A stretch of DNA of 64,000 bases, from positions 1 to 64,000 of the forward strand of contig AAVV01000003.1 of the NCBI GenBank assembly GCA_000169115.1, read 5' to 3'. Source of the DNA: a marine gamma proteobacterium HTCC2080 (GTDB taxonomy: Bacteria; Pseudomonadota; Gammaproteobacteria; Pseudomonadales; Halieaceae). This document shows, piece by piece, positions 1 through 64,000 of this stretch. A program made the position numbers and the translations under genes. Position 1 is the stretch's first letter; every line of letters begins with the position of its first letter. The notes under the pieces were generated by a model that saw nothing but the letters and a program-made list of their open reading frames with translations, did not search any database and was not told where the DNA came from.

Positions 1-144
1 CAGCATTTAGGGCGTCGCGTGGACATGTGGCTGGCATTTTCACTACTCGCACTCACCACCCGCGGCTTTCTTATCAACGTGCCGCTGTTTTACTCGCTCA
101 ATGGTGACTTAGAAATCTTGGCCGTGGGTATGTTAAGTGAATAA
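1..144 (+). CDS. C-terminal fragment of an unidentified membrane protein (5' end outside window)
   Basis: Frame 1 is open from the first base to a TAA at 142-144, 47 codons. The peptide has a hydrophobic run (WLAFSLLALTTRGFLI) like a membrane helix and ends GDLEILAVGMLSE. I do not recognise the family. Its last 55 bases overlap the 3-prime end of the convergent symporter gene on the other strand. An open frame this short can arise by chance, so the call rests mainly on the hydrophobic composition and on there being no other explanation for bases 1-89. Confidence 0.35.
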   Translation, partial: QHLGRRVDMWLAFSLLALTTRGFLINVPLFYSLNGDLEILAVGMLSE

Positions 145-1571
145 CAATACTGGGCAATCATAATTACCAAGACGTTAACCAATAAACCCAAAGTACCGGG
201 ATGTAAGCCAAAGGGCATCCACCCTAGAGACCATCCGCTCACAGCAACGCATAATCCGGTAACGAGCCCCAGAATCAGCGGCATAGCTCGCAAGCTGGAA
301 AAATTCACCCCCAGATAAAAGGCAGGGGCGATCTGCAGCAAAATTTCAAACTTCAAGACGAACAACCGATATAAGGTCAGATCTTCTTGAGTGCTGACCC
401 ACACTAGAGCCCCTAAAATTATCCAGGCCCACCACTGCCCAACCCGAGCGCACTCGGCATCACTAGCATTAGGTCTTAAATACTTGCCGTAAATATCTTT
501 TGCAAAAATTGAAGACAATGACAGCAATGCTGAATCTGCGGTGCTCATGAGCGCCGCTAAAATGGCTCCCAACAGTAACGTCACCACCGCTTGCCCAAAC
601 CAGCCAGTGCTAAGTACGTCGCGCATAATCAAGGCCATGACTTGATCTGCGGCGCTTCCCTCCAGCCCGGGAAAACGCGCAATGGCGACGAAACCCAAAG
701 CCAACACCACGACGACCGCAAATAGGGGCAGTACTGCCATACCCGCCAAAGATCGCCTCAACGTTTGGCTTGATCGCGCCGCGTAAATTCGCTGAATCGC
801 TTGTGGGTAGACCGAAGCGCCGATACCAATAAGAATGACCGTAGATAGCCACGTAACCGCGCCACGTCCGTCAGGTGGCGTTAACTTTTCCGGCGCTACT
901 GCCGATAGCTGCCCTAAAGCCGGAGCCCACCCCCCCATGTCACGCTCAATAATAAGGGCGATGAGAATGAACCCTGTGAGCATCATTGCGCCCTGAATAG
1001 CATCGGTCCAGGCGACACTTCGCATGCCGCCCATCGTTGAATAAACCATCATAATGATGGCAAGCACCACGACACCCCAAAACGCGTCAACTTGACCGCC
1101 AGTTAGGCCCTCCACCATTAGGCCCATAACCTTTAACTGTGCAAGCACGTAATTGATCAGTACGACAATGAGACAAAGCGCCACTAGAACGGACAGCGCT
1201 CGGGAGGGAAAGCGGTACTCAATGTAATCATTGGGCGTAATAAAATGCTGTTGACGCGACAATCGTTGCAATTGCGGAGCGAACAGTAAGTACCCAGCCA
1301 CTACAGCGATCATACTGTGCAAAATAGCCAACCAAGTGAAGCCCACCCGATAGGCCTGACCCGTAAAACCAAAGAGCGCATTGCCGCTGTACTGAGTGGC
1401 AAACAGCGTCAGCATGAGCACCCAAAGCCCCATGCCTCTGCCCCCGAGATAGTAATCTCCTAGACTGCGATCCCTGCGCTCACGACTTGCAAACCAGCCA
1501 ATAATTAACAACGACAACAAATAGCAGCCGATAAAAATAAATGATCCTGCTTGGAGAGGTAAGGCCTGCAT
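90..1571 (-). CDS. Sodium/solute symporter (SSS family)
   Basis: A 493-residue polytopic membrane protein with the repeated hydrophobic helices and length normal for SSS (PutP/PanF-like) Na+-coupled symporters. Family-like stretches include the N-terminal segment SLGDYYLGGRGMG (about residues 36-48), the DAIQGAMM region near 190, and the LMSTADSALLSLSSIFAKDIY segment near 340-360, which in this family contributes Na+-site serines and threonines. The substrate cannot be read from sequence. The start ATG lies 2 bp after the stop of a 71-residue membrane protein, so the two are probably co-transcribed and may form one transporter unit, as with other SSS carriers that have a small helical partner. 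Confidence 0.9.
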   Translation of the reverse strand: MQALPLQAGSFIFIGCYLLSLLIIGWFASRERRDRSLGDYYLGGRGMGLWVLMLTLFATQYSGNALFGFTGQAYRVGFTWLAILHSMIAVVAGYLLFAPQLQRLSRQQHFITPNDYIEYRFPSRALSVLVALCLIVVLINYVLAQLKVMGLMVEGLTGGQVDAFWGVVVLAIIMMVYSTMGGMRSVAWTDAIQGAMMLTGFILIALIIERDMGGWAPALGQLSAVAPEKLTPPDGRGAVTWLSTVILIGIGASVYPQAIQRIYAARSSQTLRRSLAGMAVLPLFAVVVVLALGFVAIARFPGLEGSAADQVMALIMRDVLSTGWFGQAVVTLLLGAILAALMSTADSALLSLSSIFAKDIYGKYLRPNASDAECARVGQWWAWIILGALVWVSTQEDLTLYRLFVLKFEILLQIAPAFYLGVNFSSLRAMPLILGLVTGLCVAVSGWSLGWMPFGLHPGTLGLLVNVLVIMIAQYCYSLNIPTAKISKSPLSE

Positions 1572-1573
1572 AT

Positions 1574-1789
1574 TCAGTCTGCGGACTCATCGGGCCAGCC
1601 CCGCAGTGCGCCCCAAACCACAAGTGCAGACAGCACAATGGCCGCAGCAAGTGTCACCCATACCCACCCCGGCACCAGCCAAGTCTGCCAACCAAAACTA
1701 TCCTCGGGCCAGTACCACGGGGCACCTAATAAAACAGCCAGCAGTACACAACACAACCAGCGCCCTCTATTTTTGAGGTGTTGTGCCAT
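1574..1789 (-). CDS. Small two-helix membrane protein, probable SSS partner
   Basis: A 71-residue protein with two predicted membrane helices (about residues 11-25 and 38-61) and charged termini. It sits immediately upstream of the symporter gene in the same direction with a 2-bp gap. Small two-helix proteins (for example DUF3311 or DUF485 types) often accompany SSS carriers; this one fits by size and position, but I cannot assign it to a named family with certainty. It is short, yet its spacing and membrane composition make it a credible gene. Confidence 0.6.
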   Translation of the reverse strand: MAQHLKNRGRWLCCVLLAVLLGAPWYWPEDSFGWQTWLVPGWVWVTLAAAIVLSALVVWGALRGWPDESAD

Positions 1790-1835
1790 CGGTCTAAGCC
1801 TTTGCCTTAGCTGTCTCTAAAATTAAAATGTGAAC

Positions 1836-2288
1836 CTAGTCTATGGGCTGAGTATCGATAGCGGCGGTTCTATCAACTTTATGAAAGCGCTCCGATGCCC
1901 AGCTGAGTACGCCATATCCAACCGCGAGCAACAGCACCGCACCCGCCTCAAACACCAACTGCGTAGGTTCAAATTCCTTGCCCTGCAAAATAATCAATCG
2001 TGTTATGCCTGTTATCGCAATAAGCACCGGTAGCGTCACCGGCACACTGTGCGTTGCGTAATAGGCACAGGCCATACCCACGACTTCAAGGTAAATAAAG
2101 AGCAGCAACAGATCGGCGAGACGAACGCTGCCTTCCCGGGAAAATTCGATAATCTCCATGGCGACCGCCACCATAGCCAGAACGCCTATAAGCACCAAGA
2201 CCAAGCGCTCTCCGATACTAAAAAGGTCAAGTACGATGCGATCGAACCGGGCTAAAAATTGCTCTTCACCTGAATCTTGCTTGCTCAT
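1836..2288 (-). CDS. PsiE-like membrane protein
   Basis: A 150-residue inner-membrane protein with four hydrophobic segments. The order and content match the phosphate-starvation-inducible PsiE family: a helix near residues 28-45, an IIEFSREG linker, the YLEVVGMACAYYATHSVPV segment near 90-105, then TGITRLIIL and a last helix. Its biochemical role is unknown even in the model family. It lies 47 bp upstream of the small membrane protein/symporter pair in the same orientation, so it may share their transcript. Confidence 0.75.
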   Translation of the reverse strand: MSKQDSGEEQFLARFDRIVLDLFSIGERLVLVLIGVLAMVAVAMEIIEFSREGSVRLADLLLLFIYLEVVGMACAYYATHSVPVTLPVLIAITGITRLIILQGKEFEPTQLVFEAGAVLLLAVGYGVLSWASERFHKVDRTAAIDTQPID

Positions 2289-2402
2289 GATCTACTCCCC
2301 GAATGACTTACCAGCGTAAGGTTGGCCGCAGTATTTACACGCTCTGTTTTAACACACTACGCGACACCCGAAAGAAGGGATTATCTTGGGGCCCATGCTC
2401 AT

Positions 2403-3599
2403 TTACCGCCCCTGATCATCAACTGACCCAGAATCTCTAACCAATGAAGCTCGTTCTTTGCTGCGAACACCACCATAAATAAAGCGTCGCACCACCAACG
2501 GATACAATAACCACTCCATCAACCACCGTGGTAGTGCGTGTGATTTCCCTTTAGAGGTGTGCAGTCGAAGTCCCGTAGGTTGAGGACCAACAATTGATCC
2601 CCAACGATGTGGCGGTGGAGTAAAGCGCGCGGGTAAGGGGCGCTGCTTTATTTTCGCAAGCAGGTTTCGACACAATACTTTATACGCCCAATTACGAGCG
2701 GAACAACGCAGGGGGTCAGTTGCCGCAACGTCTCCTATTGCAAAAATTCGAGCATATCCCTCAACGTTCAAACAAGCATCGGTGCGAACGAAACCCGCGG
2801 CATTCAACATTTCTGTAGGTAGAAAGTCGGTATGAGGTTTCAGCCGGCCGGCGGCCCAAATGATAAGGTCGGCCTGAGAACTCGTCTGTCCACCTTCAAA
2901 CTCGAGGCGACCACCTGTCCAATCTGATGTCGCAAGGCCATCGGGCACAACCGCACGGTGTCCTCCATGCAACGCCACACCCTGTCGTGCCAAAAGCTCG
3001 CGGTGATAGCGCCTTGTGCTTTGCGGGTAGCCGGGAAGCGGATCTTCCCCTGGGAAGAATAAAGTGACTGATTTATCAGGATGCGCCCGCTTTAAATTGA
3101 ACGCAGCACTCGTTCCTGAAGGCCCGCCACCGACAACGGCAATCGAGTTCGCCGATGTTACCGCGGCACGCTGCGAGGCTAAGCGCGAATCGATAACACC
3201 GTAGGTATCGAGACGATCATCCCGCCAAAAACCATTGCTCACCCCCGACGCGATAACCAGATAATCCCAGATCAGGCTACGCTGCTCGCCGCTCGCAAGC
3301 TCTAGTGACGCCGTTTGCGCAAGTGGGTCTATCCGAACTGCTCTGCCGTGAATTACCTCCACCCTACTTAGGCGGCGATAATGCGCGAGGGGTATCAGAT
3401 AATTGCGACGCCACTGAGCATGCTCGGTGAGCCGCAATCCCAGCTCTTGTCCACTCACCAGCACTGGCTTGGTGGTGACACCAATAACTCGGCAGTGTCG
3501 CGACAGATGGCCCGCCGTCAATACGCCGGTGTCTCCCATCCCTATCACGAGAACGGTTGGTCGCGCGTCTGACTCTACACTGGCGGGATCTTGGGCCAT
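2403..3599 (-). CDS. FAD/NAD(P)-dependent oxidoreductase (NDH-2/AIF-like)
   Basis: A 398-residue two-dinucleotide-fold flavoprotein. The N-terminal FAD motif GxGxxG is at residues 20-25 (VIGMGDTG). A second Rossmann motif for NAD(P) appears near residue 157 (VVGGGPSGTSAA), and the FAD-closing motif with its conserved aspartate near 290 (IFAIGDVAATDP). The layout fits the pyridine-nucleotide-disulfide oxidoreductase group that includes type II NADH dehydrogenase, AIF/FSP1 and quinone reductases. There is no CxxxxC redox pair. The C-terminus carries a hydrophobic segment (LMEWLLYPLVVRRFIYGG) that could bind the membrane. It follows the 8-vinyl reductase gene by 18 bp on the same strand, so the two are probably co-expressed. 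The electron acceptor is unknown. Confidence 0.8.
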   Translation of the reverse strand: MAQDPASVESDARPTVLVIGMGDTGVLTAGHLSRHCRVIGVTTKPVLVSGQELGLRLTEHAQWRRNYLIPLAHYRRLSRVEVIHGRAVRIDPLAQTASLELASGEQRSLIWDYLVIASGVSNGFWRDDRLDTYGVIDSRLASQRAAVTSANSIAVVGGGPSGTSAAFNLKRAHPDKSVTLFFPGEDPLPGYPQSTRRYHRELLARQGVALHGGHRAVVPDGLATSDWTGGRLEFEGGQTSSQADLIIWAAGRLKPHTDFLPTEMLNAAGFVRTDACLNVEGYARIFAIGDVAATDPLRCSARNWAYKVLCRNLLAKIKQRPLPARFTPPPHRWGSIVGPQPTGLRLHTSKGKSHALPRWLMEWLLYPLVVRRFIYGGVRSKERASLVRDSGSVDDQGR

Positions 3600-3617
3600 A
3601 AGTTGTTCAGCACTCAG

Positions 3618-4571
3618 CTAAAATAATTTGTGCTCACCGAGTTCGCTGACCACGCCTCCTTTGATGATCTCTTGGTAACACTCAGACAGGGTCTTCGAGC
3701 CACTCTCCGGTGTCAGTGCTTCAGAGTAGGCTCCTGCTTCATCGGACCAAACCAGCATCGACTCGGTAGCATAAAAGTGTGCGATACGCAGAAATTCTGC
3801 CTGATCTCGAGCTCGGCTAAACAGCAACCCAAAGAGTGACAAAACCGCCGCCGCGATGAGAAATAAGCGTGGCGGCAAGGAGCGCGTTTTCACCGGCTGC
3901 TGCAGCACCTGACTCAGAAGCTGCGCTTGCCCTAAAGGTGTAATCGCGGGGCCAGGCCCACCAATCGGCAAAATCGCGTCAATCGCCGATGAACTTGTTA
4001 GTTGCTCAGCGATAAACGTGGCAAGGTCTTCCTCAGCAATGGGTTTGCATGCAGTTAATGTGCCGCTACCAAAAACAAAAAACGGTTTGCCTTGCTGTAG
4101 CCGCATGATCTGCCCCGACAGCGACTTAAAAAACGCCGTTGGTCTAATAATGGTCCACGGCAGATTGGATTCACGCAGCTTCGCTTCAAAACGTAGTTTT
4201 TCTTTTTGGAAGACCAGGCGGGGTTTTTGCACACAAATTGCTGACAGAAGGAGAAATCGCTGCACACCCCATTGTAGGGCTACTGCTAGCAGTCGACTGT
4301 TAGCGTCATATTCAACAAGCCTGGCATCGCGAACGCCTCCTGAGCGGCTTGCAAGGCATGAAATCACAAAGTGACAGGGCTCTATATCCAGCAAAAACTG
4401 CTCAGATTCTGTTAGTTCACCATACACACATTCAAGTTTTGGGTGTGTGAGGCTCCATTGGGCACCGGCACGCAGCTGTGCGACAACACGATAATTTCGA
4501 TGCAATAAGGCTTCGACAACATGGCGTCCTATATAGCCACTCGCCCCAGCAACTAGTACTCGATAAGTCAC
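3618..4571 (-). CDS. bciA: BciA/DVR-type divinyl (proto)chlorophyllide 8-vinyl reductase-like protein
   Basis: An atypical short-chain dehydrogenase with an N-terminal NAD(P) motif VLVAGASGYIGRHVVEAL. It carries signature stretches of the plant DVR/BciA family: FQKEKLRFEAKL, IIRPTAFFKSLSGQI, GKPFFVFGSGTLTACKPIAE, LPIGGPGPAITPL and FYATESMLVW. These enzymes use NADPH to reduce the 8-vinyl group of divinyl (proto)chlorophyllide in (bacterio)chlorophyll synthesis. I chose the GTG at 4571, preceded by AGAGGAA at 4579-4585 with 7-nt spacing, over an upstream ATG at 4643; this gives 317 residues and removes an Arg-rich, unlike-family extension. The C-terminal portion contains a short hydrophobic segment. 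No other pigment gene is visible nearby, so the role is inferred from family similarity. Confidence 0.8.
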   Translation of the reverse strand: MTYRVLVAGASGYIGRHVVEALLHRNYRVVAQLRAGAQWSLTHPKLECVYGELTESEQFLLDIEPCHFVISCLASRSGGVRDARLVEYDANSRLLAVALQWGVQRFLLLSAICVQKPRLVFQKEKLRFEAKLRESNLPWTIIRPTAFFKSLSGQIMRLQQGKPFFVFGSGTLTACKPIAEEDLATFIAEQLTSSSAIDAILPIGGPGPAITPLGQAQLLSQVLQQPVKTRSLPPRLFLIAAAVLSLFGLLFSRARDQAEFLRIAHFYATESMLVWSDEAGAYSEALTPESGSKTLSECYQEIIKGGVVSELGEHKLF

Positions 4572-4776
4572 AGCAACATTCCTCTGAATAACGACCAGCC
4601 GGCCCCTATACCGCCTGCACGCCTGACCATGGCCCGCTCGCACCCAAACATCATGGCGAGTTGTTGTGGCTGGTTAACGTGCCTTGAAAACTCGACGCCA
4701 TTACCGTTCACATACATGCCCTTACCTTGCCAACTTTGCCCTACACCTCGACCTCATGACCCATAGGGACAAAACG

Positions 4777-6249
4777 TTATCGCTCGGCCAAGACCCGCAA
4801 ATGTTCCTCGTGCTGCCCACGATCGATGCGATAAAAGCCAATAGCGACCAACATAATTATCCAAAGCAAGTACTGGCACGGCACCAGTAGCGCGCCCAAA
4901 TTCCATACCGTGTCTGCAGGAACCTCACTGGGTGCGACGCCACTAGGAAACGCGACCACCTGCAGCAACATTCCGGCGATAAACGTACCGATACCCTGAT
5001 TTGTTTTCTTTATAAAGGTAATCGCTGCAAAAAAGACCCCCTCATTGCGGCGCCCAGTTTTAACCTCGGCCTGCTCTACCAGATCGGCGACCATAGACGC
5101 CAATATGGCCTGCATGGCAATGATCATTCCCAGATCAATGGTCTGGAGCGTTAGCAGCATAGGAAATAACCGAGGATCACCATTTTCTGGAAGCCATCCC
5201 AACAGACGTAGGACAACAGCTGCGGGCTGCAATAAAAAGGCAATGACCCCCAATGTGATCACCGCACGGCGTTTACCAAGCCAGCGAGCGACGCGAGGAG
5301 CCACCAATAATCCCAGAGTTGCCGAGACAAGCACCATAGCCGTCCAGTAAAAGATTTGGATGGAGGTGAACTCCCAAAAATAGGTGAGCATTAAAAACGT
5401 CAATGCAGCGGTTAAGCCACCAGCGGCAGCACTCGCCATCCCTGAAATAAACAGGGCAAGAAAACTCCTGTCCTTTAGTAGCTCAAATATTTCCCCGAAT
5501 ATCGTCCTAAGATTTTTTGCTGGCCTTTCTGGGAAGTCAGTGATTCGAACGTGGCTTTGAGTACCCAAGGCTGACAGTAAGATAATGATGAACATTAGGC
5601 CGCCCGCGATTAGCCCATATGTTTCATAGCCCTCACGATTGAGGGTGCCAATAGGATAATTTTCAGTCGGCACCAAGAGAAAGCCGAACATAAAAACCGC
5701 TAGCAGGGCGCCGCCTGCCCAACCAAAAAAGTGTCGCCATGCCTGCACCGTGGTGCGCTCGTCATAATCCTGAGTAAGCTCGGGCATAAGCGCCGAACTC
5801 GGGGTTTCAAAAAAAGTGATCAGCGTACGAATCAAAATGGCGAAAGTGAGTAGGTAAAAGAACAAGCCTTGATTGGTTAACTCCGGGGGCTGCCATAATA
5901 AAAAATAACAAAGGGCAACGGGTATCGCGCTCGCATACATAAAGGGATGCCTGCGGCCCAAGCGCGAGCGGGTATTATCAGACCAGTAGCCCACCACAGG
6001 GTCGCTAACCGCATCGACAAGGAGTGCAATGAGCAGTGCAGTGCCTGCTAATGCGGGCTCAAGGCCCACCACTGTTCCGTAAAACAACAGTAAAAAGTAC
6101 GCGAAACCATTATCTTTTATGCCATAAGCCGCAGAACCTAAACCGTAGGCTAGCTTGACCCTTATTGGCAGCTTCGCTGAGGGCACACCAACGTCGACCT
6201 CATTCAAAATCGATGGCCCAAAATAAAAGCCAAAGGCACCTGCCGACAA
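4777..6249 (-). CDS. GPH-family (MelB-like) sugar:cation symporter
   Basis: A 490-residue, roughly 12-helix carrier of the glycoside-pentoside-hexuronide:cation symporter family (MFS_2). Typical features are the N-terminal KLAYGLGSAAYGIKD, the DAVSDPVVGYWSDNTRSRLGRRHPFMY stretch, which holds the conserved helix-2 aspartate and basic loop, and the late TGRRNEGVFFA segment. The substrate is probably a sugar or glycoside but is not defined. The annotated ATG gives about 23 extra residues before the family begins; a GTG at the VPSAKLPI codon is an alternative start. Confidence 0.85.
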   Translation of the reverse strand: MSAGAFGFYFGPSILNEVDVGVPSAKLPIRVKLAYGLGSAAYGIKDNGFAYFLLLFYGTVVGLEPALAGTALLIALLVDAVSDPVVGYWSDNTRSRLGRRHPFMYASAIPVALCYFLLWQPPELTNQGLFFYLLTFAILIRTLITFFETPSSALMPELTQDYDERTTVQAWRHFFGWAGGALLAVFMFGFLLVPTENYPIGTLNREGYETYGLIAGGLMFIIILLSALGTQSHVRITDFPERPAKNLRTIFGEIFELLKDRSFLALFISGMASAAAGGLTAALTFLMLTYFWEFTSIQIFYWTAMVLVSATLGLLVAPRVARWLGKRRAVITLGVIAFLLQPAAVVLRLLGWLPENGDPRLFPMLLTLQTIDLGMIIAMQAILASMVADLVEQAEVKTGRRNEGVFFAAITFIKKTNQGIGTFIAGMLLQVVAFPSGVAPSEVPADTVWNLGALLVPCQYLLWIIMLVAIGFYRIDRGQHEEHLRVLAER

Positions 6250-6373
6250 TTACTCACTAGAACCGGAACACAATCTACTGAACCTTTTAACAACGGCATC
6301 AGGGCCCAACCTCTTTTTTATTTTTTATCAGCTGCGACTCGCTACTTTAGGCGCTGGCTTTATGCTGGCCAGC

Positions 6374-7006
6374 TTAGACCATAAACAAACTTTTCACAGC
6401 GCCACGCTCTCGATATGCCTCGTCCCACTGACGCAAGGCCTCTCGTTCATCAATGAGATCGGTCTCGGTAAAACGCATGAACTGCAAAAATGCTCCCAGC
6501 GTGCAGTCGCTCACCCCGGGTGCATCACCCTCTAAAAACTGACGGCCATCCTGCAATAACTGCTCAACGTAATCAAAGCCAGGCTGCATCAACTGGGCAA
6601 GTTCCCGCGCTTTTTCCGGGTCTTGAGCAAGGCCCAAAGGTGATTTCTGGCAATGCACATATTGGCCCATAGGCACGCCTATACGCATTTCAACAACCCG
6701 TTCTATATTACGTGCGATTGCCCTGTCCTCAATCTGATCAGACCGTAAACAAGGGCCTGCAACCGCGTCTTCCAGATAATCAATAATGCTCAGAGACTCG
6801 GTGATGAATTGCCCTGAGTTCAACTCTAGTACCGGCAGCGTACCCCAAGAATTTCGTGCCAAATGTTCAGGCTCTCGGTGCCGACCTTTTAAGGTATTCA
6901 CGATGATACGTTCAATATCGAACTCACAACCGCGAGCTTCCCGCTCGGCGATATAAAGCGTGACCCGCATAGGATTGGGTGCCAGCGGCACTGTATAAAG
7001 TTTCAT
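6374..7006 (-). CDS. Glutathione S-transferase family protein
   Basis: A 210-residue soluble protein with the two-domain GST layout. A thioredoxin-like N-domain begins MKLYTVPLAPNPMRVTLYIAE, contains a cis-Pro type segment (WGTLPVLEL) and the glutathione-binding ESLSIIDYLED near residues 69-79. An all-helical C-domain follows, with DAPGVSDCTLGAFLQFM near 165-180. The N-terminal catalytic residue is not obvious: the usual Ser/Cys/Tyr position holds PNPMR. Substrate unknown. It stands alone between a transporter and the molybdenum hydroxylase genes. Confidence 0.85.
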   Translation of the reverse strand: MKLYTVPLAPNPMRVTLYIAEREARGCEFDIERIIVNTLKGRHREPEHLARNSWGTLPVLELNSGQFITESLSIIDYLEDAVAGPCLRSDQIEDRAIARNIERVVEMRIGVPMGQYVHCQKSPLGLAQDPEKARELAQLMQPGFDYVEQLLQDGRQFLEGDAPGVSDCTLGAFLQFMRFTETDLIDEREALRQWDEAYRERGAVKSLFMV

Positions 7007-7069
7007 AGCGAATTCTCTACCATTACTAGCTGAAAAGTTTTACCAAACTCAGAATAATTGAAGGCCATC

Positions 7070-9283
7070 TCAAACCACCTTAAAGCCAGCGCGGCTGATC
7101 GGCAGGCTTCGAATGCGTTCACCACAGGCGTTAAAAACCGCATTACAAATCGCGGGGGCTACCGGTGGCAAAGCAGGCTCGCCAGCCCCCGATGGTGGGT
7201 AATCTGATGCCAAGAATTCCACATTGATTTTGGGGCTCTGAGGGAGTCGCAGCAGTGGGTATTGATGGAAGTTAGTTTGTTCTATTGCCCCCGAGCGAAT
7301 GCTGATACGTTGATCTGCCAAAGCACTCACGCCGTCAACAATACTGCCCTGAAACTGATTCTCAGCGCCGCTAAGATTAACAATCTGGCCCAGGTCCGCA
7401 GCTACCCAAACCTCATGAACCGTTACCTGCCTATCTGCGTTGACAGAAACTTCTGCCACCTCAGCGACGTGCCCTGCATGACTGAAAAAGAAACCCAACC
7501 CCAATCCCCGTCCTTTAGGTATAGCACGTCCCCAGCCCGCGGCCTGAGTAACCGCAGCAATGGCTTTACGTGCTCGTACTGTATTGAGGCTTGCTAGGTC
7601 ATCGGGTTTAAACCACTTATCTGCACCCAGCGCAGCCATTAAAAAATCTCGGTGATCCTTGCCTGCCGCCTCTGCAAGCTCATGCAGGAAGCTTTGTTCA
7701 GCAAAGGCGTAGACGTTGGATATGGGCGCGCGCCAAGCACCGGTAGGCGTTTTTGAAGCCACCATCGTCTGTGAAATGTGAACGTTAGGAACGACATCAT
7801 CAGGGAAGTTGTAGCCACGATAGCCGGCCCCGTAGTTGGCTTCTTCACCATCGGAAGATACGGAGACCACATGGTTGCGCCAGCCCGTCAATTCTCCCGT
7901 TTCAGATAGCGCCGCCTGCAATCCAAAATACGCAGGCGATCGATAAAAATCGAAGGCCATATCGTCTTCTCGCATCCACTGCAGCTTGACTGGCTTACCC
8001 ATGTGTTTCGAGATGACCGCCGCCTCACGAACATATTCGTTGGAGAGACGCCGTCCGAAACCACCACCACCACGAATCTGATGCACTGCAATCGCTTCAG
8101 CAGGGAGCTCGAACAACTTCGCGAGGGTTGACTGAGCAAAACCGGGGGTTTGACTTGAGGTCCACACCTCAACCTCTGTTGAGGTGGCATGAGCCACGCA
8201 ACTCTGAGGTTCTAACTGCGCGTGAGAAACAAAATCCGTGGCATAAACGCCGCTAACGATGCTGCTGGATTTGGCAAAAGCACTGTCAGGATCCCCTAAG
8301 CGTTTTACATCACGCTCTCCTGTTGGCCGCCCAGCAGCACTTAATGCGGTCGCCTCTATAGCGCGTGAATCATCGGTGGACGCCGCGCTAGTATCCCAGT
8401 CGACTTGCAGACTCCGCCTGGCTTTTATGGCCACCCAGGTATTTGAGGCCACAATCGCCACCCCTCCCGCCACATGAATACTTTTGCGGAGGTCAAAACT
8501 GGGAGGACCCGCATTGCCTGCAATGATGAAGGCATCCAAAATGCCTGGCAGGGCTTTTACCTCATCAAGGTTCGCGGTCTTTGGCACCCCACCGACTTGC
8601 GGGCACTTAACGTACGTTGCATAAACCATGTCTGGCACGGAGACGTCGATACCGAAAATGGGGCGACCGCGGACAATATCCGCTGCAGCCGCATTCACGA
8701 CTCGCTGTCCCAGCAAGCGATAGTCAGCGCGTGCCTTTAACACCACTTCGCCATCGGCAGGCACTGGCTGCTCAGTCGCTGCAGCGACAAGTTCGGCAAA
8801 GCTGGCTGTGCGACCCGAAGGTGTGTGCAGCACCTTCGAAGGTTGCGTTGTGAGTTCTACCCGAGGAACGCCCCACTGCTGGGCTGCGCTGCGTAACAGC
8901 ATCTCTCGAGCAGCGGCCCCCATTTGGCGCAGTTCATCCCAACGGTTTCGAACAGAGAGTGAGCCACCTGCAAACTGAGCGCCGTAGCGACTAGCATCAA
9001 TCGGTGCAAGAATAACCTCGACATCCTGCCAATCGGCGTCGAGCTCTTCGGCTACGATCATGGGAAGCGCGGTATTAACGCCTTGTCCAACATCAGGATT
9101 GGGCGCAGCGATGACAATACGCCCGTCATCATGGATCATCACATAAGGATTAAGTGAGTTTGCAGGCGCGGCTGTTTTCGCTGCCGCTAACACAGTGATA
9201 CCCCCACTACTCAAGGCAAGGCCAAAACTCGAATAGCGAAGAAAATCCCGCCGTTTTATGCCTGGGCTAGCACCCGCGCTCAT
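7070..9283 (-). CDS. iorB: Molybdopterin-binding subunit of an IorB-type aldehyde/N-heterocycle hydroxylase
   Basis: A 737-residue large subunit of the xanthine oxidase superfamily, in the isoquinoline 1-oxidoreductase beta type with fused MoCo domains. A Tat signal (RRDFLRYSS, residues 11-19) precedes a hydrophobic stretch, so the holoenzyme is probably exported folded to the periplasm. MoCo-binding features include the glycine-rich GGGGFGRRLSNEY and the C-terminal GAGEPALPPVAPA motif with the catalytic glutamate. Its ATG overlaps the stop of the upstream 2Fe-2S subunit by 4 bp, so translation is coupled. No dedicated cytochrome c or XdhC-like maturation factor is seen adjacent. The natural substrate (aldehyde or N-heterocycle) cannot be determined. 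Confidence 0.9.
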   Translation of the reverse strand: MSAGASPGIKRRDFLRYSSFGLALSSGGITVLAAAKTAAPANSLNPYVMIHDDGRIVIAAPNPDVGQGVNTALPMIVAEELDADWQDVEVILAPIDASRYGAQFAGGSLSVRNRWDELRQMGAAAREMLLRSAAQQWGVPRVELTTQPSKVLHTPSGRTASFAELVAAATEQPVPADGEVVLKARADYRLLGQRVVNAAAADIVRGRPIFGIDVSVPDMVYATYVKCPQVGGVPKTANLDEVKALPGILDAFIIAGNAGPPSFDLRKSIHVAGGVAIVASNTWVAIKARRSLQVDWDTSAASTDDSRAIEATALSAAGRPTGERDVKRLGDPDSAFAKSSSIVSGVYATDFVSHAQLEPQSCVAHATSTEVEVWTSSQTPGFAQSTLAKLFELPAEAIAVHQIRGGGGFGRRLSNEYVREAAVISKHMGKPVKLQWMREDDMAFDFYRSPAYFGLQAALSETGELTGWRNHVVSVSSDGEEANYGAGYRGYNFPDDVVPNVHISQTMVASKTPTGAWRAPISNVYAFAEQSFLHELAEAAGKDHRDFLMAALGADKWFKPDDLASLNTVRARKAIAAVTQAAGWGRAIPKGRGLGLGFFFSHAGHVAEVAEVSVNADRQVTVHEVWVAADLGQIVNLSGAENQFQGSIVDGVSALADQRISIRSGAIEQTNFHQYPLLRLPQSPKINVEFLASDYPPSGAGEPALPPVAPAICNAVFNACGERIRSLPISRAGFKVV

Positions 9284-9801
9284 ACTGACACCCCGCCATC
9301 GGTTTGCCGCTCCGCGACCTCCTGTCCGACCTCGTAAAAGGACAAACCCTGTAAACGGGTCGATGCCGTCTGTATCGCGTCAACGATCCTGGTATAGGTA
9401 CCGCAGCGGCAGATATTACCCGCCATAGCGCCCTCAATAGCTTCCAAGGATGGATTTGGATTGCGCTTAAGTAACGCAGCTGCGCTCATGATCTGACCCG
9501 CCTGACAGTAACCGCATTGAGCAACATCATGGGCGATCCAAGCCTCCTGAACCGGATGCAGTGCATCACCTGCAAGCCCTTCAATGGTGGTCACCTCGCG
9601 CCCAGTAATAGCTCCCAGCGGTAGCTGGCAGGAACGAACTGGAATGTCGTCCAACCAAACAGTGCAAGCACCGCACTGGGCGACGCCACAGCCGTATTTG
9701 GCACCAACTAAACCCAAAAGGTCACGCAAAGCCCATAGTAAGGGCATATCAGGGTCTGCACCTGACAGGTCGTGAGCTTTGCCATTGATATTAATTTGCA
9801 C
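9280..9801 (-). CDS. iorA: 2Fe-2S subunit of the IorA/CoxS family
   Basis: A 173-residue small subunit with two [2Fe-2S] clusters. The plant-type ferredoxin cluster uses Cys38, Cys43, Cys46 and Cys58 (KYGCGVAQCGACTVW...SC). The second, all-helical cluster uses Cys96, Cys99, Cys131 and Cys133 (QCGYCQAG and NICRCGTY). All eight ligands are present. It passes electrons from the molybdenum centre of the downstream large subunit. There is no Tat signal of its own; in this family the small subunit is carried out with the signal-bearing partner. The C-terminus extends about 20 residues past the usual end. Confidence 0.92.
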   Translation of the reverse strand: MQININGKAHDLSGADPDMPLLWALRDLLGLVGAKYGCGVAQCGACTVWLDDIPVRSCQLPLGAITGREVTTIEGLAGDALHPVQEAWIAHDVAQCGYCQAGQIMSAAALLKRNPNPSLEAIEGAMAGNICRCGTYTRIVDAIQTASTRLQGLSFYEVGQEVAERQTDGGVSV

Positions 9802-9905
9802 TGTTCTTCTTCCTTACACTGCGGCTAGTTTATTTTAAGACACTTCGTGTGCCGGTCACTCAGTATGAATCGAACTTTAAGGGGCACCGAGGACCTCCGA
9901 CGGGC

Positions 9906-11237
9906 CTATCGAGACATCGCGCGAGCGTAGGGAATACTCCCGCGCCAATAGCACCAAGCCCCAAAAATACAGGTCGAAAGCACCACCACTAAAGCCCAGC
10001 GAATCGAATTTACACCGGTGTACGCAAAATAATCACTGAGCATTCCTACCACTAAAGGCCCCAACCCAAGACCTAATAAATTGATCGCTAAGAGCATGAG
10101 AGCCGATGCCTGAGTGCGCCAATGTGGCGGAACTAAATTTTGAACCGCGGCGTAACTTGGGGCGATCCAAAAACTCGCAAATACGGCTGAAAGGCCCATA
10201 AACACCAAAGCAAATGGCAATCCATCTGGCCCTCCAATTCGATGAGTCTCGGGCCATAAAACGAAGGCTAATTGAGTCGGTAAAGCGATCACTAGGCCTA
10301 TGACCGGCACACGTAATTGCCAGCGGGGATCTTTCCGCGCCAATCGATCAACCAGCAAGCCTCCGGTGACAGCGCCCAGCGTACCGCCAAAAACACCAAT
10401 CAAGCCCAGCCAGAGCCCTGCATCCACTAACGACATGGCATGGACACGCACTAGAAAACTTGGCGACCAAATGCCCAAGCCGTAACCTGCGATACCCGCA
10501 AAGCCCACCCCTGCCGCAATCCATAAAAATCCGGGAAGACGGATTATGCCCTTAATAGCTATTAACAGTGATTCGTCGCCTTCCTCAGAGCGAGGCTGAC
10601 GCTTGGGTTCTTGCACAGTAAAAAACAACAAAAGCGCCAGCAGCACTCCTGGTATTCCAAACACTAAAAAGACCATACGCCAACCGAGGGCCTCGGCTAA
10701 GAGGGCGCCTCCGAACAAACCCACAAGGATGCCTAAATTCGGTGCCGCTGCAAGAATGCCTTGGGCTAGCGCCCGTCGCTCAGGCGGAAAGTAGTCGGTA
10801 ATTAGAGCTTGGGATGGAGGCGTTCCTCCTGCCTCACCAATACCGACACCCACTCGGAGCAAGGCGAGATGTGCGAAGCTACCTGCTGTGGCACAAAGCG
10901 CTGTAACAGCACTCCACGTTGCCATCGAAATTGCCAGCACATTGCGCCGAGACCAGCGATCGGCAAGACGTGCCACAGGAATGCCCAAGACGGCATAGAA
11001 AAGTGCAAATGCCAGCCCAGAGAGTAAGCCCATTTGTGTGTCGGAGGCGTTGAACTCAGCCTTTATCGGCTCTAGGAGAATCGTCATTACCTGACGATCG
11101 ACAAAGTTGAATACGTAACCCAAGGTCAGCAACCCCAGCACGTAATTGCGATAGCGAGTACTAAAAGCTTTGTAAGGCGCCTCGCCGTCACCAGAATTTA
11201 ATGTCTCGTGATTTTCGGTATCAGTTGATGGAGTCAC
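9906..11237 (-). CDS. MFS transporter
   Basis: A 443-residue, 12-helix major facilitator protein starting with GTG. The N-terminal half shows NYVLGLLTLGYVFNFVDRQVMTILLEPIKAEF and the motif-A loop (GIPVARLADRWSRRNVL). The GVGIGEAGGTPPSQALITDYFP segment resembles the spinster/aromatic-acid-like group of MFS proteins. Substrate unknown. Its start is 15 bp after the stop of the DUF1295 gene in the same direction, so the two are likely one operon. Confidence 0.88.
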   Translation of the reverse strand: MTPSTDTENHETLNSGDGEAPYKAFSTRYRNYVLGLLTLGYVFNFVDRQVMTILLEPIKAEFNASDTQMGLLSGLAFALFYAVLGIPVARLADRWSRRNVLAISMATWSAVTALCATAGSFAHLALLRVGVGIGEAGGTPPSQALITDYFPPERRALAQGILAAAPNLGILVGLFGGALLAEALGWRMVFLVFGIPGVLLALLLFFTVQEPKRQPRSEEGDESLLIAIKGIIRLPGFLWIAAGVGFAGIAGYGLGIWSPSFLVRVHAMSLVDAGLWLGLIGVFGGTLGAVTGGLLVDRLARKDPRWQLRVPVIGLVIALPTQLAFVLWPETHRIGGPDGLPFALVFMGLSAVFASFWIAPSYAAVQNLVPPHWRTQASALMLLAINLLGLGLGPLVVGMLSDYFAYTGVNSIRWALVVVLSTCIFGAWCYWRGSIPYARAMSR

Positions 11238-11252
11238 GGGTACGTCCGGCGT

Positions 11253-12137
11253 TCAATTTTTAGAGATACGACGTTGCGCAAATAATCGAGGGATCAGCAC
11301 CGGCGTGTCGCGCAAGTAGGCTTGGTATGCAGGATCCTCACCCCACTGCGACACGCCCCGGTGCGCCAAAGTGGGAATACCACTAATGCGGGTCAGTAAA
11401 ATCACGACAAAGAGGGGGGAGAGCACCGTGGCAAATTGCCAACCGTGCATTACCGGCAGTGCCGCCAAAAATACCCCCGTCCAAAGCATAATTTCGCCCA
11501 AGTAGTTAGGGTGTCGGCAAACGGTCCAAACCCCACAACATATAAACTGCCCAGCGTTTTTTGGGTCATTGCGGAAATCAGACTTCTGCTTGTCAGCAAC
11601 CACCTCCAAGGTAAGCCCGCCAAGCCAGATCAACACCCCCAGTCCAGCAACCCCCGCAATTGGGCCAGCACCAGGGCTCAAAATCGCAACGAGCGCCGCG
11701 CTGCTTGTTAGGCTCACCCAGACCCCCTGCAAGGTCCAGACCAGCAAAAAATGCCAGAAGGACTGCTTAATTTTCCGAAATCGGCGATCCTCCCCCACAT
11801 CGGCGATACGCAAAAATAAAAAAGTACCCAAGCGCAGGGCCCAAAGCACCACTAAAGCGGCCATCACATAGCTATAAACGCTAGGGACGGGGTTCAGTAT
11901 CAACGCCAGTAACACTGCGGTGATGAAGGTCAGGCTGCCGATTAGATCGTAGAAGCGTTCGGTTCGCGCCCACCAGGCATAGCTAAACCCCAAAAGCTGG
12001 ATCGCAAATATTGCTGCGAAAATAACAGGAAGGACCGCCACCCCAACAACACGACCTTCCACAGGGTTTATGAGCGCCGCATAGAGCAAGCAACCCAGAA
12101 CTAACAGTGGCGGCATCACATGCTTTTTAGTCAACAT
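11253..12137 (-). CDS. DUF1295 (steroid 5-alpha-reductase-like) membrane protein
   Basis: A 294-residue polytopic membrane protein. The C-terminal third contains the DUF1295/ICMT-like signature: KSDFRNDPKNAGQFICCGVWTVCRHPNYLGEIMLW, with the RHPNY(L/F)GE motif that in related reductases and methyltransferases lies at the cofactor site. Related bacterial proteins are annotated as 3-oxo-5-alpha-steroid 4-dehydrogenase-like enzymes, but the true substrate is mostly unknown. It sits upstream of an MFS carrier with a 15-bp gap, so a lipid or steroid-like substrate shared with that carrier is possible but unproven. Confidence 0.85.
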   Translation of the reverse strand: MLTKKHVMPPLLVLGCLLYAALINPVEGRVVGVAVLPVIFAAIFAIQLLGFSYAWWARTERFYDLIGSLTFITAVLLALILNPVPSVYSYVMAALVVLWALRLGTFLFLRIADVGEDRRFRKIKQSFWHFLLVWTLQGVWVSLTSSAALVAILSPGAGPIAGVAGLGVLIWLGGLTLEVVADKQKSDFRNDPKNAGQFICCGVWTVCRHPNYLGEIMLWTGVFLAALPVMHGWQFATVLSPLFVVILLTRISGIPTLAHRGVSQWGEDPAYQAYLRDTPVLIPRLFAQRRISKN

Positions 12138-12228
12138 GAATTAGCTAACCTCAGCATGGGTAACAGCGAGCCGCCCTCTACACTTATTGAGTCACCGATT
12201 AGCCCCCGGCTGCCCGGTCGTGCCCCCG

Positions 12229-12807
12229 TCATTGTGCGGTACCAGGAGGAAAATCACCCAGTAGCTCACTGGCAACTGCCGTCGTGGCCTTGTAGCGCTC
12301 GCTCATTGTCGGATGATCTTTTAACCGCCCTTCAGCAATACCGCGCCAAACAATCTTTTGGGTACTTGCATCAATAACGTCTAGGATCGCTGTACCCTCG
12401 TCATATTCGCGCACAGAGGGCCCTGAGCTATAGCCAACCATCACCGAGTTACCATAACTGCCCGCGGATACACCACCGTGCATACCTTTGTCATACCCTG
12501 TGGAGTGGATAATCTGCTGACGCTGCTTGGAGACGGTGTAATTAATCCAAAAGTCAGCACCTTCGTCTTTGCTTTCGCGCAGGTTGTGAACAGCGAGCTC
12601 CTTGCTAACCACCTCGCGAATGCGTTTATCTGATGAATTAAATTTTCGGTATTGAGATTCACGAGAGTGAACAACATCGTCATACCAACGGTAGGTTTTA
12701 AAGTTTGAAAAATCAAAATCGCGATCGTAGTCAAGCTCGTAAGTCGGCTTACTCGCACAAGCCGAAATCATGCCTACCACTACAATGAAAAATACAGTTC
12801 GAAACAT
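12229..12807 (-). CDS. DUF4136 lipoprotein
   Basis: A 192-residue protein with a lipoprotein signal ending ISAC at Cys17, then the DUF4136 layout: an early DYDRDFDFSNFKTYRWYDD motif and a late GTAILDVIDASTQKIVWRGIAEGRL stretch typical of these small outer-membrane or periplasmic lipoproteins. Function unknown. A second member of the family lies at 61397-62005; the two differ clearly in sequence. Confidence 0.85.
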   Translation of the reverse strand: MFRTVFFIVVVGMISACASKPTYELDYDRDFDFSNFKTYRWYDDVVHSRESQYRKFNSSDKRIREVVSKELAVHNLRESKDEGADFWINYTVSKQRQQIIHSTGYDKGMHGGVSAGSYGNSVMVGYSSGPSVREYDEGTAILDVIDASTQKIVWRGIAEGRLKDHPTMSERYKATTAVASELLGDFPPGTAQ

Positions 12808-12887
12808 TAAGGTAACCTAGCGGTGATGAACGCCAAGGAAGAATACACGTTTGACCCCTATTTGACTGCCCCGTTGGATACTCAATA

Positions 12888-13589
12888 ATGATTACCCTCG
12901 CATTTCTACCGGGCACCGAAAACATTCCCCTCCGTGCCATTGCACAGTGGCGCAGCGGGCTTTCGGCAGCCGATCAGCAGCGAATTGCGCTGATGAAGGG
13001 AGAACCCCGAAAAACCGAGTTTGTTGTAACGCGAAAGCTTCTTCAAACATTGGCTCAGCAACGTTTAGGCGTAGCTGCTGAGGTTGTCTCAACTGCAGGC
13101 GCTGCTCCGAGATTACTAACCGCCGACGGTCATACAATTGCCTGCAGTATCAGCCACTCCCACAAAGCAATCCTTGTCGCGATGAACACGGTGGGATCTA
13201 TTGGGATAGACGTAGAACATCACCGACCTAAATCCGTGGCCAAGGTAGTACACCGCTATTTTTGGCCTGAAGGTCAAACACATTTCGCAAACTGTTCCGA
13301 AGCCGAGAGTAAAGCGTGGTTTTATCGCCAGTGGTGCATACGAGAAGCTCTCGTAAAATACCAAGGTGATGGCAATCTCTTTCAGCTGCTCGGGATGCCA
13401 CTACAGCTAACACCGGGGACGCGGGGCCTGATCAGCCAAAACAAAACCACCACTGTGGCCGTCATAAGTTCGGGAGGAGCTCAGCCTGAACTGTGCTTCC
13501 CAAACCTCGACCAAGACGCGCAATGGACGTTTGCTCCGTTAAACCCCGAGACCCACTTAGCTGAGTTGACCCCCCTACCGAGCCAATAA
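12888..13589 (+). CDS. 4'-phosphopantetheinyl transferase (Sfp/AcpT superfamily)
   Basis: A 233-residue enzyme expected to move phosphopantetheine from CoA to a serine on carrier proteins. The core motifs are present: SISHSHKAILVA near residues 86-97, GSIGIDVEHHRP with the Mg-binding Asp/Glu near 104-115, and EAESKAWFYRQWCIREALVKYQG, corresponding to the family WxxKEAxxK motif with Arg in place of Lys before Glu. The length fits the Sfp-like two-lobe type. Target carrier unknown; no PKS/NRPS genes are in the window. Its last 128 bases overlap the 3-prime end of a convergent hypothetical gene. Confidence 0.85.
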   Translation: MITLAFLPGTENIPLRAIAQWRSGLSAADQQRIALMKGEPRKTEFVVTRKLLQTLAQQRLGVAAEVVSTAGAAPRLLTADGHTIACSISHSHKAILVAMNTVGSIGIDVEHHRPKSVAKVVHRYFWPEGQTHFANCSEAESKAWFYRQWCIREALVKYQGDGNLFQLLGMPLQLTPGTRGLISQNKTTTVAVISSGGAQPELCFPNLDQDAQWTFAPLNPETHLAELTPLPSQ

Positions 13590-13989
13590 CTCGGGCAGAT
13601 CTAACCTGACCCAAAGAGAGCCTTGGCAGATCAAGAGCAGGGATTCGATACTCAAGGTGGGCGTCATAAGCCACAGTCTCAACATCAAACGGTGTTAATG
13701 CTGCTCGATACATTAATATTTCAACGACCGCAGCCTGACCGAAGTAACGAGCCCAGACCGCTTTAGCCGCGTAGAAAGCTTGCCCCCTCGTTAATTTTAG
13801 TAGTGCAAACTGATCACCATTGGACGAGGGCTGAAGGCAAACCCCCTTGTTTTGCATGAGGGTTTGAGCTGACGGTGGGCTCACGGCTTGCCAAAGTTTG
13901 ATCACTGAATGGGCTTGCATCGCAATAGTCTTCTCTGAGGTAACAATAGAGCGTTTAATTTCTCGCAGTTTTGTGGCCACCCAAGCCAT
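13462..13989 (-). CDS. Hypothetical protein, 3' end overlapping the convergent PPTase gene
   Basis: A 175-residue unrecognised protein. The start is the ATG at 13989, preceded by a strong GGGGAGGA ribosome site (complement of 13994-14001) with about 5-nt spacing, which is the main evidence that the frame is expressed. The N-terminal 130 residues look like a normal soluble alpha/beta protein (for example GDQFALLKLTRGQAFYAA and VAYDAHLEYRIP). The last 40 or so residues, which lie opposite the phosphopantetheinyl transferase gene, are Ser/Gly/Arg-rich and look like read-through. The original stop may have been lost. It is also the only explanation for bases 13590-13989. Confidence 0.55.
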   Translation of the reverse strand: MAWVATKLREIKRSIVTSEKTIAMQAHSVIKLWQAVSPPSAQTLMQNKGVCLQPSSNGDQFALLKLTRGQAFYAAKAVWARYFGQAAVVEILMYRAALTPFDVETVAYDAHLEYRIPALDLPRLSLGQVRSARVIGSVGGSTQLSGSRGLTEQTSIARLGRGLGSTVQAELLPNL

Positions 13990-14285
13990 CAAATCCTCCC
14001 CGTTAAGTCTAAAAAATGTTGAATTGTGGCGCGCAGACTCTCGCTATAAACGCCATTAAACCGCGACATCAAATACCAAACTCCACCTTAGAGTTCGAAA
14101 CCCAGATTCCACATCGGCCAGATGGCATGAGCCCCATAGGCCTTAAACCTATGAAATATCTAACAATGGAGGCTATACAGCGCTGCGATAACCATCGCCC
14201 CCAACCCAAAACCTATGGCTGAGTTACTATCTCGCAACACATCCGCAGAGCTCATCATTCGCGCCAACTTGGAATCCACAGCACC

Positions 14286-15698
14286 ATGATTCGGATCACA
14301 GCCTTTACATCCCCCGACCTGAGCGTCGATAACTGGACGATCAGCTCAGGCGATGCCTGGTGCGTAGTGGGGCCCAATGGCTCGGGGAAACAATTTATTG
14401 ACCGACTGCTGCTGGGACAGCTCAAGGACCATGGCCGAGGGTCGATCATTCGTGAGATACCTGTAACGGCAATCAACCTAGTGTCTTTTGAGCAGCAGCA
14501 GAGCATCTTTGAACAGGAGCTAAAACTAGCGGCCACCGATTTGCTTCCTGAAAGCGAAACAGCCACCAAAGCGATAGATTTTTTACCACCCGATAAAACC
14601 GATGATCCCTTAATAGACGCATTGAATTTGCGCCACCGATTAGATCAGCCTTACACCCAGCTCAGTACTGGGGAGAGCCGTAAATTACTCATTGCTCAGG
14701 CACTACTCCAAGGCGCCGAAGTCCTTATTCTCGACAACCCGTTCGATAGTCTCGACCACATGGCCTGCGACAACCTATCCGCGGCGTTAAAGTCGGTTTG
14801 GGAAAGGGGCACCACCGTCGTATTTTTGTTGAGCAACCGCGACGATATACCCCCGTGGTGCAGCGCTCTCGCGACGGTAAAAAACGGCGTGCTCCAATGC
14901 CTTGGTCACGAGGAGGCTGATAAAAAAGAGCATATATTGGGGGCCTTGTTTGCTGCAACGGAACAGCCAGATTGGCCGGAACATTCCAAGCAGCTCACAG
15001 ATTTTCCCCACGAGCACATTATTAACATCGCCAACGCATCGGTTCGTTACGGCCAAAAGGTTGTTCTGCGCGACTTGACCCTGCAGCTGGCACCTCTTGA
15101 ACACACCTTGATTACCGGAGAAAACGGTGCGGGTAAATCAACCCTACTGGGCTTAATCACCGGAGATAACCCACAAAGCTACAACAATGACGTTCGAGTG
15201 CTGGGCTACAGGCGTGGTCATGGAGAGTCTATCTGGGAGTTAAAACAGCAGATGGGTATCGTTAGCAGTGAACTTCACCGGTTTTACCGGGTGCGCTGTG
15301 ATGCACTCACAGTGGTTTGCTCGGGGTTTTTTGATTCTATTGGCGTGTATGAGCAGGTCAGTGAAGTTCAGGTCAAGATTGCCAAGCAGTGGCTGCAAGC
15401 AGCGGGCTTACGCGAACATGCCACAGAGCCCTTCCACACAATGAGTTACGGCGAGCAACGCCTGGTTCTTATTGCCCGTGCATTGGTCAAGTCACCACTA
15501 CTGTTGGTCTTAGACGAGCCAACTCAGGGCCTTGATGAGCTAAACCGATCAAGAATTTTGGATTTACTGATCACACTCGAAAATCGCCGTCACACAACGC
15601 TGATCTTTGTCAGCCACCGACACGATGAATATTTGCCACTTTTTAAGCGGCATCTACATTTAAAAATTCCGGTTGCTGAGGATGAAATTTCTGAATAA
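14286..15698 (+). CDS. modF: ModF-like tandem ABC ATPase, first site degenerate
   Basis: A 470-residue cytosolic protein with two ABC ATPase domains and no membrane helices, matching ModF/PhrA in length and order. Domain 1 (about 1-210): Walker A GPNGSGKQ at residues 29-36, with Gln where Ser/Thr normally binds Mg; signature LSTGES at 126-131; Walker B ending LDNP at 149-152, with Asn in place of the catalytic Glu. Domain 2 (about 240-460): canonical GENGAGKST, signature MSYGEQ, Walker B VLDEP, and a switch histidine (FVSHRHDE). The first site is therefore probably poor in hydrolysis while the second looks active. No modABC genes are adjacent, so the molybdate link is by family only. Confidence 0.82.
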   Translation: MIRITAFTSPDLSVDNWTISSGDAWCVVGPNGSGKQFIDRLLLGQLKDHGRGSIIREIPVTAINLVSFEQQQSIFEQELKLAATDLLPESETATKAIDFLPPDKTDDPLIDALNLRHRLDQPYTQLSTGESRKLLIAQALLQGAEVLILDNPFDSLDHMACDNLSAALKSVWERGTTVVFLLSNRDDIPPWCSALATVKNGVLQCLGHEEADKKEHILGALFAATEQPDWPEHSKQLTDFPHEHIINIANASVRYGQKVVLRDLTLQLAPLEHTLITGENGAGKSTLLGLITGDNPQSYNNDVRVLGYRRGHGESIWELKQQMGIVSSELHRFYRVRCDALTVVCSGFFDSIGVYEQVSEVQVKIAKQWLQAAGLREHATEPFHTMSYGEQRLVLIARALVKSPLLLVLDEPTQGLDELNRSRILDLLITLENRRHTTLIFVSHRHDEYLPLFKRHLHLKIPVAEDEISE

Positions 15699-15784
15699 AA
15701 CCTGATTCAATGGCTGTAGGGGGTCGACGCCACCTGAGGTAGCGACTAGTCTCAAACTGACCGAAAAGATGTCTCGGGATATAC

Positions 15785-18700
15785 GTGCGATCGATTAATA
15801 AATTTTTTATAGCGACAGCGCTGTTAATCAGCGCCCTGGTCGTCGTGACTTTAATCACTAAGGACAGTGATTTTTTTCGAGATTTTGTCGCACTTAAAAC
15901 TAGTCAGCTGCTCCAGCGAAACGTCACTTTTTCAGATCTTGACATCGATATCGATATCGATCGGTCAATCAACATTACAGTGGCCAATGTTGTCATTGCT
16001 CAACCAGAAGGTTTCAAAGGACCCGCATTTTTAAGCTTGGCCTCTGCTGAACTCAATGCCTCGATTCCTGATCTGTTTCTTAGCCAACCGAAAATAAAAT
16101 CTCTGAGGTTTACCCAACCTAAACTCCATCTCATTCAAGGAGTGGAGGGCCACTCCAACTGGCAATTTAAACTTAATAAAACTCAAGCTACCGCGTTGAC
16201 GTCAGGCAAACCAGCAAAAGGCATACCGGTATTTTTAGAATCTGCCAACATTGATGATTTACAGCTCACGCTGATAGATAACCAAGAAGAGACCAGAACA
16301 CTGCGGGTCGACGTCACGCTGGACCAAGACCTTAGCGGAGCGAAATTATCTGTTGTCGGGGACGTCAACAAGGCGCCCTTGCAGGCCGATGTTACCGCCT
16401 CCTCCGCTGATGCATTTACCTCTCTGACCGATATCAATGTTGGTCTCGATATGCATTTAGGCGACGTACATCTCGAAGGTAAAGCTCTAGTGCGCGATCT
16501 CAGATCTCCGAATACGCCCCAAGTCGAAATCGCCCTGCAGGGGCCAAGCGTCGAATACTTCACAGAGCTGCTCAACCTGCCGCCTTTTAGTCAGGGCGCC
16601 CTAGACCTAAGCATTTCTGTACAACCGGGAATAGAAAAAATAGTTGTTCGGCTAGACGGCTTAGTCGGTGATTTTTCTGGGGTTATCAGTGGCACCGTCA
16701 ATAATTTCCGAACCTTAACTGATGTCGAATTGGCCGTTGCGGTAAGCGGACCCGACATAGGTCGTCTCGCAGATTTACTGGGTGCACCGAAATTTCCCCA
16801 CGTGCCCTTTAGCGCAACGGGTAAAGTCAAGAGGGATCAGCAGCGGCTGAGTGTTAGTGAGTCTCGTATCAACATAGGGCGGCTGCAGATAGCAGCAGGG
16901 CTAGACATTCCAAATCTAGAGACTCCGATTCAGGCTAATTTATCGGCACAGGCGTCGGTACCTGCGATTGAGATTTTTCAAGATGTGTTCCAACTGCCCG
17001 AGGAAGTAAAAGGCGCCGTTACGGCACAGCTCTCTCTGGAAACCGACAAGCAAAATACCAAGCTGAGCAGCTTGATAACTACCGAGTACGGAGAACTTAA
17101 GGCCGACGGATGGTTGCGTGGCCAGCGCAAATTGACCGGTACTTCGTTGACTCTCTCGGCTAGAGGCGATGATCTGGGGACCTTGCTCATGCTAGCCCAT
17201 CAAAAACCCAGCTTCCGTGACCGATGGTCACTAAACACAGACCTGCTGGTCACTAACAATGACATAGAACTAAGCGCAGGAAAGCTCGTTGTGGAAGGCA
17301 TTTCTAGTAACTTCTCGGCCAGTTTTCCTCGCAAAGGTCCTGCTACCGAATTTACCACCGCTCACAATCTGACAGTTACCGACCTTAGAAAAACACTGAG
17401 CCACTGGCTGAAAAATGACGATACCCTCGCTTTAGTCCCCAACCAGACAGTCACCGGCAGCTTCAATGCCGATTGGTCTAAGGACACCCTGAATCTGCAA
17501 GATCTCGATTTGACCCTGTCAGAAATTCAGGTTCAAGGAGCGATTACAGTGATACCAAAGAAAAAATCAGTGGTCGGCGACTTAAGTCTGCAAGGAAGCA
17601 AACTCACAGAGCTACTCCCGACCAAACACCTGCCCCCCGAAATTCCACAGGACCAACTCGACAAATCACTGAGTGCTACCAGTAAATTTACGGTCACCCC
17701 AAAAGGCTGGGAAGTTAAAGACTTAAAACTTCAGATCGGTGACTTGGCCGTTAAAGGCGATGTTCAGTTTTCGCAGGACACCGTCGACGTAGACGCTATG
17801 TTCGCCGTGGAGAACGCTTATGACTGGGTGGTCATAGAAAATACCACGGCTTTAACTGAGCCGCTGACTATGACGGCGAAGGTTAATCTGTCTCAAAGTG
17901 GGTCTCAGGCATCAATTCGGGAGCTCACATTAAACACAGCTGCGGGCGCGACTATTTTTTCACGTGGAGAGCTTCAATTTGGCGAAAACTTTTCTGGCAC
18001 CGGACTGGAGATACAGATAGATCTTCCAAACTTGCAACGATTAGGTTGGCTGGCAAACCTTTCCTTACCAAAGATTCCGTTGCAGATTGACGCCTCATTC
18101 AATGGGGACAAGTCACACTTAACCGCCGATACGTTAGCAGTTAAATCCTTGGATTCTGAATTCAGCGGACAATTAAGGATTAGCAATCCATCCCACCCCA
18201 ACATTCAATTGGCACTGCACAGCAGCATGATAGATCTCCGGCCCCTCTATGCATCGGAGACAACAATTATTAAGGAGGAGTCACTGTCCCCGGCAGTTTC
18301 GGCACCAGCACCAACGCAACCCAAGAAAAAGAACCGGAGAAAGTCTAAGTCAGGCAAGGAAAATGCCGAGCCAAAAAAGAAAAAAATTGCCCGCAATAAA
18401 AGAGTAATACCCCCCGCCGAAATTAACTTAGCGTTTCTGAAGCATTTTGATGCTGACATCAATATCACTGCCGATCGATTCATATTTCGTGAGCGACGGC
18501 TTAACAATATCGAGCTGATCAGTCACATCACTGACGGGCACTTTATCGTTGATAAGGCCGTCGTAAAAAGTGAATTGGGCGGTCGTATTGAATTGTCGGG
18601 GTTCGGTATTCCCGGAGACGGTGACCAACACTTTGGCCTGACGATAGAGGGTGACGAGGTCAGACCCATATTGCCAAATTCTGCCCTCGCGGCTGAAGAT

Positions 18701-19345
18701 TTAGCAGCACTACCACCCGCAGATTTCTCGGGTGAACTATATGGCTCGGGCAACACTTTGCGAGAGTTAGCGCAGAGCTTAAATGGCTCACTGCAAGTAA
18801 CCATGGACGAGGGGGTTATTCCGGGAGAGCTTTCAGGTTTTTTTGCGAACGACTTCCTTGTTGAACTGGTGTCACTTCTCAATGTCGTTAAGGAAAAAGA
18901 AGAGATGACCAAATTGCAGTGCGTGGCAGCTTTTGCCGCAGTTGTTAATGGCAAAGTAAAAGGTGATCCCTTTGCTACCGTTATCTCAGATGAGTTGGCT
19001 ATTGTTAGTAAAGGTCAAGTCGATCTGCACAATGAAAAGCTGTTTTTGGCCTTCAATACCGTCCCACAAAAAGGCCTAGGCATCAGCGCAAGTACCGCCT
19101 TCAATCCCTTTGTTGGCGTTGCTGGCACCCTGGCCCGGCCTCAGATGTCGCTAGATCCAGAGGGCACCATTGTGCAAGGCGGGCTTGCCGTTATGACCGG
19201 TGGTATCTCGCTGATTGGAAAGGGCTTCATCGATCGATTATCGGTCAGTAAAAAATCCTGCGCCAAGGCGCGAGCAAGGGCGGAGAAACCGCTTGAGTCA
19301 TCTAGGCAGGCTTTTGAAAAATTTCGTGAAACGGTTTTGCCCTGA
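15785..19345 (+). CDS. AsmA-family protein
   Basis: A 1186-residue protein that starts with GTG and has one N-terminal membrane anchor (residues about 6-24), followed by a long beta-rich periplasmic body. The AsmA_N-like start (LLQRNVTFSDLDIDID ... VVIAQPEGFKGPAFLSLASAEL) and the C-terminal AsmA-like domain (LNGSLQVTMDEGVIPGELSGFF; FNTVPQKGLGISASTAFNPFVGVAGTL) match the family, whose members are thought to bridge inner and outer membranes and move or organise phospholipid. A strongly basic Lys/Arg-rich linker lies near residues 840-875, between the body and the C-terminal domain. No operon partner is obvious. Confidence 0.85.
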   Translation: MRSINKFFIATALLISALVVVTLITKDSDFFRDFVALKTSQLLQRNVTFSDLDIDIDIDRSINITVANVVIAQPEGFKGPAFLSLASAELNASIPDLFLSQPKIKSLRFTQPKLHLIQGVEGHSNWQFKLNKTQATALTSGKPAKGIPVFLESANIDDLQLTLIDNQEETRTLRVDVTLDQDLSGAKLSVVGDVNKAPLQADVTASSADAFTSLTDINVGLDMHLGDVHLEGKALVRDLRSPNTPQVEIALQGPSVEYFTELLNLPPFSQGALDLSISVQPGIEKIVVRLDGLVGDFSGVISGTVNNFRTLTDVELAVAVSGPDIGRLADLLGAPKFPHVPFSATGKVKRDQQRLSVSESRINIGRLQIAAGLDIPNLETPIQANLSAQASVPAIEIFQDVFQLPEEVKGAVTAQLSLETDKQNTKLSSLITTEYGELKADGWLRGQRKLTGTSLTLSARGDDLGTLLMLAHQKPSFRDRWSLNTDLLVTNNDIELSAGKLVVEGISSNFSASFPRKGPATEFTTAHNLTVTDLRKTLSHWLKNDDTLALVPNQTVTGSFNADWSKDTLNLQDLDLTLSEIQVQGAITVIPKKKSVVGDLSLQGSKLTELLPTKHLPPEIPQDQLDKSLSATSKFTVTPKGWEVKDLKLQIGDLAVKGDVQFSQDTVDVDAMFAVENAYDWVVIENTTALTEPLTMTAKVNLSQSGSQASIRELTLNTAAGATIFSRGELQFGENFSGTGLEIQIDLPNLQRLGWLANLSLPKIPLQIDASFNGDKSHLTADTLAVKSLDSEFSGQLRISNPSHPNIQLALHSSMIDLRPLYASETTIIKEESLSPAVSAPAPTQPKKKNRRKSKSGKENAEPKKKKIARNKRVIPPAEINLAFLKHFDADINITADRFIFRERRLNNIELISHITDGHFIVDKAVVKSELGGRIELSGFGIPGDGDQHFGLTIEGDEVRPILPNSALAAEDLAALPPADFSGELYGSGNTLRELAQSLNGSLQVTMDEGVIPGELSGFFANDFLVELVSLLNVVKEKEEMTKLQCVAAFAAVVNGKVKGDPFATVISDELAIVSKGQVDLHNEKLFLAFNTVPQKGLGISASTAFNPFVGVAGTLARPQMSLDPEGTIVQGGLAVMTGGISLIGKGFIDRLSVSKKSCAKARARAEKPLESSRQAFEKFRETVLP

Positions 19346-19430
19346 GCACCAAGCATCCGTGCTCGGGAGCAGCGTAAGAGTTTCCTACCTTGCTGCATCG
19401 AGTGGGTAGGTGAACATTGCAGGGAGTAAT

Positions 19431-20372
19431 TCAGCCGCTAGCCCAGGGCCCCGACGAAGATTTAATCTGACGACTTGCGTCTAAGTGGTAGCAAAGATCG
19501 GCACGATCCGGCAGGACCTCTAGACCCCAGACCGTGAGTCGCTGAAAAAACTGTACGAAACGCTCAACACCTTCTCGATCCATCAAGGCGTCGTCGAGTC
19601 CCAGGGGGCGCTTCTGCCGCCCGCTGAGCTTTTGCTCTTGTTCCCAACGCCAATCAACCACGGTTTCAAAGTGCGGAGCCTTCAGAACAATGAGTGATGT
19701 TAGAAGTTCGAACACTGTGCTGTAACTCTGCGCCAGCGCTTTATTGACCTCCCCACGCCAAATAGCGTTTGGATCCTGCTCCGACTCCATAAGGTTGGTG
19801 ACATGCGCTAACCGATATTGGGGCTCGGGAGGAAGACCCACACACCAACCTTCGAGTACGACCACGTCGATGTCACGGGCAACCACTGATTTCTCAAGTG
19901 GCGCCCGATCGTCCTTTGCCTTGTCAAACTCAGGGATGAAAATTTCTTCAGGGCTTCGCGCAATCACTGCTCGCAAAACCATTTCTAACAACGCTATATC
20001 GTGAGTACCAGGCACACCGCGAGTCGCAAATAAAGGGTGAATAGCCTCTGCCAAAGATCGACGCTGATGCTTAGTCAGATAAAAATCGTCTATGGATAAG
20101 CGCAACACATTCAAATCAGAGATATTCCTTAACCAAGCTTCTAAAAGCGCCGCTAAAGTGCTTTTCCCTGACCCCTGACACCCATGTATGCCGATAATTT
20201 GAGGGGAGCTCGCCAGTGCCGATGTTTGTTCGTTGTAATGCCGCAAAATAGACTGAACTAGGGGTGAAAACCAAGCTTCAGCGGTGTCACGATAGCTGGC
20301 GGGTAAACCCTCTTCTTCGAGAAAAGTGCTCCAGAAAATATCTCCCGGAAGTCTATCTTTTTCGTCGTTCAT
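19431..20372 (-). CDS. P-loop kinase, D-glycerate 3-kinase-like
   Basis: A kinase of the GLYK/uridine-kinase-like P-loop family, 313 residues from the chosen ATG at 20372. Walker A is GIHGCQGSGKSTLAAL; the substrate/catalytic region is LSIDDFYLTKHQR, and RGVPGTHDIALLEMVL matches the characteristic RGxPGTHD motif of plant-type D-glycerate 3-kinases and their bacterial relatives. ATP-dependent phosphorylation of glycerate is the likely reaction, though related uncharacterised kinases exist. An open frame extends upstream to 20462, but the extension (LSQLIANLDKLPVKLMVIRR) is unlike the family and an AAGGAG lies 13 nt before the chosen ATG. Confidence 0.78.
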   Translation of the reverse strand: MNDEKDRLPGDIFWSTFLEEEGLPASYRDTAEAWFSPLVQSILRHYNEQTSALASSPQIIGIHGCQGSGKSTLAALLEAWLRNISDLNVLRLSIDDFYLTKHQRRSLAEAIHPLFATRGVPGTHDIALLEMVLRAVIARSPEEIFIPEFDKAKDDRAPLEKSVVARDIDVVVLEGWCVGLPPEPQYRLAHVTNLMESEQDPNAIWRGEVNKALAQSYSTVFELLTSLIVLKAPHFETVVDWRWEQEQKLSGRQKRPLGLDDALMDREGVERFVQFFQRLTVWGLEVLPDRADLCYHLDASRQIKSSSGPWASG

Positions 20373-20566
20373 GAACTTGAGGTTTCTCCTTATCACCATG
20401 AGCTTGACCGGCAATTTGTCCAGATTGGCAATCAACTGTGATAAATGACCGCTAGCGAGCAAGTACTATGCACTTTGCCCCAATGAGCTAGCCGTGTATG
20501 TTGTGGATAATGATGCCCTAAAGGGGCGAAGCTGGCCATTTGACGCTAACCATTTAAGGACAACCC

Positions 20567-22510
20567 TTGAACTTTTCAAAACTCATTGCCGATATCAACG
20601 CCTCGAAACCCGGTCCTGAGACAGCCGCAATTTTTGATTTCGACGGCACCATTATTGCCGGATTTTCCGCCACTGTATTTCTTCAAGACGCGTTGACTCG
20701 TGGGGAACTAAAGCCGGATGAGCTTTACGAACTGACCCGTGCACTGACCGGCTTTGGTTTAGGCAATATGGGCTTCTCTGCACTCATGGCAGTTCATGCA
20801 CAGTATCTTGCTGGGCGCGACGAAGACGAATACACCCGAAACAGTGAACGCTTATTCCGAAAAAAAATAGCCCGGCTTATTTATCCTGAGGCGCGGGAAC
20901 TGATTGCAGCTCACCAAGCAAAGGGCCACTCTGTTGCGATTATCAGCTCAGCGACACCCTACCAAGTAATGCCTGCCGCAAGAGATCTCAATATTGATCG
21001 CGTGTTTTGTACAGGATTGGAAGTCGCAAACGGTAGTTTTACTGGGGCAGTCGTCAAGCCGACCTGCTTTGGCGAGGGAAAAGTTGATGCCGCTCAGACC
21101 TTAGCAAGGGATACCGGGGCTGACTTAAGCCAAAGCTTTTTTTACTCCGACAGCGTCGACGACATTCAATTGCTTGAATACGTGGGGCGACCGGTCACCT
21201 TGAACCCCAGAAAACGGCTCAGACAGATCACCAAAGAAAATAATTGGCCTACAACAACCTTTGACAGTCGAGGGCGCATCTCCGTCAATCGATTTTTGCG
21301 GTCTGTTGCAGCAACAGGATCACTCGTCGGTAGCGTCGCGGCAGCACTGCCCCTCTATGCGCTTACAGGATCTAAAAGGGACTCCCTAAATTTTTCTATC
21401 TCGTTATTTGCAGATACTTGCAGTGCACTGATAGGGCTCGACCTAGAGGTCACGGGGGAAGAACATTTATGGGCACAACGCCCCGCTGTGTTCATGTTCA
21501 ATCATCAAAGCAAAGCGGACGTCGCCGTAATGGCCCGCCTCGTTCGTCGCGATGTAGTTGCCGTGGGGAAAAAAGAAATACAACGAATGCCTCTTATCGG
21601 TCAGGCAATGGGGGCTGCGGGAGTTGTCTTTATTGATCGCTCTGACCGCAGTAAAGCAATTGAATCGATGGCACCCCTCGCGACCGCTATGAGAGAAGAG
21701 GGGCAATCACTTGTGATTGCCCCAGAAGGTACCCGAGCCCCAACGCGTAAGTTGGCGCCGTTCAAGAAAGGTGGCTTCCACATGGCCATGCAAGTGGGAG
21801 TACCCATTGTGCCGGTTGTGATTCATAACGCCGGGGATATTGCCCCAAAAGGCGATTTTGTGTTCAAGCCGGGAACCGTTCGGGTGGACGTGCTTCCCCC
21901 GGTGGATACCACCGGCTGGTCCCTAGAAAAAATGGACGAACAGGTGACCCTAGTTCGCAATATGTTCCTGCAGGCCTTGGGACAACCCGAACAGACCGTG
22001 GCGCAGACGCTGAAAGAGCAACAGGCGCTGCCTGACGATATGCGCCCTGAAAAAGCGGGCAAAGCGGCCAAAAAATCGTTGAAAACAAAGGCTGCAGCCA
22101 AGAAGAAGCCTCTCAGCAAACGCTCAAAGACGAGCGGCACAACTCGTAAAGTGGCCTCGAAGGGTGGGCAGGTAGCGGGCAAAGCGACAACCAAGCCCAA
22201 AACCAAGGCCGTTACGGCCAAGGCATCGACACCGGCTGCCAAACCTAAATCTGCAGCGAATCCTAAAGTGGCTTCAAAAGGTCGACAGGTAGCAGGCAAA
22301 GCCACGACCAAAGCCAAAACCAAAGCCAAAGTAGCGAAGGCATCGACACCGGCTGCCAAACCTAAATCTACGGCCAAGGCCAAAACTAACGCTAAAAGTA
22401 GGGCGCCAGCTAAAGCAGTGGGCGCAAAAAAGGCCATGAGCAAGAGCTCACGCAGCAATAGCAAACTCCGTGGGGCGTCGGTGAAACCCAAGCTGGCGTC
22501 AACAAGGTAA
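20567..22510 (+). CDS. HAD-IB phosphatase-like / 1-acylglycerol-3-phosphate acyltransferase fusion with H1-like basic tail
   Basis: A 647-residue three-part protein. Residues 20-240 form a HAD subfamily IB domain (nucleophile motif DFDGT at 24-28, later SSATPYQ and YSDSVDDIQLL). Residues about 285-490 form a PlsC domain with the HX4D motif (NHQSKADV near 310), FIDRSDRSKA and APEGTRAPT near 386. PlsC converts lysophosphatidate to phosphatidate; the HAD part may act on a phosphate monoester. Residues about 500-647 are almost only Lys, Ala, Thr, Ser and Pro, resembling histone H1 or AlgP tails, and contain a 39-residue repeat. The start is TTG, with AAGGA at 20555-20559 and 7-nt spacing. plsB follows by a few bases and gpsA after it. 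Confidence 0.88.
   Translation: MNFSKLIADINASKPGPETAAIFDFDGTIIAGFSATVFLQDALTRGELKPDELYELTRALTGFGLGNMGFSALMAVHAQYLAGRDEDEYTRNSERLFRKKIARLIYPEARELIAAHQAKGHSVAIISSATPYQVMPAARDLNIDRVFCTGLEVANGSFTGAVVKPTCFGEGKVDAAQTLARDTGADLSQSFFYSDSVDDIQLLEYVGRPVTLNPRKRLRQITKENNWPTTTFDSRGRISVNRFLRSVAATGSLVGSVAAALPLYALTGSKRDSLNFSISLFADTCSALIGLDLEVTGEEHLWAQRPAVFMFNHQSKADVAVMARLVRRDVVAVGKKEIQRMPLIGQAMGAAGVVFIDRSDRSKAIESMAPLATAMREEGQSLVIAPEGTRAPTRKLAPFKKGGFHMAMQVGVPIVPVVIHNAGDIAPKGDFVFKPGTVRVDVLPPVDTTGWSLEKMDEQVTLVRNMFLQALGQPEQTVAQTLKEQQALPDDMRPEKAGKAAKKSLKTKAAAKKKPLSKRSKTSGTTRKVASKGGQVAGKATTKPKTKAVTAKASTPAAKPKSAANPKVASKGRQVAGKATTKAKTKAKVAKASTPAAKPKSTAKAKTNAKSRAPAKAVGAKKAMSKSSRSNSKLRGASVKPKLASTR
22148..22381 (+). repeat. 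Two tandem 117-bp units encoding the basic tail repeat
   Basis: Two adjacent units, 22148-22264 and 22265-22381, have a period of exactly 117 bp (39 codons). The most conserved part is an identical 33-bp block at 22220-22252 and 22337-22369; the first half of the unit varies at several wobble positions. Each encodes a peptide of the form KVASKGxQVAGKATTK ... KASTPAAKPKS. The in-frame period suggests duplication within the tail followed by drift. Confidence 0.9.
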
Positions 22511-22519
22511 TTTTTGGTG

Positions 22520-24898
22520 ATGGCTACAGCCTACTCCGAAATCATTAAACAGACCTCGCCATGGCCGGATGATCCACGGCCCATTATTTTTCTTCTGGAC
22601 ACCACATCAGGCATTGAAGGGCAGCTCTTGACCGACTGGATTAGCGCCCATAAACCGGCAGGTGCTGAGGCACAAATTATTCAGCTTTCACTGGGAGACG
22701 ACAGAAAACCCCTGGAAGTAACGCCCCTATTAAACGCTCTGTCGGAAGGTGTCGACATACTCGTTGCACCTTTGCGGGTTGCCTGGACACCCAGTGCCGG
22801 CGCCGTCGCCGCAGGACCGCGCCTACGAGATTTAATTCAAGGACCCGAACGGAGACCCGGATTTCTGCGGACCCGGTATACCCTCTTTCGCCATCCAGAG
22901 CGCGTGCACCTGATAAAGGGTTCACCCGATGGTACGGAAACAATGGCTGGACGCTTTACAGGAAAATATGCCATAGCTGCCACGTCCAACCGCGAAGCCT
23001 TTGCAATTTTTATTGCTCGACAAGCTGCCATTGTCCTCGACGCAACAGAGCGTAAATTACAGGGAGGTCGCTACAAGGTTCCTCGCTATATTGCGCAGTC
23101 GCTGCGCAGCAACCAAATACTCAAAGATCAGCTGTCAACGATTGCCACCGAGCGCGGCGAGCCAATAGGCGAGATCACAGAAGAGCTCAATGAGTATTTC
23201 AAAGAGATGATCTCTATACCGACCAGCTTCTGGCTTGATGTGTGGATCAAGTTCTGCAATTTTTGCCTAGGTTTAGGCTATGAGAAGGCGCTGAACTACA
23301 ACCCTCAAGATCTGGAACGTGTGAGGAGTATCGTTCGCGACCACCCTTCAGCACTGCTGTGGACCCATAAAACCTATATCGACGGCTTTGTGGTACCCAA
23401 GCTCCTCTTTGACAACAATTTTCCTATCCCACATTTTTTTGCTGGCGCTAACCTCAACATCCCGCTACTGGGGTTTCTGGGCCGCAGGGCGGGCGGCATC
23501 TTTATCAAGCGCAGCTTCGCCGACAACCCAGTTTATAAGGCGGCACTTCGGCAGTACATTGGCTATCTCATGGAAAAGCGCTTTCCGCTGACATGGTCCT
23601 TTGAAGGAACACGCTCACGCCTAGGCAAATTGATGCCACCCAAATACGGCGTCTTAAAGTATGTCATCGAAGGCTGCCACAGCGCGGGATCTAAGGACGT
23701 GCATATTATTCCTGTGACGGTCTCTTATGACCTTATTCGAGATGCCGAGGAGTATGCCCGGGAGCAAGCGGGAGTGCCCAAAGCCCCTGAGTCTCTAGGC
23801 TGGCTGGTAGGTTACATCCGTAGCTTGGCTCGACCCATGGGCAAAATTTACGTCGACTTTGGTGAGCCCGTTGTTCTGCCGGAACCACCTAGCCCCGATG
23901 ATCGACTGGCGCTATCAAAAATTGCTTTTCAGGTGGCTGTAGAAGCCAATCGCGTTACGCCCATAACCTACCCCGCGGTAATTTCTATGGCCCTGTTAGG
24001 GGTCTATCCCCGGGCTCAAACTGAAACCGAAGTCGCTGAGACTGTCGCTGATATTGTGACATGGGCGAGAAGCAGTGCCTTGCGCATGTCACCCGACTTT
24101 GATCGCCAACAGCAAGAAGGCATGGGAAAGCTTTTAGATCTCATGATCGGGGAAGGCATCATCACCCGATTTACTGGAGGCCCCACTACGGTATATGGCA
24201 TTGAACCGGCCAATGTGGGCGTAGCCAGCTACTATAGAAATACCATCGTCCACTTTTTCATTAATAAAGCCATTATCGAACTGGCTTTAATTGCCGTTGC
24301 TGAATACGGCGAATTTGAATCCAATCAGCAGGTAGAGGCCTTATTTTGGGCAGAAGTCCTAGAGCTGAGAGACCTCTATAAATTTGAGTTTTTCTATCCC
24401 CCTACGGAGATATTTCAAGCCGAAATTGCAGCTGAATTAGATCGCATCGATGACAACTGGCGGCAAGAGCTCGCTACTGGCGTTAAAGGCGCACGGCGAC
24501 TGCTAGCGATGATGACGCCCCACGTCGCCCATATGACCCTGCAAATGTACGTCGAGTCCTACAGCATTGCCGCCGACCTGCTCGCAAACCTTGAAGCAAA
24601 TGAAACCATCGATGAGTCGGATTTTGTCGATCGATGTATGAACTACGGGAAGCAAGCATTGCTGCAACGCAGGGTCTCCAGCGAAGCCTCAAACCTTAAA
24701 TTACTGTTTAAAAATGCTTGGGATACCTTGGCCTCCCGCAGGCTGACAGACCATTCCCGCCCAGACTGGATTGAAGCTCGACAACAGCAGGCAGAAGCCC
24801 TAGACAGACTGATTTATCGCGTTGAAATTAGCCGTGCCTCGGCCATTGCAAGTCGAGGAAGACCGACCATTCGAGATGGAGCGCGCAGTGGCTTATAA
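22520..24898 (+). CDS. plsB: Glycerol-3-phosphate 1-O-acyltransferase (PlsB)
   Basis: A membrane-associated enzyme that acylates sn-glycerol-3-phosphate to 1-acyl-G3P. Length is 792 residues from the ATG at 22520, close to E. coli PlsB. The four acyltransferase blocks are visible: WTHKTYIDGFV (HX4D) near residue 282, GGIFIKRSF near 327, FEGTRSRLGKLMPPKYG near 362, and IIPVTVSYD near 398. In-frame TTG and GTG codons just upstream could also start. An AAGG lies about 11 nt before the ATG, inside the stop region of the upstream gene. It sits between the PlsC-fusion gene and gpsA; all three are probably one transcript. Confidence 0.93.
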   Translation: MATAYSEIIKQTSPWPDDPRPIIFLLDTTSGIEGQLLTDWISAHKPAGAEAQIIQLSLGDDRKPLEVTPLLNALSEGVDILVAPLRVAWTPSAGAVAAGPRLRDLIQGPERRPGFLRTRYTLFRHPERVHLIKGSPDGTETMAGRFTGKYAIAATSNREAFAIFIARQAAIVLDATERKLQGGRYKVPRYIAQSLRSNQILKDQLSTIATERGEPIGEITEELNEYFKEMISIPTSFWLDVWIKFCNFCLGLGYEKALNYNPQDLERVRSIVRDHPSALLWTHKTYIDGFVVPKLLFDNNFPIPHFFAGANLNIPLLGFLGRRAGGIFIKRSFADNPVYKAALRQYIGYLMEKRFPLTWSFEGTRSRLGKLMPPKYGVLKYVIEGCHSAGSKDVHIIPVTVSYDLIRDAEEYAREQAGVPKAPESLGWLVGYIRSLARPMGKIYVDFGEPVVLPEPPSPDDRLALSKIAFQVAVEANRVTPITYPAVISMALLGVYPRAQTETEVAETVADIVTWARSSALRMSPDFDRQQQEGMGKLLDLMIGEGIITRFTGGPTTVYGIEPANVGVASYYRNTIVHFFINKAIIELALIAVAEYGEFESNQQVEALFWAEVLELRDLYKFEFFYPPTEIFQAEIAAELDRIDDNWRQELATGVKGARRLLAMMTPHVAHMTLQMYVESYSIAADLLANLEANETIDESDFVDRCMNYGKQALLQRRVSSEASNLKLLFKNAWDTLASRRLTDHSRPDWIEARQQQAEALDRLIYRVEISRASAIASRGRPTIRDGARSGL

Positions 24899-25889
24899 AA
24901 TAGCAGTAATGGGTGGAGGCAGTTGGGGCACTACGGTAGCCTCACTGGTGTCACGCAATGCCGACATCATGCTTTGGGCGAGAGATGCCGCCACCGTTGA
25001 TGATATTAATGGCAACCATAAAAACAGCCGCTACCTTGGCGACGCCCCTCTGAATCCGAAATTACAAGCGACTCTCGACCCGGCTGAGGCGATTGCTGGT
25101 GCAGACGCTGTGGTCATGGGCATACCTTCTAATAACTTTCGATCTGTACTCACCGACATCGCTCCAGATTTACCCGACGGCGCGCCCCTGATTAGCTTAA
25201 CTAAAGGTTTAGAGCGCGGTTCTCGCTTGCGCATGACCGAGATCTGCAGAGAAGTCGCTCCGGGGCGACCCATAGGCGTACTGACAGGACCCAATCTAGC
25301 CAGAGAGATCGTCGCCGGTCAGGCCGCTGCAGGTGTACTCGCGCTCGATGACCCCAGCCCCCAACATTGGCTGCAACCGGTGTTAAATGTCGGGCTTTTT
25401 CGGGTCTATACAAACCCAGACCACATAGGCTGCGAATTAGGCGGGGTATTCAAAAATATCATCGCAATTGCCGTGGGCATGGGTGATGGCCTTGGCGCGG
25501 GTGATAATACCCGTGCAGCGTTAATCACACGCGGCCTGGCAGAAATGACACGACTGGGTACCGCACTCGGGGGGCGGGCGGAGACCTTCTCGGGCCTTGC
25601 GGGTATGGGCGATATGATCGCGACCTGCACAAGCCCTCAAAGCCGAAACCGCCATGTGGGTATTGAGCTCGCCAAGGGGCGCTCGATTGAAGATATTATT
25701 GCCAGCATGCATATGGTGGCTGAAGGGGTAAAGAGTGCCCCCACCGTGATGGAGTTAGCAGCGGAGCACGGTGTTGACATGCCCATATCCTCTGACGTTT
25801 TCAAAGTCGTTACGGGGGCGTCTAACGCTCGCGGCGTCTACCGCGGCTTACTTCGGACTCGAGCCGCAGCTGAGTCTGAGCCCGGTTGA
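24888..25889 (+). CDS. gpsA: NAD(P)+-dependent glycerol-3-phosphate dehydrogenase (GpsA)
   Basis: Makes sn-glycerol-3-phosphate from dihydroxyacetone phosphate. The N-terminal Rossmann motif is MGGGSWGTTVASLVSRN; LTGPNLAREIVAGQAAA and GGVFKNIIAIAVGMGDGLGAGDNTRAALITRGLAEM carry the catalytic lysine and substrate-binding residues. I chose the GTG at 24888, preceded by GGAG at 24878-24881 with 6-nt spacing; this gives 333 residues, normal for GpsA, and an 11-bp overlap with the plsB stop. A longer frame from 24822 lies inside plsB and adds an unlikely leader. Product supply to PlsB and the PlsC fusion upstream makes functional sense. Confidence 0.93.
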   Translation: MAYKIAVMGGGSWGTTVASLVSRNADIMLWARDAATVDDINGNHKNSRYLGDAPLNPKLQATLDPAEAIAGADAVVMGIPSNNFRSVLTDIAPDLPDGAPLISLTKGLERGSRLRMTEICREVAPGRPIGVLTGPNLAREIVAGQAAAGVLALDDPSPQHWLQPVLNVGLFRVYTNPDHIGCELGGVFKNIIAIAVGMGDGLGAGDNTRAALITRGLAEMTRLGTALGGRAETFSGLAGMGDMIATCTSPQSRNRHVGIELAKGRSIEDIIASMHMVAEGVKSAPTVMELAAEHGVDMPISSDVFKVVTGASNARGVYRGLLRTRAAAESEPG

Positions 25890-26004
25890 AAAAAGGCTAT
25901 AAAAATACACTCCAACCACTTAGTCGTATACATTTTATAAACCTCGTACACCAAGTGCCTTAAGCGATTCCAAACACCAACCTCAAGCTCCAGGGAAGTC
26001 ACTT

Positions 26005-26832
26005 ATGATGACAAGCACGACTTTAAAACTGCCGACTTTTACTATTATGGCGCTGTTACTGGTCGGCTGTGCGAGTAGCCCGACAGGACGAAATCAGTTT
26101 TTACTGATATCACCGGAGGCCGCAATCCTCGAATCGGAGACAGCCTATCTGAGCACGGTGGGCGCCTTAGACGAGGAAGGCAAGTTGGCGACAGACCCTA
26201 ATCTTATGGGACGCGTCGGGCGTATCACCGGCCGCCTGGTCACCATCGCCGAGGAAGACTTTCCAAATAGTCAGGATTGGCAGTGGAGCGTTGCGATCAT
26301 AGACGACCCTGAAACAGTCAATGCCTGGTGCATGGCAGGTGGGCGCATGGCGCTGTACACCGGTTTAATCGATCAGCTGGAGCTCACCGACGACGAGCTC
26401 GCTCAAATTATGGGGCACGAAATTTCCCACGCTTTAGCGAACCACACCGCCGAGCGCATGTCTCGAGCCATGGCAACCACAATAGGCGTTGTCGCTGTGG
26501 GCGTCGCGGCAGATAACAGTGCCGCCGCCATGGCAGGAGCAGCACTATTGGCCAACCTAGCCCTAGAGTTGCCCAACTCACGAGTCGCCGAGACCGAAGC
26601 AGATACTATTGGCATGGAGCTGGCCACGCGTGCCGGCTACGACCCCGAAGCGGCAGTGACACTTTGGCAAAAAATGGGCAGCTTGAGCGAAGAGCGGCCC
26701 CCCGAGTTCCTCAGCACACATCCGGAACCGGAAAATCGGCAAGCCGAACTGCAAAGACAGATACCAACGATGCTCGCCCTCAATCCAAACCGCGTGAAAG
26801 CGCCCATTACGGAAATTGAGATCGTTCGCTAA
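26005..26832 (+). CDS. M48-family metalloprotease lipoprotein
   Basis: A 275-residue zinc protease with a lipoprotein signal (LLVGC, Cys22). The active-site HEISH is at residues 138-142 and a third ligand lies in the downstream ETEAD motif (RVAETEADTIGMELA). The late STHPEPENRQAEL is also typical of M48 peptidases. The single-domain form without TPRs resembles LoiP/YcaL more than BepA, suggesting a role in outer-membrane or envelope protein quality control. It is 115 bp downstream of gpsA on the same strand and converges on the BCCT gene with a 12-bp gap. Confidence 0.9.
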   Translation: MMTSTTLKLPTFTIMALLLVGCASSPTGRNQFLLISPEAAILESETAYLSTVGALDEEGKLATDPNLMGRVGRITGRLVTIAEEDFPNSQDWQWSVAIIDDPETVNAWCMAGGRMALYTGLIDQLELTDDELAQIMGHEISHALANHTAERMSRAMATTIGVVAVGVAADNSAAAMAGAALLANLALELPNSRVAETEADTIGMELATRAGYDPEAAVTLWQKMGSLSEERPPEFLSTHPEPENRQAELQRQIPTMLALNPNRVKAPITEIEIVR

Positions 26833-26844
26833 GCAGCGCCTTTG

Positions 26845-28818
26845 TCAGCGTACGGTGTGAAGGAACTGCAAATGTGTTTCGTATTGGTTGAGCATATCTA
26901 ACACCACCTGCTCTTGAGACCAGCCCATAATGTCGTAGTCTTGGCCGCCCTCAATTAAGTGGACCTCAGCTCGGTAAAAAATCTGATCCTGCTTCATGTC
27001 TTCCAGGGATTTACCTGACAACGACTGGTCAGGTAATGGGTGACCCCGCAAATTTACCTGATAAACAAAATCGATCTCTTCGCCATGGGCAACCTCAAGG
27101 CGCAAAATACCCTCCTCAGCAATATGATCACCAATTTGGGTGCGAATTCCGTGTCCATTTAACTCCTCGGCAAAGCTTTGCATGGCTGGAAAAACCACAT
27201 CGCGCTCAAAACTTTGAACGCTGGCATCCGCCGGGTAGGCGAGCAAATTGGCCAACCGCTGCCGCCACTCTGGATCTCCAGCTTCGACCGGCGGGTGTAT
27301 TGGAACAACTTGGCGCTTAGCACCGTCAACTAGCAGGGCTTTACCAAACCCCCAAAATGCCCCCAGTAAAGCGACGGAAAAGGGCAACGCGCTGGCGATC
27401 GTCGCCGTCTGTAAAGCTTGTAAGCCACCGCCCACCAACAAGATGGAGGCAATAAGCGCGATAACGAGTGTCCAAACGGTGCGTTGCAATACCGGCGTGT
27501 TGTCATTGCCTCGGGCGCTGAGCATGTTGAGCACCATCGCCCCACTATCAGCTGATGTAACGAAGAAAATCACAATCATCGCCAAACAGATCAAGCTGAG
27601 CAGCTCGGTACCCGGCAAATACTCGAGAAACATAAACAGCCCTACCGCCTGATTTTCCTGAACCGCGGTACCAAGCTCTGTTACGCCCTGATTAGAAATC
27701 AGCTCTATTGCACTACCTCCGAGCACCCCCATCCAGAGACAAATAAATAAGGTAGGCACCACCGTGACACCAACAAGAAACTCGCGAATCGTGCGACCCC
27801 GGGAAATTCTCGCAACGAAAACACCGACAAAAGGCGTCCAGCTTATCCACCAACCCCAGTAAAAAATGGTCCAGCCGCCTAACCAATCAGAGGGCGCATA
27901 AACGTATAAATCTAGAGTTTTGGGAATAAGACTCGCCACATATCCCCCGAAATTTTGCAGCGTGCCAGATAACAACAAGGAGGTTGGACCCGCTATTAAA
28001 ATCAGCGCCAACAAAAGAACGGCCAACACTGTATTGATTTCAGAGAGGCGCTTAATGCCAGCATCGAGGCCCATCACGACCGACACCGTTGCCAACGCCA
28101 TGGTGCCGAAAATGAGACTCACCTGAACCCAAACATTAATGGGCAAATCAAAGAGATAATTGAATCCCGTGTTGATCTGCAAAACCCCCAAGCCAAGACT
28201 GACCGAAATACCATAGGTCGTGCAAATGACGGCAAATACATCGACAGCTGCGCCCATGGGCCCATAGATTCGCTCGCCAATGAGTGGATAGAACGCGGAA
28301 CGCAGCGTGAGGGGAAGATCATGGCGATAGGCGAAATAAGCCAACACCATAGCAACGGCTGCGTAGGTAGCCCAGGCATTAAAACCCCAGTGGAAATAGG
28401 CCAGCTGAATCGCTTCAGCCGCAGCAGCGGTCGTGCCTCCTTCTCCTATCGGTGGCGCAAGATAGTGCATCACAGGCTCAGCAATGCCGTAAAACATGAG
28501 GCCAATGCCGATTCCTGCAGCGAAAAGCATAGAAAACCACGAGAGGAATCCATACTCGGGCTCAGAGTGATCGGGGCCCAGCTTGATGTCGCCATAGCGC
28601 GATGCGGCCAAGACAATCACCATGACCCCGATCAAGGCAATGACCAAGACATAGAACCAACTGGCTGTCGCTACAATCGCCGATTGAAAGCCAGAAAAAA
28701 GGTCGGCACCCTCACCTGGCAGAGAAAGCACCAGAAATACGGCGCCGAATAACAGGATCAAAGCGGGGTAAAATACAGCCGGATCAACGGTAAATCGGCG
28801 ATTTTCTGAATCGGACAT
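26845..28818 (-). CDS. BCCT-family transporter (BetT-like)
   Basis: A 657-residue betaine/choline/carnitine-type carrier. The 12-helix core has GIGIGLMFYGIAEPVMHY near residues 98-115 and the family box FYWGWWISWTPFVGVFVARISRGRTIREF near 320. A C-terminal cytoplasmic extension of about 150 residues follows the last helix, as in BetT-type choline carriers, where such tails sense osmotic state. The likely substrate is a quaternary amine such as choline or betaine, not proven. No bet oxidation genes are in the window. Confidence 0.9.
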   Translation of the reverse strand: MSDSENRRFTVDPAVFYPALILLFGAVFLVLSLPGEGADLFSGFQSAIVATASWFYVLVIALIGVMVIVLAASRYGDIKLGPDHSEPEYGFLSWFSMLFAAGIGIGLMFYGIAEPVMHYLAPPIGEGGTTAAAAEAIQLAYFHWGFNAWATYAAVAMVLAYFAYRHDLPLTLRSAFYPLIGERIYGPMGAAVDVFAVICTTYGISVSLGLGVLQINTGFNYLFDLPINVWVQVSLIFGTMALATVSVVMGLDAGIKRLSEINTVLAVLLLALILIAGPTSLLLSGTLQNFGGYVASLIPKTLDLYVYAPSDWLGGWTIFYWGWWISWTPFVGVFVARISRGRTIREFLVGVTVVPTLFICLWMGVLGGSAIELISNQGVTELGTAVQENQAVGLFMFLEYLPGTELLSLICLAMIVIFFVTSADSGAMVLNMLSARGNDNTPVLQRTVWTLVIALIASILLVGGGLQALQTATIASALPFSVALLGAFWGFGKALLVDGAKRQVVPIHPPVEAGDPEWRQRLANLLAYPADASVQSFERDVVFPAMQSFAEELNGHGIRTQIGDHIAEEGILRLEVAHGEEIDFVYQVNLRGHPLPDQSLSGKSLEDMKQDQIFYRAEVHLIEGGQDYDIMGWSQEQVVLDMLNQYETHLQFLHTVR

Positions 28819-29436
28819 ACAACATCTCTTATTATCAGTTTTGCGCAGTATACGTGCGAAGCAGCTTCAACAGAGACCTTTCGGCTTAAAGTTGAAGCAC
28901 CATGCGCCGGCTGCAGCGGTCCCCAGAGCAAATGGGCAAGTTACAACTCACCTACTCACCCTATTCCGGGTGCACCAGCCGCGACGAGCCACTGCACTGC
29001 GTAGTTTGGCAGACGATAAACTCTCGGGGCTAGAGTTGTCTGGCTTAGACGACGTAATGTAGCCATTTCACTCTTTTTATGGGCAGACGGGCCTCAAAGG
29101 GGGGGACCCTCACAGTTAAGAACCCAAATACAGAGAGTGCAGCTCCTCACAGCGAGGTGAACGCATTATTTGGGCAATATCACGGTAACTTTTGAAGGTC
29201 TAACCACACAAGCGCCCCCTCCCGCGGCATTACCGCAGCTTATATGTCACCAAAGTTCAGCTCCTCGCCAGAGCTAGGCACTTAGTGACACCTGCTCGAT
29301 TGACCCATTTTTAGGCAATTTTTACCCCAAAATAAGGGGATGCATCTCTAAATTACTTTGGGTTAAAATCAAATGACAAAAATAGTAAGACCACAAAAGA
29401 AGACTTGATCTCCCTACAACATCAAGAGGACCGCTC
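28819..29436. other. 618-bp intergenic region between divergent BCCT and TonB-receptor genes
   Basis: No convincing gene is seen. It must hold promoters for both flanking genes. Near the receptor side the sequence turns AT-rich (29310-29400) and has a short palindrome, CCCC-AAAATAA-GGGG at 29325-29339. An AGAGGA about 8 nt before the receptor ATG serves as its ribosome site. I cannot place promoter boxes with confidence. Confidence 0.5.
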
Positions 29437-32085
29437 ATGAGGAATCCAATCAATCTCCAACGTCGCCAACTGGCAACGGCCGTCGGCGCGGCGCTAATGC
29501 CAATGCTGGCTGCAACTACTGCCCAAGCACAGCTTGAAGAAGTAGTCGTTACCGCAACCAAACAGGAAGCCAGCCTGCAAGATGTTGCAGTAGCTGTATC
29601 TGCACTGACCGAGGAATCGCTGAATCAACGCGGTATTACCAATTTCTCTGACTACCTAATTGAATTACCCAATGTGACTGCGGGTGGCGCAGGCCCAGGC
29701 CAGTCAACCATGTATATTCGTGGTGTGGCTTCTACTACGCCTAACCTGACTACATCGGGCGTAGCAGGCCTCAGCCCCAACGTCGCTATGTACCTCGACG
29801 AGCAACCTTTGAGCCAGCCCGGACGAAACCTTGACGTCTACATTGTCGATATGAATCGTGTAGAAGTCTTAGCAGGCCCCCAGGGCACGCTGTTTGGAGC
29901 AAGCTCACAGGCGGGTGTGGTACGACTGATTACCAATAAGCCTGATACCACCGAATTCTCAGGCAACATCAAGGCCGGCACATCTTGGATGAAAGACGGC
30001 GAGATGAACTACAACGTGAATGGCACCATCAACGTGCCCATCACCGATAACTTTGCTATTCGCGCATCTATTTACGCCGATCAAAAAGGCGGCTACATCG
30101 ACAATGTCGCGGGCACTCGCTCTGTAAGCGAAAGTGCGCGATTCCGTCCAGGCAGTACCAAGCGTTCTAACGGTACAGAAGTCGGCTTCCGCGGCGGATT
30201 TCAGGCAGGCGCCGATCTCAGCAACGTTAACTTTATTGACGCCGATAACTCAGCGCTAGTAGAAGATGACTTCAACGACACCCGCTACACCGGTGGACGC
30301 ATCAGTGCGCTGTGGAACGTTAACGATGATTGGAGTGTACGCGTTGGCGCTATGGTCCAGGAAATCGACAGTGATGGCACATTCTATGCCGATCCAAACC
30401 TAGGTGATGACTACAAGATCCAGCGTTTTGAAGCGGAAAATATCAAAGACGAGTACACCAGCCTAAACTGGACCGTTGAAGGTCGTTTGGGTGCGCTTGA
30501 TGTGATTTACACCGGTGCGTTTACCGAGCGTGAAACCGACCAACGCGTAGATTACTCAGACTATCTCTTTATTGGTCAGTACATCCCTTATTACATCTGT
30601 GACTACTACGTGTCCTACACCAGCTTTGCTCCCGGCGGCGTGCCAACGGGCAACTGCTATTCACCCAACCTGTACACGACTAACAAGGTTGACAGTGAAT
30701 TCCAAACTCATGAACTTCGATTCAGCACCGATCAAAGTGCACGGGTTCGGGTAACAGCAGGTGCGTTCTACAGTGACATGGAACTGACCGAGCAGGTCGA
30801 TTTCTCGTATCCCAGCAACCAGCTGGTCGATGCTTGGGGTGCCGGTTCCGGTAATGGCTTTGGCTTTGCACCGAACTCTAACTACCCCTATGACGGTCAG
30901 GGCGGCTACCGACCCGGCGAAGGGCCCTATCCTGCGGATACTATCTTCCGTAACGATATCTTGCGTACCGATGAGCAAATGGGCTTCTTTGGTGAGGTTA
31001 GCTACGACCTCTCCGACAGCCTGACGGTCACCGGTGGTTTACGCTACTACGATTACGAAGTAGATCTGGCCGGTAGCGCCAACTCTTCCTTCTACAACAT
31101 GAGCGGTTCCGACTACAACAAGTTCGGCACCAACATTAATGATCTGTATGACGGCGATCAGTCAATTCGTTGGACGTATTCAGGCTTTTTCCCCTACGAG
31201 GCGAGCCCAGTTTATACACCCAACAACCTACCTGATCCTTCCGATCCCAACTACCAGCGCATCGTGAACAGCATCTATGCTCCGGACGTAGCTGAAGACG
31301 ACGGCGTTATTGGTAAGGTTACCCTTGCCTGGGCACCTAACGATGACAGCATGTACTACGTCACGTGGTCAGAGGGTTTCCGTACGGGTGTCCTCAACCG
31401 ACCCGGCGGTGCCGTACAGAAGGATACGGGTTACACCGTTCCTTTTGACGTAGCCTCTGACGAACTCACCAACCTGGAGGTTGGCTGGAAGCTGGACATG
31501 ATGGATGGCACTCTGCGTTTTAACGGTGCATTGTTCCTGGTTGATATTACCGACCTACAAACCACCATCTTCGATACCAGCATTGTGAACCTGTTCTTCT
31601 CTGACAACGCAGCCGATGCTGACGTTAAAGGGGTTGAGGGCGATATCACCTGGCTAGCTTCCGACAATCTCACGATTGGTGGTGCGTTCTCCTTGCTAGA
31701 TACCGAAGTTACATCCAACAACACGACCTCTACAGACGTCATCGTAGGCTCGGAGCTTGCTTATGCGCCGAACTACCAGGGTAACCTTTGGGCGCGCTAT
31801 GAGTGGAACATCGGTGATGGCTGGGTTGGGCACTTCATGCCTTCAGTGGCCTTCTCAGATTCCTCCTACAGCGACATTATCTCTATCAATAGCATGGAGA
31901 TTCCCAGCTGGACCAAGGTTAATCTGACCGCGGGTATCACAGCAGATCGATGGATGGTCGAGGCGTTTGTTGACAATCTGACCGACGAGCAGGTGATCAC
32001 TGGCGCTAACTACGTGAATGACCGAGAGCGTCTTGCCTTGGCACCCCCAACAACGGCGGGTATCCGGGTATCAATGGATTTCTGA
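29437..32085 (+). CDS. TonB-dependent outer-membrane receptor
   Basis: An 882-residue receptor with a signal peptide ending TTAQA (about residue 31), a TonB-box-like EEVVVTATK right after it, a plug domain (VAVSALTEESLNQRGITNFSDYLIELPNV ... GPQGTLFGASSQAGVVRLITNKP) and a long beta barrel ending in the aromatic VSMDF. The NLEVGWKLDM segment near 680 is typical of the barrel. The type resembles the many Sphingomonas/Caulobacter/OM60 receptors of unknown ligand rather than known siderophore receptors. A strong terminator follows, but the next gene in the same direction is a TPR-sulfotransferase, a pairing often seen in marine genomes. Confidence 0.92.
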   Translation: MRNPINLQRRQLATAVGAALMPMLAATTAQAQLEEVVVTATKQEASLQDVAVAVSALTEESLNQRGITNFSDYLIELPNVTAGGAGPGQSTMYIRGVASTTPNLTTSGVAGLSPNVAMYLDEQPLSQPGRNLDVYIVDMNRVEVLAGPQGTLFGASSQAGVVRLITNKPDTTEFSGNIKAGTSWMKDGEMNYNVNGTINVPITDNFAIRASIYADQKGGYIDNVAGTRSVSESARFRPGSTKRSNGTEVGFRGGFQAGADLSNVNFIDADNSALVEDDFNDTRYTGGRISALWNVNDDWSVRVGAMVQEIDSDGTFYADPNLGDDYKIQRFEAENIKDEYTSLNWTVEGRLGALDVIYTGAFTERETDQRVDYSDYLFIGQYIPYYICDYYVSYTSFAPGGVPTGNCYSPNLYTTNKVDSEFQTHELRFSTDQSARVRVTAGAFYSDMELTEQVDFSYPSNQLVDAWGAGSGNGFGFAPNSNYPYDGQGGYRPGEGPYPADTIFRNDILRTDEQMGFFGEVSYDLSDSLTVTGGLRYYDYEVDLAGSANSSFYNMSGSDYNKFGTNINDLYDGDQSIRWTYSGFFPYEASPVYTPNNLPDPSDPNYQRIVNSIYAPDVAEDDGVIGKVTLAWAPNDDSMYYVTWSEGFRTGVLNRPGGAVQKDTGYTVPFDVASDELTNLEVGWKLDMMDGTLRFNGALFLVDITDLQTTIFDTSIVNLFFSDNAADADVKGVEGDITWLASDNLTIGGAFSLLDTEVTSNNTTSTDVIVGSELAYAPNYQGNLWARYEWNIGDGWVGHFMPSVAFSDSSYSDIISINSMEIPSWTKVNLTAGITADRWMVEAFVDNLTDEQVITGANYVNDRERLALAPPTTAGIRVSMDF

Positions 32086-32114
32086 GTTTGAACCGACTTA
32101 GATAGTTCGTTTAT

Positions 32115-32141
32115 AAGTGCTCCTACGGGAGCACTTTTTAT
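32115..32141 (+). terminator. Rho-independent terminator after the TonB receptor
   Basis: A perfect 9-bp stem, AAGTGCTCC (32115-32123) and GGAGCACTT (32128-32136), closes a TACG tetraloop of the very stable UNCG class, and its end merges with a T-rich run (32135-32139). It sits 30 bp after the receptor stop and 26 bp before the next ATG, so the sulfotransferase gene needs its own promoter or read-through. Confidence 0.9.
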
Positions 32142-32166
32142 TTGTACCACCTGTTTGTGAAGCAGA

Positions 32167-34176
32167 ATGACTGACGCAACGACTAAAGACCTAGATGGGT
32201 TAGATCAAGTTCAATCCCTCATGCAGGCCGGGCAAATACCCAATGCCTTGACAGCTCTAGACCAGCTGCAGGAAGACGACCGTCAATCTCAGATGGGGCT
32301 CTACATGCGGGCTGTGTGCCTCAGGCACCTCAGAGAAAAAACAGGCGCCGAAAAAACGCTGCTTTCCTTGATTGAGCGCTTTCCCAACTATGGCAGGGCC
32401 TTTCAAGAATTGGGGCATTTATACCGTGACTCCTTACGAAATCCTGAGGCAGTGAGTGCCTATGCCACAGCATGCCATATGAATCCGGCGCTCAAGGCCA
32501 GCTGGTTAGGGCAATACAAATTGTTAGACCGTGCGCGGTCCCCCGAACGACTGATGCAAATCCAAGAACGCCTTCAGTGGCTTGAAGGGCTCCCGCCGAC
32601 GTTGCTAGCCAGCCTTGATTTACTCCATGAAGGACGTTTACTCAAGGCAGAACGACTGTGTCGCAGCTTTTTGCAAAAAAACCCTCAAAATATCGAAGGT
32701 ATGCGACTACTCGCAGACATTGCGATCCGTCATGGGGTACTTGAAGATGCCGAGTTTTTACTCGAGAGCGCCGTCGCATTTGAACCCACCCACCATCAGG
32801 CGCGCATCGATTACATTCAGGCGCTGAGCAAACGACAGCGCTACCAGCAAGCAACAGATGAAGCCCGGGAGCTCATGGCGAGCAACCCCGGCAGCCCCAT
32901 GCTGCAATCACTTTACGCCATTCAATGTATGCAGTTAGGCGACTACCAAACTGCATTGACGTTATTTGATCAAATTCTTGAAAAGCTACCCAAAGATCCG
33001 GTAACACATGTCTCAAAGGGACACGCCCTAAAAACGGGCGGCCAAGCTGACGCAGCTATCGCGTCCTATCGCGAGGCTATTACAGCCCAACCCTTGCACT
33101 GTGAGGCTTGGTATTCATTAGCTAACTTAAAGACCTATCGCTTTGATGAAAGCGAGCTGACTACCATGCTTGAGCTGGACCAACATCCCCAGCTGGCAGG
33201 GCAAGACCGCGTGTTCCTGCAGTTTGCGCCGGGCAAGGCTTTTGAAGACAAAGAGCAGTTCGACTTGTCGTTTCAACATTACAACAAGGGCAATGAGCTC
33301 AAGCATGCTCAGCTTCAATATCGATCCGAAGGTACTACCCAAGAGTGTGATGCCCAGATTGAAGCCTGTAGCCAAGACCTATTTGCCAACTCTAGTGGTT
33401 GTTTGGACGCCGATCCCATCTTTGTTGTCGGCCTTCCGCGAGCAGGTTCAACCTTGTTGGAGCAAATCCTGTCATCGCACAGCCAAATTGATGGCACCTT
33501 AGAACTTCCCAATGTACTGTCAATAAGCGGAAAGTTGCGACGTATGGGACAACGTGAGGGCGCCCAAACTTACCCCTTCAATCTTTCGGACCTCACTGGA
33601 GAGCAGCTGCGCGAGTTTGGTGAAGAGTATATTCGTGACACCCGAATTCACCGTCAAGATGCGCCATTCTTCATTGATAAAATGCCTAACAACTTTCGGC
33701 ACATTGGCCTTATTCGTCTGATGCTACCCAACGCTAAAATTATTGATGCCCGCAGAGACCCTATGGCGTGCTGTTTTAGTGGCTTTAAACAGCTGTTCGC
33801 AGAGGGACAAATGTTCAGCTACGACCTTGAAGACATCGCCCATTACTACCGCGATTATGTGCGACTCATGACGCATTGGGATACGGTGTTACCGGGTCAC
33901 GTGCTGCGAGTTCAGCATGAAGACGTTGTGGCCGACTTAGAGACACAAGTCCGCCGCATGCTCGATTATTGTGGCGTGCCCTTTGAAGCAAGTTGCTTGG
34001 AGTTTCATAAAACCGAACGCAATGTCCGTACCCCGTCCTCAGAGCAGGTCCGGCAGCCGGTTTACTCTACTGCGCTTGAGCAGTGGAAGCACTATGAGCC
34101 TTGGCTAGGGCCATTAAAAACCACACTGGGTAATTTATACCTCGGTGATTCAAAACAGAGCCAAGATCATGTCTGA
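32167..34176 (+). CDS. TPR-repeat sulfotransferase
   Basis: A 669-residue protein. Residues about 10-390 are tandem TPR-like helical repeats (for example LKTGGQADAAIASYREAITAQP). Residues about 415-650 form a PAPS-dependent sulfotransferase domain, with the 5-prime phosphosulfate loop PRAGSTLLEQILSSH near 423 and a later 3-prime-phosphate region (IIDARRDPMACCFSGFKQLF). It should transfer sulfate from PAPS to a hydroxyl or amine on an unknown acceptor. Its stop overlaps the start of the MarR gene. No PAPS-synthesis genes are nearby. Confidence 0.88.
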   Translation: MTDATTKDLDGLDQVQSLMQAGQIPNALTALDQLQEDDRQSQMGLYMRAVCLRHLREKTGAEKTLLSLIERFPNYGRAFQELGHLYRDSLRNPEAVSAYATACHMNPALKASWLGQYKLLDRARSPERLMQIQERLQWLEGLPPTLLASLDLLHEGRLLKAERLCRSFLQKNPQNIEGMRLLADIAIRHGVLEDAEFLLESAVAFEPTHHQARIDYIQALSKRQRYQQATDEARELMASNPGSPMLQSLYAIQCMQLGDYQTALTLFDQILEKLPKDPVTHVSKGHALKTGGQADAAIASYREAITAQPLHCEAWYSLANLKTYRFDESELTTMLELDQHPQLAGQDRVFLQFAPGKAFEDKEQFDLSFQHYNKGNELKHAQLQYRSEGTTQECDAQIEACSQDLFANSSGCLDADPIFVVGLPRAGSTLLEQILSSHSQIDGTLELPNVLSISGKLRRMGQREGAQTYPFNLSDLTGEQLREFGEEYIRDTRIHRQDAPFFIDKMPNNFRHIGLIRLMLPNAKIIDARRDPMACCFSGFKQLFAEGQMFSYDLEDIAHYYRDYVRLMTHWDTVLPGHVLRVQHEDVVADLETQVRRMLDYCGVPFEASCLEFHKTERNVRTPSSEQVRQPVYSTALEQWKHYEPWLGPLKTTLGNLYLGDSKQSQDHV

Positions 34177-34642
34177 CTTGGAAAATCAGGTCTTAACCTC
34201 CTTACGGCGAATTATTCGAGCCACGTATCTGCATTCGCGTAAACTCGAGAAGCAATCAGGACTCACAACATCGCAGCTAATCATTATCCAAGCCGTAAAT
34301 GTGCTGCGCGATCCCACGGTGTCAGCGATTGCGCATGCCGCAAGCCTCAGTCTGGCGACAGTGACTACTATTTTAAATCGACTGGAAAAAAATGGTTTGG
34401 TATCGCGGTGCCGCAGCGTCACTGATCGTCGTCGCGTCATAGTGACCTTAACAGATGCGGGAGCGGCGATTTGCGTCAAAGCGCCGCGGCCTCTGCAAGA
34501 CCAGTTTGTTGACCGCTTCAACAGGTTGCCCTCGGAGCAGCAGAATCAGATCGTTAAGGCATTAGATGGGGTTGCCACAATGATGGACGTTAAGGTGACT
34601 GATGCAGCTCCAATGCCACAAAGTAACGAATCGATCATCTGA
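34169..34642 (+). CDS. MarR-family transcriptional regulator
   Basis: A 157-residue winged-helix regulator. The DNA-binding core is LTTSQLIIIQAVNV ... TVSAIAHAASLSLATVTTILNRLEKNGLVSRCRSVTDRRRVIVTLTDAG, with the typical DRR wing. The ATG at 34169 overlaps the sulfotransferase stop by 8 bp (ATGTCTGA), so translation is coupled and the regulator probably responds to, or controls, the same process. A longer frame from 34145 is less likely. Ligand unknown. Confidence 0.9.
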   Translation: MSDLENQVLTSLRRIIRATYLHSRKLEKQSGLTTSQLIIIQAVNVLRDPTVSAIAHAASLSLATVTTILNRLEKNGLVSRCRSVTDRRRVIVTLTDAGAAICVKAPRPLQDQFVDRFNRLPSEQQNQIVKALDGVATMMDVKVTDAAPMPQSNESII

Positions 34643-34653
34643 GCACGGTTCCC

Positions 34654-35074
34654 ATGTCAAAAACTGAGCGCCGCCTCACTTATCTCCCAGATATTGATGG
34701 TTTGCGAGCCATGGCAGTGCTCGCGGCTGTATTGGCAATCCTAGGCGCCACAACGATAGCTGCGCTTTTTATATTACAACCGGATGCGTGGGGTTCGTTT
34801 AATTTCCTCTGCTATTGAGAAATACGGACCCCTGTCGAAGGGAGCTGATGCCGTAAGTAATTCTAAGCTGAACAAATTAGACCTGCTTTGCAACGAACAG
34901 ATACCTGCCTCCTGTCCCACCGAAACGCCTTCGGGCCACCCAATGTCGATGGATGAGCATCACCTCACCTTGGAATTCGCCCAATGGATTGACAGGCAAC
35001 TCGCCGAAAAGCAGCCGCTTTGGCTACGAGAGTTACAGCACAGCGTGGAAAATAAAGAACCCGGGAGAGACTAA
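34654..35074 (+). pseudogene. Remnant of an OafA/YrhL-type acyltransferase-3 with SGNH domain
   Basis: Two pieces of one family are found. Piece 1 (34654-34818, 54 codons) begins like an intact acyltransferase-3 (YLPDIDGLRAMAVLAAVL), then jumps without the usual histidine and first loop to what looks like a later helix (ATTIAALFILQPDAWGSF), and stops. Piece 2, in another frame up to 35074, ends with what looks like the C-terminus of the SGNH domain: CNEQIPASC and the catalytic-type DEHHLTLEFAQWI. A full-length gene would be about 2 kb; most of the middle is deleted and the frame is shifted. It begins 11 bp after the MarR stop, so it was probably once part of that operon. Confidence 0.7.
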
Positions 35075-35201
35075 TTTTCTCAGCGGCTTAATCGGGTTAT
35101 CGCGCGGTTATAAGTCCGCTAGCAACTTGTGACCCAATCGGTTTGCGCCTTGTGCAACCCTTAGCATCAGCGCCACGCCCAACCCGCAGACCAGTTATTC
35201 A

Positions 35202-36101
35202 TTAGTTCGACGATTCAAGCACGCTATTCAGGATAGAAGAAAAGTCTAAACTGCCGTTACCGCCAGACTGGTGGGCTTGATACATTTCTAGCGCCAGACG
35301 CCCTAGCTTATTATCGACACCTGTTCCATCAGCGACCTCCTTGGCTAAGCCAAGATCTTTCACCATGAGATCCACCATAAACCCGGGCTGATAGGCGTTG
35401 CCAGCGGGCGCTCCGGGCATTACATCTGGCCACGGATTATAGACTTGTAGCGACCAGTTGTTACCCGAACTTGCCTTCATGATTTCTGACAAAACCCCGG
35501 GCTCAAGACCGGCCTTAGCGCCCATCGCCAATGCCTCGCAGGTACCAATCATGTGCACCGCCAACAGCATGTTATTTGCCGCCTTAGCCACTTGGCCCGC
35601 ACCAGCGGGTCCCGCATGAAATATCTTCTCACCATTACCCATGGCTTCAAGGATTACCTTCGCTCGATCAAAAGCGTCAGATGTACCACCACACATAAAC
35701 GCCAAAGTGCCTGCTTGTGCTGCAGCAACTCCACCGGAAACCGGCGTGTCCATAAACTCAATACCTTGCTGCGCAACCGCGAGGCCCACATCGCGGGCGG
35801 TATCACTATCAATCGTGCTGGCATCTAAACATAGCGTACCTGGAGATAGGTGATCGAGAAGACCGTTGTCCCCAATGTAAACTTGCCGCACATGCTTACC
35901 TGCTGGCAGCATAGTTATCACCACCTCGGCGGTTTTACAGGCTTCTACGGCAGAACCGGCAATCGTGGCGCCGGCCGACGCCACATCGTTCAGAGCAACC
36001 TCAGACAAATCAAAAATGTGCAGTGTGTGACCGGCTGCTAAAAGATTCTTGGCCATGGGTCCACCCATATTGCCAAGACCAATGAAGGCGATGTTTGTCA
36101 T
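35202..36101 (-). CDS. mmsB: 3-hydroxyisobutyrate dehydrogenase
   Basis: A 299-residue NAD-dependent beta-hydroxyacid dehydrogenase. It has the N-terminal FIGLGNMGGPMAKNLLAAG Rossmann motif, the substrate loop DTPVSGGVAAAQAGTLAFMCGG near 118-139 and the catalytic lysine region GAGQVAKAANNMLLA near 167-181. It oxidises 3-hydroxyisobutyrate to methylmalonate semialdehyde in valine breakdown. It is the last gene of a four-gene minus-strand operon, 21 bp after the hydrolase gene. Confidence 0.9.
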   Translation of the reverse strand: MTNIAFIGLGNMGGPMAKNLLAAGHTLHIFDLSEVALNDVASAGATIAGSAVEACKTAEVVITMLPAGKHVRQVYIGDNGLLDHLSPGTLCLDASTIDSDTARDVGLAVAQQGIEFMDTPVSGGVAAAQAGTLAFMCGGTSDAFDRAKVILEAMGNGEKIFHAGPAGAGQVAKAANNMLLAVHMIGTCEALAMGAKAGLEPGVLSEIMKASSGNNWSLQVYNPWPDVMPGAPAGNAYQPGFMVDLMVKDLGLAKEVADGTGVDNKLGRLALEMYQAHQSGGNGSLDFSSILNSVLESSN

Positions 36102-36122
36102 CGGAGTTTCCTGTGGTTTGAG

Positions 36123-37220
36123 TTAGGACAATTCAAGGTGGGGCGCGCCCGGAGCATCGACGAAAAAACCATCCAGAACGTTATCAGGCACTGATCCCAC
36201 TGTGTCGTAAGACCATTGGGGGTTCCTGTCTTTATCAATTAGCAGCGCACGAACGCCTTCGCTGAATTCCGGATGCCGCATAATATGGGCCGCCAATCGT
36301 AGCTCTGAACTAAACACCGCTTCGAGGTTGGCTTCGCGCGTTTCATTAAGCTGTCTAAATATCCAAGCAGCAGCGAGTTTTGAACCATTTATCAAGCCGT
36401 CACGGGCTCGCATTAACCAGGGATCATCGCCCTGCCATAGGGAAATACGATCAACAATTTCTGCAAGGTCATCACCAGATACCCAGGCATTGATCTCATC
36501 CATTAAAGGCTCAACCTGCGCCTTGGGCATGGCTAGCTCTGGAGCAATACCGTTAAGCGCCGCGGCCACAGTGGTAGCAGGGTCGCCTGCAGACCAATCG
36601 CTAGAAACCAGTGCAGCGATTAGCTGTTCACGTTGGCCATGTTCAAGAAAGTAATTGCCAAGGCCGCTGAACAAGGCGTCAGCGGCATTGATATTGGCCG
36701 CCGTTAACGCCAGAAAGCGCCCCAAATGGCCGGGCATTTTATTGAGAAACCAGCTGCCACCCACATCAGGAAACAGAGCTATTGTGACCTCGGGCATGCC
36801 AATTCGAGTACGCTCGCTCACCACTCGGTGGCTGCAGCCCGCAAGAATACCGAGCCCTCCACCCATGACCACACCATGCCCCCAGCAAATCACAGGCTTA
36901 GGGTAAGTGTGAAGGATGTAGTTCATCCGGTATTCTCGGGCGAAGAAATTTTCAGCGTATTCGCAAGGGCCCCCGGGCATTGCCAAGCAAGAATCCCGAA
37001 GCGCTTGAACATCACCACCCGCACAGAAAGCTTTGTCACCAATGCCGTCTATGAAGACTGCTGCGACGGTCTCGTCATCACGCCAAGCCAGTAAACTGTC
37101 CAACAGGATCTCAACCATGTCACGGGTCAAAGAGTTCAATGACTGAGGCGCATTTAAGGTGAGGTGACCAATACGGTAAGGGCCATCACCTAATAAATTG
37201 CTATCGACTGTTCCTGACAT
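36123..37220 (-). CDS. 3-hydroxyisobutyryl-CoA hydrolase
   Basis: A 365-residue crotonase-fold protein longer than an enoyl-CoA hydratase. It has the HIBCH-type segments KAFCAGGDVQALRDS, WGHGVVMGGGLGILAGCSHRVVSERTRIGMPEVTIALFPDVGGSWFLNK and a C-terminal EGVRALLIDKDRNPQWS. The family removes CoA from 3-hydroxyisobutyryl-CoA. It lies between the hydratase and 3-hydroxyisobutyrate dehydrogenase genes, which supports this over a hydratase role. Confidence 0.9.
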   Translation of the reverse strand: MSGTVDSNLLGDGPYRIGHLTLNAPQSLNSLTRDMVEILLDSLLAWRDDETVAAVFIDGIGDKAFCAGGDVQALRDSCLAMPGGPCEYAENFFAREYRMNYILHTYPKPVICWGHGVVMGGGLGILAGCSHRVVSERTRIGMPEVTIALFPDVGGSWFLNKMPGHLGRFLALTAANINAADALFSGLGNYFLEHGQREQLIAALVSSDWSAGDPATTVAAALNGIAPELAMPKAQVEPLMDEINAWVSGDDLAEIVDRISLWQGDDPWLMRARDGLINGSKLAAAWIFRQLNETREANLEAVFSSELRLAAHIMRHPEFSEGVRALLIDKDRNPQWSYDTVGSVPDNVLDGFFVDAPGAPHLELS

Positions 37221-37231
37221 AACCCAGTTTC

Positions 37232-38020
37232 CTAACGATTTTTCCAGTCGGGCTTACGCTTTTCTAAAAACGCATTCACCCCCTCTCTTTGGTCCTCGGT
37301 GCTAAACAATGCGACAAATTCAGTTCGCTCCGCAGCTAACCCGCCAGCAATGGTGATATCCCGAGCCGCATGAATAAGTCGCTTGCAGGCAGTGACAGAG
37401 GTAGGGCTTTGGGCACCCGCACTCGTGGCCAAGCGGGTTGCTACCGCAAGGGCTTCGCCCGTCGCAACAACTTCTTCTACCAATCCAATAGCCAACGCTT
37501 TGTCGGCACTGATTCGCTCACCGCATAAAATCATGCGTTTAGCCCACCCTTGGCCCACCAATTGGGTGAGGCGCTGAGTGCCGCCGGCACAGGGTAGTAA
37601 GCCAACGGTAGCCTCGGGCAAAGCCAGTTTGGCTTGGGTCTCGACCACACGAATGTCACAAGCCATCGCGACCTCGAGGCCGCCTCCCATCGCAAAGCCG
37701 TTAATAGCGGCAACCGAGACACCGCGGAAATCTGATAGCGCCTCAAAGGCCGCTCCGAAGGCTTCGCCCATAACCCGCGCCGTTTCGGGGTCACCATCGG
37801 CAAACAATTTCAGGTCTGCACCCGCAGAGAAAAACTTTTCACCAGCCCCAGTGAGCACCAGTGCATAGATCTGGTCATCCGCGTTAAGCGCTTCAACAAT
37901 CGCGCCCAGAGCTGGGAGACTCTCAGTGTCCCAGGTGTTAGCGGCAGGGTTGTCGATGGTCAGAGTCGCTACGTGTCCGTCAACACTTACTTTTATTTTA
38001 TCCGAGGGGCTCGTAATCAC
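37232..38020 (-). CDS. Enoyl-CoA hydratase
   Basis: A 262-residue crotonase-family enzyme with the CoA/oxyanion motifs GEKFFSAGADLKLFADGD and AAINGFAMGGGLEVAMACDIRVVE, and the PEATVGLLPCAGGTQRL catalytic region. In this operon it should hydrate methacrylyl-CoA to 3-hydroxyisobutyryl-CoA. Its ATG overlaps the acyl-CoA dehydrogenase stop by 4 bp (translational coupling), and the hydrolase follows after 11 bp. Confidence 0.9.
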   Translation of the reverse strand: MITSPSDKIKVSVDGHVATLTIDNPAANTWDTESLPALGAIVEALNADDQIYALVLTGAGEKFFSAGADLKLFADGDPETARVMGEAFGAAFEALSDFRGVSVAAINGFAMGGGLEVAMACDIRVVETQAKLALPEATVGLLPCAGGTQRLTQLVGQGWAKRMILCGERISADKALAIGLVEEVVATGEALAVATRLATSAGAQSPTSVTACKRLIHAARDITIAGGLAAERTEFVALFSTEDQREGVNAFLEKRKPDWKNR

Positions 38021-39177
38021 TTTATAACCTCCAGCGCGCCGTCCATCATAAGTTTACGACCCACGATGACGCGCATCACCTCGTTGGTCCCTTCCAAAAT
38101 CTGGTGTACCCGAGTGTCGCGAACATAGCGCTCCACCGGATATTCACGAATGTAGCCATAACCACCAAAGAGCTGCAGTGCATCATTGCAGACCTTAAAC
38201 CCCACATCAGTGGCAAAGCGCTTGGCCATCGCGCAGTAGGTGGAGGCCTGGGAATCTCCGGCATCGAGCTTGCTAGCAGCCAGACGAATCATTTGCCGTG
38301 CGGCAACCAGCTCGGTAACCATATCGGCAAGCTTAAACTGAGTATTTTGAAAATCAGCAATGGCTTGACCAAACTGCTTCCGATCAGAGACGTAGGCCTG
38401 CGCGTCTTCTAATGCTTGCTGCGCTGTACCCACCGAACAGGTGGCAATGTTGATACGACCGCCATCAAGTCCCTCCATGGCAATCGCAAAACCCTGACCC
38501 TCTTCTCCAAGACGATGACTGATTGGCACCTCAACATCGTCAAAGGTAATCATCCGAGTGGGCTGTGCATTCCAGCCCATTTTGTGTTCTTTTTTTCCGT
38601 AATTGACACCAGCAGCATCAGCAGGGATTAGCAATGCGGTGATGCCTTTAGAACCTGCATCTCCAGTACGAGTCATTACCACGAGAACATCGGTATCCCC
38701 CGCTCCAGAAATAAAAACCTTGCTGCCGTTTACGCGATATACATCGCCATCGCGCTCTGCCCGGGTTCGCAGCGAAGCCGCATCAGAGCCAGCGCCAGGT
38801 TCGGTCAAGCAGTACGACGCAAGCGTCTCTCCTGCGACAAGCTTTGGACACCAGGTATCAATGACAGCCTGCTGACAGTACTTGCCGATCATATTAGTGG
38901 CCATATTGTGAATCGTTAGAAACGCTGCGGTTGTAGTGCAGCCGCGAGATAACTCCTCGACAATGAGACTCGCGTCTAACCGGCTCATACCCAGTCCGCC
39001 TGCGTTTTCTGGGGTGTACATGCCCATGAAACCCATATCGCCTGCAGCCTTTAAGGCGCCCTTTGGAAATATGGCTTCCGCATCCCAGGCTGCCGCATGG
39101 GGTGCAAGTTCGCCCAAGGCAAATTCCCTGGCGCTAGCTGCGTAAGCCCGCTGGTCATCATCGAGTTCGTAATTCAA
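38017..39177 (-). CDS. Acyl-CoA dehydrogenase (probable isobutyryl-CoA dehydrogenase)
   Basis: A 386-residue FAD enzyme with the standard three-domain fold. It shows YCLTEPGAGSDAASLRTRAERDGD, the KMGWNAQPTRMITFDDVEVP region, the DGGRINIATCSVGTAQQALEDA helix and the C-terminal signature QLFGGYGYIREYPVERYVRDTRVHQILEGTNEVMRVIV, which includes the FAD-binding GGYGY and the segment holding the catalytic glutamate in this group. As the first gene of the operon ending in 3-hydroxyisobutyrate dehydrogenase, isobutyryl-CoA is the best substrate guess; other short branched acyl-CoAs are possible. Confidence 0.88.
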   Translation of the reverse strand: MNYELDDDQRAYAASAREFALGELAPHAAAWDAEAIFPKGALKAAGDMGFMGMYTPENAGGLGMSRLDASLIVEELSRGCTTTAAFLTIHNMATNMIGKYCQQAVIDTWCPKLVAGETLASYCLTEPGAGSDAASLRTRAERDGDVYRVNGSKVFISGAGDTDVLVVMTRTGDAGSKGITALLIPADAAGVNYGKKEHKMGWNAQPTRMITFDDVEVPISHRLGEEGQGFAIAMEGLDGGRINIATCSVGTAQQALEDAQAYVSDRKQFGQAIADFQNTQFKLADMVTELVAARQMIRLAASKLDAGDSQASTYCAMAKRFATDVGFKVCNDALQLFGGYGYIREYPVERYVRDTRVHQILEGTNEVMRVIVGRKLMMDGALEVIK

Positions 39178-39269
39178 AATCCCTTACCCCAAAAACGGTT
39201 GAAACATCTGCGTGTTAGCGCACGGTTTGGTGCTATGCCGCTCGGCACTGTAACAAAAAACCGAAGACG

Positions 39270-39283
39270 GCTGGTTGACCAGC
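39270..39283. promoter_or_regulatory. 14-bp perfect palindrome, candidate operator
   Basis: GCTGGT-TG-ACCAGC is a perfect inverted repeat with a 2-bp centre, 93 bp upstream of the acyl-CoA dehydrogenase start. Its position suits an operator or activator site for the valine operon. There is no T-run, so it is not a terminator. The regulator is unknown and no TetR- or MerR-type gene lies nearby. Confidence 0.35.
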
Positions 39284-39407
39284 AGTCGCGACCATCACAA
39301 ATAAAGCCTTGCCATTTCACCGTGTAAATGGGACTGGCCTTCCTCAACACCTATCTTTTAAAGATCAACGCCAGTCGTTTTTTACCCCATGAATAAACCG
39401 CTGCGCT

Positions 39408-39488
39408 TTTGTAGGCACCTGTCATAGGCGTACACCCGCTTCGCTTAAGGAGTTAATATAGTGTCTACAAAGTGATAATGCCTACAAA
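39408..39488. promoter_or_regulatory. Set of three TTTGTAGGCA-type half-sites upstream of the aldehyde dehydrogenase
   Basis: TTTGTAGGCA (39408-39417) is the exact reverse complement of TGCCTACAAA (39479-39488). A one-mismatch copy of the latter, TGTCTACAAA, lies at 39462-39471, 17 bp start-to-start from the last. This arrangement looks like a multi-site binding region for a regulator, 116 bp or more upstream of the chosen ATG at 39604. The LuxR-type protein encoded at 41129 is the nearest candidate. Confidence 0.4.
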
Positions 39489-39603
39489 CTGCCAAAAATA
39501 GAGTCGCTTGGTACTAACCCCTATCCTTGTTGCTGACAAGGCATTAGTCCAGCGTTTATTATGGGCATCGCTAATTTTTTCTTACAAATACCGGAAGCCT
39601 AGG

Positions 39604-41025
39604 ATGAACTCAGCAGCAATAGATCCCGTCACCGATCCAAAAGCTTACATAGCTGGCCTTGTGGCACGGTCCCGTGCCGCCCAACAAGCTATCGAGCATT
39701 ACTCACAGGAACAGGTCGATGATTTGATTCGAGCTATGGTCTGGGCGGTAGCACAACCCGGCGTCGCTGAGGAAGTGGCTCAATTTACCGTTGATGAGAC
39801 ACAGCTTGGCAACTACGAAGGTAAATTCCTGAAAATTCAGCGTAAAACCCGAGCGACTTTGGCCGATATTATTAATGATAAGTCCGTCGGGGTGATCGAA
39901 GAGTATCCCGACCGAAACATCAAGATCATAGCCAAGCCGCTGGGAGTGATTGGTGCTCTGGCACCTTCTACAAACCCTGAGGCGACACCGGTGATTAAAG
40001 GTATACACGCCGTGAAAGGTCGTAATTCAATTATTATTGCGCCCCATCCCCGGGCAAAACTGACAAATAAGAAAATTTGCGATCTGATGCGGAGCGCTCT
40101 CGCGCGCCTAGGAGCACCGGAGGATCTAGTCATTGGCATCGAGACACCGTCGCTAGAGACCACAAACGAACTGATGCGTCAGTGCGACCGAGTACTCGCT
40201 ACGGGCGGTGGCGCCATGGTCACTGCCGCCTACTCCAGTGGCACACCGGCGCTAGGCGTCGGTGTTGGCAATGCGGTAATTACAGTCGACCCCTCGGCCG
40301 ACCTCGATGACGCCGCAGAGAAAATCCGCATCTCCAAAACCCTTGATTTGGCCGCTTCATGCTCTTCTGATAACTCAGTGCTACTGATCGATGATATCTA
40401 TGAAGAAATGCTGAAACGCTTGGAAGGCCAGGGCGGATATGTCTGTTCGGCCGAGGAAAAAGCCAAGCTGCAAGCCACTTTATGGGACGATGAGCTCCAT
40501 ATAAATACTGCGATGGTAGCCCAACCGGTCGACCGTATTGCCGCCATGGCAGGCATTGAGCCACCGGAAGGCACCCAGTTTTTAATCGTATTGGAAGATG
40601 GCTTTGGGCCCGAGCATCCGTTTTCTGGAGAAAAATTGTCCGTCATTATGGCGTTATATCGTGCCAGAGATATTGAACACGCCATTGAACTCACTCGAAA
40701 CATTCAGGCGTATCAAGGTGAGGGGCATTCTTGCGGAATCTATTCAAATGACAATGACAACATCATGAAACTTGCCGCCGGTACGCACACCTCAAGAGTT
40801 ATGGTCAACCAACCTCAGGCGGCCTCAAACAGTGGTAATGTCTGGAACGGCATGCGGCAGACATTCTCCTTAGGATGTGGCTCTTGGGGCGGTAACGGTA
40901 CCAACCACAATGTGTCTTGGCGCGATCTAATCAACGAGACCTGGGTGTCTAAGCCCTTGGCTGAACACAAGGTTGTGCCCTCAGATGACGATTTGTTTGG
41001 ACGTGTTAAAGATAAACTGGCATAA
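39604..41025 (+). CDS. CoA-acylating aldehyde dehydrogenase (EutE/PduP/SauS-like)
   Basis: A 473-residue enzyme from the ATG at 39604. It belongs to the CoA-acylating group that includes the AdhE N-domain and sulfoacetaldehyde dehydrogenase. Evidence: PLGVIGALAPSTNPEATP near residue 117, GGGAMVTAAYSSGTPALGVGVGN near 202, the catalytic cysteine in DLAASCSSDNSV near 258, and the C-terminal FSLGCGSWGGNGT. It should convert an aldehyde plus CoA and NAD(P)+ to an acyl-CoA. It is not the MmsA type that normally joins valine operons. An upstream frame from 39508 is unlike the family. A LuxR regulator and an aminotransferase follow on the same strand. Confidence 0.88.
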   Translation: MNSAAIDPVTDPKAYIAGLVARSRAAQQAIEHYSQEQVDDLIRAMVWAVAQPGVAEEVAQFTVDETQLGNYEGKFLKIQRKTRATLADIINDKSVGVIEEYPDRNIKIIAKPLGVIGALAPSTNPEATPVIKGIHAVKGRNSIIIAPHPRAKLTNKKICDLMRSALARLGAPEDLVIGIETPSLETTNELMRQCDRVLATGGGAMVTAAYSSGTPALGVGVGNAVITVDPSADLDDAAEKIRISKTLDLAASCSSDNSVLLIDDIYEEMLKRLEGQGGYVCSAEEKAKLQATLWDDELHINTAMVAQPVDRIAAMAGIEPPEGTQFLIVLEDGFGPEHPFSGEKLSVIMALYRARDIEHAIELTRNIQAYQGEGHSCGIYSNDNDNIMKLAAGTHTSRVMVNQPQAASNSGNVWNGMRQTFSLGCGSWGGNGTNHNVSWRDLINETWVSKPLAEHKVVPSDDDLFGRVKDKLA

Positions 41026-41128
41026 AATGTTGGTTTTCGGACTCTGAAGGTTAGGCGACGAGGTCATGTATTGGGCGGTTCATGGCCCTCAAGGACTGTT
41101 GCTTCCGGGCGGATAACTAGGGCAGCTT

Positions 41129-41989
41129 ATGGCACACCCACAAGTTGAATCACGAACCCATTCGCCCGGCCTTGCTGAGGTTGTTAACATCCTAGCCCAG
41201 GTTATCCCTGTCTTGCACAAGGCTGAATTTCCTCAGGTTTTCACTCAGGCCCTGATGGATCTCACAGGTGCCGAGGATGGCACCTTGCTGTGGTTCAAGT
41301 CTGACCGGCTTCCCCAGGTCGCCTATAACGTGCCCCGCACCGATGGCGCCGAGAGCACGCTCGACGCTTATTTGCAGGGTGCTTTTTTACTGGACCCCTT
41401 TTACCGCGCCGCAGGTATAGATGGTTTACGGGGCATATTTGCGCTAAAAGATTTAGCACCAGAGGGCTTCAGAGATAGTGAGTACTTCTCAACCTGGTAT
41501 CCACTGACGGGCTTCAATGACGAATGTGGCGTTCTATTGTCGCTACCCGACGGCTTCCTACACTGTGCTCTTACTACCATGACTGCGGATCGCCACTTTA
41601 GCTTTGAGCAGCTACAAGTCATTTCAGACGCCTTTGCAGCCATCGAGGCGCTGGCGCAAAGTCATTGGGCGAATGCACCACAATTCAGTCACCAGCAAGC
41701 CCCCATACGCCAGCAGCTAAACGGCGCACTCGCAACCTTTGGCAGCTCCCTACTGACCCGTCGCGAGCGTGAAGTCATTGAATACGTGCTGCTGGGAAAC
41801 AGTACTCGCCGGATCGCTGAAAAACTTGGTGTCTCCGCAGAAACCATAAAGCTTCACCGCAAGCACGCCTACAGCAAGCTCGATATCTCCTCTCAAGGCG
41901 AATTATTTCATTTGTTTATGGACTGTATATTAAGCATTCCTCAGAATTATAATGAAGACCCCTTAATCGCCTATCAACAACGTCAGTAA
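41129..41989 (+). CDS. LuxR-family transcriptional regulator
   Basis: A 286-residue protein. The C-terminal LuxR helix-turn-helix is clear at about 205-270: LLTRREREVIEYVLLGNSTRRIAEKLGVSAETIKLHRKHAYSKLDISSQGELFHLF. The N-terminal 190 residues form a GAF/PAS-like sensor-sized domain with no receiver aspartate pattern and no clear autoinducer-binding motif. Lying between the acylating aldehyde dehydrogenase and the aminotransferase genes, it is the probable local regulator of both. The effector is unknown. Confidence 0.88.
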   Translation: MAHPQVESRTHSPGLAEVVNILAQVIPVLHKAEFPQVFTQALMDLTGAEDGTLLWFKSDRLPQVAYNVPRTDGAESTLDAYLQGAFLLDPFYRAAGIDGLRGIFALKDLAPEGFRDSEYFSTWYPLTGFNDECGVLLSLPDGFLHCALTTMTADRHFSFEQLQVISDAFAAIEALAQSHWANAPQFSHQQAPIRQQLNGALATFGSSLLTRREREVIEYVLLGNSTRRIAEKLGVSAETIKLHRKHAYSKLDISSQGELFHLFMDCILSIPQNYNEDPLIAYQQRQ

Positions 41990-42151
41990 TGCCTGTCAGA
42001 CACTTCAAAGCACGTCGGCGGGATATTGTCCACCTAGACATCTCTGGTGGTATTAGCGCTGGAGGTCAGTACAAACCACATTACAAGCCAATACAGGTGC
42101 TGACACAGCCTATGCTTATTATCAAAAGGATAATGTTTAATTTTTGATACA

Positions 42152-42164
42152 AATAGCAGCTATT
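42152..42164. promoter_or_regulatory. 13-bp palindrome, candidate operator
   Basis: AATAGC-A-GCTATT is a perfect 6-1-6 inverted repeat about 400 bp upstream of the aminotransferase start and 163 bp after the LuxR gene. It lies in the AT-rich part of the gap, so a regulatory role is plausible but not shown; short palindromes of this kind also occur by chance. Confidence 0.25.
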
Positions 42165-42193
42165 AGCAGATTTTAAGCCCCAATGACCCTTAT

Positions 42194-42206
42194 TTTGTGG
42201 CACAAA
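42194..42206. promoter_or_regulatory. 13-bp palindrome resembling the upstream half-sites
   Basis: TTTGTG-G-CACAAA is a perfect 6-1-6 inverted repeat. Its left half read through the centre, TTTGTGGCA, is one base shorter than the TTTGTAGGCA half-site upstream of the aldehyde dehydrogenase gene. A common regulator acting on both promoters would explain the similarity. Confidence 0.35.
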
Positions 42207-42568
42207 GTACGCCCTTGGTTGGCACATCATGACTAATAAGCTTGATATTATTTTAGGCGGATTTCAGCGAATAAAATGTATTTAATTTGCATTTTCGTTA
42301 CTTTTAGCAGCATTTATGGATTAAAAAGGGCCAACATGGCCGCAGTACGTCGACTTGATTATTGTTATTTGAATTATCTGCAGATATCCGTCCTGGTGAC
42401 GCTGGCAAGCACCGGGCACTCGTGCACGCGATTACTTATTGTCCACCCCCAAAGGGTTAATGCCCCCCCGCAGCGCATGTGGCACGATAGAGCACTTTAT
42501 CGTCATCTGACTTGTTCATATCGACAGTCCGCTGCCAAAAACGGGTCATTAAACTTGAGGGAAACGCC

Positions 42569-43936
42569 GTGAATGCGACATTAGATACCGCTACGCTTAA
42601 AAGGCTCGATCAGGACCATCACTTTCACCCTTTTACAGACTTTAATGATTATGCCCAAAACGGTGGTCGCATCATTAGTCGGGCAGAGCACATTTATATT
42701 TATGATTCCGATGGTCACCAAATACAAGATGGTATGTCAGGCTTATGGTGCTGTAATTTGGGCTATAGCATGGACGCCATTAAGGAAGCTGTGGCCGCCC
42801 AACTTCATGAATTACCTTTCTACAACAACTTCTTTAGGTGCTCGAATCAGCCTGCAGTAGAGCTCGCCAGCAAATTGGTAGAAGTCACACCCGACGGCTT
42901 CAATCATGCCTTTTTTACCAATTCTGGCTCTGAAGCCAATGATACCCAGCTGAAGCTGGTACATCGGTACTTCGACATATTGGGCAAACCCAATAAAAAG
43001 CACATTATTAGCCGCAAAAACGCGTATCACGGCTCCACGATCGCCGCCAGCTCACTCGGTGGCATGTCGGCGATGCACGATCAAACAATGGGCTTGAACT
43101 ATATTCACCACATTGATCAACCTCACTGGTTTGAGCGTGGCGGTGATCTCGACGAAGCCAGTTTTGGTATTCAAGCTGCCAGAGAGCTCGAAGCCAAGAT
43201 TGACGAGCTGGGTGAAGAGAATGTGGCCGCCTTTATTGCCGAACCGGTGCAGGGTGCAGGTGGGGTCATTATTCCTCCCGAAACCTATTGGCCAGAGATA
43301 AAGCGTATTCTTGACGAGCGCGATATCCTCTTTATTTCTGACGAAGTAATTTGTGGATTTGGTCGCACCGGTCGCTGGTTTGGCTGTGAGACCTATGGCA
43401 TGGAGCCCGATCTGATAACGTTTGCGAAAGCGGTAACCAATGGCTTTATGCCCTTGGGAGGGTCGATGATCAACGACAAGATGGCAGATGTGCTGCTCAG
43501 TGGAGGAGGGGAGTTCGCTCACGGCCTGACCTACTCAGGACATCCAGCTTCTTGCGCTGCCGGACTAGCCACTCTCGATATTTATCAAAATACTGGGATT
43601 ATCGAGAAAACTGCAACCGACCTTGCGCCGCACTTTGGCATGCGAGTTAAAGAGCTTGAGTCACACGCTCTAGTAGGACAGGTCAGAGTTTTGGGCATGT
43701 TTGCTGCTGCAGAACTCGTCAGAGACAAGAGCAGCCGAGAGCGCCTGGCACCTGAGTCAGCCGGTGCTGTTTACTGTCGTGATCGTGCTATCGAAGATGG
43801 TCTAATGGTGCGCCAAACAGGGGATGCGATGATCATGGCGCCGCCCTTTGTGACAACGCCAGCAGAAATTGACACGTTGTTTGAAAAGCTGACCGCCGCC
43901 CTAGATAAAACTGCGGGCCACTACAGCGTCACATAA
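42569..43936 (+). CDS. Class III PLP aminotransferase (omega-amino acid/diamine:pyruvate type)
   Basis: A 455-residue PLP enzyme that moves an amino group from an omega-amine to a keto acid, releasing an aldehyde. Evidence: HFHPFTDFNDYAQNGGRIISRAEHIYIYDSDG near the start, FFTNSGSEANDTQLKL for phosphate binding, SRKNAYHGSTIAASSLGG, FISDEVICGFGRTGRWFGCE with the PLP aspartate, and the lysine in ITFAKAVTNGFMPLGG. It most resembles the SpuC/omega-transaminase group. I chose GTG 42569, with GAGG at 42557-42560 and 8-nt spacing; an upstream frame from 42512 is not family-like. With the acylating aldehyde dehydrogenase upstream it could form an amine to aldehyde to acyl-CoA route. Confidence 0.88.
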   Translation: MNATLDTATLKRLDQDHHFHPFTDFNDYAQNGGRIISRAEHIYIYDSDGHQIQDGMSGLWCCNLGYSMDAIKEAVAAQLHELPFYNNFFRCSNQPAVELASKLVEVTPDGFNHAFFTNSGSEANDTQLKLVHRYFDILGKPNKKHIISRKNAYHGSTIAASSLGGMSAMHDQTMGLNYIHHIDQPHWFERGGDLDEASFGIQAARELEAKIDELGEENVAAFIAEPVQGAGGVIIPPETYWPEIKRILDERDILFISDEVICGFGRTGRWFGCETYGMEPDLITFAKAVTNGFMPLGGSMINDKMADVLLSGGGEFAHGLTYSGHPASCAAGLATLDIYQNTGIIEKTATDLAPHFGMRVKELESHALVGQVRVLGMFAAAELVRDKSSRERLAPESAGAVYCRDRAIEDGLMVRQTGDAMIMAPPFVTTPAEIDTLFEKLTAALDKTAGHYSVT

Positions 43937-43989
43937 GCCAGGGAACTTGCCTCCTACATCTGCGGGCCCAGCGCCCGCGTATCAAGCGG

Positions 43990-44532
43990 ATGAAAACACT
44001 TTCTCCCTCGATCATTAGACTGCGCGCACTGAGCCTGACAGAAAAAACCTGGTTCAACGCTATCTGGTTTCAAAGCACCTGGTTTTTGTGCGTACTGGGG
44101 CAGGATGCTTTGCTGCCCTTCACCCTAGGCATGTTGTCACTACATTTTATATTGGTACATTCAGCCCGGGAGGAAGCAAGGCGGTTGCTACCGGTTGTCG
44201 CCGTGGGTATCGGTGTTGATACCCTGCTTAGCGCCATTGGCATCTTCGATTTCGGGCCGGCACTAATACCTCTTTGGCTGATGGCTTTATGGGTGGCTTT
44301 CGCTGCTTCCCTGACCCGTGCCCTAGGCGTGTTTGGCCGTTCTCCTTGGCTGGCTGCACTGGTAGGAGGAATTGGCGTACCGTTTAATTATGCCGTCGGC
44401 GCGAAAATGGGGGCGGTCAATTTACCTATGGATCCTATTCTCACAGGTGCTGTCCTCATCACCATTTGGGCTATGCTTTTACCCGCCCTATATCGAGTAG
44501 CTAAGCCAATGCCCCCGGTGGAGCAGGCATGA
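43990..44532 (+). CDS. DUF2878 membrane protein
   Basis: A 180-residue inner-membrane protein with about five hydrophobic segments and the DUF2878 pattern: WFNAIWFQSTWFLCVLGQDALLP near residues 20-42, GIGVDTLLSAIGIFDFG near 76-92 and the PLWLMALWVAFAASL helix. Function unknown. It overlaps the next gene by 4 bp (ATGA), so the two are translationally coupled. In other marine proteobacteria DUF2878 and chalcone-isomerase-like genes sit together in larger clusters, often with cyclopropane-fatty-acid synthase genes. Confidence 0.82.
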   Translation: MKTLSPSIIRLRALSLTEKTWFNAIWFQSTWFLCVLGQDALLPFTLGMLSLHFILVHSAREEARRLLPVVAVGIGVDTLLSAIGIFDFGPALIPLWLMALWVAFAASLTRALGVFGRSPWLAALVGGIGVPFNYAVGAKMGAVNLPMDPILTGAVLITIWAMLLPALYRVAKPMPPVEQA

Positions 44533-45200
44533 GTCAACGACCCCATAAATCAGGCACAGTGAGTCGGATCAAAAAGCTCCCTGAGACCGCTGCAGCGCGG
44601 CTGAGTGTTCGGCTATCAAACATGGCCCGCCTAATATCCCTTGTCATAGCCTGCGGCGTAACAAATGCCGTGGCAGATACAGTCCCTGATGCCAGCGCTT
44701 CTGGCCAAAATCTGCCTAGCACCGAGTCAGTGATGCTAACGACTGACCCCGGTCCGACCTCAACTGCCACGCTGAAGAAGTGCGGTTCAGCATTGCTTAA
44801 AGTGCTGCTGTGGGAGGTTTATGAATCGAGCTTGTACACGCCCGACGGTACATGGCAGGAGGACACCCGGCCATTTCGCCTCGATATACGCTATCTGCGC
44901 ACAATCACCGCTGAGGATTTAGTCAAACAAACAGGTAAGGAGTGGGCCGAACAGGGAAAGGTCTCGCCTCAACACGCGGCATGGCAGGAAAATCTACGCT
45001 CCATTTGGCCAAACGTGACTGACGGGGACATCATTTCTCTCGCCGTCGACAAAGCCGAAATATCAACATTCCTTTTCAACGGAGCAGTAATAGGAAAACT
45101 GACAGACCCGCAGTTTGGAAAAGATTTTTCAGGTATTTGGCTGGCCGCTGACACCACACGACCAAAACTAAGAAGCCAGCTGATAGGCACTACAAAATAA
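44529..45200 (+). CDS. Chalcone-isomerase-like periplasmic protein
   Basis: A 223-residue protein whose body (about residues 75-220) matches the bacterial chalcone-isomerase-like family: KKCGSALLKVLLWEVYESSLYTPDGTW, FRLDIRYLRTITAEDLVKQTGKEW and the late GKLTDPQFGKDFSGIWLAADTTRPKLRSQLIG. A hydrophobic stretch, MARLISLVIACGVTNAVAD (from about residue 32), looks like a signal peptide, so the Met32 codon may be the true start. Bacterial members are not known to act on flavonoids. Coupled to the DUF2878 gene by a 4-bp overlap. Confidence 0.82.
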   Translation: MSQRPHKSGTVSRIKKLPETAAARLSVRLSNMARLISLVIACGVTNAVADTVPDASASGQNLPSTESVMLTTDPGPTSTATLKKCGSALLKVLLWEVYESSLYTPDGTWQEDTRPFRLDIRYLRTITAEDLVKQTGKEWAEQGKVSPQHAAWQENLRSIWPNVTDGDIISLAVDKAEISTFLFNGAVIGKLTDPQFGKDFSGIWLAADTTRPKLRSQLIGTTK

Positions 45201-45261
45201 GGCATTAATCGCCAACGAGGCGCTGGACATGGGGTTTGAACGGTTCGCCGATTCGCCAGAA

Positions 45262-46896
45262 TCAGCCTCTAAAGGCAGCCACCTGTTGTGCCGCCGAAAC
45301 GCCCACGAGCAATGACGCCAATTCTTCCAGCCCAGGGTCTTTCAACAGAGCCTCGTGACGGACGACTTGGCTAACTTTAGACCGTCGCCGCATAAAGTCA
45401 GATAAGTCAACAATCCACTCGCGCCTAGCAATGAGCCGCAGTTCTGCCCGAGTGTATTCTGCTCCCGTAAGCACATGCTCTGCCTCAGTGAGATCGGCGG
45501 CTATGTCATCGAGAAGATCAAATGCAGCCCTGTCGTACCGGCGCCAAAATCTAACCGACAGAGGTTCTGATGCGCTGTCGGGTGTGAGTTTATCCAGCTC
45601 CATTGCTGCGGCTCGCGCCATAAATTTTGCGCGGCAACCTGAGCCTGACTCCCCGAACCAACGGGCATTTGGATTGGGGATATCAACCCCGAGATCGGCG
45701 ATCATTGAGACCAACTCGTCACCTACATTGAGGCAATCGGTGAGCTTACCGCCAAAGACACTTAAAAAAGCCCGCTCACTGTCGACTTCAACCTGATGCT
45801 CTCGGGATAACTGCACCCAATCACGACCAGCGACGTCCCCGGCTACTGCCAAGGGGCGAACGCCAACCCGCTCTGCGATAACATCTTCAGAGGTGAGTGG
45901 CTTAGGCAAGTTAAGCAGGGCGTTTGCGTTAGCCAGAACAAAATCTCGATCGGCCGCCGTCACCCCCACAGATGGATCATCCACAGGCGTATCGGTTGTA
46001 CCAATGCAGGTCTTTGGACCCATCGGGATAACAAAAAATAAACGACCATCACTGGCAAAAAACGTGAGCACTTTCGCCGCATCAGTGACACGGTCAACAA
46101 TAAGATGAATGCCCTTAGATAGTATGTGTCGATGTTCTGTCGCAACACCTATGGATTCATTCAGGAGTTCGGTATTGGGGCCTGTGGCATTGACAATGGA
46201 TTTAGCATTTAAGCTCATTAGCCGATCCGTGACTCGATCCCGTAATGTCGCCCGCCAACAAGACTGATCTGGCAGCCACTCCAAACCCTCAACCGCTAAA
46301 TAATTCGCCGCGAGCCCACCTGCGTCTACCGCTCGGCGCACAAAGTTGAATACAAAACGCGAGTCGTTGTCATAAAGATAGCAGTCTGAGTATTCCAAAC
46401 CACCAACCACGCCCTCAGCAGCGACAACCGGCGCCTCCTGTCGAATTTTTCCCGTCGTCAGATAACGTGGGGCAGCCATTCGGCAACTTCCCATGAACCA
46501 GTAAAGCAACGCACCCAGCCAAACAAAAACTGACCACATACGAAAGCCTTTACCAATACTGGTGAAGAAGCGAATTTCGCGAACCGTTGATGGGTATGCG
46601 TCCATTAACCGATTTCTAGAACGACAGAGTTTCCGCACAAGTCGCCACTCACCGGACTCAAGGTATTTAATACCCCCCCAGGCAAGATTACTCGAGTGAG
46701 AGCTGACACCTCCGGCAAAATCTCCACGATCGACCACGCCAACCTTTGCACCACAACCCGCTAAAGCTGCGGCTGCCACCGCACCGTTGATACCAGCTCC
46801 CACCACCAACGTATCCAAAGTGGCATTAGCCAGCGCCCCTAGGGCCTGCTCCCGGGCTGGAGGTGAATACAAAGAGGCAGGTTTATCCTCAAGCAT
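45262..46896 (-). CDS. glpD: FAD-dependent glycerol-3-phosphate dehydrogenase-like protein
   Basis: A flavoenzyme of the GlpD family, 544 residues from the ATG at 46896. An upstream frame to 46956 adds an unlikely extension. Motifs: TLDTLVVGAGINGAVAAAALAGCGAKVGVVDRGDFAGGVSSHSSNLAWGGIKYLE at the N-terminus (FAD site with the GlpD-type SxxSS.L..GG.RYLE-like box), SIVNATGPNTELL, HLIVDR and IPMGPKTCIGTTDTPV. It should oxidise G3P at the membrane and feed electrons to quinone. No glpF or glpK is adjacent; instead it faces, divergently, a hydrolase/esterase pair. Confidence 0.82.
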   Translation of the reverse strand: MLEDKPASLYSPPAREQALGALANATLDTLVVGAGINGAVAAAALAGCGAKVGVVDRGDFAGGVSSHSSNLAWGGIKYLESGEWRLVRKLCRSRNRLMDAYPSTVREIRFFTSIGKGFRMWSVFVWLGALLYWFMGSCRMAAPRYLTTGKIRQEAPVVAAEGVVGGLEYSDCYLYDNDSRFVFNFVRRAVDAGGLAANYLAVEGLEWLPDQSCWRATLRDRVTDRLMSLNAKSIVNATGPNTELLNESIGVATEHRHILSKGIHLIVDRVTDAAKVLTFFASDGRLFFVIPMGPKTCIGTTDTPVDDPSVGVTAADRDFVLANANALLNLPKPLTSEDVIAERVGVRPLAVAGDVAGRDWVQLSREHQVEVDSERAFLSVFGGKLTDCLNVGDELVSMIADLGVDIPNPNARWFGESGSGCRAKFMARAAAMELDKLTPDSASEPLSVRFWRRYDRAAFDLLDDIAADLTEAEHVLTGAEYTRAELRLIARREWIVDLSDFMRRRSKVSQVVRHEALLKDPGLEELASLLVGVSAAQQVAAFRG

Positions 46897-47038
46897 GGCT
46901 ATAAACTCGTGGAATACAGGGAAATAGTGGTTGATTAAGCCGTACAGACAGCTCAAGTAGATTGTGCCACGAGAGTGACAATCGTTAATAGTATTTTGGG
47001 AGTACCTTTGTCATGAGCTCAAGCGTGGACAAGCTCTC

Positions 47039-48187
47039 TTGAAGGACGCAAACTCCAACCTGTTTAATAATCATGGCATTTTCATGCTGCAACGAACCGA
47101 CGAACACTACCGCGGGTTAACTTATCCATGGGGGCGTCAGCAGGCGCCAGAACCGTTAAAGCCTTTTGCTGTTGCCGAGGGTGTGTGGTGGGTGCGCATG
47201 CCGATGCCTATGGCGCTCGACCACATTAATTTGTGGTTATTAGAAGATGGTGATGGCTGGACCGTGGTTGATACCGGCCTCGCATCCGAAGATTCCCGAA
47301 CAATATGGGAGGGGTTATTCGGAGATTTTATGGGTGGTAAGCCGGTCGTCAGGGTTATCTGCACTCATATGCATCCCGACCACATCGGTCTTGCTGGCTG
47401 GCTGTGCGAACAGTTTGACTGTCCCCTATGGATGACACGTGAGGAGTACGTCATGTGTCAGCTGATGGCGAGCTATACCGGCCATGACGCACCTAAGGCC
47501 GGCGTAGACTTCTATCGTGGCGCGGGATTCGACGATCAACAGCTTGATCAATATCGCAAACGTTTCGGGACATTTGGCGCCATGATGGCCCCTATGCCTC
47601 ACTGCTTTAGGCGCATGGTCGATCGAGAAACCATCACCATTGGTGATCGTTACTGGCAGGTGATTGTCGGGTCAGGTCATTCTCCTGAGCATGCCTGTTT
47701 GTACTGCCCGGCCCTAAAAATTCTAATAGCAGGTGATCAGATTCTTCCAAGGATTACGCCCAACGTCTCCGTCTTTCCAACAGAGCCCGAGGGCAACCCG
47801 CTGGCAGAGTGGATGGACTCAAACGCCCGTCTGCTCAATATTCTGCCCAATGACCTATTGGTGCTACCCGCTCACCAAAACCCCTTTCACGGTTTACACA
47901 TCCGGCTCAACCAAATTATTGATAGCCACCGCCAGGGTCTGCAGTCGGTATACGACTACCTCTCAGAGCCCAAACGTGCGGTGGACTGCTTTCCCAGCTT
48001 ATTCACCCGTGAGATCTCCGGTAAATTAATCGGGCTGGCTACAGGCGAAACCCTTGCCAACCTGAACCTTTTGCTGCAGCGAGGCAATATTAGTAGAAGC
48101 ACCGATGAGGCGGGCGTGCACTGGTATACCCAAAATCCTGATGCGCGCTATACCGATAATGATGAAAATATTCCTCTCGCGACTTAA
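47039..48187 (+). CDS. MBL-fold metallo-hydrolase
   Basis: A 382-residue metallo-beta-lactamase-fold hydrolase. The metal-binding THMHPDHIG motif (HxHxDH) lies near residue 110; GSGHSPEHACLYCP and IAGDQILPRITPNV supply the next ligands, and LPAHQNPF the last. It belongs to the larger lactonase/thioesterase-like group with an alpha-helical C-domain. The annotated frame opens at a TTG at 47039; the ATG at 47084 (MLQRTDEHY) is an equally likely start. It overlaps the start of the esterase gene, so the two are co-translated. Substrate unknown. Confidence 0.85.
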   Translation: MKDANSNLFNNHGIFMLQRTDEHYRGLTYPWGRQQAPEPLKPFAVAEGVWWVRMPMPMALDHINLWLLEDGDGWTVVDTGLASEDSRTIWEGLFGDFMGGKPVVRVICTHMHPDHIGLAGWLCEQFDCPLWMTREEYVMCQLMASYTGHDAPKAGVDFYRGAGFDDQQLDQYRKRFGTFGAMMAPMPHCFRRMVDRETITIGDRYWQVIVGSGHSPEHACLYCPALKILIAGDQILPRITPNVSVFPTEPEGNPLAEWMDSNARLLNILPNDLLVLPAHQNPFHGLHIRLNQIIDSHRQGLQSVYDYLSEPKRAVDCFPSLFTREISGKLIGLATGETLANLNLLLQRGNISRSTDEAGVHWYTQNPDARYTDNDENIPLAT

Positions 48188-49052
48188 AGCGCTGGTATTT
48201 CGCTACTACTATCGCTTTATCAATGCGAGGGTTTGGCGTGACGCGCCCTCCGGGGGAGGCGTTGCAAGCAGTACGCTAATACTACCAATAGACCACCTAC
48301 CGATCCGAGCACGTATGTACCACGGGGATGAGGACCGCCCCATTATTATTTATTTCCATGGTGGTGGCTGGGTGATTGGTGATCTCGACACCCACGATCC
48401 CTTTTGCCGCGCACTGGTGGCCGCTACCGATTGCACTCTAATGTCCGTCGACTACCGTTTGGCTCCTGAATATCCCTTTCCAGCCGCCCACGACGACAGC
48501 TTTCAAGCCACTCGATGGATTTTAGACAACCTGAATACTTTGGCACCGAACAACGGGACAGCGATCATCGCAGGAGACAGTGCTGGAGGTAATTTAGCCG
48601 CCTGCACCCTAGCCTCAATGCCAGAAGAGCCGCGACTTGTGGGAAGTATCCTGCTATACCCAACCACAGAGCATTACCTACATGGCTTTCCTTCTTTTAG
48701 TGAGCATGCCCGTTCCAAGCCACTGACAGCACCTATCATGCGCTGGTTTTTCGATACTTACATGGGAGATATCACCCCTGCAGACCCGGCAGCAAAGCAG
48801 GTATTCCTCAACAGACGCACCGATTACCGCAACTTCCCAAGAAGTTTAATTGTTACGGCAGAGCGCGATGTTCTCCGGGATGATGGCCGTCGCCTCGGCA
48901 TACGAATGCGCCAGGCTGGGGTCGACGTGACCTACCACCACTACGATGACGAGGCGCACGGTTTCGCTTGCTCAGAGGGTCCGACCCTCGGTCATCAGCA
49001 CTTTATTAGCCTCGCCCAGGAGTGGCTTAAACCCTTTTCAACTAAGCCGTAA
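48162..49052 (+). CDS. Alpha/beta hydrolase (HSL/esterase family)
   Basis: A 296-residue esterase from the ATG at 48162, just inside the end of the MBL gene (26-bp overlap). Oxyanion motif FHGGGWVIGD, nucleophile GDSAGGNLAA, the acid in TAERDVLRDDG and the histidine in DEAHGFACSEG give a full catalytic set of the hormone-sensitive-lipase type. No secretion signal is evident. It probably hydrolyses short-chain esters. Its 3-prime end overlaps the convergent iron alcohol dehydrogenase gene by 11 bp. Confidence 0.88.
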   Translation: MKIFLSRLKALVFRYYYRFINARVWRDAPSGGGVASSTLILPIDHLPIRARMYHGDEDRPIIIYFHGGGWVIGDLDTHDPFCRALVAATDCTLMSVDYRLAPEYPFPAAHDDSFQATRWILDNLNTLAPNNGTAIIAGDSAGGNLAACTLASMPEEPRLVGSILLYPTTEHYLHGFPSFSEHARSKPLTAPIMRWFFDTYMGDITPADPAAKQVFLNRRTDYRNFPRSLIVTAERDVLRDDGRRLGIRMRQAGVDVTYHHYDDEAHGFACSEGPTLGHQHFISLAQEWLKPFSTKP

Positions 49053-50229
49053 TCGCTCTTAAGACCTGCTCAACATCAGGCGCCGTGAGTATTCTGGGTG
49101 AAAAGTAACCGTCACTCTCATCCAGCGCTCGCGCCGTAATCTTCCCATGATCTGCCGCTTTAATAGCTTCGGAGTTACCGGGTAGGCCTACGCTTTCACG
49201 CAGGGATTCCATGGCATCGATAGCGGCTACAGCACCAGAGACCCCCATGAGGGGTGCTAACTCTTCCAAACGGGCCTTGGCCGAGTCGCCGAAAACCCGC
49301 AAAACATGGGGCAGAACCATCGCGTTGGCAACGCCATGAGGCAAATGGTAAAAGGCACCGAGCTGATGGGCAATCGCGTGAACTGCTCCAACATTAACCT
49401 GATTAATAGCTACTCCGCCGTAGTAAGCCGCCATCGACATGCCCAGTCGTGCCTCCAAGTCGCTGGGCTCTGCCATGACTCGCGGGAGCCACTGGGCCAC
49501 ACCGCCAACACACATGCGGGCTGTTTCTGCACTGGTACCTCTACTCCAAATACCAATATATGCCTCAACCCCATGGGTCAATGCATCCAACCCTGTAGCC
49601 GCCGTTATTGCAGGGGGCAAAGCCAGTAGGAGGTCCGGATCAAGCGCCACAGCAACTGGCAAAAGTGCTGCACCACTTATGACAACCTTACTCTGATCAC
49701 CTTCATCGGTAATCACAGCACCCATCGTCGCTTCACTGCCGGTTCCCGCTGTCGTTGGAATCGCATAGAGCGGCGCGGCGGTCTCAGGGGCCTTGTTGAT
49801 GCCCGCCCACGACTCAGGCTCATCGGTAGAATTAAGCGTGGCCGCAATGATCTTAGCGGCATCCATCGAGGAACCACCACCCACGGCAAGGATCGCAGTG
49901 CACGCCTGCTCGCGTAATATCTCTGCCCCTTCACGAACTTGACTAAATGTCGGATCGGGTTGAACGCCGTCGTACCAAATTAGGTCTATACCGGCTTTAA
50001 CCAAGGTCTCACAGGCCCGATCTACAAGTCCTAAATCCCGCAAGGGCTTATCAGTAACGATAAGCACCCGCTGATGGCGACTATCTACGATGCGCTGACA
50101 AAGGTGATTGGCACTGCCCGAGCCCACTAGTGCAAAGTGGGGGGCCGTTGATTTATCACCAAACAACATGCGCGCCATTGTAAAATTAAACTGCCGTTTG
50201 GCCCTGCGCAAAAACATAGGTTTAATCAC
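49042..50229 (-). CDS. Iron-containing alcohol dehydrogenase
   Basis: A 395-residue group III metal-dependent alcohol dehydrogenase. NAD-binding GGGSSMDAAKIIAA is near residue 117, PTTAGTGSEATMGAVI near 160, and the metal-ligand helices DALTHGVEAYIG, AIAHQLGAFYHLPHGVANAMVLPHVL and the terminal DGYFSPRILT are present. Substrate unknown; in context it could oxidise an alcohol freed by the esterase or be an unrelated neighbour. Confidence 0.9.
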   Translation of the reverse strand: MIKPMFLRRAKRQFNFTMARMLFGDKSTAPHFALVGSGSANHLCQRIVDSRHQRVLIVTDKPLRDLGLVDRACETLVKAGIDLIWYDGVQPDPTFSQVREGAEILREQACTAILAVGGGSSMDAAKIIAATLNSTDEPESWAGINKAPETAAPLYAIPTTAGTGSEATMGAVITDEGDQSKVVISGAALLPVAVALDPDLLLALPPAITAATGLDALTHGVEAYIGIWSRGTSAETARMCVGGVAQWLPRVMAEPSDLEARLGMSMAAYYGGVAINQVNVGAVHAIAHQLGAFYHLPHGVANAMVLPHVLRVFGDSAKARLEELAPLMGVSGAVAAIDAMESLRESVGLPGNSEAIKAADHGKITARALDESDGYFSPRILTAPDVEQVLRAITA

Positions 50230-50361
50230 TGATTACTCCCGTATACACGTCTTTGATGGTGCACATTACTCCCCATGGCGCCTAAATTACTACAGCCAAT
50301 TTTGCCCGTACGAATTTTATCCCGTGGGTTATGCTTTGCAATCCGGAAAGTGAGATAACCC

Positions 50362-51351
50362 ATGCGCCGACAGTACATCGATATTGAAAACTCCGACACC
50401 CTGCGTTTGAAAACCGACACGCTGGACGCGCCAGCCGCAGGCGAAATAGCAATCACTGTAGATTTTGCCGGAGTCAATCGCGCCGATATCTTACAACGCT
50501 TGGGCCTGTATCCTGTTCCAGACGACGCCTCACCCATTTTAGGGCTTGAGGTTGGTGGTCAAGTTGCCGCTGTTGGACCTGATGTCGATGGCTTTAAAAT
50601 AGGGGATAGCGTTGCAGCGCTGGTGCAGGGCGGTGGGTACGCTACACGCGTCAACGCGCGGGCCGATCATACGCTGAAACTGCCAGCCAACATCGACAGT
50701 CGCAACGGTGCCGCGCTTCCAGAGGCACTGCTTACGGCTTGGCACAACGTATTTACTCTTGGAGCGCTCAAGCCTGAGGAAACGCTGCTGGTGCACGGTG
50801 GCGGCAGTGGTATTGGTACGATAGCAATCCAAATGGCTAAGGCTTGGGGTGCTCGAGTCGTAGCTACGGCCGGGGGCCAAGAAAAGTGTGCCCGCGTGCG
50901 AAGCGTTGGTGCTGATTTGGTGTTGAATTACCGCAGTGGTACTCTCATTGAAGACTTTAAAAATTTAGCGCTTAGGGGCGCTATTGACGTGGTCTTGGAT
51001 ATGGCGGGCGGGGACTTCACCCCATTGAATTTTGAGCTCGCAGCGCCCGACGGTCGCATTATTTGCATTGGCGTCATGCGCGGCTCCAAAGCGGAGATAC
51101 AGCTGGTACCAGTTCTAATGAAGCGCCTGACACTGACCGGCAGCACACTCCGCGGTTTGGGGATGGAAGGACGCGCCGTGGGTTTTGCGGCTCTAGAAGA
51201 GACCATGATGCCATTTGTGGCTGCGGGTCAGATTGAACCTCACATCGACACCGTTTTCAGTATGGAAGAAGCCATGGCAGCGCATAATCGTATGCAATCG
51301 GGCGAACACTTTGGAAAAATCTTGCTCGATTGCCGCCAGACTTTAAATTAA
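50362..51351 (+). CDS. NAD(P)H quinone oxidoreductase / zinc-free medium-chain dehydrogenase
   Basis: A 329-residue MDR-family protein of the QOR/PIG3 type. DFAGVNRADILQRLGLYPVP and LGLEVGGQVAAVG lie in the N-domain; the cofactor motif ETLLVHGGGSGIGTIAIQMAKAWGARVVAT has a Gly-rich fold. No zinc-ligand Cys/His pattern is present, so it is a zinc-free reductase. It likely reduces quinones or enones with NADPH. It stands upstream of a protease gene; the next coding start is 14 bp after its stop. Confidence 0.88.
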   Translation: MRRQYIDIENSDTLRLKTDTLDAPAAGEIAITVDFAGVNRADILQRLGLYPVPDDASPILGLEVGGQVAAVGPDVDGFKIGDSVAALVQGGGYATRVNARADHTLKLPANIDSRNGAALPEALLTAWHNVFTLGALKPEETLLVHGGGSGIGTIAIQMAKAWGARVVATAGGQEKCARVRSVGADLVLNYRSGTLIEDFKNLALRGAIDVVLDMAGGDFTPLNFELAAPDGRIICIGVMRGSKAEIQLVPVLMKRLTLTGSTLRGLGMEGRAVGFAALEETMMPFVAAGQIEPHIDTVFSMEEAMAAHNRMQSGEHFGKILLDCRQTLN

Positions 51352-51365
51352 AGGCTTATATCGGT

Positions 51366-54266
51366 ATGGCAAATCTACCTCTTAAACTCTTTCTGTCCGC
51401 GGTCATTGTCATAACTGCGGGTTGTCGCCTGGAGGTAATTGTCCCTGAAGGGGGGCGCGTTACATCGGCGTCGGGCAGCTTTGATTGTGACACGGCAACA
51501 ACCTGCCAAAGCGACATTACTGACTATAATTTTGAAGAGGCTTTTACAGCGATCCCTAATACCGGCTACCGTTTTGCGGGCTGGTCTAAGACTGAAAGTA
51601 ATGTTTGCGAAGGAATTGAGGGAACCTGCGAACTTAGCCTGCGAACTCTGCCCACATCACTTCGAAATCGCATTTTCAACTCTGATTCTGTCGCGCGTTT
51701 GGCACCAATCTTCGAAGCAACAGATATTCCTCAAGAGGTTTCAGTCTCCGGAGGTTTAACGGTGCTAGAGGTGGCAACACTCGACTTCGATACCAACAAT
51801 ACGGAAAATTTTTTCGCCTCAAACAATACGTTTCAACTCGCCCAAACACTTCTCAACCCCGGCGCCGTTGGCGGCTATATAAACTTACCGGGAGAAGGTG
51901 CATCAGGTAAAACCCAAGACGCCGGAGATTTTGACGATTATTTTATCGTAGAGGCAGAAGCGGGCGATGTTGTCACTCTGTTCGCATCCGACTATCTAAA
52001 TTCAGACCTTGATTTATACCTGTATGACCGTAACGGGGAGCCCGTCGATAGCAGCTTAGGCACAGGAGAGGTCGAGCAGCTCACCATCCCCGAAGCCGGA
52101 ACTTGGTACGTCAATGCCACCGTCTTCAGCGGCGCCGCCAACTATGTTTTAACCGTTGGTCGAAACAATGGCACTGCCTCAAGTCAAAAAACGAAGCCTC
52201 AGGTCATACCCGGTGAAGCGCTGGTCACTTGGGAAGGTGAAGGAATTTTCAAACGGGATATCATTGAAGATAGGCAGCATCATTTCAAGCACAAATTTGC
52301 CTTGCTGGAAACAGGTGGTGGGCTTGGGCGAGCCCGGCGATTCAATATGCAGCCAGCGACCCCAAGCAGCCTAGGCATTAACGACAGTTCACACTTAATC
52401 AGCCGGCAAGCCGAGTTAAGTCATGATCCCTATCGCCTGGCTCAATGGCAGACTCGCATTCTCGCGAAACGTCTGACAAAAGAACCCGGTGTTGCCCTAG
52501 CCGAGCCCAACTGGAAAGTGCAAACAAAGGCCACAACCGATGACAGTTTTATTCGTTTCATGTGGCACCTAGACCAAATTGGAGTCCCAGCTGCTTGGGA
52601 TACAACGACGGGAGATCCAGGGGTCGTCGTTGCTGTCATTGATACCGGCATTATTAGCGACCATCCCGATATTCGAGGTCAACTCATTGACGGGTACGAC
52701 TTCATCTCAGATGCCACAAGTGCCGGTGATGGTGATGGTATCGACCCCGACCCCACTGATATAGGTGAGGGCAGTAACCCCCTTAGATCTGGAGATTTCC
52801 ATGGTTTACACGTCACTGGGACCATCGGTGCTACCGGCAACAATAACCGCGGAATTGCTGGCGTAGCGTACTCATCACGAATCATGCCATTGCGCGCCCT
52901 AGGTGCAGACGGTTCGGGCTCTACCTACGACATTTTGCAGGCAGTGCGTTACGCCGCCGGGTTCAGCAATGACGCAAATACCTTGCCTAGCAACCCTGCC
53001 GCTGTAATAAATCTGAGTATCGGGGGTGCCGGATTTAGCCAAACCGCTCAAAATCTTTATACAGCGGTTGCTAAAAGCGGCATTTTAATTGCTGCGGCAA
53101 GTGGCAATGACGGCAGTAGCAACGTCGATTACCCCGGAGGTTATGCAGATATTTTTGCAGTGGGTGCCACTGACGCTGTCAACGGTATTAGCGACTATTC
53201 TAATCGAGGGCCGGCACTTGATCTTGTCGCTCCTGGTGGACGATTGGGAGCAGATGCCAATGGTGATGGCCAACCAGATGGCATCATTAGTACTTACTAT
53301 TCAGACGGACTCCCAGAGTACGTTTTTCTTCAAGGCACGAGCATGGCCACCCCGCATGTTGCCGGTGTGTTTGCATTGATGAAATCAGTGAACCCTAATC
53401 TGGATGCATCAACAGTAGAAGACTTGCTTCAGCTGGGACTGCTAACCGATGATTTAGGTGATACCGGTCGCGATAATACCTTTGGCTGGGGCATGATCAA
53501 TGCCCGCAAAGCCGTAACAGCAGCCATTTCTTACGCCGGCGGCGAAATCGATATTCCACCTAGGCTGGGGGTCTCTACCAGTCTATTAAATTTTGGCAGC
53601 AGTCTGAACACCGCCGACTTGGTGGTCACTAATCAGGGTGGCGGAGAAGTGTCTGTTGTCAATGTCGAAAAAACAGCAGATTGGCTATCAATCAGTGAAG
53701 GAAATACCGACGCAGCTGGCCTTGGGACGTGGCGGTTTAGCGTCGACCGCCAGGAACTGAAAGAGGGGCCCTATCGTACAGACGTCACCTTCCAATCGAC
53801 TGCCGGAGATGTATCAGTATCGGTGGAAATCCGAGTCAGTAATAATGCAGCCGGAGGCATCGGGAATATTGGAGTCGTTTATGTTCTCTTCATTAACACA
53901 GAAACCCAAGAAATTTGGCAGGGCACCACTGCGGCGGCAAGTGACCTTAGCTATATAGACGATGAATATGCCATCACAACAAACTATTTACTCGGGCCTG
54001 ACTCAAGAGAGGTAGACCGGCTCCCTGTAGGAATCTATGAAATTTGGGCCGGAACAGATAACGATAATGATCTGTTTATCTGCGATGCTGGTGAGACCTG
54101 CGGCGCCTGGCCCAGTATCGACACTCCAGCAGTCATTACCATCTCAGAAGACCGAAATGACATTATTTTCCCGAGCGATTACCAGATCAGCCTTCCCAGT
54201 ATCAGTAGCACCACTTTGAAACCGATGACCAATAGCCGTTTTAAGAAAAGTAGGAAGCATCGATAA
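51366..54266 (+). CDS. S8 (subtilisin-like) serine protease lipoprotein
   Basis: A 966-residue secreted protease from the ATG at 51366, with a lipoprotein signal (VITAGC, Cys19). Order: an InlB-repeat-like region to about residue 120 (GYRFAGW), a pre-peptidase C-type beta domain near 180-275 (DDYFIVEAEAGD ... DLDLYLYDRNG), an I9-like propeptide region, then the peptidase from about 400. Catalytic residues: Asp in VIDTG near 424, His in HGLHVTG near 478, Ser in GTSMATPH near 658. A BACON-like domain follows near 735-830 and another beta domain ends the protein. The stop overlaps the transglycosylase start by one base (TAATG). Confidence 0.9.
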   Translation: MANLPLKLFLSAVIVITAGCRLEVIVPEGGRVTSASGSFDCDTATTCQSDITDYNFEEAFTAIPNTGYRFAGWSKTESNVCEGIEGTCELSLRTLPTSLRNRIFNSDSVARLAPIFEATDIPQEVSVSGGLTVLEVATLDFDTNNTENFFASNNTFQLAQTLLNPGAVGGYINLPGEGASGKTQDAGDFDDYFIVEAEAGDVVTLFASDYLNSDLDLYLYDRNGEPVDSSLGTGEVEQLTIPEAGTWYVNATVFSGAANYVLTVGRNNGTASSQKTKPQVIPGEALVTWEGEGIFKRDIIEDRQHHFKHKFALLETGGGLGRARRFNMQPATPSSLGINDSSHLISRQAELSHDPYRLAQWQTRILAKRLTKEPGVALAEPNWKVQTKATTDDSFIRFMWHLDQIGVPAAWDTTTGDPGVVVAVIDTGIISDHPDIRGQLIDGYDFISDATSAGDGDGIDPDPTDIGEGSNPLRSGDFHGLHVTGTIGATGNNNRGIAGVAYSSRIMPLRALGADGSGSTYDILQAVRYAAGFSNDANTLPSNPAAVINLSIGGAGFSQTAQNLYTAVAKSGILIAAASGNDGSSNVDYPGGYADIFAVGATDAVNGISDYSNRGPALDLVAPGGRLGADANGDGQPDGIISTYYSDGLPEYVFLQGTSMATPHVAGVFALMKSVNPNLDASTVEDLLQLGLLTDDLGDTGRDNTFGWGMINARKAVTAAISYAGGEIDIPPRLGVSTSLLNFGSSLNTADLVVTNQGGGEVSVVNVEKTADWLSISEGNTDAAGLGTWRFSVDRQELKEGPYRTDVTFQSTAGDVSVSVEIRVSNNAAGGIGNIGVVYVLFINTETQEIWQGTTAAASDLSYIDDEYAITTNYLLGPDSREVDRLPVGIYEIWAGTDNDNDLFICDAGETCGAWPSIDTPAVITISEDRNDIIFPSDYQISLPSISSTTLKPMTNSRFKKSRKHR

Positions 54267-55735
54267 TGAGTAAGACCAATATTTTTGTTGGAGTCTTTTT
54301 ATCTCTGCTATTAGGAGCAGCCTCGCAGGCACAATCCAGCGATCTAACAAATCCAACCGCTCTAGTCGATAATGGGCCCTATACCGGCGACCTTCAGGGT
54401 CTGGTGGAACGGCGAATCGTTCGAGTATTAACCGTTTACGGGCCCGGACGCTATTACCTAGACAATGGTGCCAAAGGGGTCACTGCGGAATATGCGAACC
54501 GTCTTGAAAAGGTCATCAATGAAAGTTTTGATACCGGACATTTAAAGGTAGCTGTATTTGTGTTGCCCGTTGCCAGAGACGAACTCTTCCTAGCCCTAGA
54601 GCAGGGGCGGGGAGATATCATTATCGCGGGGACCACCATCACTCCCGCCCGCGAGCAACGAGCCGCGTTCACCATACCTTCCAGTAAACCCCTTAAAGAA
54701 ATTTTAGTCATGGGCCCCAGTGCTCCACCCATTAACTCGATAGATGATCTTTCCGGTAAAAGTGTGTACCTCAGGGCCTCGTCGAGCTACAGCGATAGTA
54801 TTGCAACACTCAATGAACGTTTCACCCGAGAAGGTAAGGCTCTGGTTACCGTAGAGCCCATGTCAGAATTACTGGAGGATGAAGACCTGATTGAAATGGT
54901 CGATGCTGGCTTACTGCCCTGGACCATTGTTGATGACTATAAGCCTACTCAGTGGTCCGGAGTGTTCACTAATCTCACTGTTCGTAATGATATTATTTTT
55001 AGAAAGGGGAGCCGACACGCTTGGGCTGTTCGTCAAGATAACCCCGAGCTTAAAAAATTCCTCAATAACTTCCTGAAAGATAATAAAGAAGGCACTTTGT
55101 TTGGAAATATTTTGAAGAATCGTTACGTCCGAGATTTTAATTGGGCGGCTAACACCAACGCCGAAAGTGAGCTGCAGCGATATCGCGATCTCGAAGCACT
55201 GTTTCGCCGCCATGGTGTGAGCTACGGCATCGATCCAGCGCTCCTTGCCGCTCAGGGATTTCAAGAATCGCGTTTAGATCAAAACGTGCGCAGCGGAGCC
55301 GGTGCTGTTGGTGTCATGCAGTTATTGCCCAGCACTGCCGCCGATAAGAACGTGGGAATACCCAATATTCATGAAGTCGACCCGAATATTGAGGCCGGCG
55401 CTAAGTACCTCGCCTTTCTGAAGCGACGCTACTTTAGTACTCCCGGTATGGATCCTTTAAACGGTGCGCTACTTGCTCTAGCGGCGTACAACGCGGGGCC
55501 GGCGAAAGTGCGCCGGCTTCAAGAAACCGCTCGAACTAGAGGCTATGACCCCTACCGATGGTTCGACAACGTCGAGGTCATAGCCGCAGAGAAAATTGGT
55601 CGAGAGACAGTTCAGTACGTGGCCAATATCTTCAAATATTACCTGAGCTACCAGATGATCAATAGAGAGAGCGCTCGCCGTGAAGCCGCGCGCCAAGCTG
55701 CTGGGGCGCCCACTCACGAACAGCGCCAAAATTAG
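54266..55735 (+). CDS. mltF: MltF-like membrane-bound lytic transglycosylase
   Basis: A 489-residue envelope protein with an N-terminal signal (about residues 1-24), a periplasmic solute-binding (SBP_bac_3-like) domain to about 290 (RIVRVLTVYGPGRYYL ... DIIIAGTTITPAREQRAAF), and a C-terminal SLT domain from about 315. The SLT catalytic glutamate is in GFQESRLD near 333, followed by GVMQLLPSTA and LAAYNAGPAKVRR. It cleaves peptidoglycan glycan strands. A usual MltF is membrane- or lipid-anchored; here the leader looks cleavable and no lipobox Cys is clear. The start codon overlaps the protease stop, so the two proteins are probably made together. Confidence 0.88.
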   Translation: MSKTNIFVGVFLSLLLGAASQAQSSDLTNPTALVDNGPYTGDLQGLVERRIVRVLTVYGPGRYYLDNGAKGVTAEYANRLEKVINESFDTGHLKVAVFVLPVARDELFLALEQGRGDIIIAGTTITPAREQRAAFTIPSSKPLKEILVMGPSAPPINSIDDLSGKSVYLRASSSYSDSIATLNERFTREGKALVTVEPMSELLEDEDLIEMVDAGLLPWTIVDDYKPTQWSGVFTNLTVRNDIIFRKGSRHAWAVRQDNPELKKFLNNFLKDNKEGTLFGNILKNRYVRDFNWAANTNAESELQRYRDLEALFRRHGVSYGIDPALLAAQGFQESRLDQNVRSGAGAVGVMQLLPSTAADKNVGIPNIHEVDPNIEAGAKYLAFLKRRYFSTPGMDPLNGALLALAAYNAGPAKVRRLQETARTRGYDPYRWFDNVEVIAAEKIGRETVQYVANIFKYYLSYQMINRESARREAARQAAGAPTHEQRQN

Positions 55736-56589
55736 AAGGCAAACGTTAAAGCCGCAGTAACGCCCTGAAAAGACATATCAAAACGACGGGATCCCAACCT
55801 TATCTGTTCTTCAACGTCGATCTCTACCAGCTGATAACCCAAAGATAAGCCCAGTGTGTCGCTGATTTGATATTGACCACGCAGATGCGCGTACTTAAAG
55901 CTACCGTCGTATTCGTCGATACTTAGCGATAGCCAGCCCAGAGTAGCTTGTGCAGACCACTTTTTATTGAGGGCATAAAACCCCGTAGCGCGCAGGTTGG
56001 GTAAGGGGACAACGAGAGAACCCCTGGCAGTTTCACCTGATCCTTGTGACACAATATCGCCACCGTTGATCACTCCCTGACCCCGAATGACCAACTCTGT
56101 GTTGAGCGCGTGTATGCCACCGCCAAGGGCGAGCTCAAAATTGTCAGCACGCTTTACGGTATACATGGCGTCAATAATCAGCGTATCGATCTTCCAGTCA
56201 ACACCCACATCGATGCCTGCCGAAAAGTCTTGGCCCTCCCAAACAATATCTTCTTTTAACCGTTGCCCCAATCTGCCGTCCGAATAACGGTATATCGATG
56301 CTGAAATTTTCCAACGATTGGATACACGGCGATGATAATCAATCATCCAGCTGGCGTATTCACGATTAACACCCAAGTTATCCAATTCTATTGAGGCCAA
56401 GCCAGCATCACCGCGGCGACTCTCTACGGTTAATTCGCCGTCCTGCCAAAAGCCTCCAGCATAGAGAAAGTTTTTGGCTTGAAGATAACTGTGGGCCTCT
56501 GTCGCGATGACGGCCGGGGGGCCAACGCAAAGCATTGTGGTGACTGCTGCAACAATGTTTTGGTGAATAGAATTACCCATCGGCGCCAT
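55732..56589 (-). CDS. Outer-membrane beta-barrel protein, family unassigned
   Basis: A 285-residue protein with a hydrophobic N-terminal signal-like stretch and a body of alternating strands. Its last residues are LTFAF, with the terminal Phe typical of outer-membrane barrels. Segments such as NLRATGFYALNKKWSAQATLGWLSLSIDEYDG look like barrel strands. I cannot name the family with confidence. The protein converges on the mltF gene with a 4-bp overlap. It starts 22 bp after the RNase J-like stop in the same direction, so it may be co-transcribed with it. Confidence 0.7.
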   Translation of the reverse strand: MAPMGNSIHQNIVAAVTTMLCVGPPAVIATEAHSYLQAKNFLYAGGFWQDGELTVESRRGDAGLASIELDNLGVNREYASWMIDYHRRVSNRWKISASIYRYSDGRLGQRLKEDIVWEGQDFSAGIDVGVDWKIDTLIIDAMYTVKRADNFELALGGGIHALNTELVIRGQGVINGGDIVSQGSGETARGSLVVPLPNLRATGFYALNKKWSAQATLGWLSLSIDEYDGSFKYAHLRGQYQISDTLGLSLGYQLVEIDVEEQIRLGSRRFDMSFQGVTAALTFAF

Positions 56590-56611
56590 TCCTGAGGATA
56601 ATTTGCGAAGC

Positions 56612-57976
56612 TTACACAGAAATCAGACGGTGGTCCTGTTCTAGCCATTCGAGTCGCCCCGTCTCCGCCCACTGCCGCTTCACACCGGGGACAGGTGCCA
56701 GATGAAATAGATCGCCATTACGCCCAGTCAATGCCGCAGCCGCCCCATTCGCCTTTGCTAACTTTGCATTAGCGGTCATATGTTCTGCTTCGCCATGAAC
56801 AGGTATCACCAAATCAGGGCGCAAACTTTGATATAAATCGATGAGCTCATCCTGGCAGGGGTGGCCCGAGGCATGCAGGGTACGCTGGCTGTTGTCGCCA
56901 TGAATAACAGCGATATTGCGAGCCCGTAAATTTTCTACCAAGCGAGCGACTGCAACTTCATTACCCGGAATTGTTTTAGCGCTAAAAATAACCGTATCAC
57001 CCTCACCCAGAGATAAGTGTGGATGGGTGTCCAAGGCCAATTTGTGTAGCGCTGCACCCACTTCGCCTTGACTCCCAGTCGCAAGGGCGAGCACCTCATA
57101 TTCAGGCAGGTACTCAAGATGCTCATGGGAAATGGGCCTAAAATCGGGGTGCAGGTAATCGTTAGCCAATGCACACCGGTACATATTTTCAAGGGATCGC
57201 CCCAGTAAACCTGCTCGGCGACCGGTTGCATGCGCAATGCGCAATACCGACTGCAATCGGGCAACATTACTAGCAAAACATGCCACAACGACCTTCCCGG
57301 TTAACGGCGCCAGAGTCTGAAGCAGACCATCGGCCACATCGCCTTCACTGGGCGAACGTCCAGCTTTCAGTGCGTTGGTTGAATCACAAATGACCGCATT
57401 CAACCCCTCAAACTCCTTTCCAGCCCAATCTGAAACTTGCCAGCTAGGACCCACGACGGGACGCTTGTCGATCTTCCAATCGGCTGTATGCAACACGCTG
57501 CACCCGGCAGTACGTATCAGTAGCGCACAGGTCTCCGGCGTCGAATGTGTAATAGGCAACCACTGAACGTCAAAGGCGCCAATCTGAAGTCGATCGCTAG
57601 GCCGAACTTCAATCAGTGGCGAGGGCAGAACACTGCCGCGCCAACCACTTTTTTTACGCAACACCGACGCCGTGAAAGGTGTGGTGTAGACCGGGCAATC
57701 AAGCATAGGCCATAAATACGGCACCGCGCCAAGATGATCCTCGTGGGCATGAGTAATAATCAACCCATCGATGAGATGCTTGCGCGCGGCTATAAACGCG
57801 GGGTCTGGCATCTGAATTTTAGGCCGCCCAGTCGTGCTACCCAAATCGTGCTCGAAGGTGATCCCGCAATCGACCAGCAACCAACGTCCATTGTGGCCGT
57901 ATAAGTTCAGGTTCATCCCGATTTCACCGGTACCACCGAGGGGTAGAAACCAGGTTGCGTTGTCTGGAGGAGTCAT
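56612..57976 (-). CDS. RNase J-like beta-CASP metallo-nuclease
   Basis: A 454-residue protein of the RNase J/beta-CASP group. GGTGEIGMNLNLYG starts it; the two-zinc motif HAHEDH is at residues 76-81 and THSTPETCALL follows. Beta-CASP elements are present: FSAKTIPGNEVAVARLVENL, HASGHPCQDEL and VIPVHGEAEHM. It is about 100 residues shorter than Bacillus RNase J and lacks most of the C-terminal domain. It may process or degrade RNA 5-prime to 3-prime or act as an endonuclease. The gene starts 2 bp after the stop of the DUF481 barrel gene. Confidence 0.82.
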   Translation of the reverse strand: MTPPDNATWFLPLGGTGEIGMNLNLYGHNGRWLLVDCGITFEHDLGSTTGRPKIQMPDPAFIAARKHLIDGLIITHAHEDHLGAVPYLWPMLDCPVYTTPFTASVLRKKSGWRGSVLPSPLIEVRPSDRLQIGAFDVQWLPITHSTPETCALLIRTAGCSVLHTADWKIDKRPVVGPSWQVSDWAGKEFEGLNAVICDSTNALKAGRSPSEGDVADGLLQTLAPLTGKVVVACFASNVARLQSVLRIAHATGRRAGLLGRSLENMYRCALANDYLHPDFRPISHEHLEYLPEYEVLALATGSQGEVGAALHKLALDTHPHLSLGEGDTVIFSAKTIPGNEVAVARLVENLRARNIAVIHGDNSQRTLHASGHPCQDELIDLYQSLRPDLVIPVHGEAEHMTANAKLAKANGAAAALTGRNGDLFHLAPVPGVKRQWAETGRLEWLEQDHRLISV

Positions 57977-57978
57977 TG

Positions 57979-59115
57979 CTACCAGGCATACCCCACGCGG
58001 AAACTGTATTTTTGGTCGACTTCCTCATCGAGTGAGCCGTCATAATCAATTGAAAATTCAGCGGCTGCCTGGAAACCAAATACCAGCGGAAAAGAGAGCC
58101 CTGCCGTTGTCTTAAGCAGCACATCTTCAGTGCCCTCGGTGCCTACAATGCCCACATGACGCAGGTAAAGCTTTGAGTTACCGCCTAAAATATTGCTCTC
58201 CCCTGTGAGGTTCCAATTTACGGCGCCGTAACTTTTTTTATCGAAAGCACACGCTTTAGGACCCCGACTCACTCCCGCGCTATCGAGGCATTCGAAATCA
58301 TCAATCTGTGGCTTCGTGTACTCCGTGGAGACATAAGCCAGTCCCAATTCACCATCGAGGGAAATCATGTCGTTATCCAATAGAACACGACCAAAATAGG
58401 GTCCTACATAGGTTCGTATATCGATATCTGCCAGGGCATCAGCTTCAACAGCAAGGTTAAAGCCCAGGTAATTCCGGTCATTTTTTAAGTAATAATCGTA
58501 TTTGCCCAGCAGCTTCCATTTGTCCGCGGTATCGGTCCGCACATCACTGTCGGCAGAACCTGTGTCGTCCATATCGATACTACCGTTCAACGTGTACCGA
58601 TCTTTGGTGGACTTTAAAACGGTGTTAAAAGCAACGTCGAGCTCGTTGGTATCGGTGTTACCTCTCGCAACCGCCAGTGCCGCACTCGTATCTCCCGTCC
58701 ATTTAAAACCCCGGCCCTGCTCCCAAGCCTCCGGGTTCATGACATCAATATCGACCAAGGCAATTGTCTCGCTCTCCAGAACCAGAGCACCATCGACCAC
58801 CTCGATGGCGGGCAAAGTGACTAGGCTTTCATCTTTAAGCATGAGACGGGTTTCCTGAAGCTGCTCAAAGTTTGCCACCATATCAGCAGGAATTTTTAGC
58901 GCACTTTCACTGAAGGCGGTTTGTACTTTGACTTTGCCGTCACGAATTCCAGTGACAACCCCCACAATCACGGTACCGTCGGTCAGGTGAATACGTCCAA
59001 CATCAGAAGGTTCGGTCAATTCAGGGTCAATGGCCGCAGTCAGTGGCATAGCTGCAGCTGCAAACAATAGCGCCAACAGCAAGCGCTGCACTGACGCAAA
59101 GGTTACAATGGTCAT
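57979..59115 (-). CDS. DUF481-family outer-membrane protein
   Basis: A 378-residue exported protein: signal peptide (LLLALLFAAAAMPLTAA, about residues 11-27), an N-terminal small beta region (DVGRIHLTDGTVIVGVVTGIRDG ... FEQLQETRLML) to about 135, then a DUF481 barrel from about 140 (WTGDTSAALAVARGNTDTNELDVAF) that ends in the aromatic RVGYAW. Function unknown; DUF481 barrels are sometimes near salt- or stress-related genes. The RNase J-like gene follows after 2 bp. Confidence 0.85.
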   Translation of the reverse strand: MTIVTFASVQRLLLALLFAAAAMPLTAAIDPELTEPSDVGRIHLTDGTVIVGVVTGIRDGKVKVQTAFSESALKIPADMVANFEQLQETRLMLKDESLVTLPAIEVVDGALVLESETIALVDIDVMNPEAWEQGRGFKWTGDTSAALAVARGNTDTNELDVAFNTVLKSTKDRYTLNGSIDMDDTGSADSDVRTDTADKWKLLGKYDYYLKNDRNYLGFNLAVEADALADIDIRTYVGPYFGRVLLDNDMISLDGELGLAYVSTEYTKPQIDDFECLDSAGVSRGPKACAFDKKSYGAVNWNLTGESNILGGNSKLYLRHVGIVGTEGTEDVLLKTTAGLSFPLVFGFQAAAEFSIDYDGSLDEEVDQKYSFRVGYAW

Positions 59116-59206
59116 GGGGAGTGTCTCGTTTTGGAAGAGCTGCGAGATTACGACATCTCACTCGAAATTTGAATTGCAATAAACGACGAACTGCAGGCAA
59201 AAGTTT

Positions 59207-60568
59207 ATGACCTCCGAAGCCTTCGATTTTGATCTCTTTGTCATTGGCGCCGGTTCTGGTGGCGTTCGTGCCGCTCGTGTCGCCGCCTCACTGGGAGCGA
59301 GGGTTGCCATTGCCGAAGATCGATACATGGGTGGCACCTGCGTTAACGTTGGGTGCGTTCCCAAAAAGCTGTACGTGTATGCCAGCGAATTTTCCAAGGG
59401 TTTCACTGACAGTGCCGGTTTTGGTTGGCAGGGTGACGCCCCAACGTTTGATTGGCCCACCCTTAGAGACCGAAAAAAAGCCGAAATATCTCGCTTGAAT
59501 GCGATCTACGAACGACTGCTGGAGGCACCCGGTGCCACCATTATTTCCGGTCGTGCGCAACTTTCAGACCCCCACACGGTCACTATTGAGGGCCAAACTT
59601 TTCGCGCCGAGAAGATTTTAATTGCCACAGGCACATGGCCGTACCTTCCCGATCTGCCCGGCAAGCAACACATGCTGACCTCGAACGAAATTTTTGATCT
59701 GGAGCACTTCCCAAAACGACTGCTGATTGTTGGTGGTGGCTACATTGCCACCGAGTTTGCTGGAATTTTCAATGGGTTGGGCGCCGAGGTTGTGCAGGCC
59801 TACCGCGGAGACCTTTTCATGCGTGGGTTCGACGACGATGTCCGTCGATTCCTTGCACAGGAGGTCAGGAAAACCGGTGTCGACCTGCGCTTTAATACAA
59901 ACCCAAAAAGTATAGACACAAGCACAAATGGCTACAGGGTGGTTTTCGAAGACGATACCGAGGTAGAGGTCGACGCTATTTTATGCGCAACCGGCAGACG
60001 ACCCAACATCGCTGATCTCAACCTCCAATGCACATCGGTTGCCTTAAATGAAAATGGCTTCATCGCCGTCAATGATGAATTTCAAACCGCCGAAGCATCG
60101 GTCTACGCTTTAGGTGACTTGATTGGTGGGGAACAACTCACCCCAGTTGCCCTCGCTGAGGGTATGGCTTTTGCTCACCGCGAATTTGGTTCTGGCGGCC
60201 ATGAGGTCGACTACGACTTTATTCCAACCGCTGTTTTCAGCCAGCCCAATGTCGGTACGGTGGGCTATACCGAGGAAGAAGCAAGGCAATCCTTTGGTCG
60301 TCTTGATATCTACCGCTCCGAGTACAGGCCTATGAAACACACGCTGAGCGGCAGAGACGAACGGTCAATGATGAAACTTATTGTTGATCAGGCCAGCCAG
60401 CGCGTGTTGGGTGTCCACATGGTGGGGCCCGATGCCGGGGAGATTCTTCAGGGCATGGCGATAGCCCTGCGTATGGGGGCGACCAAACGGGACTTTGATC
60501 AGACGATCGGTATTCACCCCACCGCTGCTGAGGAACTGGTTACTCTGCGTGACGTGGACAGCGACTAA
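59207..60568 (+). CDS. gor: Glutathione-disulfide reductase
   Basis: A 453-residue FAD/NADPH disulfide reductase that keeps glutathione reduced. FAD motif VIGAGSGGVRAARVAASLG begins near residue 13; the redox pair is Cys45 and Cys50 in GGTCVNVGCVPKK. The NADPH motif VGGGYIATEFAGIFNGLGAEV, ALGDLIGG and the C-terminal GIHPTAAEE with the catalytic His-Glu complete it. Its neighbour 3 bp downstream is a TauE/SafE permease, so they are probably one operon. Confidence 0.94.
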   Translation: MTSEAFDFDLFVIGAGSGGVRAARVAASLGARVAIAEDRYMGGTCVNVGCVPKKLYVYASEFSKGFTDSAGFGWQGDAPTFDWPTLRDRKKAEISRLNAIYERLLEAPGATIISGRAQLSDPHTVTIEGQTFRAEKILIATGTWPYLPDLPGKQHMLTSNEIFDLEHFPKRLLIVGGGYIATEFAGIFNGLGAEVVQAYRGDLFMRGFDDDVRRFLAQEVRKTGVDLRFNTNPKSIDTSTNGYRVVFEDDTEVEVDAILCATGRRPNIADLNLQCTSVALNENGFIAVNDEFQTAEASVYALGDLIGGEQLTPVALAEGMAFAHREFGSGGHEVDYDFIPTAVFSQPNVGTVGYTEEEARQSFGRLDIYRSEYRPMKHTLSGRDERSMMKLIVDQASQRVLGVHMVGPDAGEILQGMAIALRMGATKRDFDQTIGIHPTAAEELVTLRDVDSD

Positions 60569-60571
60569 GCC

Positions 60572-61315
60572 ATGGAACTCTGGCACTACGGCGCCTTGAT
60601 TGCAGCTGGCATTGTAGGAGGCGCTATCAATGTCATGGCTGGTGGCGGCTCGGTAATTACTGTCCCTGTGATGGTGTTTTTAGGTGTCCCAGGCCCTATC
60701 GCTAACGGTACCAACCGTATCGCGATTCTTGCCCAAAATCTCACCGCCGTCGGCACGTTTATGCGTGGTGGCCAAGGGAATTTTCGTCTCAGCATCACAC
60801 TTGCACTTTGCGCACTGCCTGGCGCGCTGCTCGGCGCCTGGACTGGCGTGCAACTTTCTGGAGCGCAGTTCAATACTGCTCTCGCAGCAGTCATGCTCGC
60901 CACACTTGTATTAATGTACCGGGGAGGAGCAACCCCACAAACGGGAGATCAGCAGCCCAGAAACCTTCTATGGGGTCATCTTCTCATGGTGCTCGCGGGC
61001 TTCTGGGGAGGTTTTATTCAAATCGGCGTAGGGTTCATCTTGATGCCGATTTTAAATCGCGTTATGGGCCTCGATCTGGTGAGCACCAATGCCCACAAGT
61101 GTTTTATTGTTGCGGTGTACACTTTGGGCGCCTTGGTGATATTTAGCCTACAAAGTGAAGTTTTATGGCTTATCGGAGCGGTGCTCGCGGTGGGTAACTC
61201 CTTGGGGGGTTATATAGGTGCGAAACTCACCCTGAGCAACGGCGAGGATTTAATACGTCGGGTACTTGCGCTCACCATAATAGGAATGGTGATAAAGCTG
61301 TTATTCTTTCCCTAG
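60572..61315 (+). CDS. TauE/SafE-family membrane permease
   Basis: A 247-residue membrane protein with seven to eight helices and two repeated halves: GAINVMAGGGSVITVPVMVFLGVPGPIANGTNRIAI and GGFIQIGVGFILMPILNRVMGLDLVSTNAHKCFIV. These are the TauE/SafE (sulfite/sulfoacetate exporter-like) signatures. It starts 3 bp after the gor stop. The substrate is probably a small organic or sulfur anion. Confidence 0.88.
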   Translation: MELWHYGALIAAGIVGGAINVMAGGGSVITVPVMVFLGVPGPIANGTNRIAILAQNLTAVGTFMRGGQGNFRLSITLALCALPGALLGAWTGVQLSGAQFNTALAAVMLATLVLMYRGGATPQTGDQQPRNLLWGHLLMVLAGFWGGFIQIGVGFILMPILNRVMGLDLVSTNAHKCFIVAVYTLGALVIFSLQSEVLWLIGAVLAVGNSLGGYIGAKLTLSNGEDLIRRVLALTIIGMVIKLLFFP

Positions 61316-61396
61316 AAATAACCGGTTACGCTGCTGGTATCTGGCTAGGGGTCTATCAAATCGATGAACCATTTATTACGCGTCAAGGAAGAAACC

Positions 61397-62005
61397 ATGA
61401 TTGTTCGGTCCGTAAACTTCTGGATTTTATGCACTACCCTCCTAGGTTCATTGGCGCTTGGTGGGTGCTCTAGTGTTCAGGTTGATACAACACCTAACGA
61501 CCGCTTTGAAGCTGGCAGCTACGCCACGTATCACTGGCAGGCTGCTGCCCTAGAACCTTCAGGTGTCGCTACAGACCCGCTTTACGCCCTTGACCCAACT
61601 CTGCGCGCTTCTGTGGATCGAAAATTAGCGAGCAAGGGATACCAACTTGTAGATCAAAACGGAGATTTTCAGATTACCTATCAGTTTAAAGCTTCGATCA
61701 GTGACGGTGCTTTAAGTGTGGCCGCGACTGACGCAAACAGCCAAGATATTCCAGTCTCTAGTCAGGACCTTGTCATCAATCGCCGTGCAGATCAGGCACT
61801 CATCGACAATGCCTACGCGCTCTCGGGACCCAAAGAAGTGACCAGCGTTCTTGTGACATTCACCGATGGCAACACCCAAAACCCGATTTGGGCGGCCGGC
61901 ATGAGTAAAGTCGTTGATCACGCTAATTTCGATGCAAAGCGCATGTCATCAAGCATCGACAAGGCCGTCAATCGCGCCCTGGGACGCCTACCTAACGCGA
62001 ATTAA
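61397..62005 (+). CDS. DUF4136 lipoprotein (second copy)
   Basis: A 202-residue lipoprotein from the ATG at 61397, which has AAGGAAG just upstream; a frame from 61364 is open but lacks this site. The signal ends LALGGC (Cys23). The body shows RFEAGSYATYHWQAAAL and LDPTLRASVDRKLASKGYQLVDQNGDFQITYQFKA, the pattern of DUF4136. The last 4 bases overlap the convergent dehydrogenase gene. Function unknown. Confidence 0.82.
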   Translation: MIVRSVNFWILCTTLLGSLALGGCSSVQVDTTPNDRFEAGSYATYHWQAAALEPSGVATDPLYALDPTLRASVDRKLASKGYQLVDQNGDFQITYQFKASISDGALSVAATDANSQDIPVSSQDLVINRRADQALIDNAYALSGPKEVTSVLVTFTDGNTQNPIWAAGMSKVVDHANFDAKRMSSSIDKAVNRALGRLPNAN

Positions 62006-62967
62006 GGCCCCGTATAAACCACAGGATTTGCGCACCATGGTAGAGGCTTGCCCGAAAGCCCAGCGACTAAGTTTGCAAGAGCTCGCTCCATCATCGCCTG
62101 TCGGGTAGCCGCCGTGGCACTTCCTAAATGCGGCATCAAGACGACATTATCCATTGCCAATAACGGGCTATTCTTAGCCAGAGGCTCTTCCTCGTAAACA
62201 TCTAGTCCCGCCCTGATCTTACCCTCCGATAAGGTCTTAATCAGCGCTGACTCGTCAACCACCGAGCCACGGGCAGTGTTAATAATCACCGCACCGGGTT
62301 TCATCAAGGCGAGACGATCTGCACTCACAAGATGGTGTGTCTCGGGCGCAGCTGCCGTATGCACTGACACAATATCGGCCTCGGCGAAAAGATCATCGAG
62401 TGCAACATTTCGAACTCCCAATACTTCTCGTTCGGTCCTATTCCACCCGATCACGTCGGCTCCAAATGCCCTGACACGCTTAACTACTGCAAGGCCCGTC
62501 GGTCCTAGCCCTACAATGCCTACGGTGGCACGACTCAGGTCAGTGCCTAGAAAAAAATCGGTGGCCCAATCGGCGGACCAGTGACCCCCACGAACAAAGC
62601 GATCTGCCTCCACGACTCGGCGCGTTGCTGCCAGCATTAAGGCGAGCGCCAAATCAGCCGTGCTATCCACCAAGACGTCGGGGGTATGGCCAACGGGAAG
62701 ACTCGCTGCGGTAGCAGCCGCCATATCGATGTGATCAACACCTACTGAAATGCTTGAGATAGTGCTCAGCTGGGGGTTCGACCTAATAAGGTCGGCGCTA
62801 ATAGGCGTTCCCAAAGAACAAAGGATAGCGTCTGTTGTTTTAGCCCATTGTGCAATTTGCGCTGTGGGCATAGGTCCTTCGTCCCAAACCTGAAGCTCAA
62901 ACTGTTGTTTAAGGGCCTCTAAAACAGTGGTTGGCAGGGGCAATGTAATAAGAACACGGGACTTCAT
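62002..62967 (-). CDS. D-2-hydroxyacid dehydrogenase (glyoxylate/hydroxypyruvate reductase-like)
   Basis: A 321-residue NAD(P)-dependent D-isomer-specific dehydrogenase from the ATG at 62967 (MKSRVLITLP). An upstream frame to 63015 adds a short extension. The NAD motif is VGIVGLGPTGLAVVKRVRAFGADVIGWNR; NTARGSVVDESAL and the catalytic His segment LMPHLGSATAATR are present, with the Arg and Glu at the expected places. The GHRP-like WNR suggests NADPH. It could reduce glyoxylate or hydroxypyruvate, which would connect with the glycerate-kinase-like gene elsewhere in the window. Confidence 0.88.
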   Translation of the reverse strand: MKSRVLITLPLPTTVLEALKQQFELQVWDEGPMPTAQIAQWAKTTDAILCSLGTPISADLIRSNPQLSTISSISVGVDHIDMAAATAASLPVGHTPDVLVDSTADLALALMLAATRRVVEADRFVRGGHWSADWATDFFLGTDLSRATVGIVGLGPTGLAVVKRVRAFGADVIGWNRTEREVLGVRNVALDDLFAEADIVSVHTAAAPETHHLVSADRLALMKPGAVIINTARGSVVDESALIKTLSEGKIRAGLDVYEEEPLAKNSPLLAMDNVVLMPHLGSATAATRQAMMERALANLVAGLSGKPLPWCANPVVYTGP

Positions 62968-63097
62968 AACAGGGAATTGCCAGCGATAAAGTGCACCAAC
63001 CATAGCACCGCCCACCCTGTAATCAAGGCACTTTGTCCTCGAGCTTGAAAATCGCAGAGCAGAGCACCTCGCCGGCTATCAGACAGGATTCACCTCG

Positions 63098-64000
63098 CTA
63101 TGAGGGGTCTGATGGCTGTAAACCGCCAGGACGAGCATAGCGAGCTGCCCCGGTTCGCGACCACAATAAGACCAAAAAAACCGGGAGTGCTATAACAAAC
63201 CAAGACATGGGATAGTCGCTAACCGCCAGTACTAAACCCGTGGCAAGAGGACCGATAACACGTCCTATCGAAGCCGCCAGCGCGGTCACACCCATCATTC
63301 GCCCTCGCTCTTGAGTATCAACAATACTGCTCGCTACAGTGTTTAAAACCGGCAAACAGCACGTTGCGCCCGCAAAGGCTGTAAATATGACAAGACCTCT
63401 TGTGAACTCAGTCTCAACGACTACAGCAGCGACAAGACTCGCCGCAAAAATAGCCGCACCCGCGGTCAACACATTGATCAATCCAAAGGTCCGCGTCATC
63501 CAATCCATCATCCCACCCTGAACGACGATCATGGCGACGCCAACGAGCCCAAATAAAATCCCCACCTCTCGAGGTCCCCAGCTGAGATAAGCCGCCAACC
63601 AAAGTGGGCTTAAATAAATAGCAGCGCTTACCGCGCCTGTATGCAGCGTATATTGCAGGGTCAGCAACAAGGCATGCCGACGGCGTATGAAAGCGAACAT
63701 GTTTTCAGGCCCGGCAATTTTTCGTACCTTTTTAAGAGCTTCGGCATTTGGTCGATCTGCGGGTAGCAGCCATCCAGCTAAGACAACCGAAACTAAGGAC
63801 ATTGCAGCAGCAAACACGCCTGGCCATAAAAATGTGCCGTTAGGGCCGGCTAGAACACCGCCAATCACGGGCCCTAAAATAAGCCCCAGACCAAAAGCCG
63901 TGCCAACAAGACCCATTGCCTTTGCTCGTCGATGCGGGGCGCTGACATCAGCCATCAGTGCCGAAGCTACCGGCAAACTGCCCGCCATCACGCCGCCGAC
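63098..64000 (-). CDS. MFS transporter, C-terminal part (5' end outside window)
   Basis: About 300 residues of an MFS drug-proton antiporter-like (TetA/Bcr type) carrier run off the right window edge on the minus strand; the frame is still open at base 64000. Visible: VMAGSLPVASALMADVSAPHRRAKAMGLVGTAFGLGLILGPVIGG (motif C-like helix 5), followed by the second six-helix half (LQYTLHTGAVSAAIYLSPLWLAAYL). It stops at 63098. Substrate unknown. Confidence 0.88.
   Translation of the reverse strand, partial: VGGVMAGSLPVASALMADVSAPHRRAKAMGLVGTAFGLGLILGPVIGGVLAGPNGTFLWPGVFAAAMSLVSVVLAGWLLPADRPNAEALKKVRKIAGPENMFAFIRRRHALLLTLQYTLHTGAVSAAIYLSPLWLAAYLSWGPREVGILFGLVGVAMIVVQGGMMDWMTRTFGLINVLTAGAAIFAASLVAAVVVETEFTRGLVIFTAFAGATCCLPVLNTVASSIVDTQERGRMMGVTALAASIGRVIGPLATGLVLAVSDYPMSWFVIALPVFLVLLWSRTGAARYARPGGLQPSDPS

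Follow-up and report, generated by a model that had tools for sequence, protein, structure and literature searches.

A probable bciA gene apart from the photosynthesis cluster and an adjoining FSP1/AIFM2-like flavoprotein gene in the Luminiphilus-type strain HTCC2080

Gene content of the locus

The window, by which we mean the whole 64,000-nucleotide stretch of DNA that was analyzed, corresponds to contig C23:1-64000 of the marine gammaproteobacterium HTCC2080, a member of the Halieaceae assigned to the GTDB genus of the Luminiphilus records. A preliminary description of this DNA proposed two open reading frames 18 bp apart, and both were found to be open on the minus strand over the ranges listed in Table 1. 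The gene pair lies 2.4 to 4.6 kb from the contig end, and a gene for an MFS_2 transporter (Pfam) is present upstream of bciA. The two genes downstream of the pair belong to a conserved gene order. The symporter-family gene is kept in order at loci L061 to L065, L155 and L156, while the PsiE gene has the same order in L061 to L065 and is absent at the corresponding place in L155 and L156. A PsiE-family gene was also observed near BciA, on the opposite strand, at L067, L068, L072, L073, L076, L107, L157 and L158, none of which has a flavoprotein adjoining BciA. The occurrence of PsiE in these relatives suggested that it is either an older neighbor or one that was met twice.

Table 1. Features of the locus
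Feature	Position	Strand	Remarks
Putative bciA, C8-vinyl (proto)chlorophyllide reductase	3618..4571	(-)	317 aa, GTG start; Pfam NAD_binding_10/NmrA
FSP1/AIFM2-like FAD/NAD(P) oxidoreductase	2403..3599	(-)	398 aa; Pfam Pyr_redox_2; downstream of bciA
bciA-flavoprotein intergenic gap, 18 bp	3600..3617	(-)	Sequence
PsiE-family gene, next downstream	1836..2288	(-)	Pfam PsiE; belongs to conserved gene order, not pigment function
Sodium:solute symporter-family gene	90..1571	(-)	Pfam SSF; conserved gene order only

The frame of bciA stays open upstream of the GTG codon, and a product of 341 aa would be possible from position 4643. In two relatives, L008 (89% identical) and L009 (83 to 84% identical), the first start after the stop gives 317 aa and an alignment from residue 1. 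As the motif AGAGGA also occurs shortly before the GTG, position 4571 was considered the better start. Conserved DNA upstream of bciA was sought, and nothing clear was detected at a mean column identity of 42%; no sigma-70-type promoter was detected on the minus strand between 1500 and 4900. A regulatory site of the form TGT-N12-ACA, which we take to be the PpsR-type motif, was rejected as a candidate, with 11 matches in the window versus 13.7 expected by chance and none at 4571 to 4800.

Identity of the two proteins

Searches of named genomes detected at least 577 relatives of the 3618-4571 product, and the best 80 of these were kept; they include proteins of Chlorobiaceae, Rhodobacter, Gemmatimonas, Myxococcales, Thiorhodococcus and the cyanobacteria Acaryochloris and a Leptolyngbyaceae. 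Ten genomes other than that of the window, out of 398 sampled across the phylum, had a match at 43 to 50% identity, and the next two matches were at 32% and 31%. Placement in a BciA tree had been proposed in the preliminary description, and the protein grouped inside the BciA family. A tree built from 65 selected rows placed it among 62 BciA rows, beside those of Luminiphilus, with three outgroup rows apart. The SH-aLRT value of the BciA clade was 92; of the 62 inner branches, 24 were open, and the outgroup row L165 had a very long branch. The window protein retains 67 of 70 BciA-conserved columns and two outgroup proteins retain 26 and 32, where conserved columns are those with at least 95% conservation in 70 BciA rows taken from outside the Halieaceae (every Halieaceae row, along with L071, L077, L088 and L111, being left out). 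Residues G9, G12 and G15, presumably the glycine positions of the NAD(P)-binding motif, are invariant in 28 rows.

The predicted model of this protein (pLDDT of 91.6) has the fold of an NADP-dependent reductase. Its closest structures are reductases of the pinoresinol/leucoanthocyanidin kind and SimC7 (TM-score of about 0.65 to 0.70), and a sequence search of solved structures (16 matches at E<=0.001) contained no solved BciA. None of the NCBIfam models reached its cut-off for the protein. BciA is present as a single copy in the genome of the strain; a second BciA and a BciB/FrhB-domain protein were searched for there, and none is present. In two other genomes of the sample, BciA lies within an open frame long enough to raise the suspicion of a fusion (723 aa in G012 and 519 aa in G137); in G137 the gene reads 335 aa from its first start. 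One draft genome (G072) gave two full-length BciA matches together with four pufL/M-type matches and perhaps combines two strains.

The flavoprotein had been described as AIF-like, a label that agrees with its best match among solved structures, FSP1/AIFM2 (phmmer, 2.5e-11). With a profile of 18 flavoprotein relatives, FSP1/AIFM2 again ranked first (5.5e-29), before CoA-disulfide reductases and type II NADH dehydrogenases. All NCBIfam matches were far below their cut-offs, and the predicted model (pLDDT of 60.3) was too poor for use. The C terminus had also been described as a membrane-like tail, a description that was borne out only in part. Among 19-residue segments taken at 4-residue intervals starting at residue 331, the highest Kyte-Doolittle mean was 0.71, a maximum that may point to an amphipathic segment more than to a transmembrane helix.

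Phototrophy of the host and position of bciA

The genome of the strain (3.58 Mb in 25 contigs; 99.44% complete) has its photosynthesis cluster, including pufL- and pufM-type genes, on contig C21. Within the 80 kb read around pufLM, ten proteins were checked by NCBIfam, and BchZ, BchY, BchX, BchC, BchN, BchB, BchL, BchM, AcsF and BchP each passed at least one curated cut-off; the remaining gene names there were assigned by eye. The genome search for bchXYZ and pufLM that had been proposed was thus positive for both, on a contig other than that of the window. The gene content, with pufLM and a complete bch set, is that of a phototroph, and the presence of pufLM ruled out a BciA in a non-phototroph. 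The statement that no bch, crt or puf gene occurs within 64 kb was borne out by tblastn with the strain's own photosynthesis-cluster proteins, which gave no match in the window, and it is valid within the scope of these queries.

The same cluster proteins were used as queries against flanks of 6 kb (less at contig ends), beyond which a more distant cluster would escape notice, around the 80 BciA loci that had been kept as the best of the at least 577 relatives in named genomes; BciA itself was recovered by tblastn at 80 of 80. Two of these 80 loci (L082 and L126, both Planktotalea) have BciA among bchP, bchG and puh genes. A bchG-like gene (37% identity) is near BciA in L103 (Chlorobiaceae), and L083, L127, L137 and L139 each gave one weak cluster-protein match (23 to 27%). 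The remaining 73 of the best 80 had no cluster-protein match within the flanks. A plasmid collection of 72,556 records yielded 3 with a match to BciA. In Rhodobacter sp. CZR27, bciA is located on an 860-kb replicon under the annotation "NAD(P)H-binding protein," and no pigment gene is annotated within 6 kb on either side. Since 2 of the 80 loci were in a cluster, and given the CZR27 example, an isolated bciA appears to be the common case. The position away from pigment genes noted in the preliminary description was confirmed, but the oddity attached to it was not, and the isolation of bciA can be considered normal.

A BciA-like gene (43% identical) was also observed on a 311-kb mobilizable plasmid of Agrobacterium sp. 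MA01 (L162:11974-12987); the annotation lists no pigment gene within 12 kb of it.

BciA and BciB in the Halieaceae

The distribution of the two types of 8-vinyl reductase was examined in 140 genomes of the family, of which 57 belong to the window's genus, with a cut-off of E<=1e-20 for BciA and with FrhB-type proteins taken as BciB. Proteins of the pufL/M type were detected in 53 genomes, BciA in 42 and an FrhB C-terminal domain in 19. Of these 19, 17 come from the window's genus, each with pufLM; the other 2 are in another genus and are without pufLM. The 53 pufLM-positive genomes comprised 30 with BciA, 17 with BciB, none with both and 6 with neither. Fisher tests on the 140 genomes, uncorrected for ancestry, gave P values of 1.4e-7 for BciA with pufLM and 4.6e-18 for BciA or FrhB with pufLM. 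Within one genus, BciA and BciB thus substitute for each other, the two never occurring together in 57 genomes.

All BciA-positive genomes of at least 90% completeness (14 of 14) were also pufLM positive. The 12 of 42 BciA-positive genomes that lacked a pufLM match were all less than 90% complete; bchB was found in six of them and acsF in two more, and none of pufLM, bchB and acsF was found in G006, G008, G015 and G090.

Of the six pufLM-positive genomes without a BciA or FrhB C-terminal call, G083 carries part of an FrhB N-terminal domain at the edge of a contig. In the remaining five (G079, G086, G093, G094 and G110), which are in the window's genus and 71 to 96% complete, neither BciA at E<=1e-20 nor an FrhB domain was detected, and their BciA-like matches were weak (23 to 32% identity) or absent. 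According to PMC4331041, chlorophyllide oxidoreductase of the a type also reduces the 8-vinyl group, and a bciA mutant of Rba. sphaeroides still makes bacteriochlorophyll a; pufLM-positive strains without BciA and BciB are hence possible. In these five, chlorophyllide oxidoreductase may perform the 8-vinyl step, or the gene may be missing from the drafts. As five genomes have neither protein, the BciA/BciB step does not appear to be strictly needed in the genus.

Distribution of the flavoprotein

The flavoprotein was detected in 35 of the 140 family genomes. Nine of the 42 BciA genomes carry it, and in 9 of 9 its gene adjoins bciA and is codirectional with it, at 50 to 85% protein identity; the gene is split over two contigs in one of the nine (G073) and is read in two frames in another (G084). 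The protein is also present in 16 of the 17 BciB genomes of the genus, without BciA. In the two of these that consist of one contig (G058 and G059), the flavoprotein and BciB genes are more than 1.4 Mb apart, and the remaining 14 have them on separate contigs. One further carrier is G083, and nine carriers in two other genera have neither pufLM nor BciA. No BciA match was detected in the stretches around nine flavoprotein copies of BciB genomes and five of other genera. Among the best 80 named BciA loci, a flavoprotein was found nearby in 5, all Luminiphilus. Conservation of the two-gene pair across BciA genomes, a check raised by the preliminary description, was therefore not observed.

Within the window's genus, 25 of 26 flavoprotein carriers are pufLM positive and the remaining one (G088) has bchB, while 19 of 44 pufLM-positive genomes are without the flavoprotein.

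Other neighbors of the flavoprotein gene were also observed. A conserved protein of approximately 336 aa is encoded beside it in 8 of 9 BciB genomes read (L142:6194-7204; L141, L143, L144, L145, L147, L148 and L149), and the L142 protein matched no Pfam family at E<=0.001. In another Halieaceae genus (L151, L152 and L153), a relative of the flavoprotein adjoins a 208-aa gene family, whose L151 copy matches 2OG-Fe(II) oxygenases.

Discussion

We consider it highly probable (approximately 93%) that the gene at 3618-4571 is bciA, encoding an NADPH-using 8-vinyl reductase for bacteriochlorophyll a that does not need a flavoprotein, and that the neighboring gene is probably independent. The enzymatic function proposed here rests on family membership and on the mutual exclusion with BciB, and the substrate, cofactor and reaction would be those of the characterized homologues. 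With NADPH, BciA would reduce the vinyl substituent at C8 of 8-vinyl (proto)chlorophyllide, yielding an ethyl group, as a step toward bacteriochlorophyll a, acting together with the photosynthesis cluster located elsewhere in the genome. The flavoprotein is probably an independent oxidoreductase, putatively of the NAD(P)H:quinone type, whose gene came to follow bciA in some members of Luminiphilus. Of the two alternatives offered in the preliminary description, the first, that a phototroph has here a bacteriochlorophyll gene dispersed from the others, is favored by pufLM with the bch set, BciA family membership and the BciA/BciB exclusion. The second, recruitment to another reduction with the flavoprotein as a partner, is not supported in view of the 33 of 42 BciA genomes without a flavoprotein match (E<=1e-20) and the 26 of 35 flavoprotein genomes without BciA. 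The 8-vinyl reductase of a phototroph of the Luminiphilus type would thereby be identified as the product of an NmrA-like gene; a literature search of partial coverage returned no title on BciA in the Congregibacter/Luminiphilus group.

The frequency of phototrophy genes among flavoprotein carriers of the genus leaves room for a link, although ancestry could explain the pattern. There is a small chance that the Luminiphilus flavoprotein is a phototrophy-linked enzyme, accompanying either BciA or BciB, that aids bacteriochlorophyll synthesis or shields quinones and lipids against radicals generated by light, the location of its gene after bciA in one part of the genus being a trace of that link. 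A working pair, in which the flavoprotein feeds electrons to BciA, performs a neighboring pigment step or is coexpressed with it for one purpose, is unlikely, at odds of very few in a hundred. The constant adjacency and orientation in the nine genomes with both genes and the phototrophy genes of the carriers in the genus would fit such a pair, but most BciA genomes are without the flavoprotein, 16 BciB genomes that lack BciA carry it at a distance from BciB, it occurs without pufLM or BciA in nine genomes of two other genera, and it is near BciA in only 5 of the best 80 named loci. Furthermore, BciA-type enzymes use NADPH directly in vitro (PMC4214422 and PMC4836224), and so BciA should require no flavoprotein. 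Recruitment of the 3618-4571 product, as an NmrA-like relative, to some other reduction is scarcely credible: general family models name it only as NAD(P)-binding and NmrA-like, and four BciA-positive draft genomes show none of three pigment markers, but it keeps the BciA columns, BciA and BciB exclude each other among pufLM-positive genomes, the genome has a full bch set without other BciA or BciB, and the A. marina BciA had itself been annotated nmrA and was shown to be an 8-vinyl reductase (PMC4836224).

The BciA reading places the protein with the BciA/DVR enzymes of Rba. sphaeroides (rsp_3070), Cba. tepidum (ct_1063) and A. marina (bciA), with which it shares family by sequence and fold class. 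It is 42 to 50% identical to BciA of Chlorobiaceae, Rhodobacter, Acaryochloris and others, relatives from the genera or families of the characterized enzymes, and the genes of the latter also lie outside the photosynthesis cluster. It differs from them at three of 70 conserved columns, and its gene precedes a flavoprotein gene. The ferredoxin-linked BciB of the FrhB family catalyzes the same step and stands in for BciA in 17 pufLM-positive genomes of the genus, but it is an unrelated protein with iron-sulfur clusters and FAD (PMC4214422) and is absent from this strain. The best solved relative of the flavoprotein, the NAD(P)H:quinone oxidoreductase FSP1/AIFM2, has FAD and NAD(P) Rossmann domains in common with it, whereas the window flavoprotein is far under every listed NCBIfam cut-off and its quinone activity is putative.
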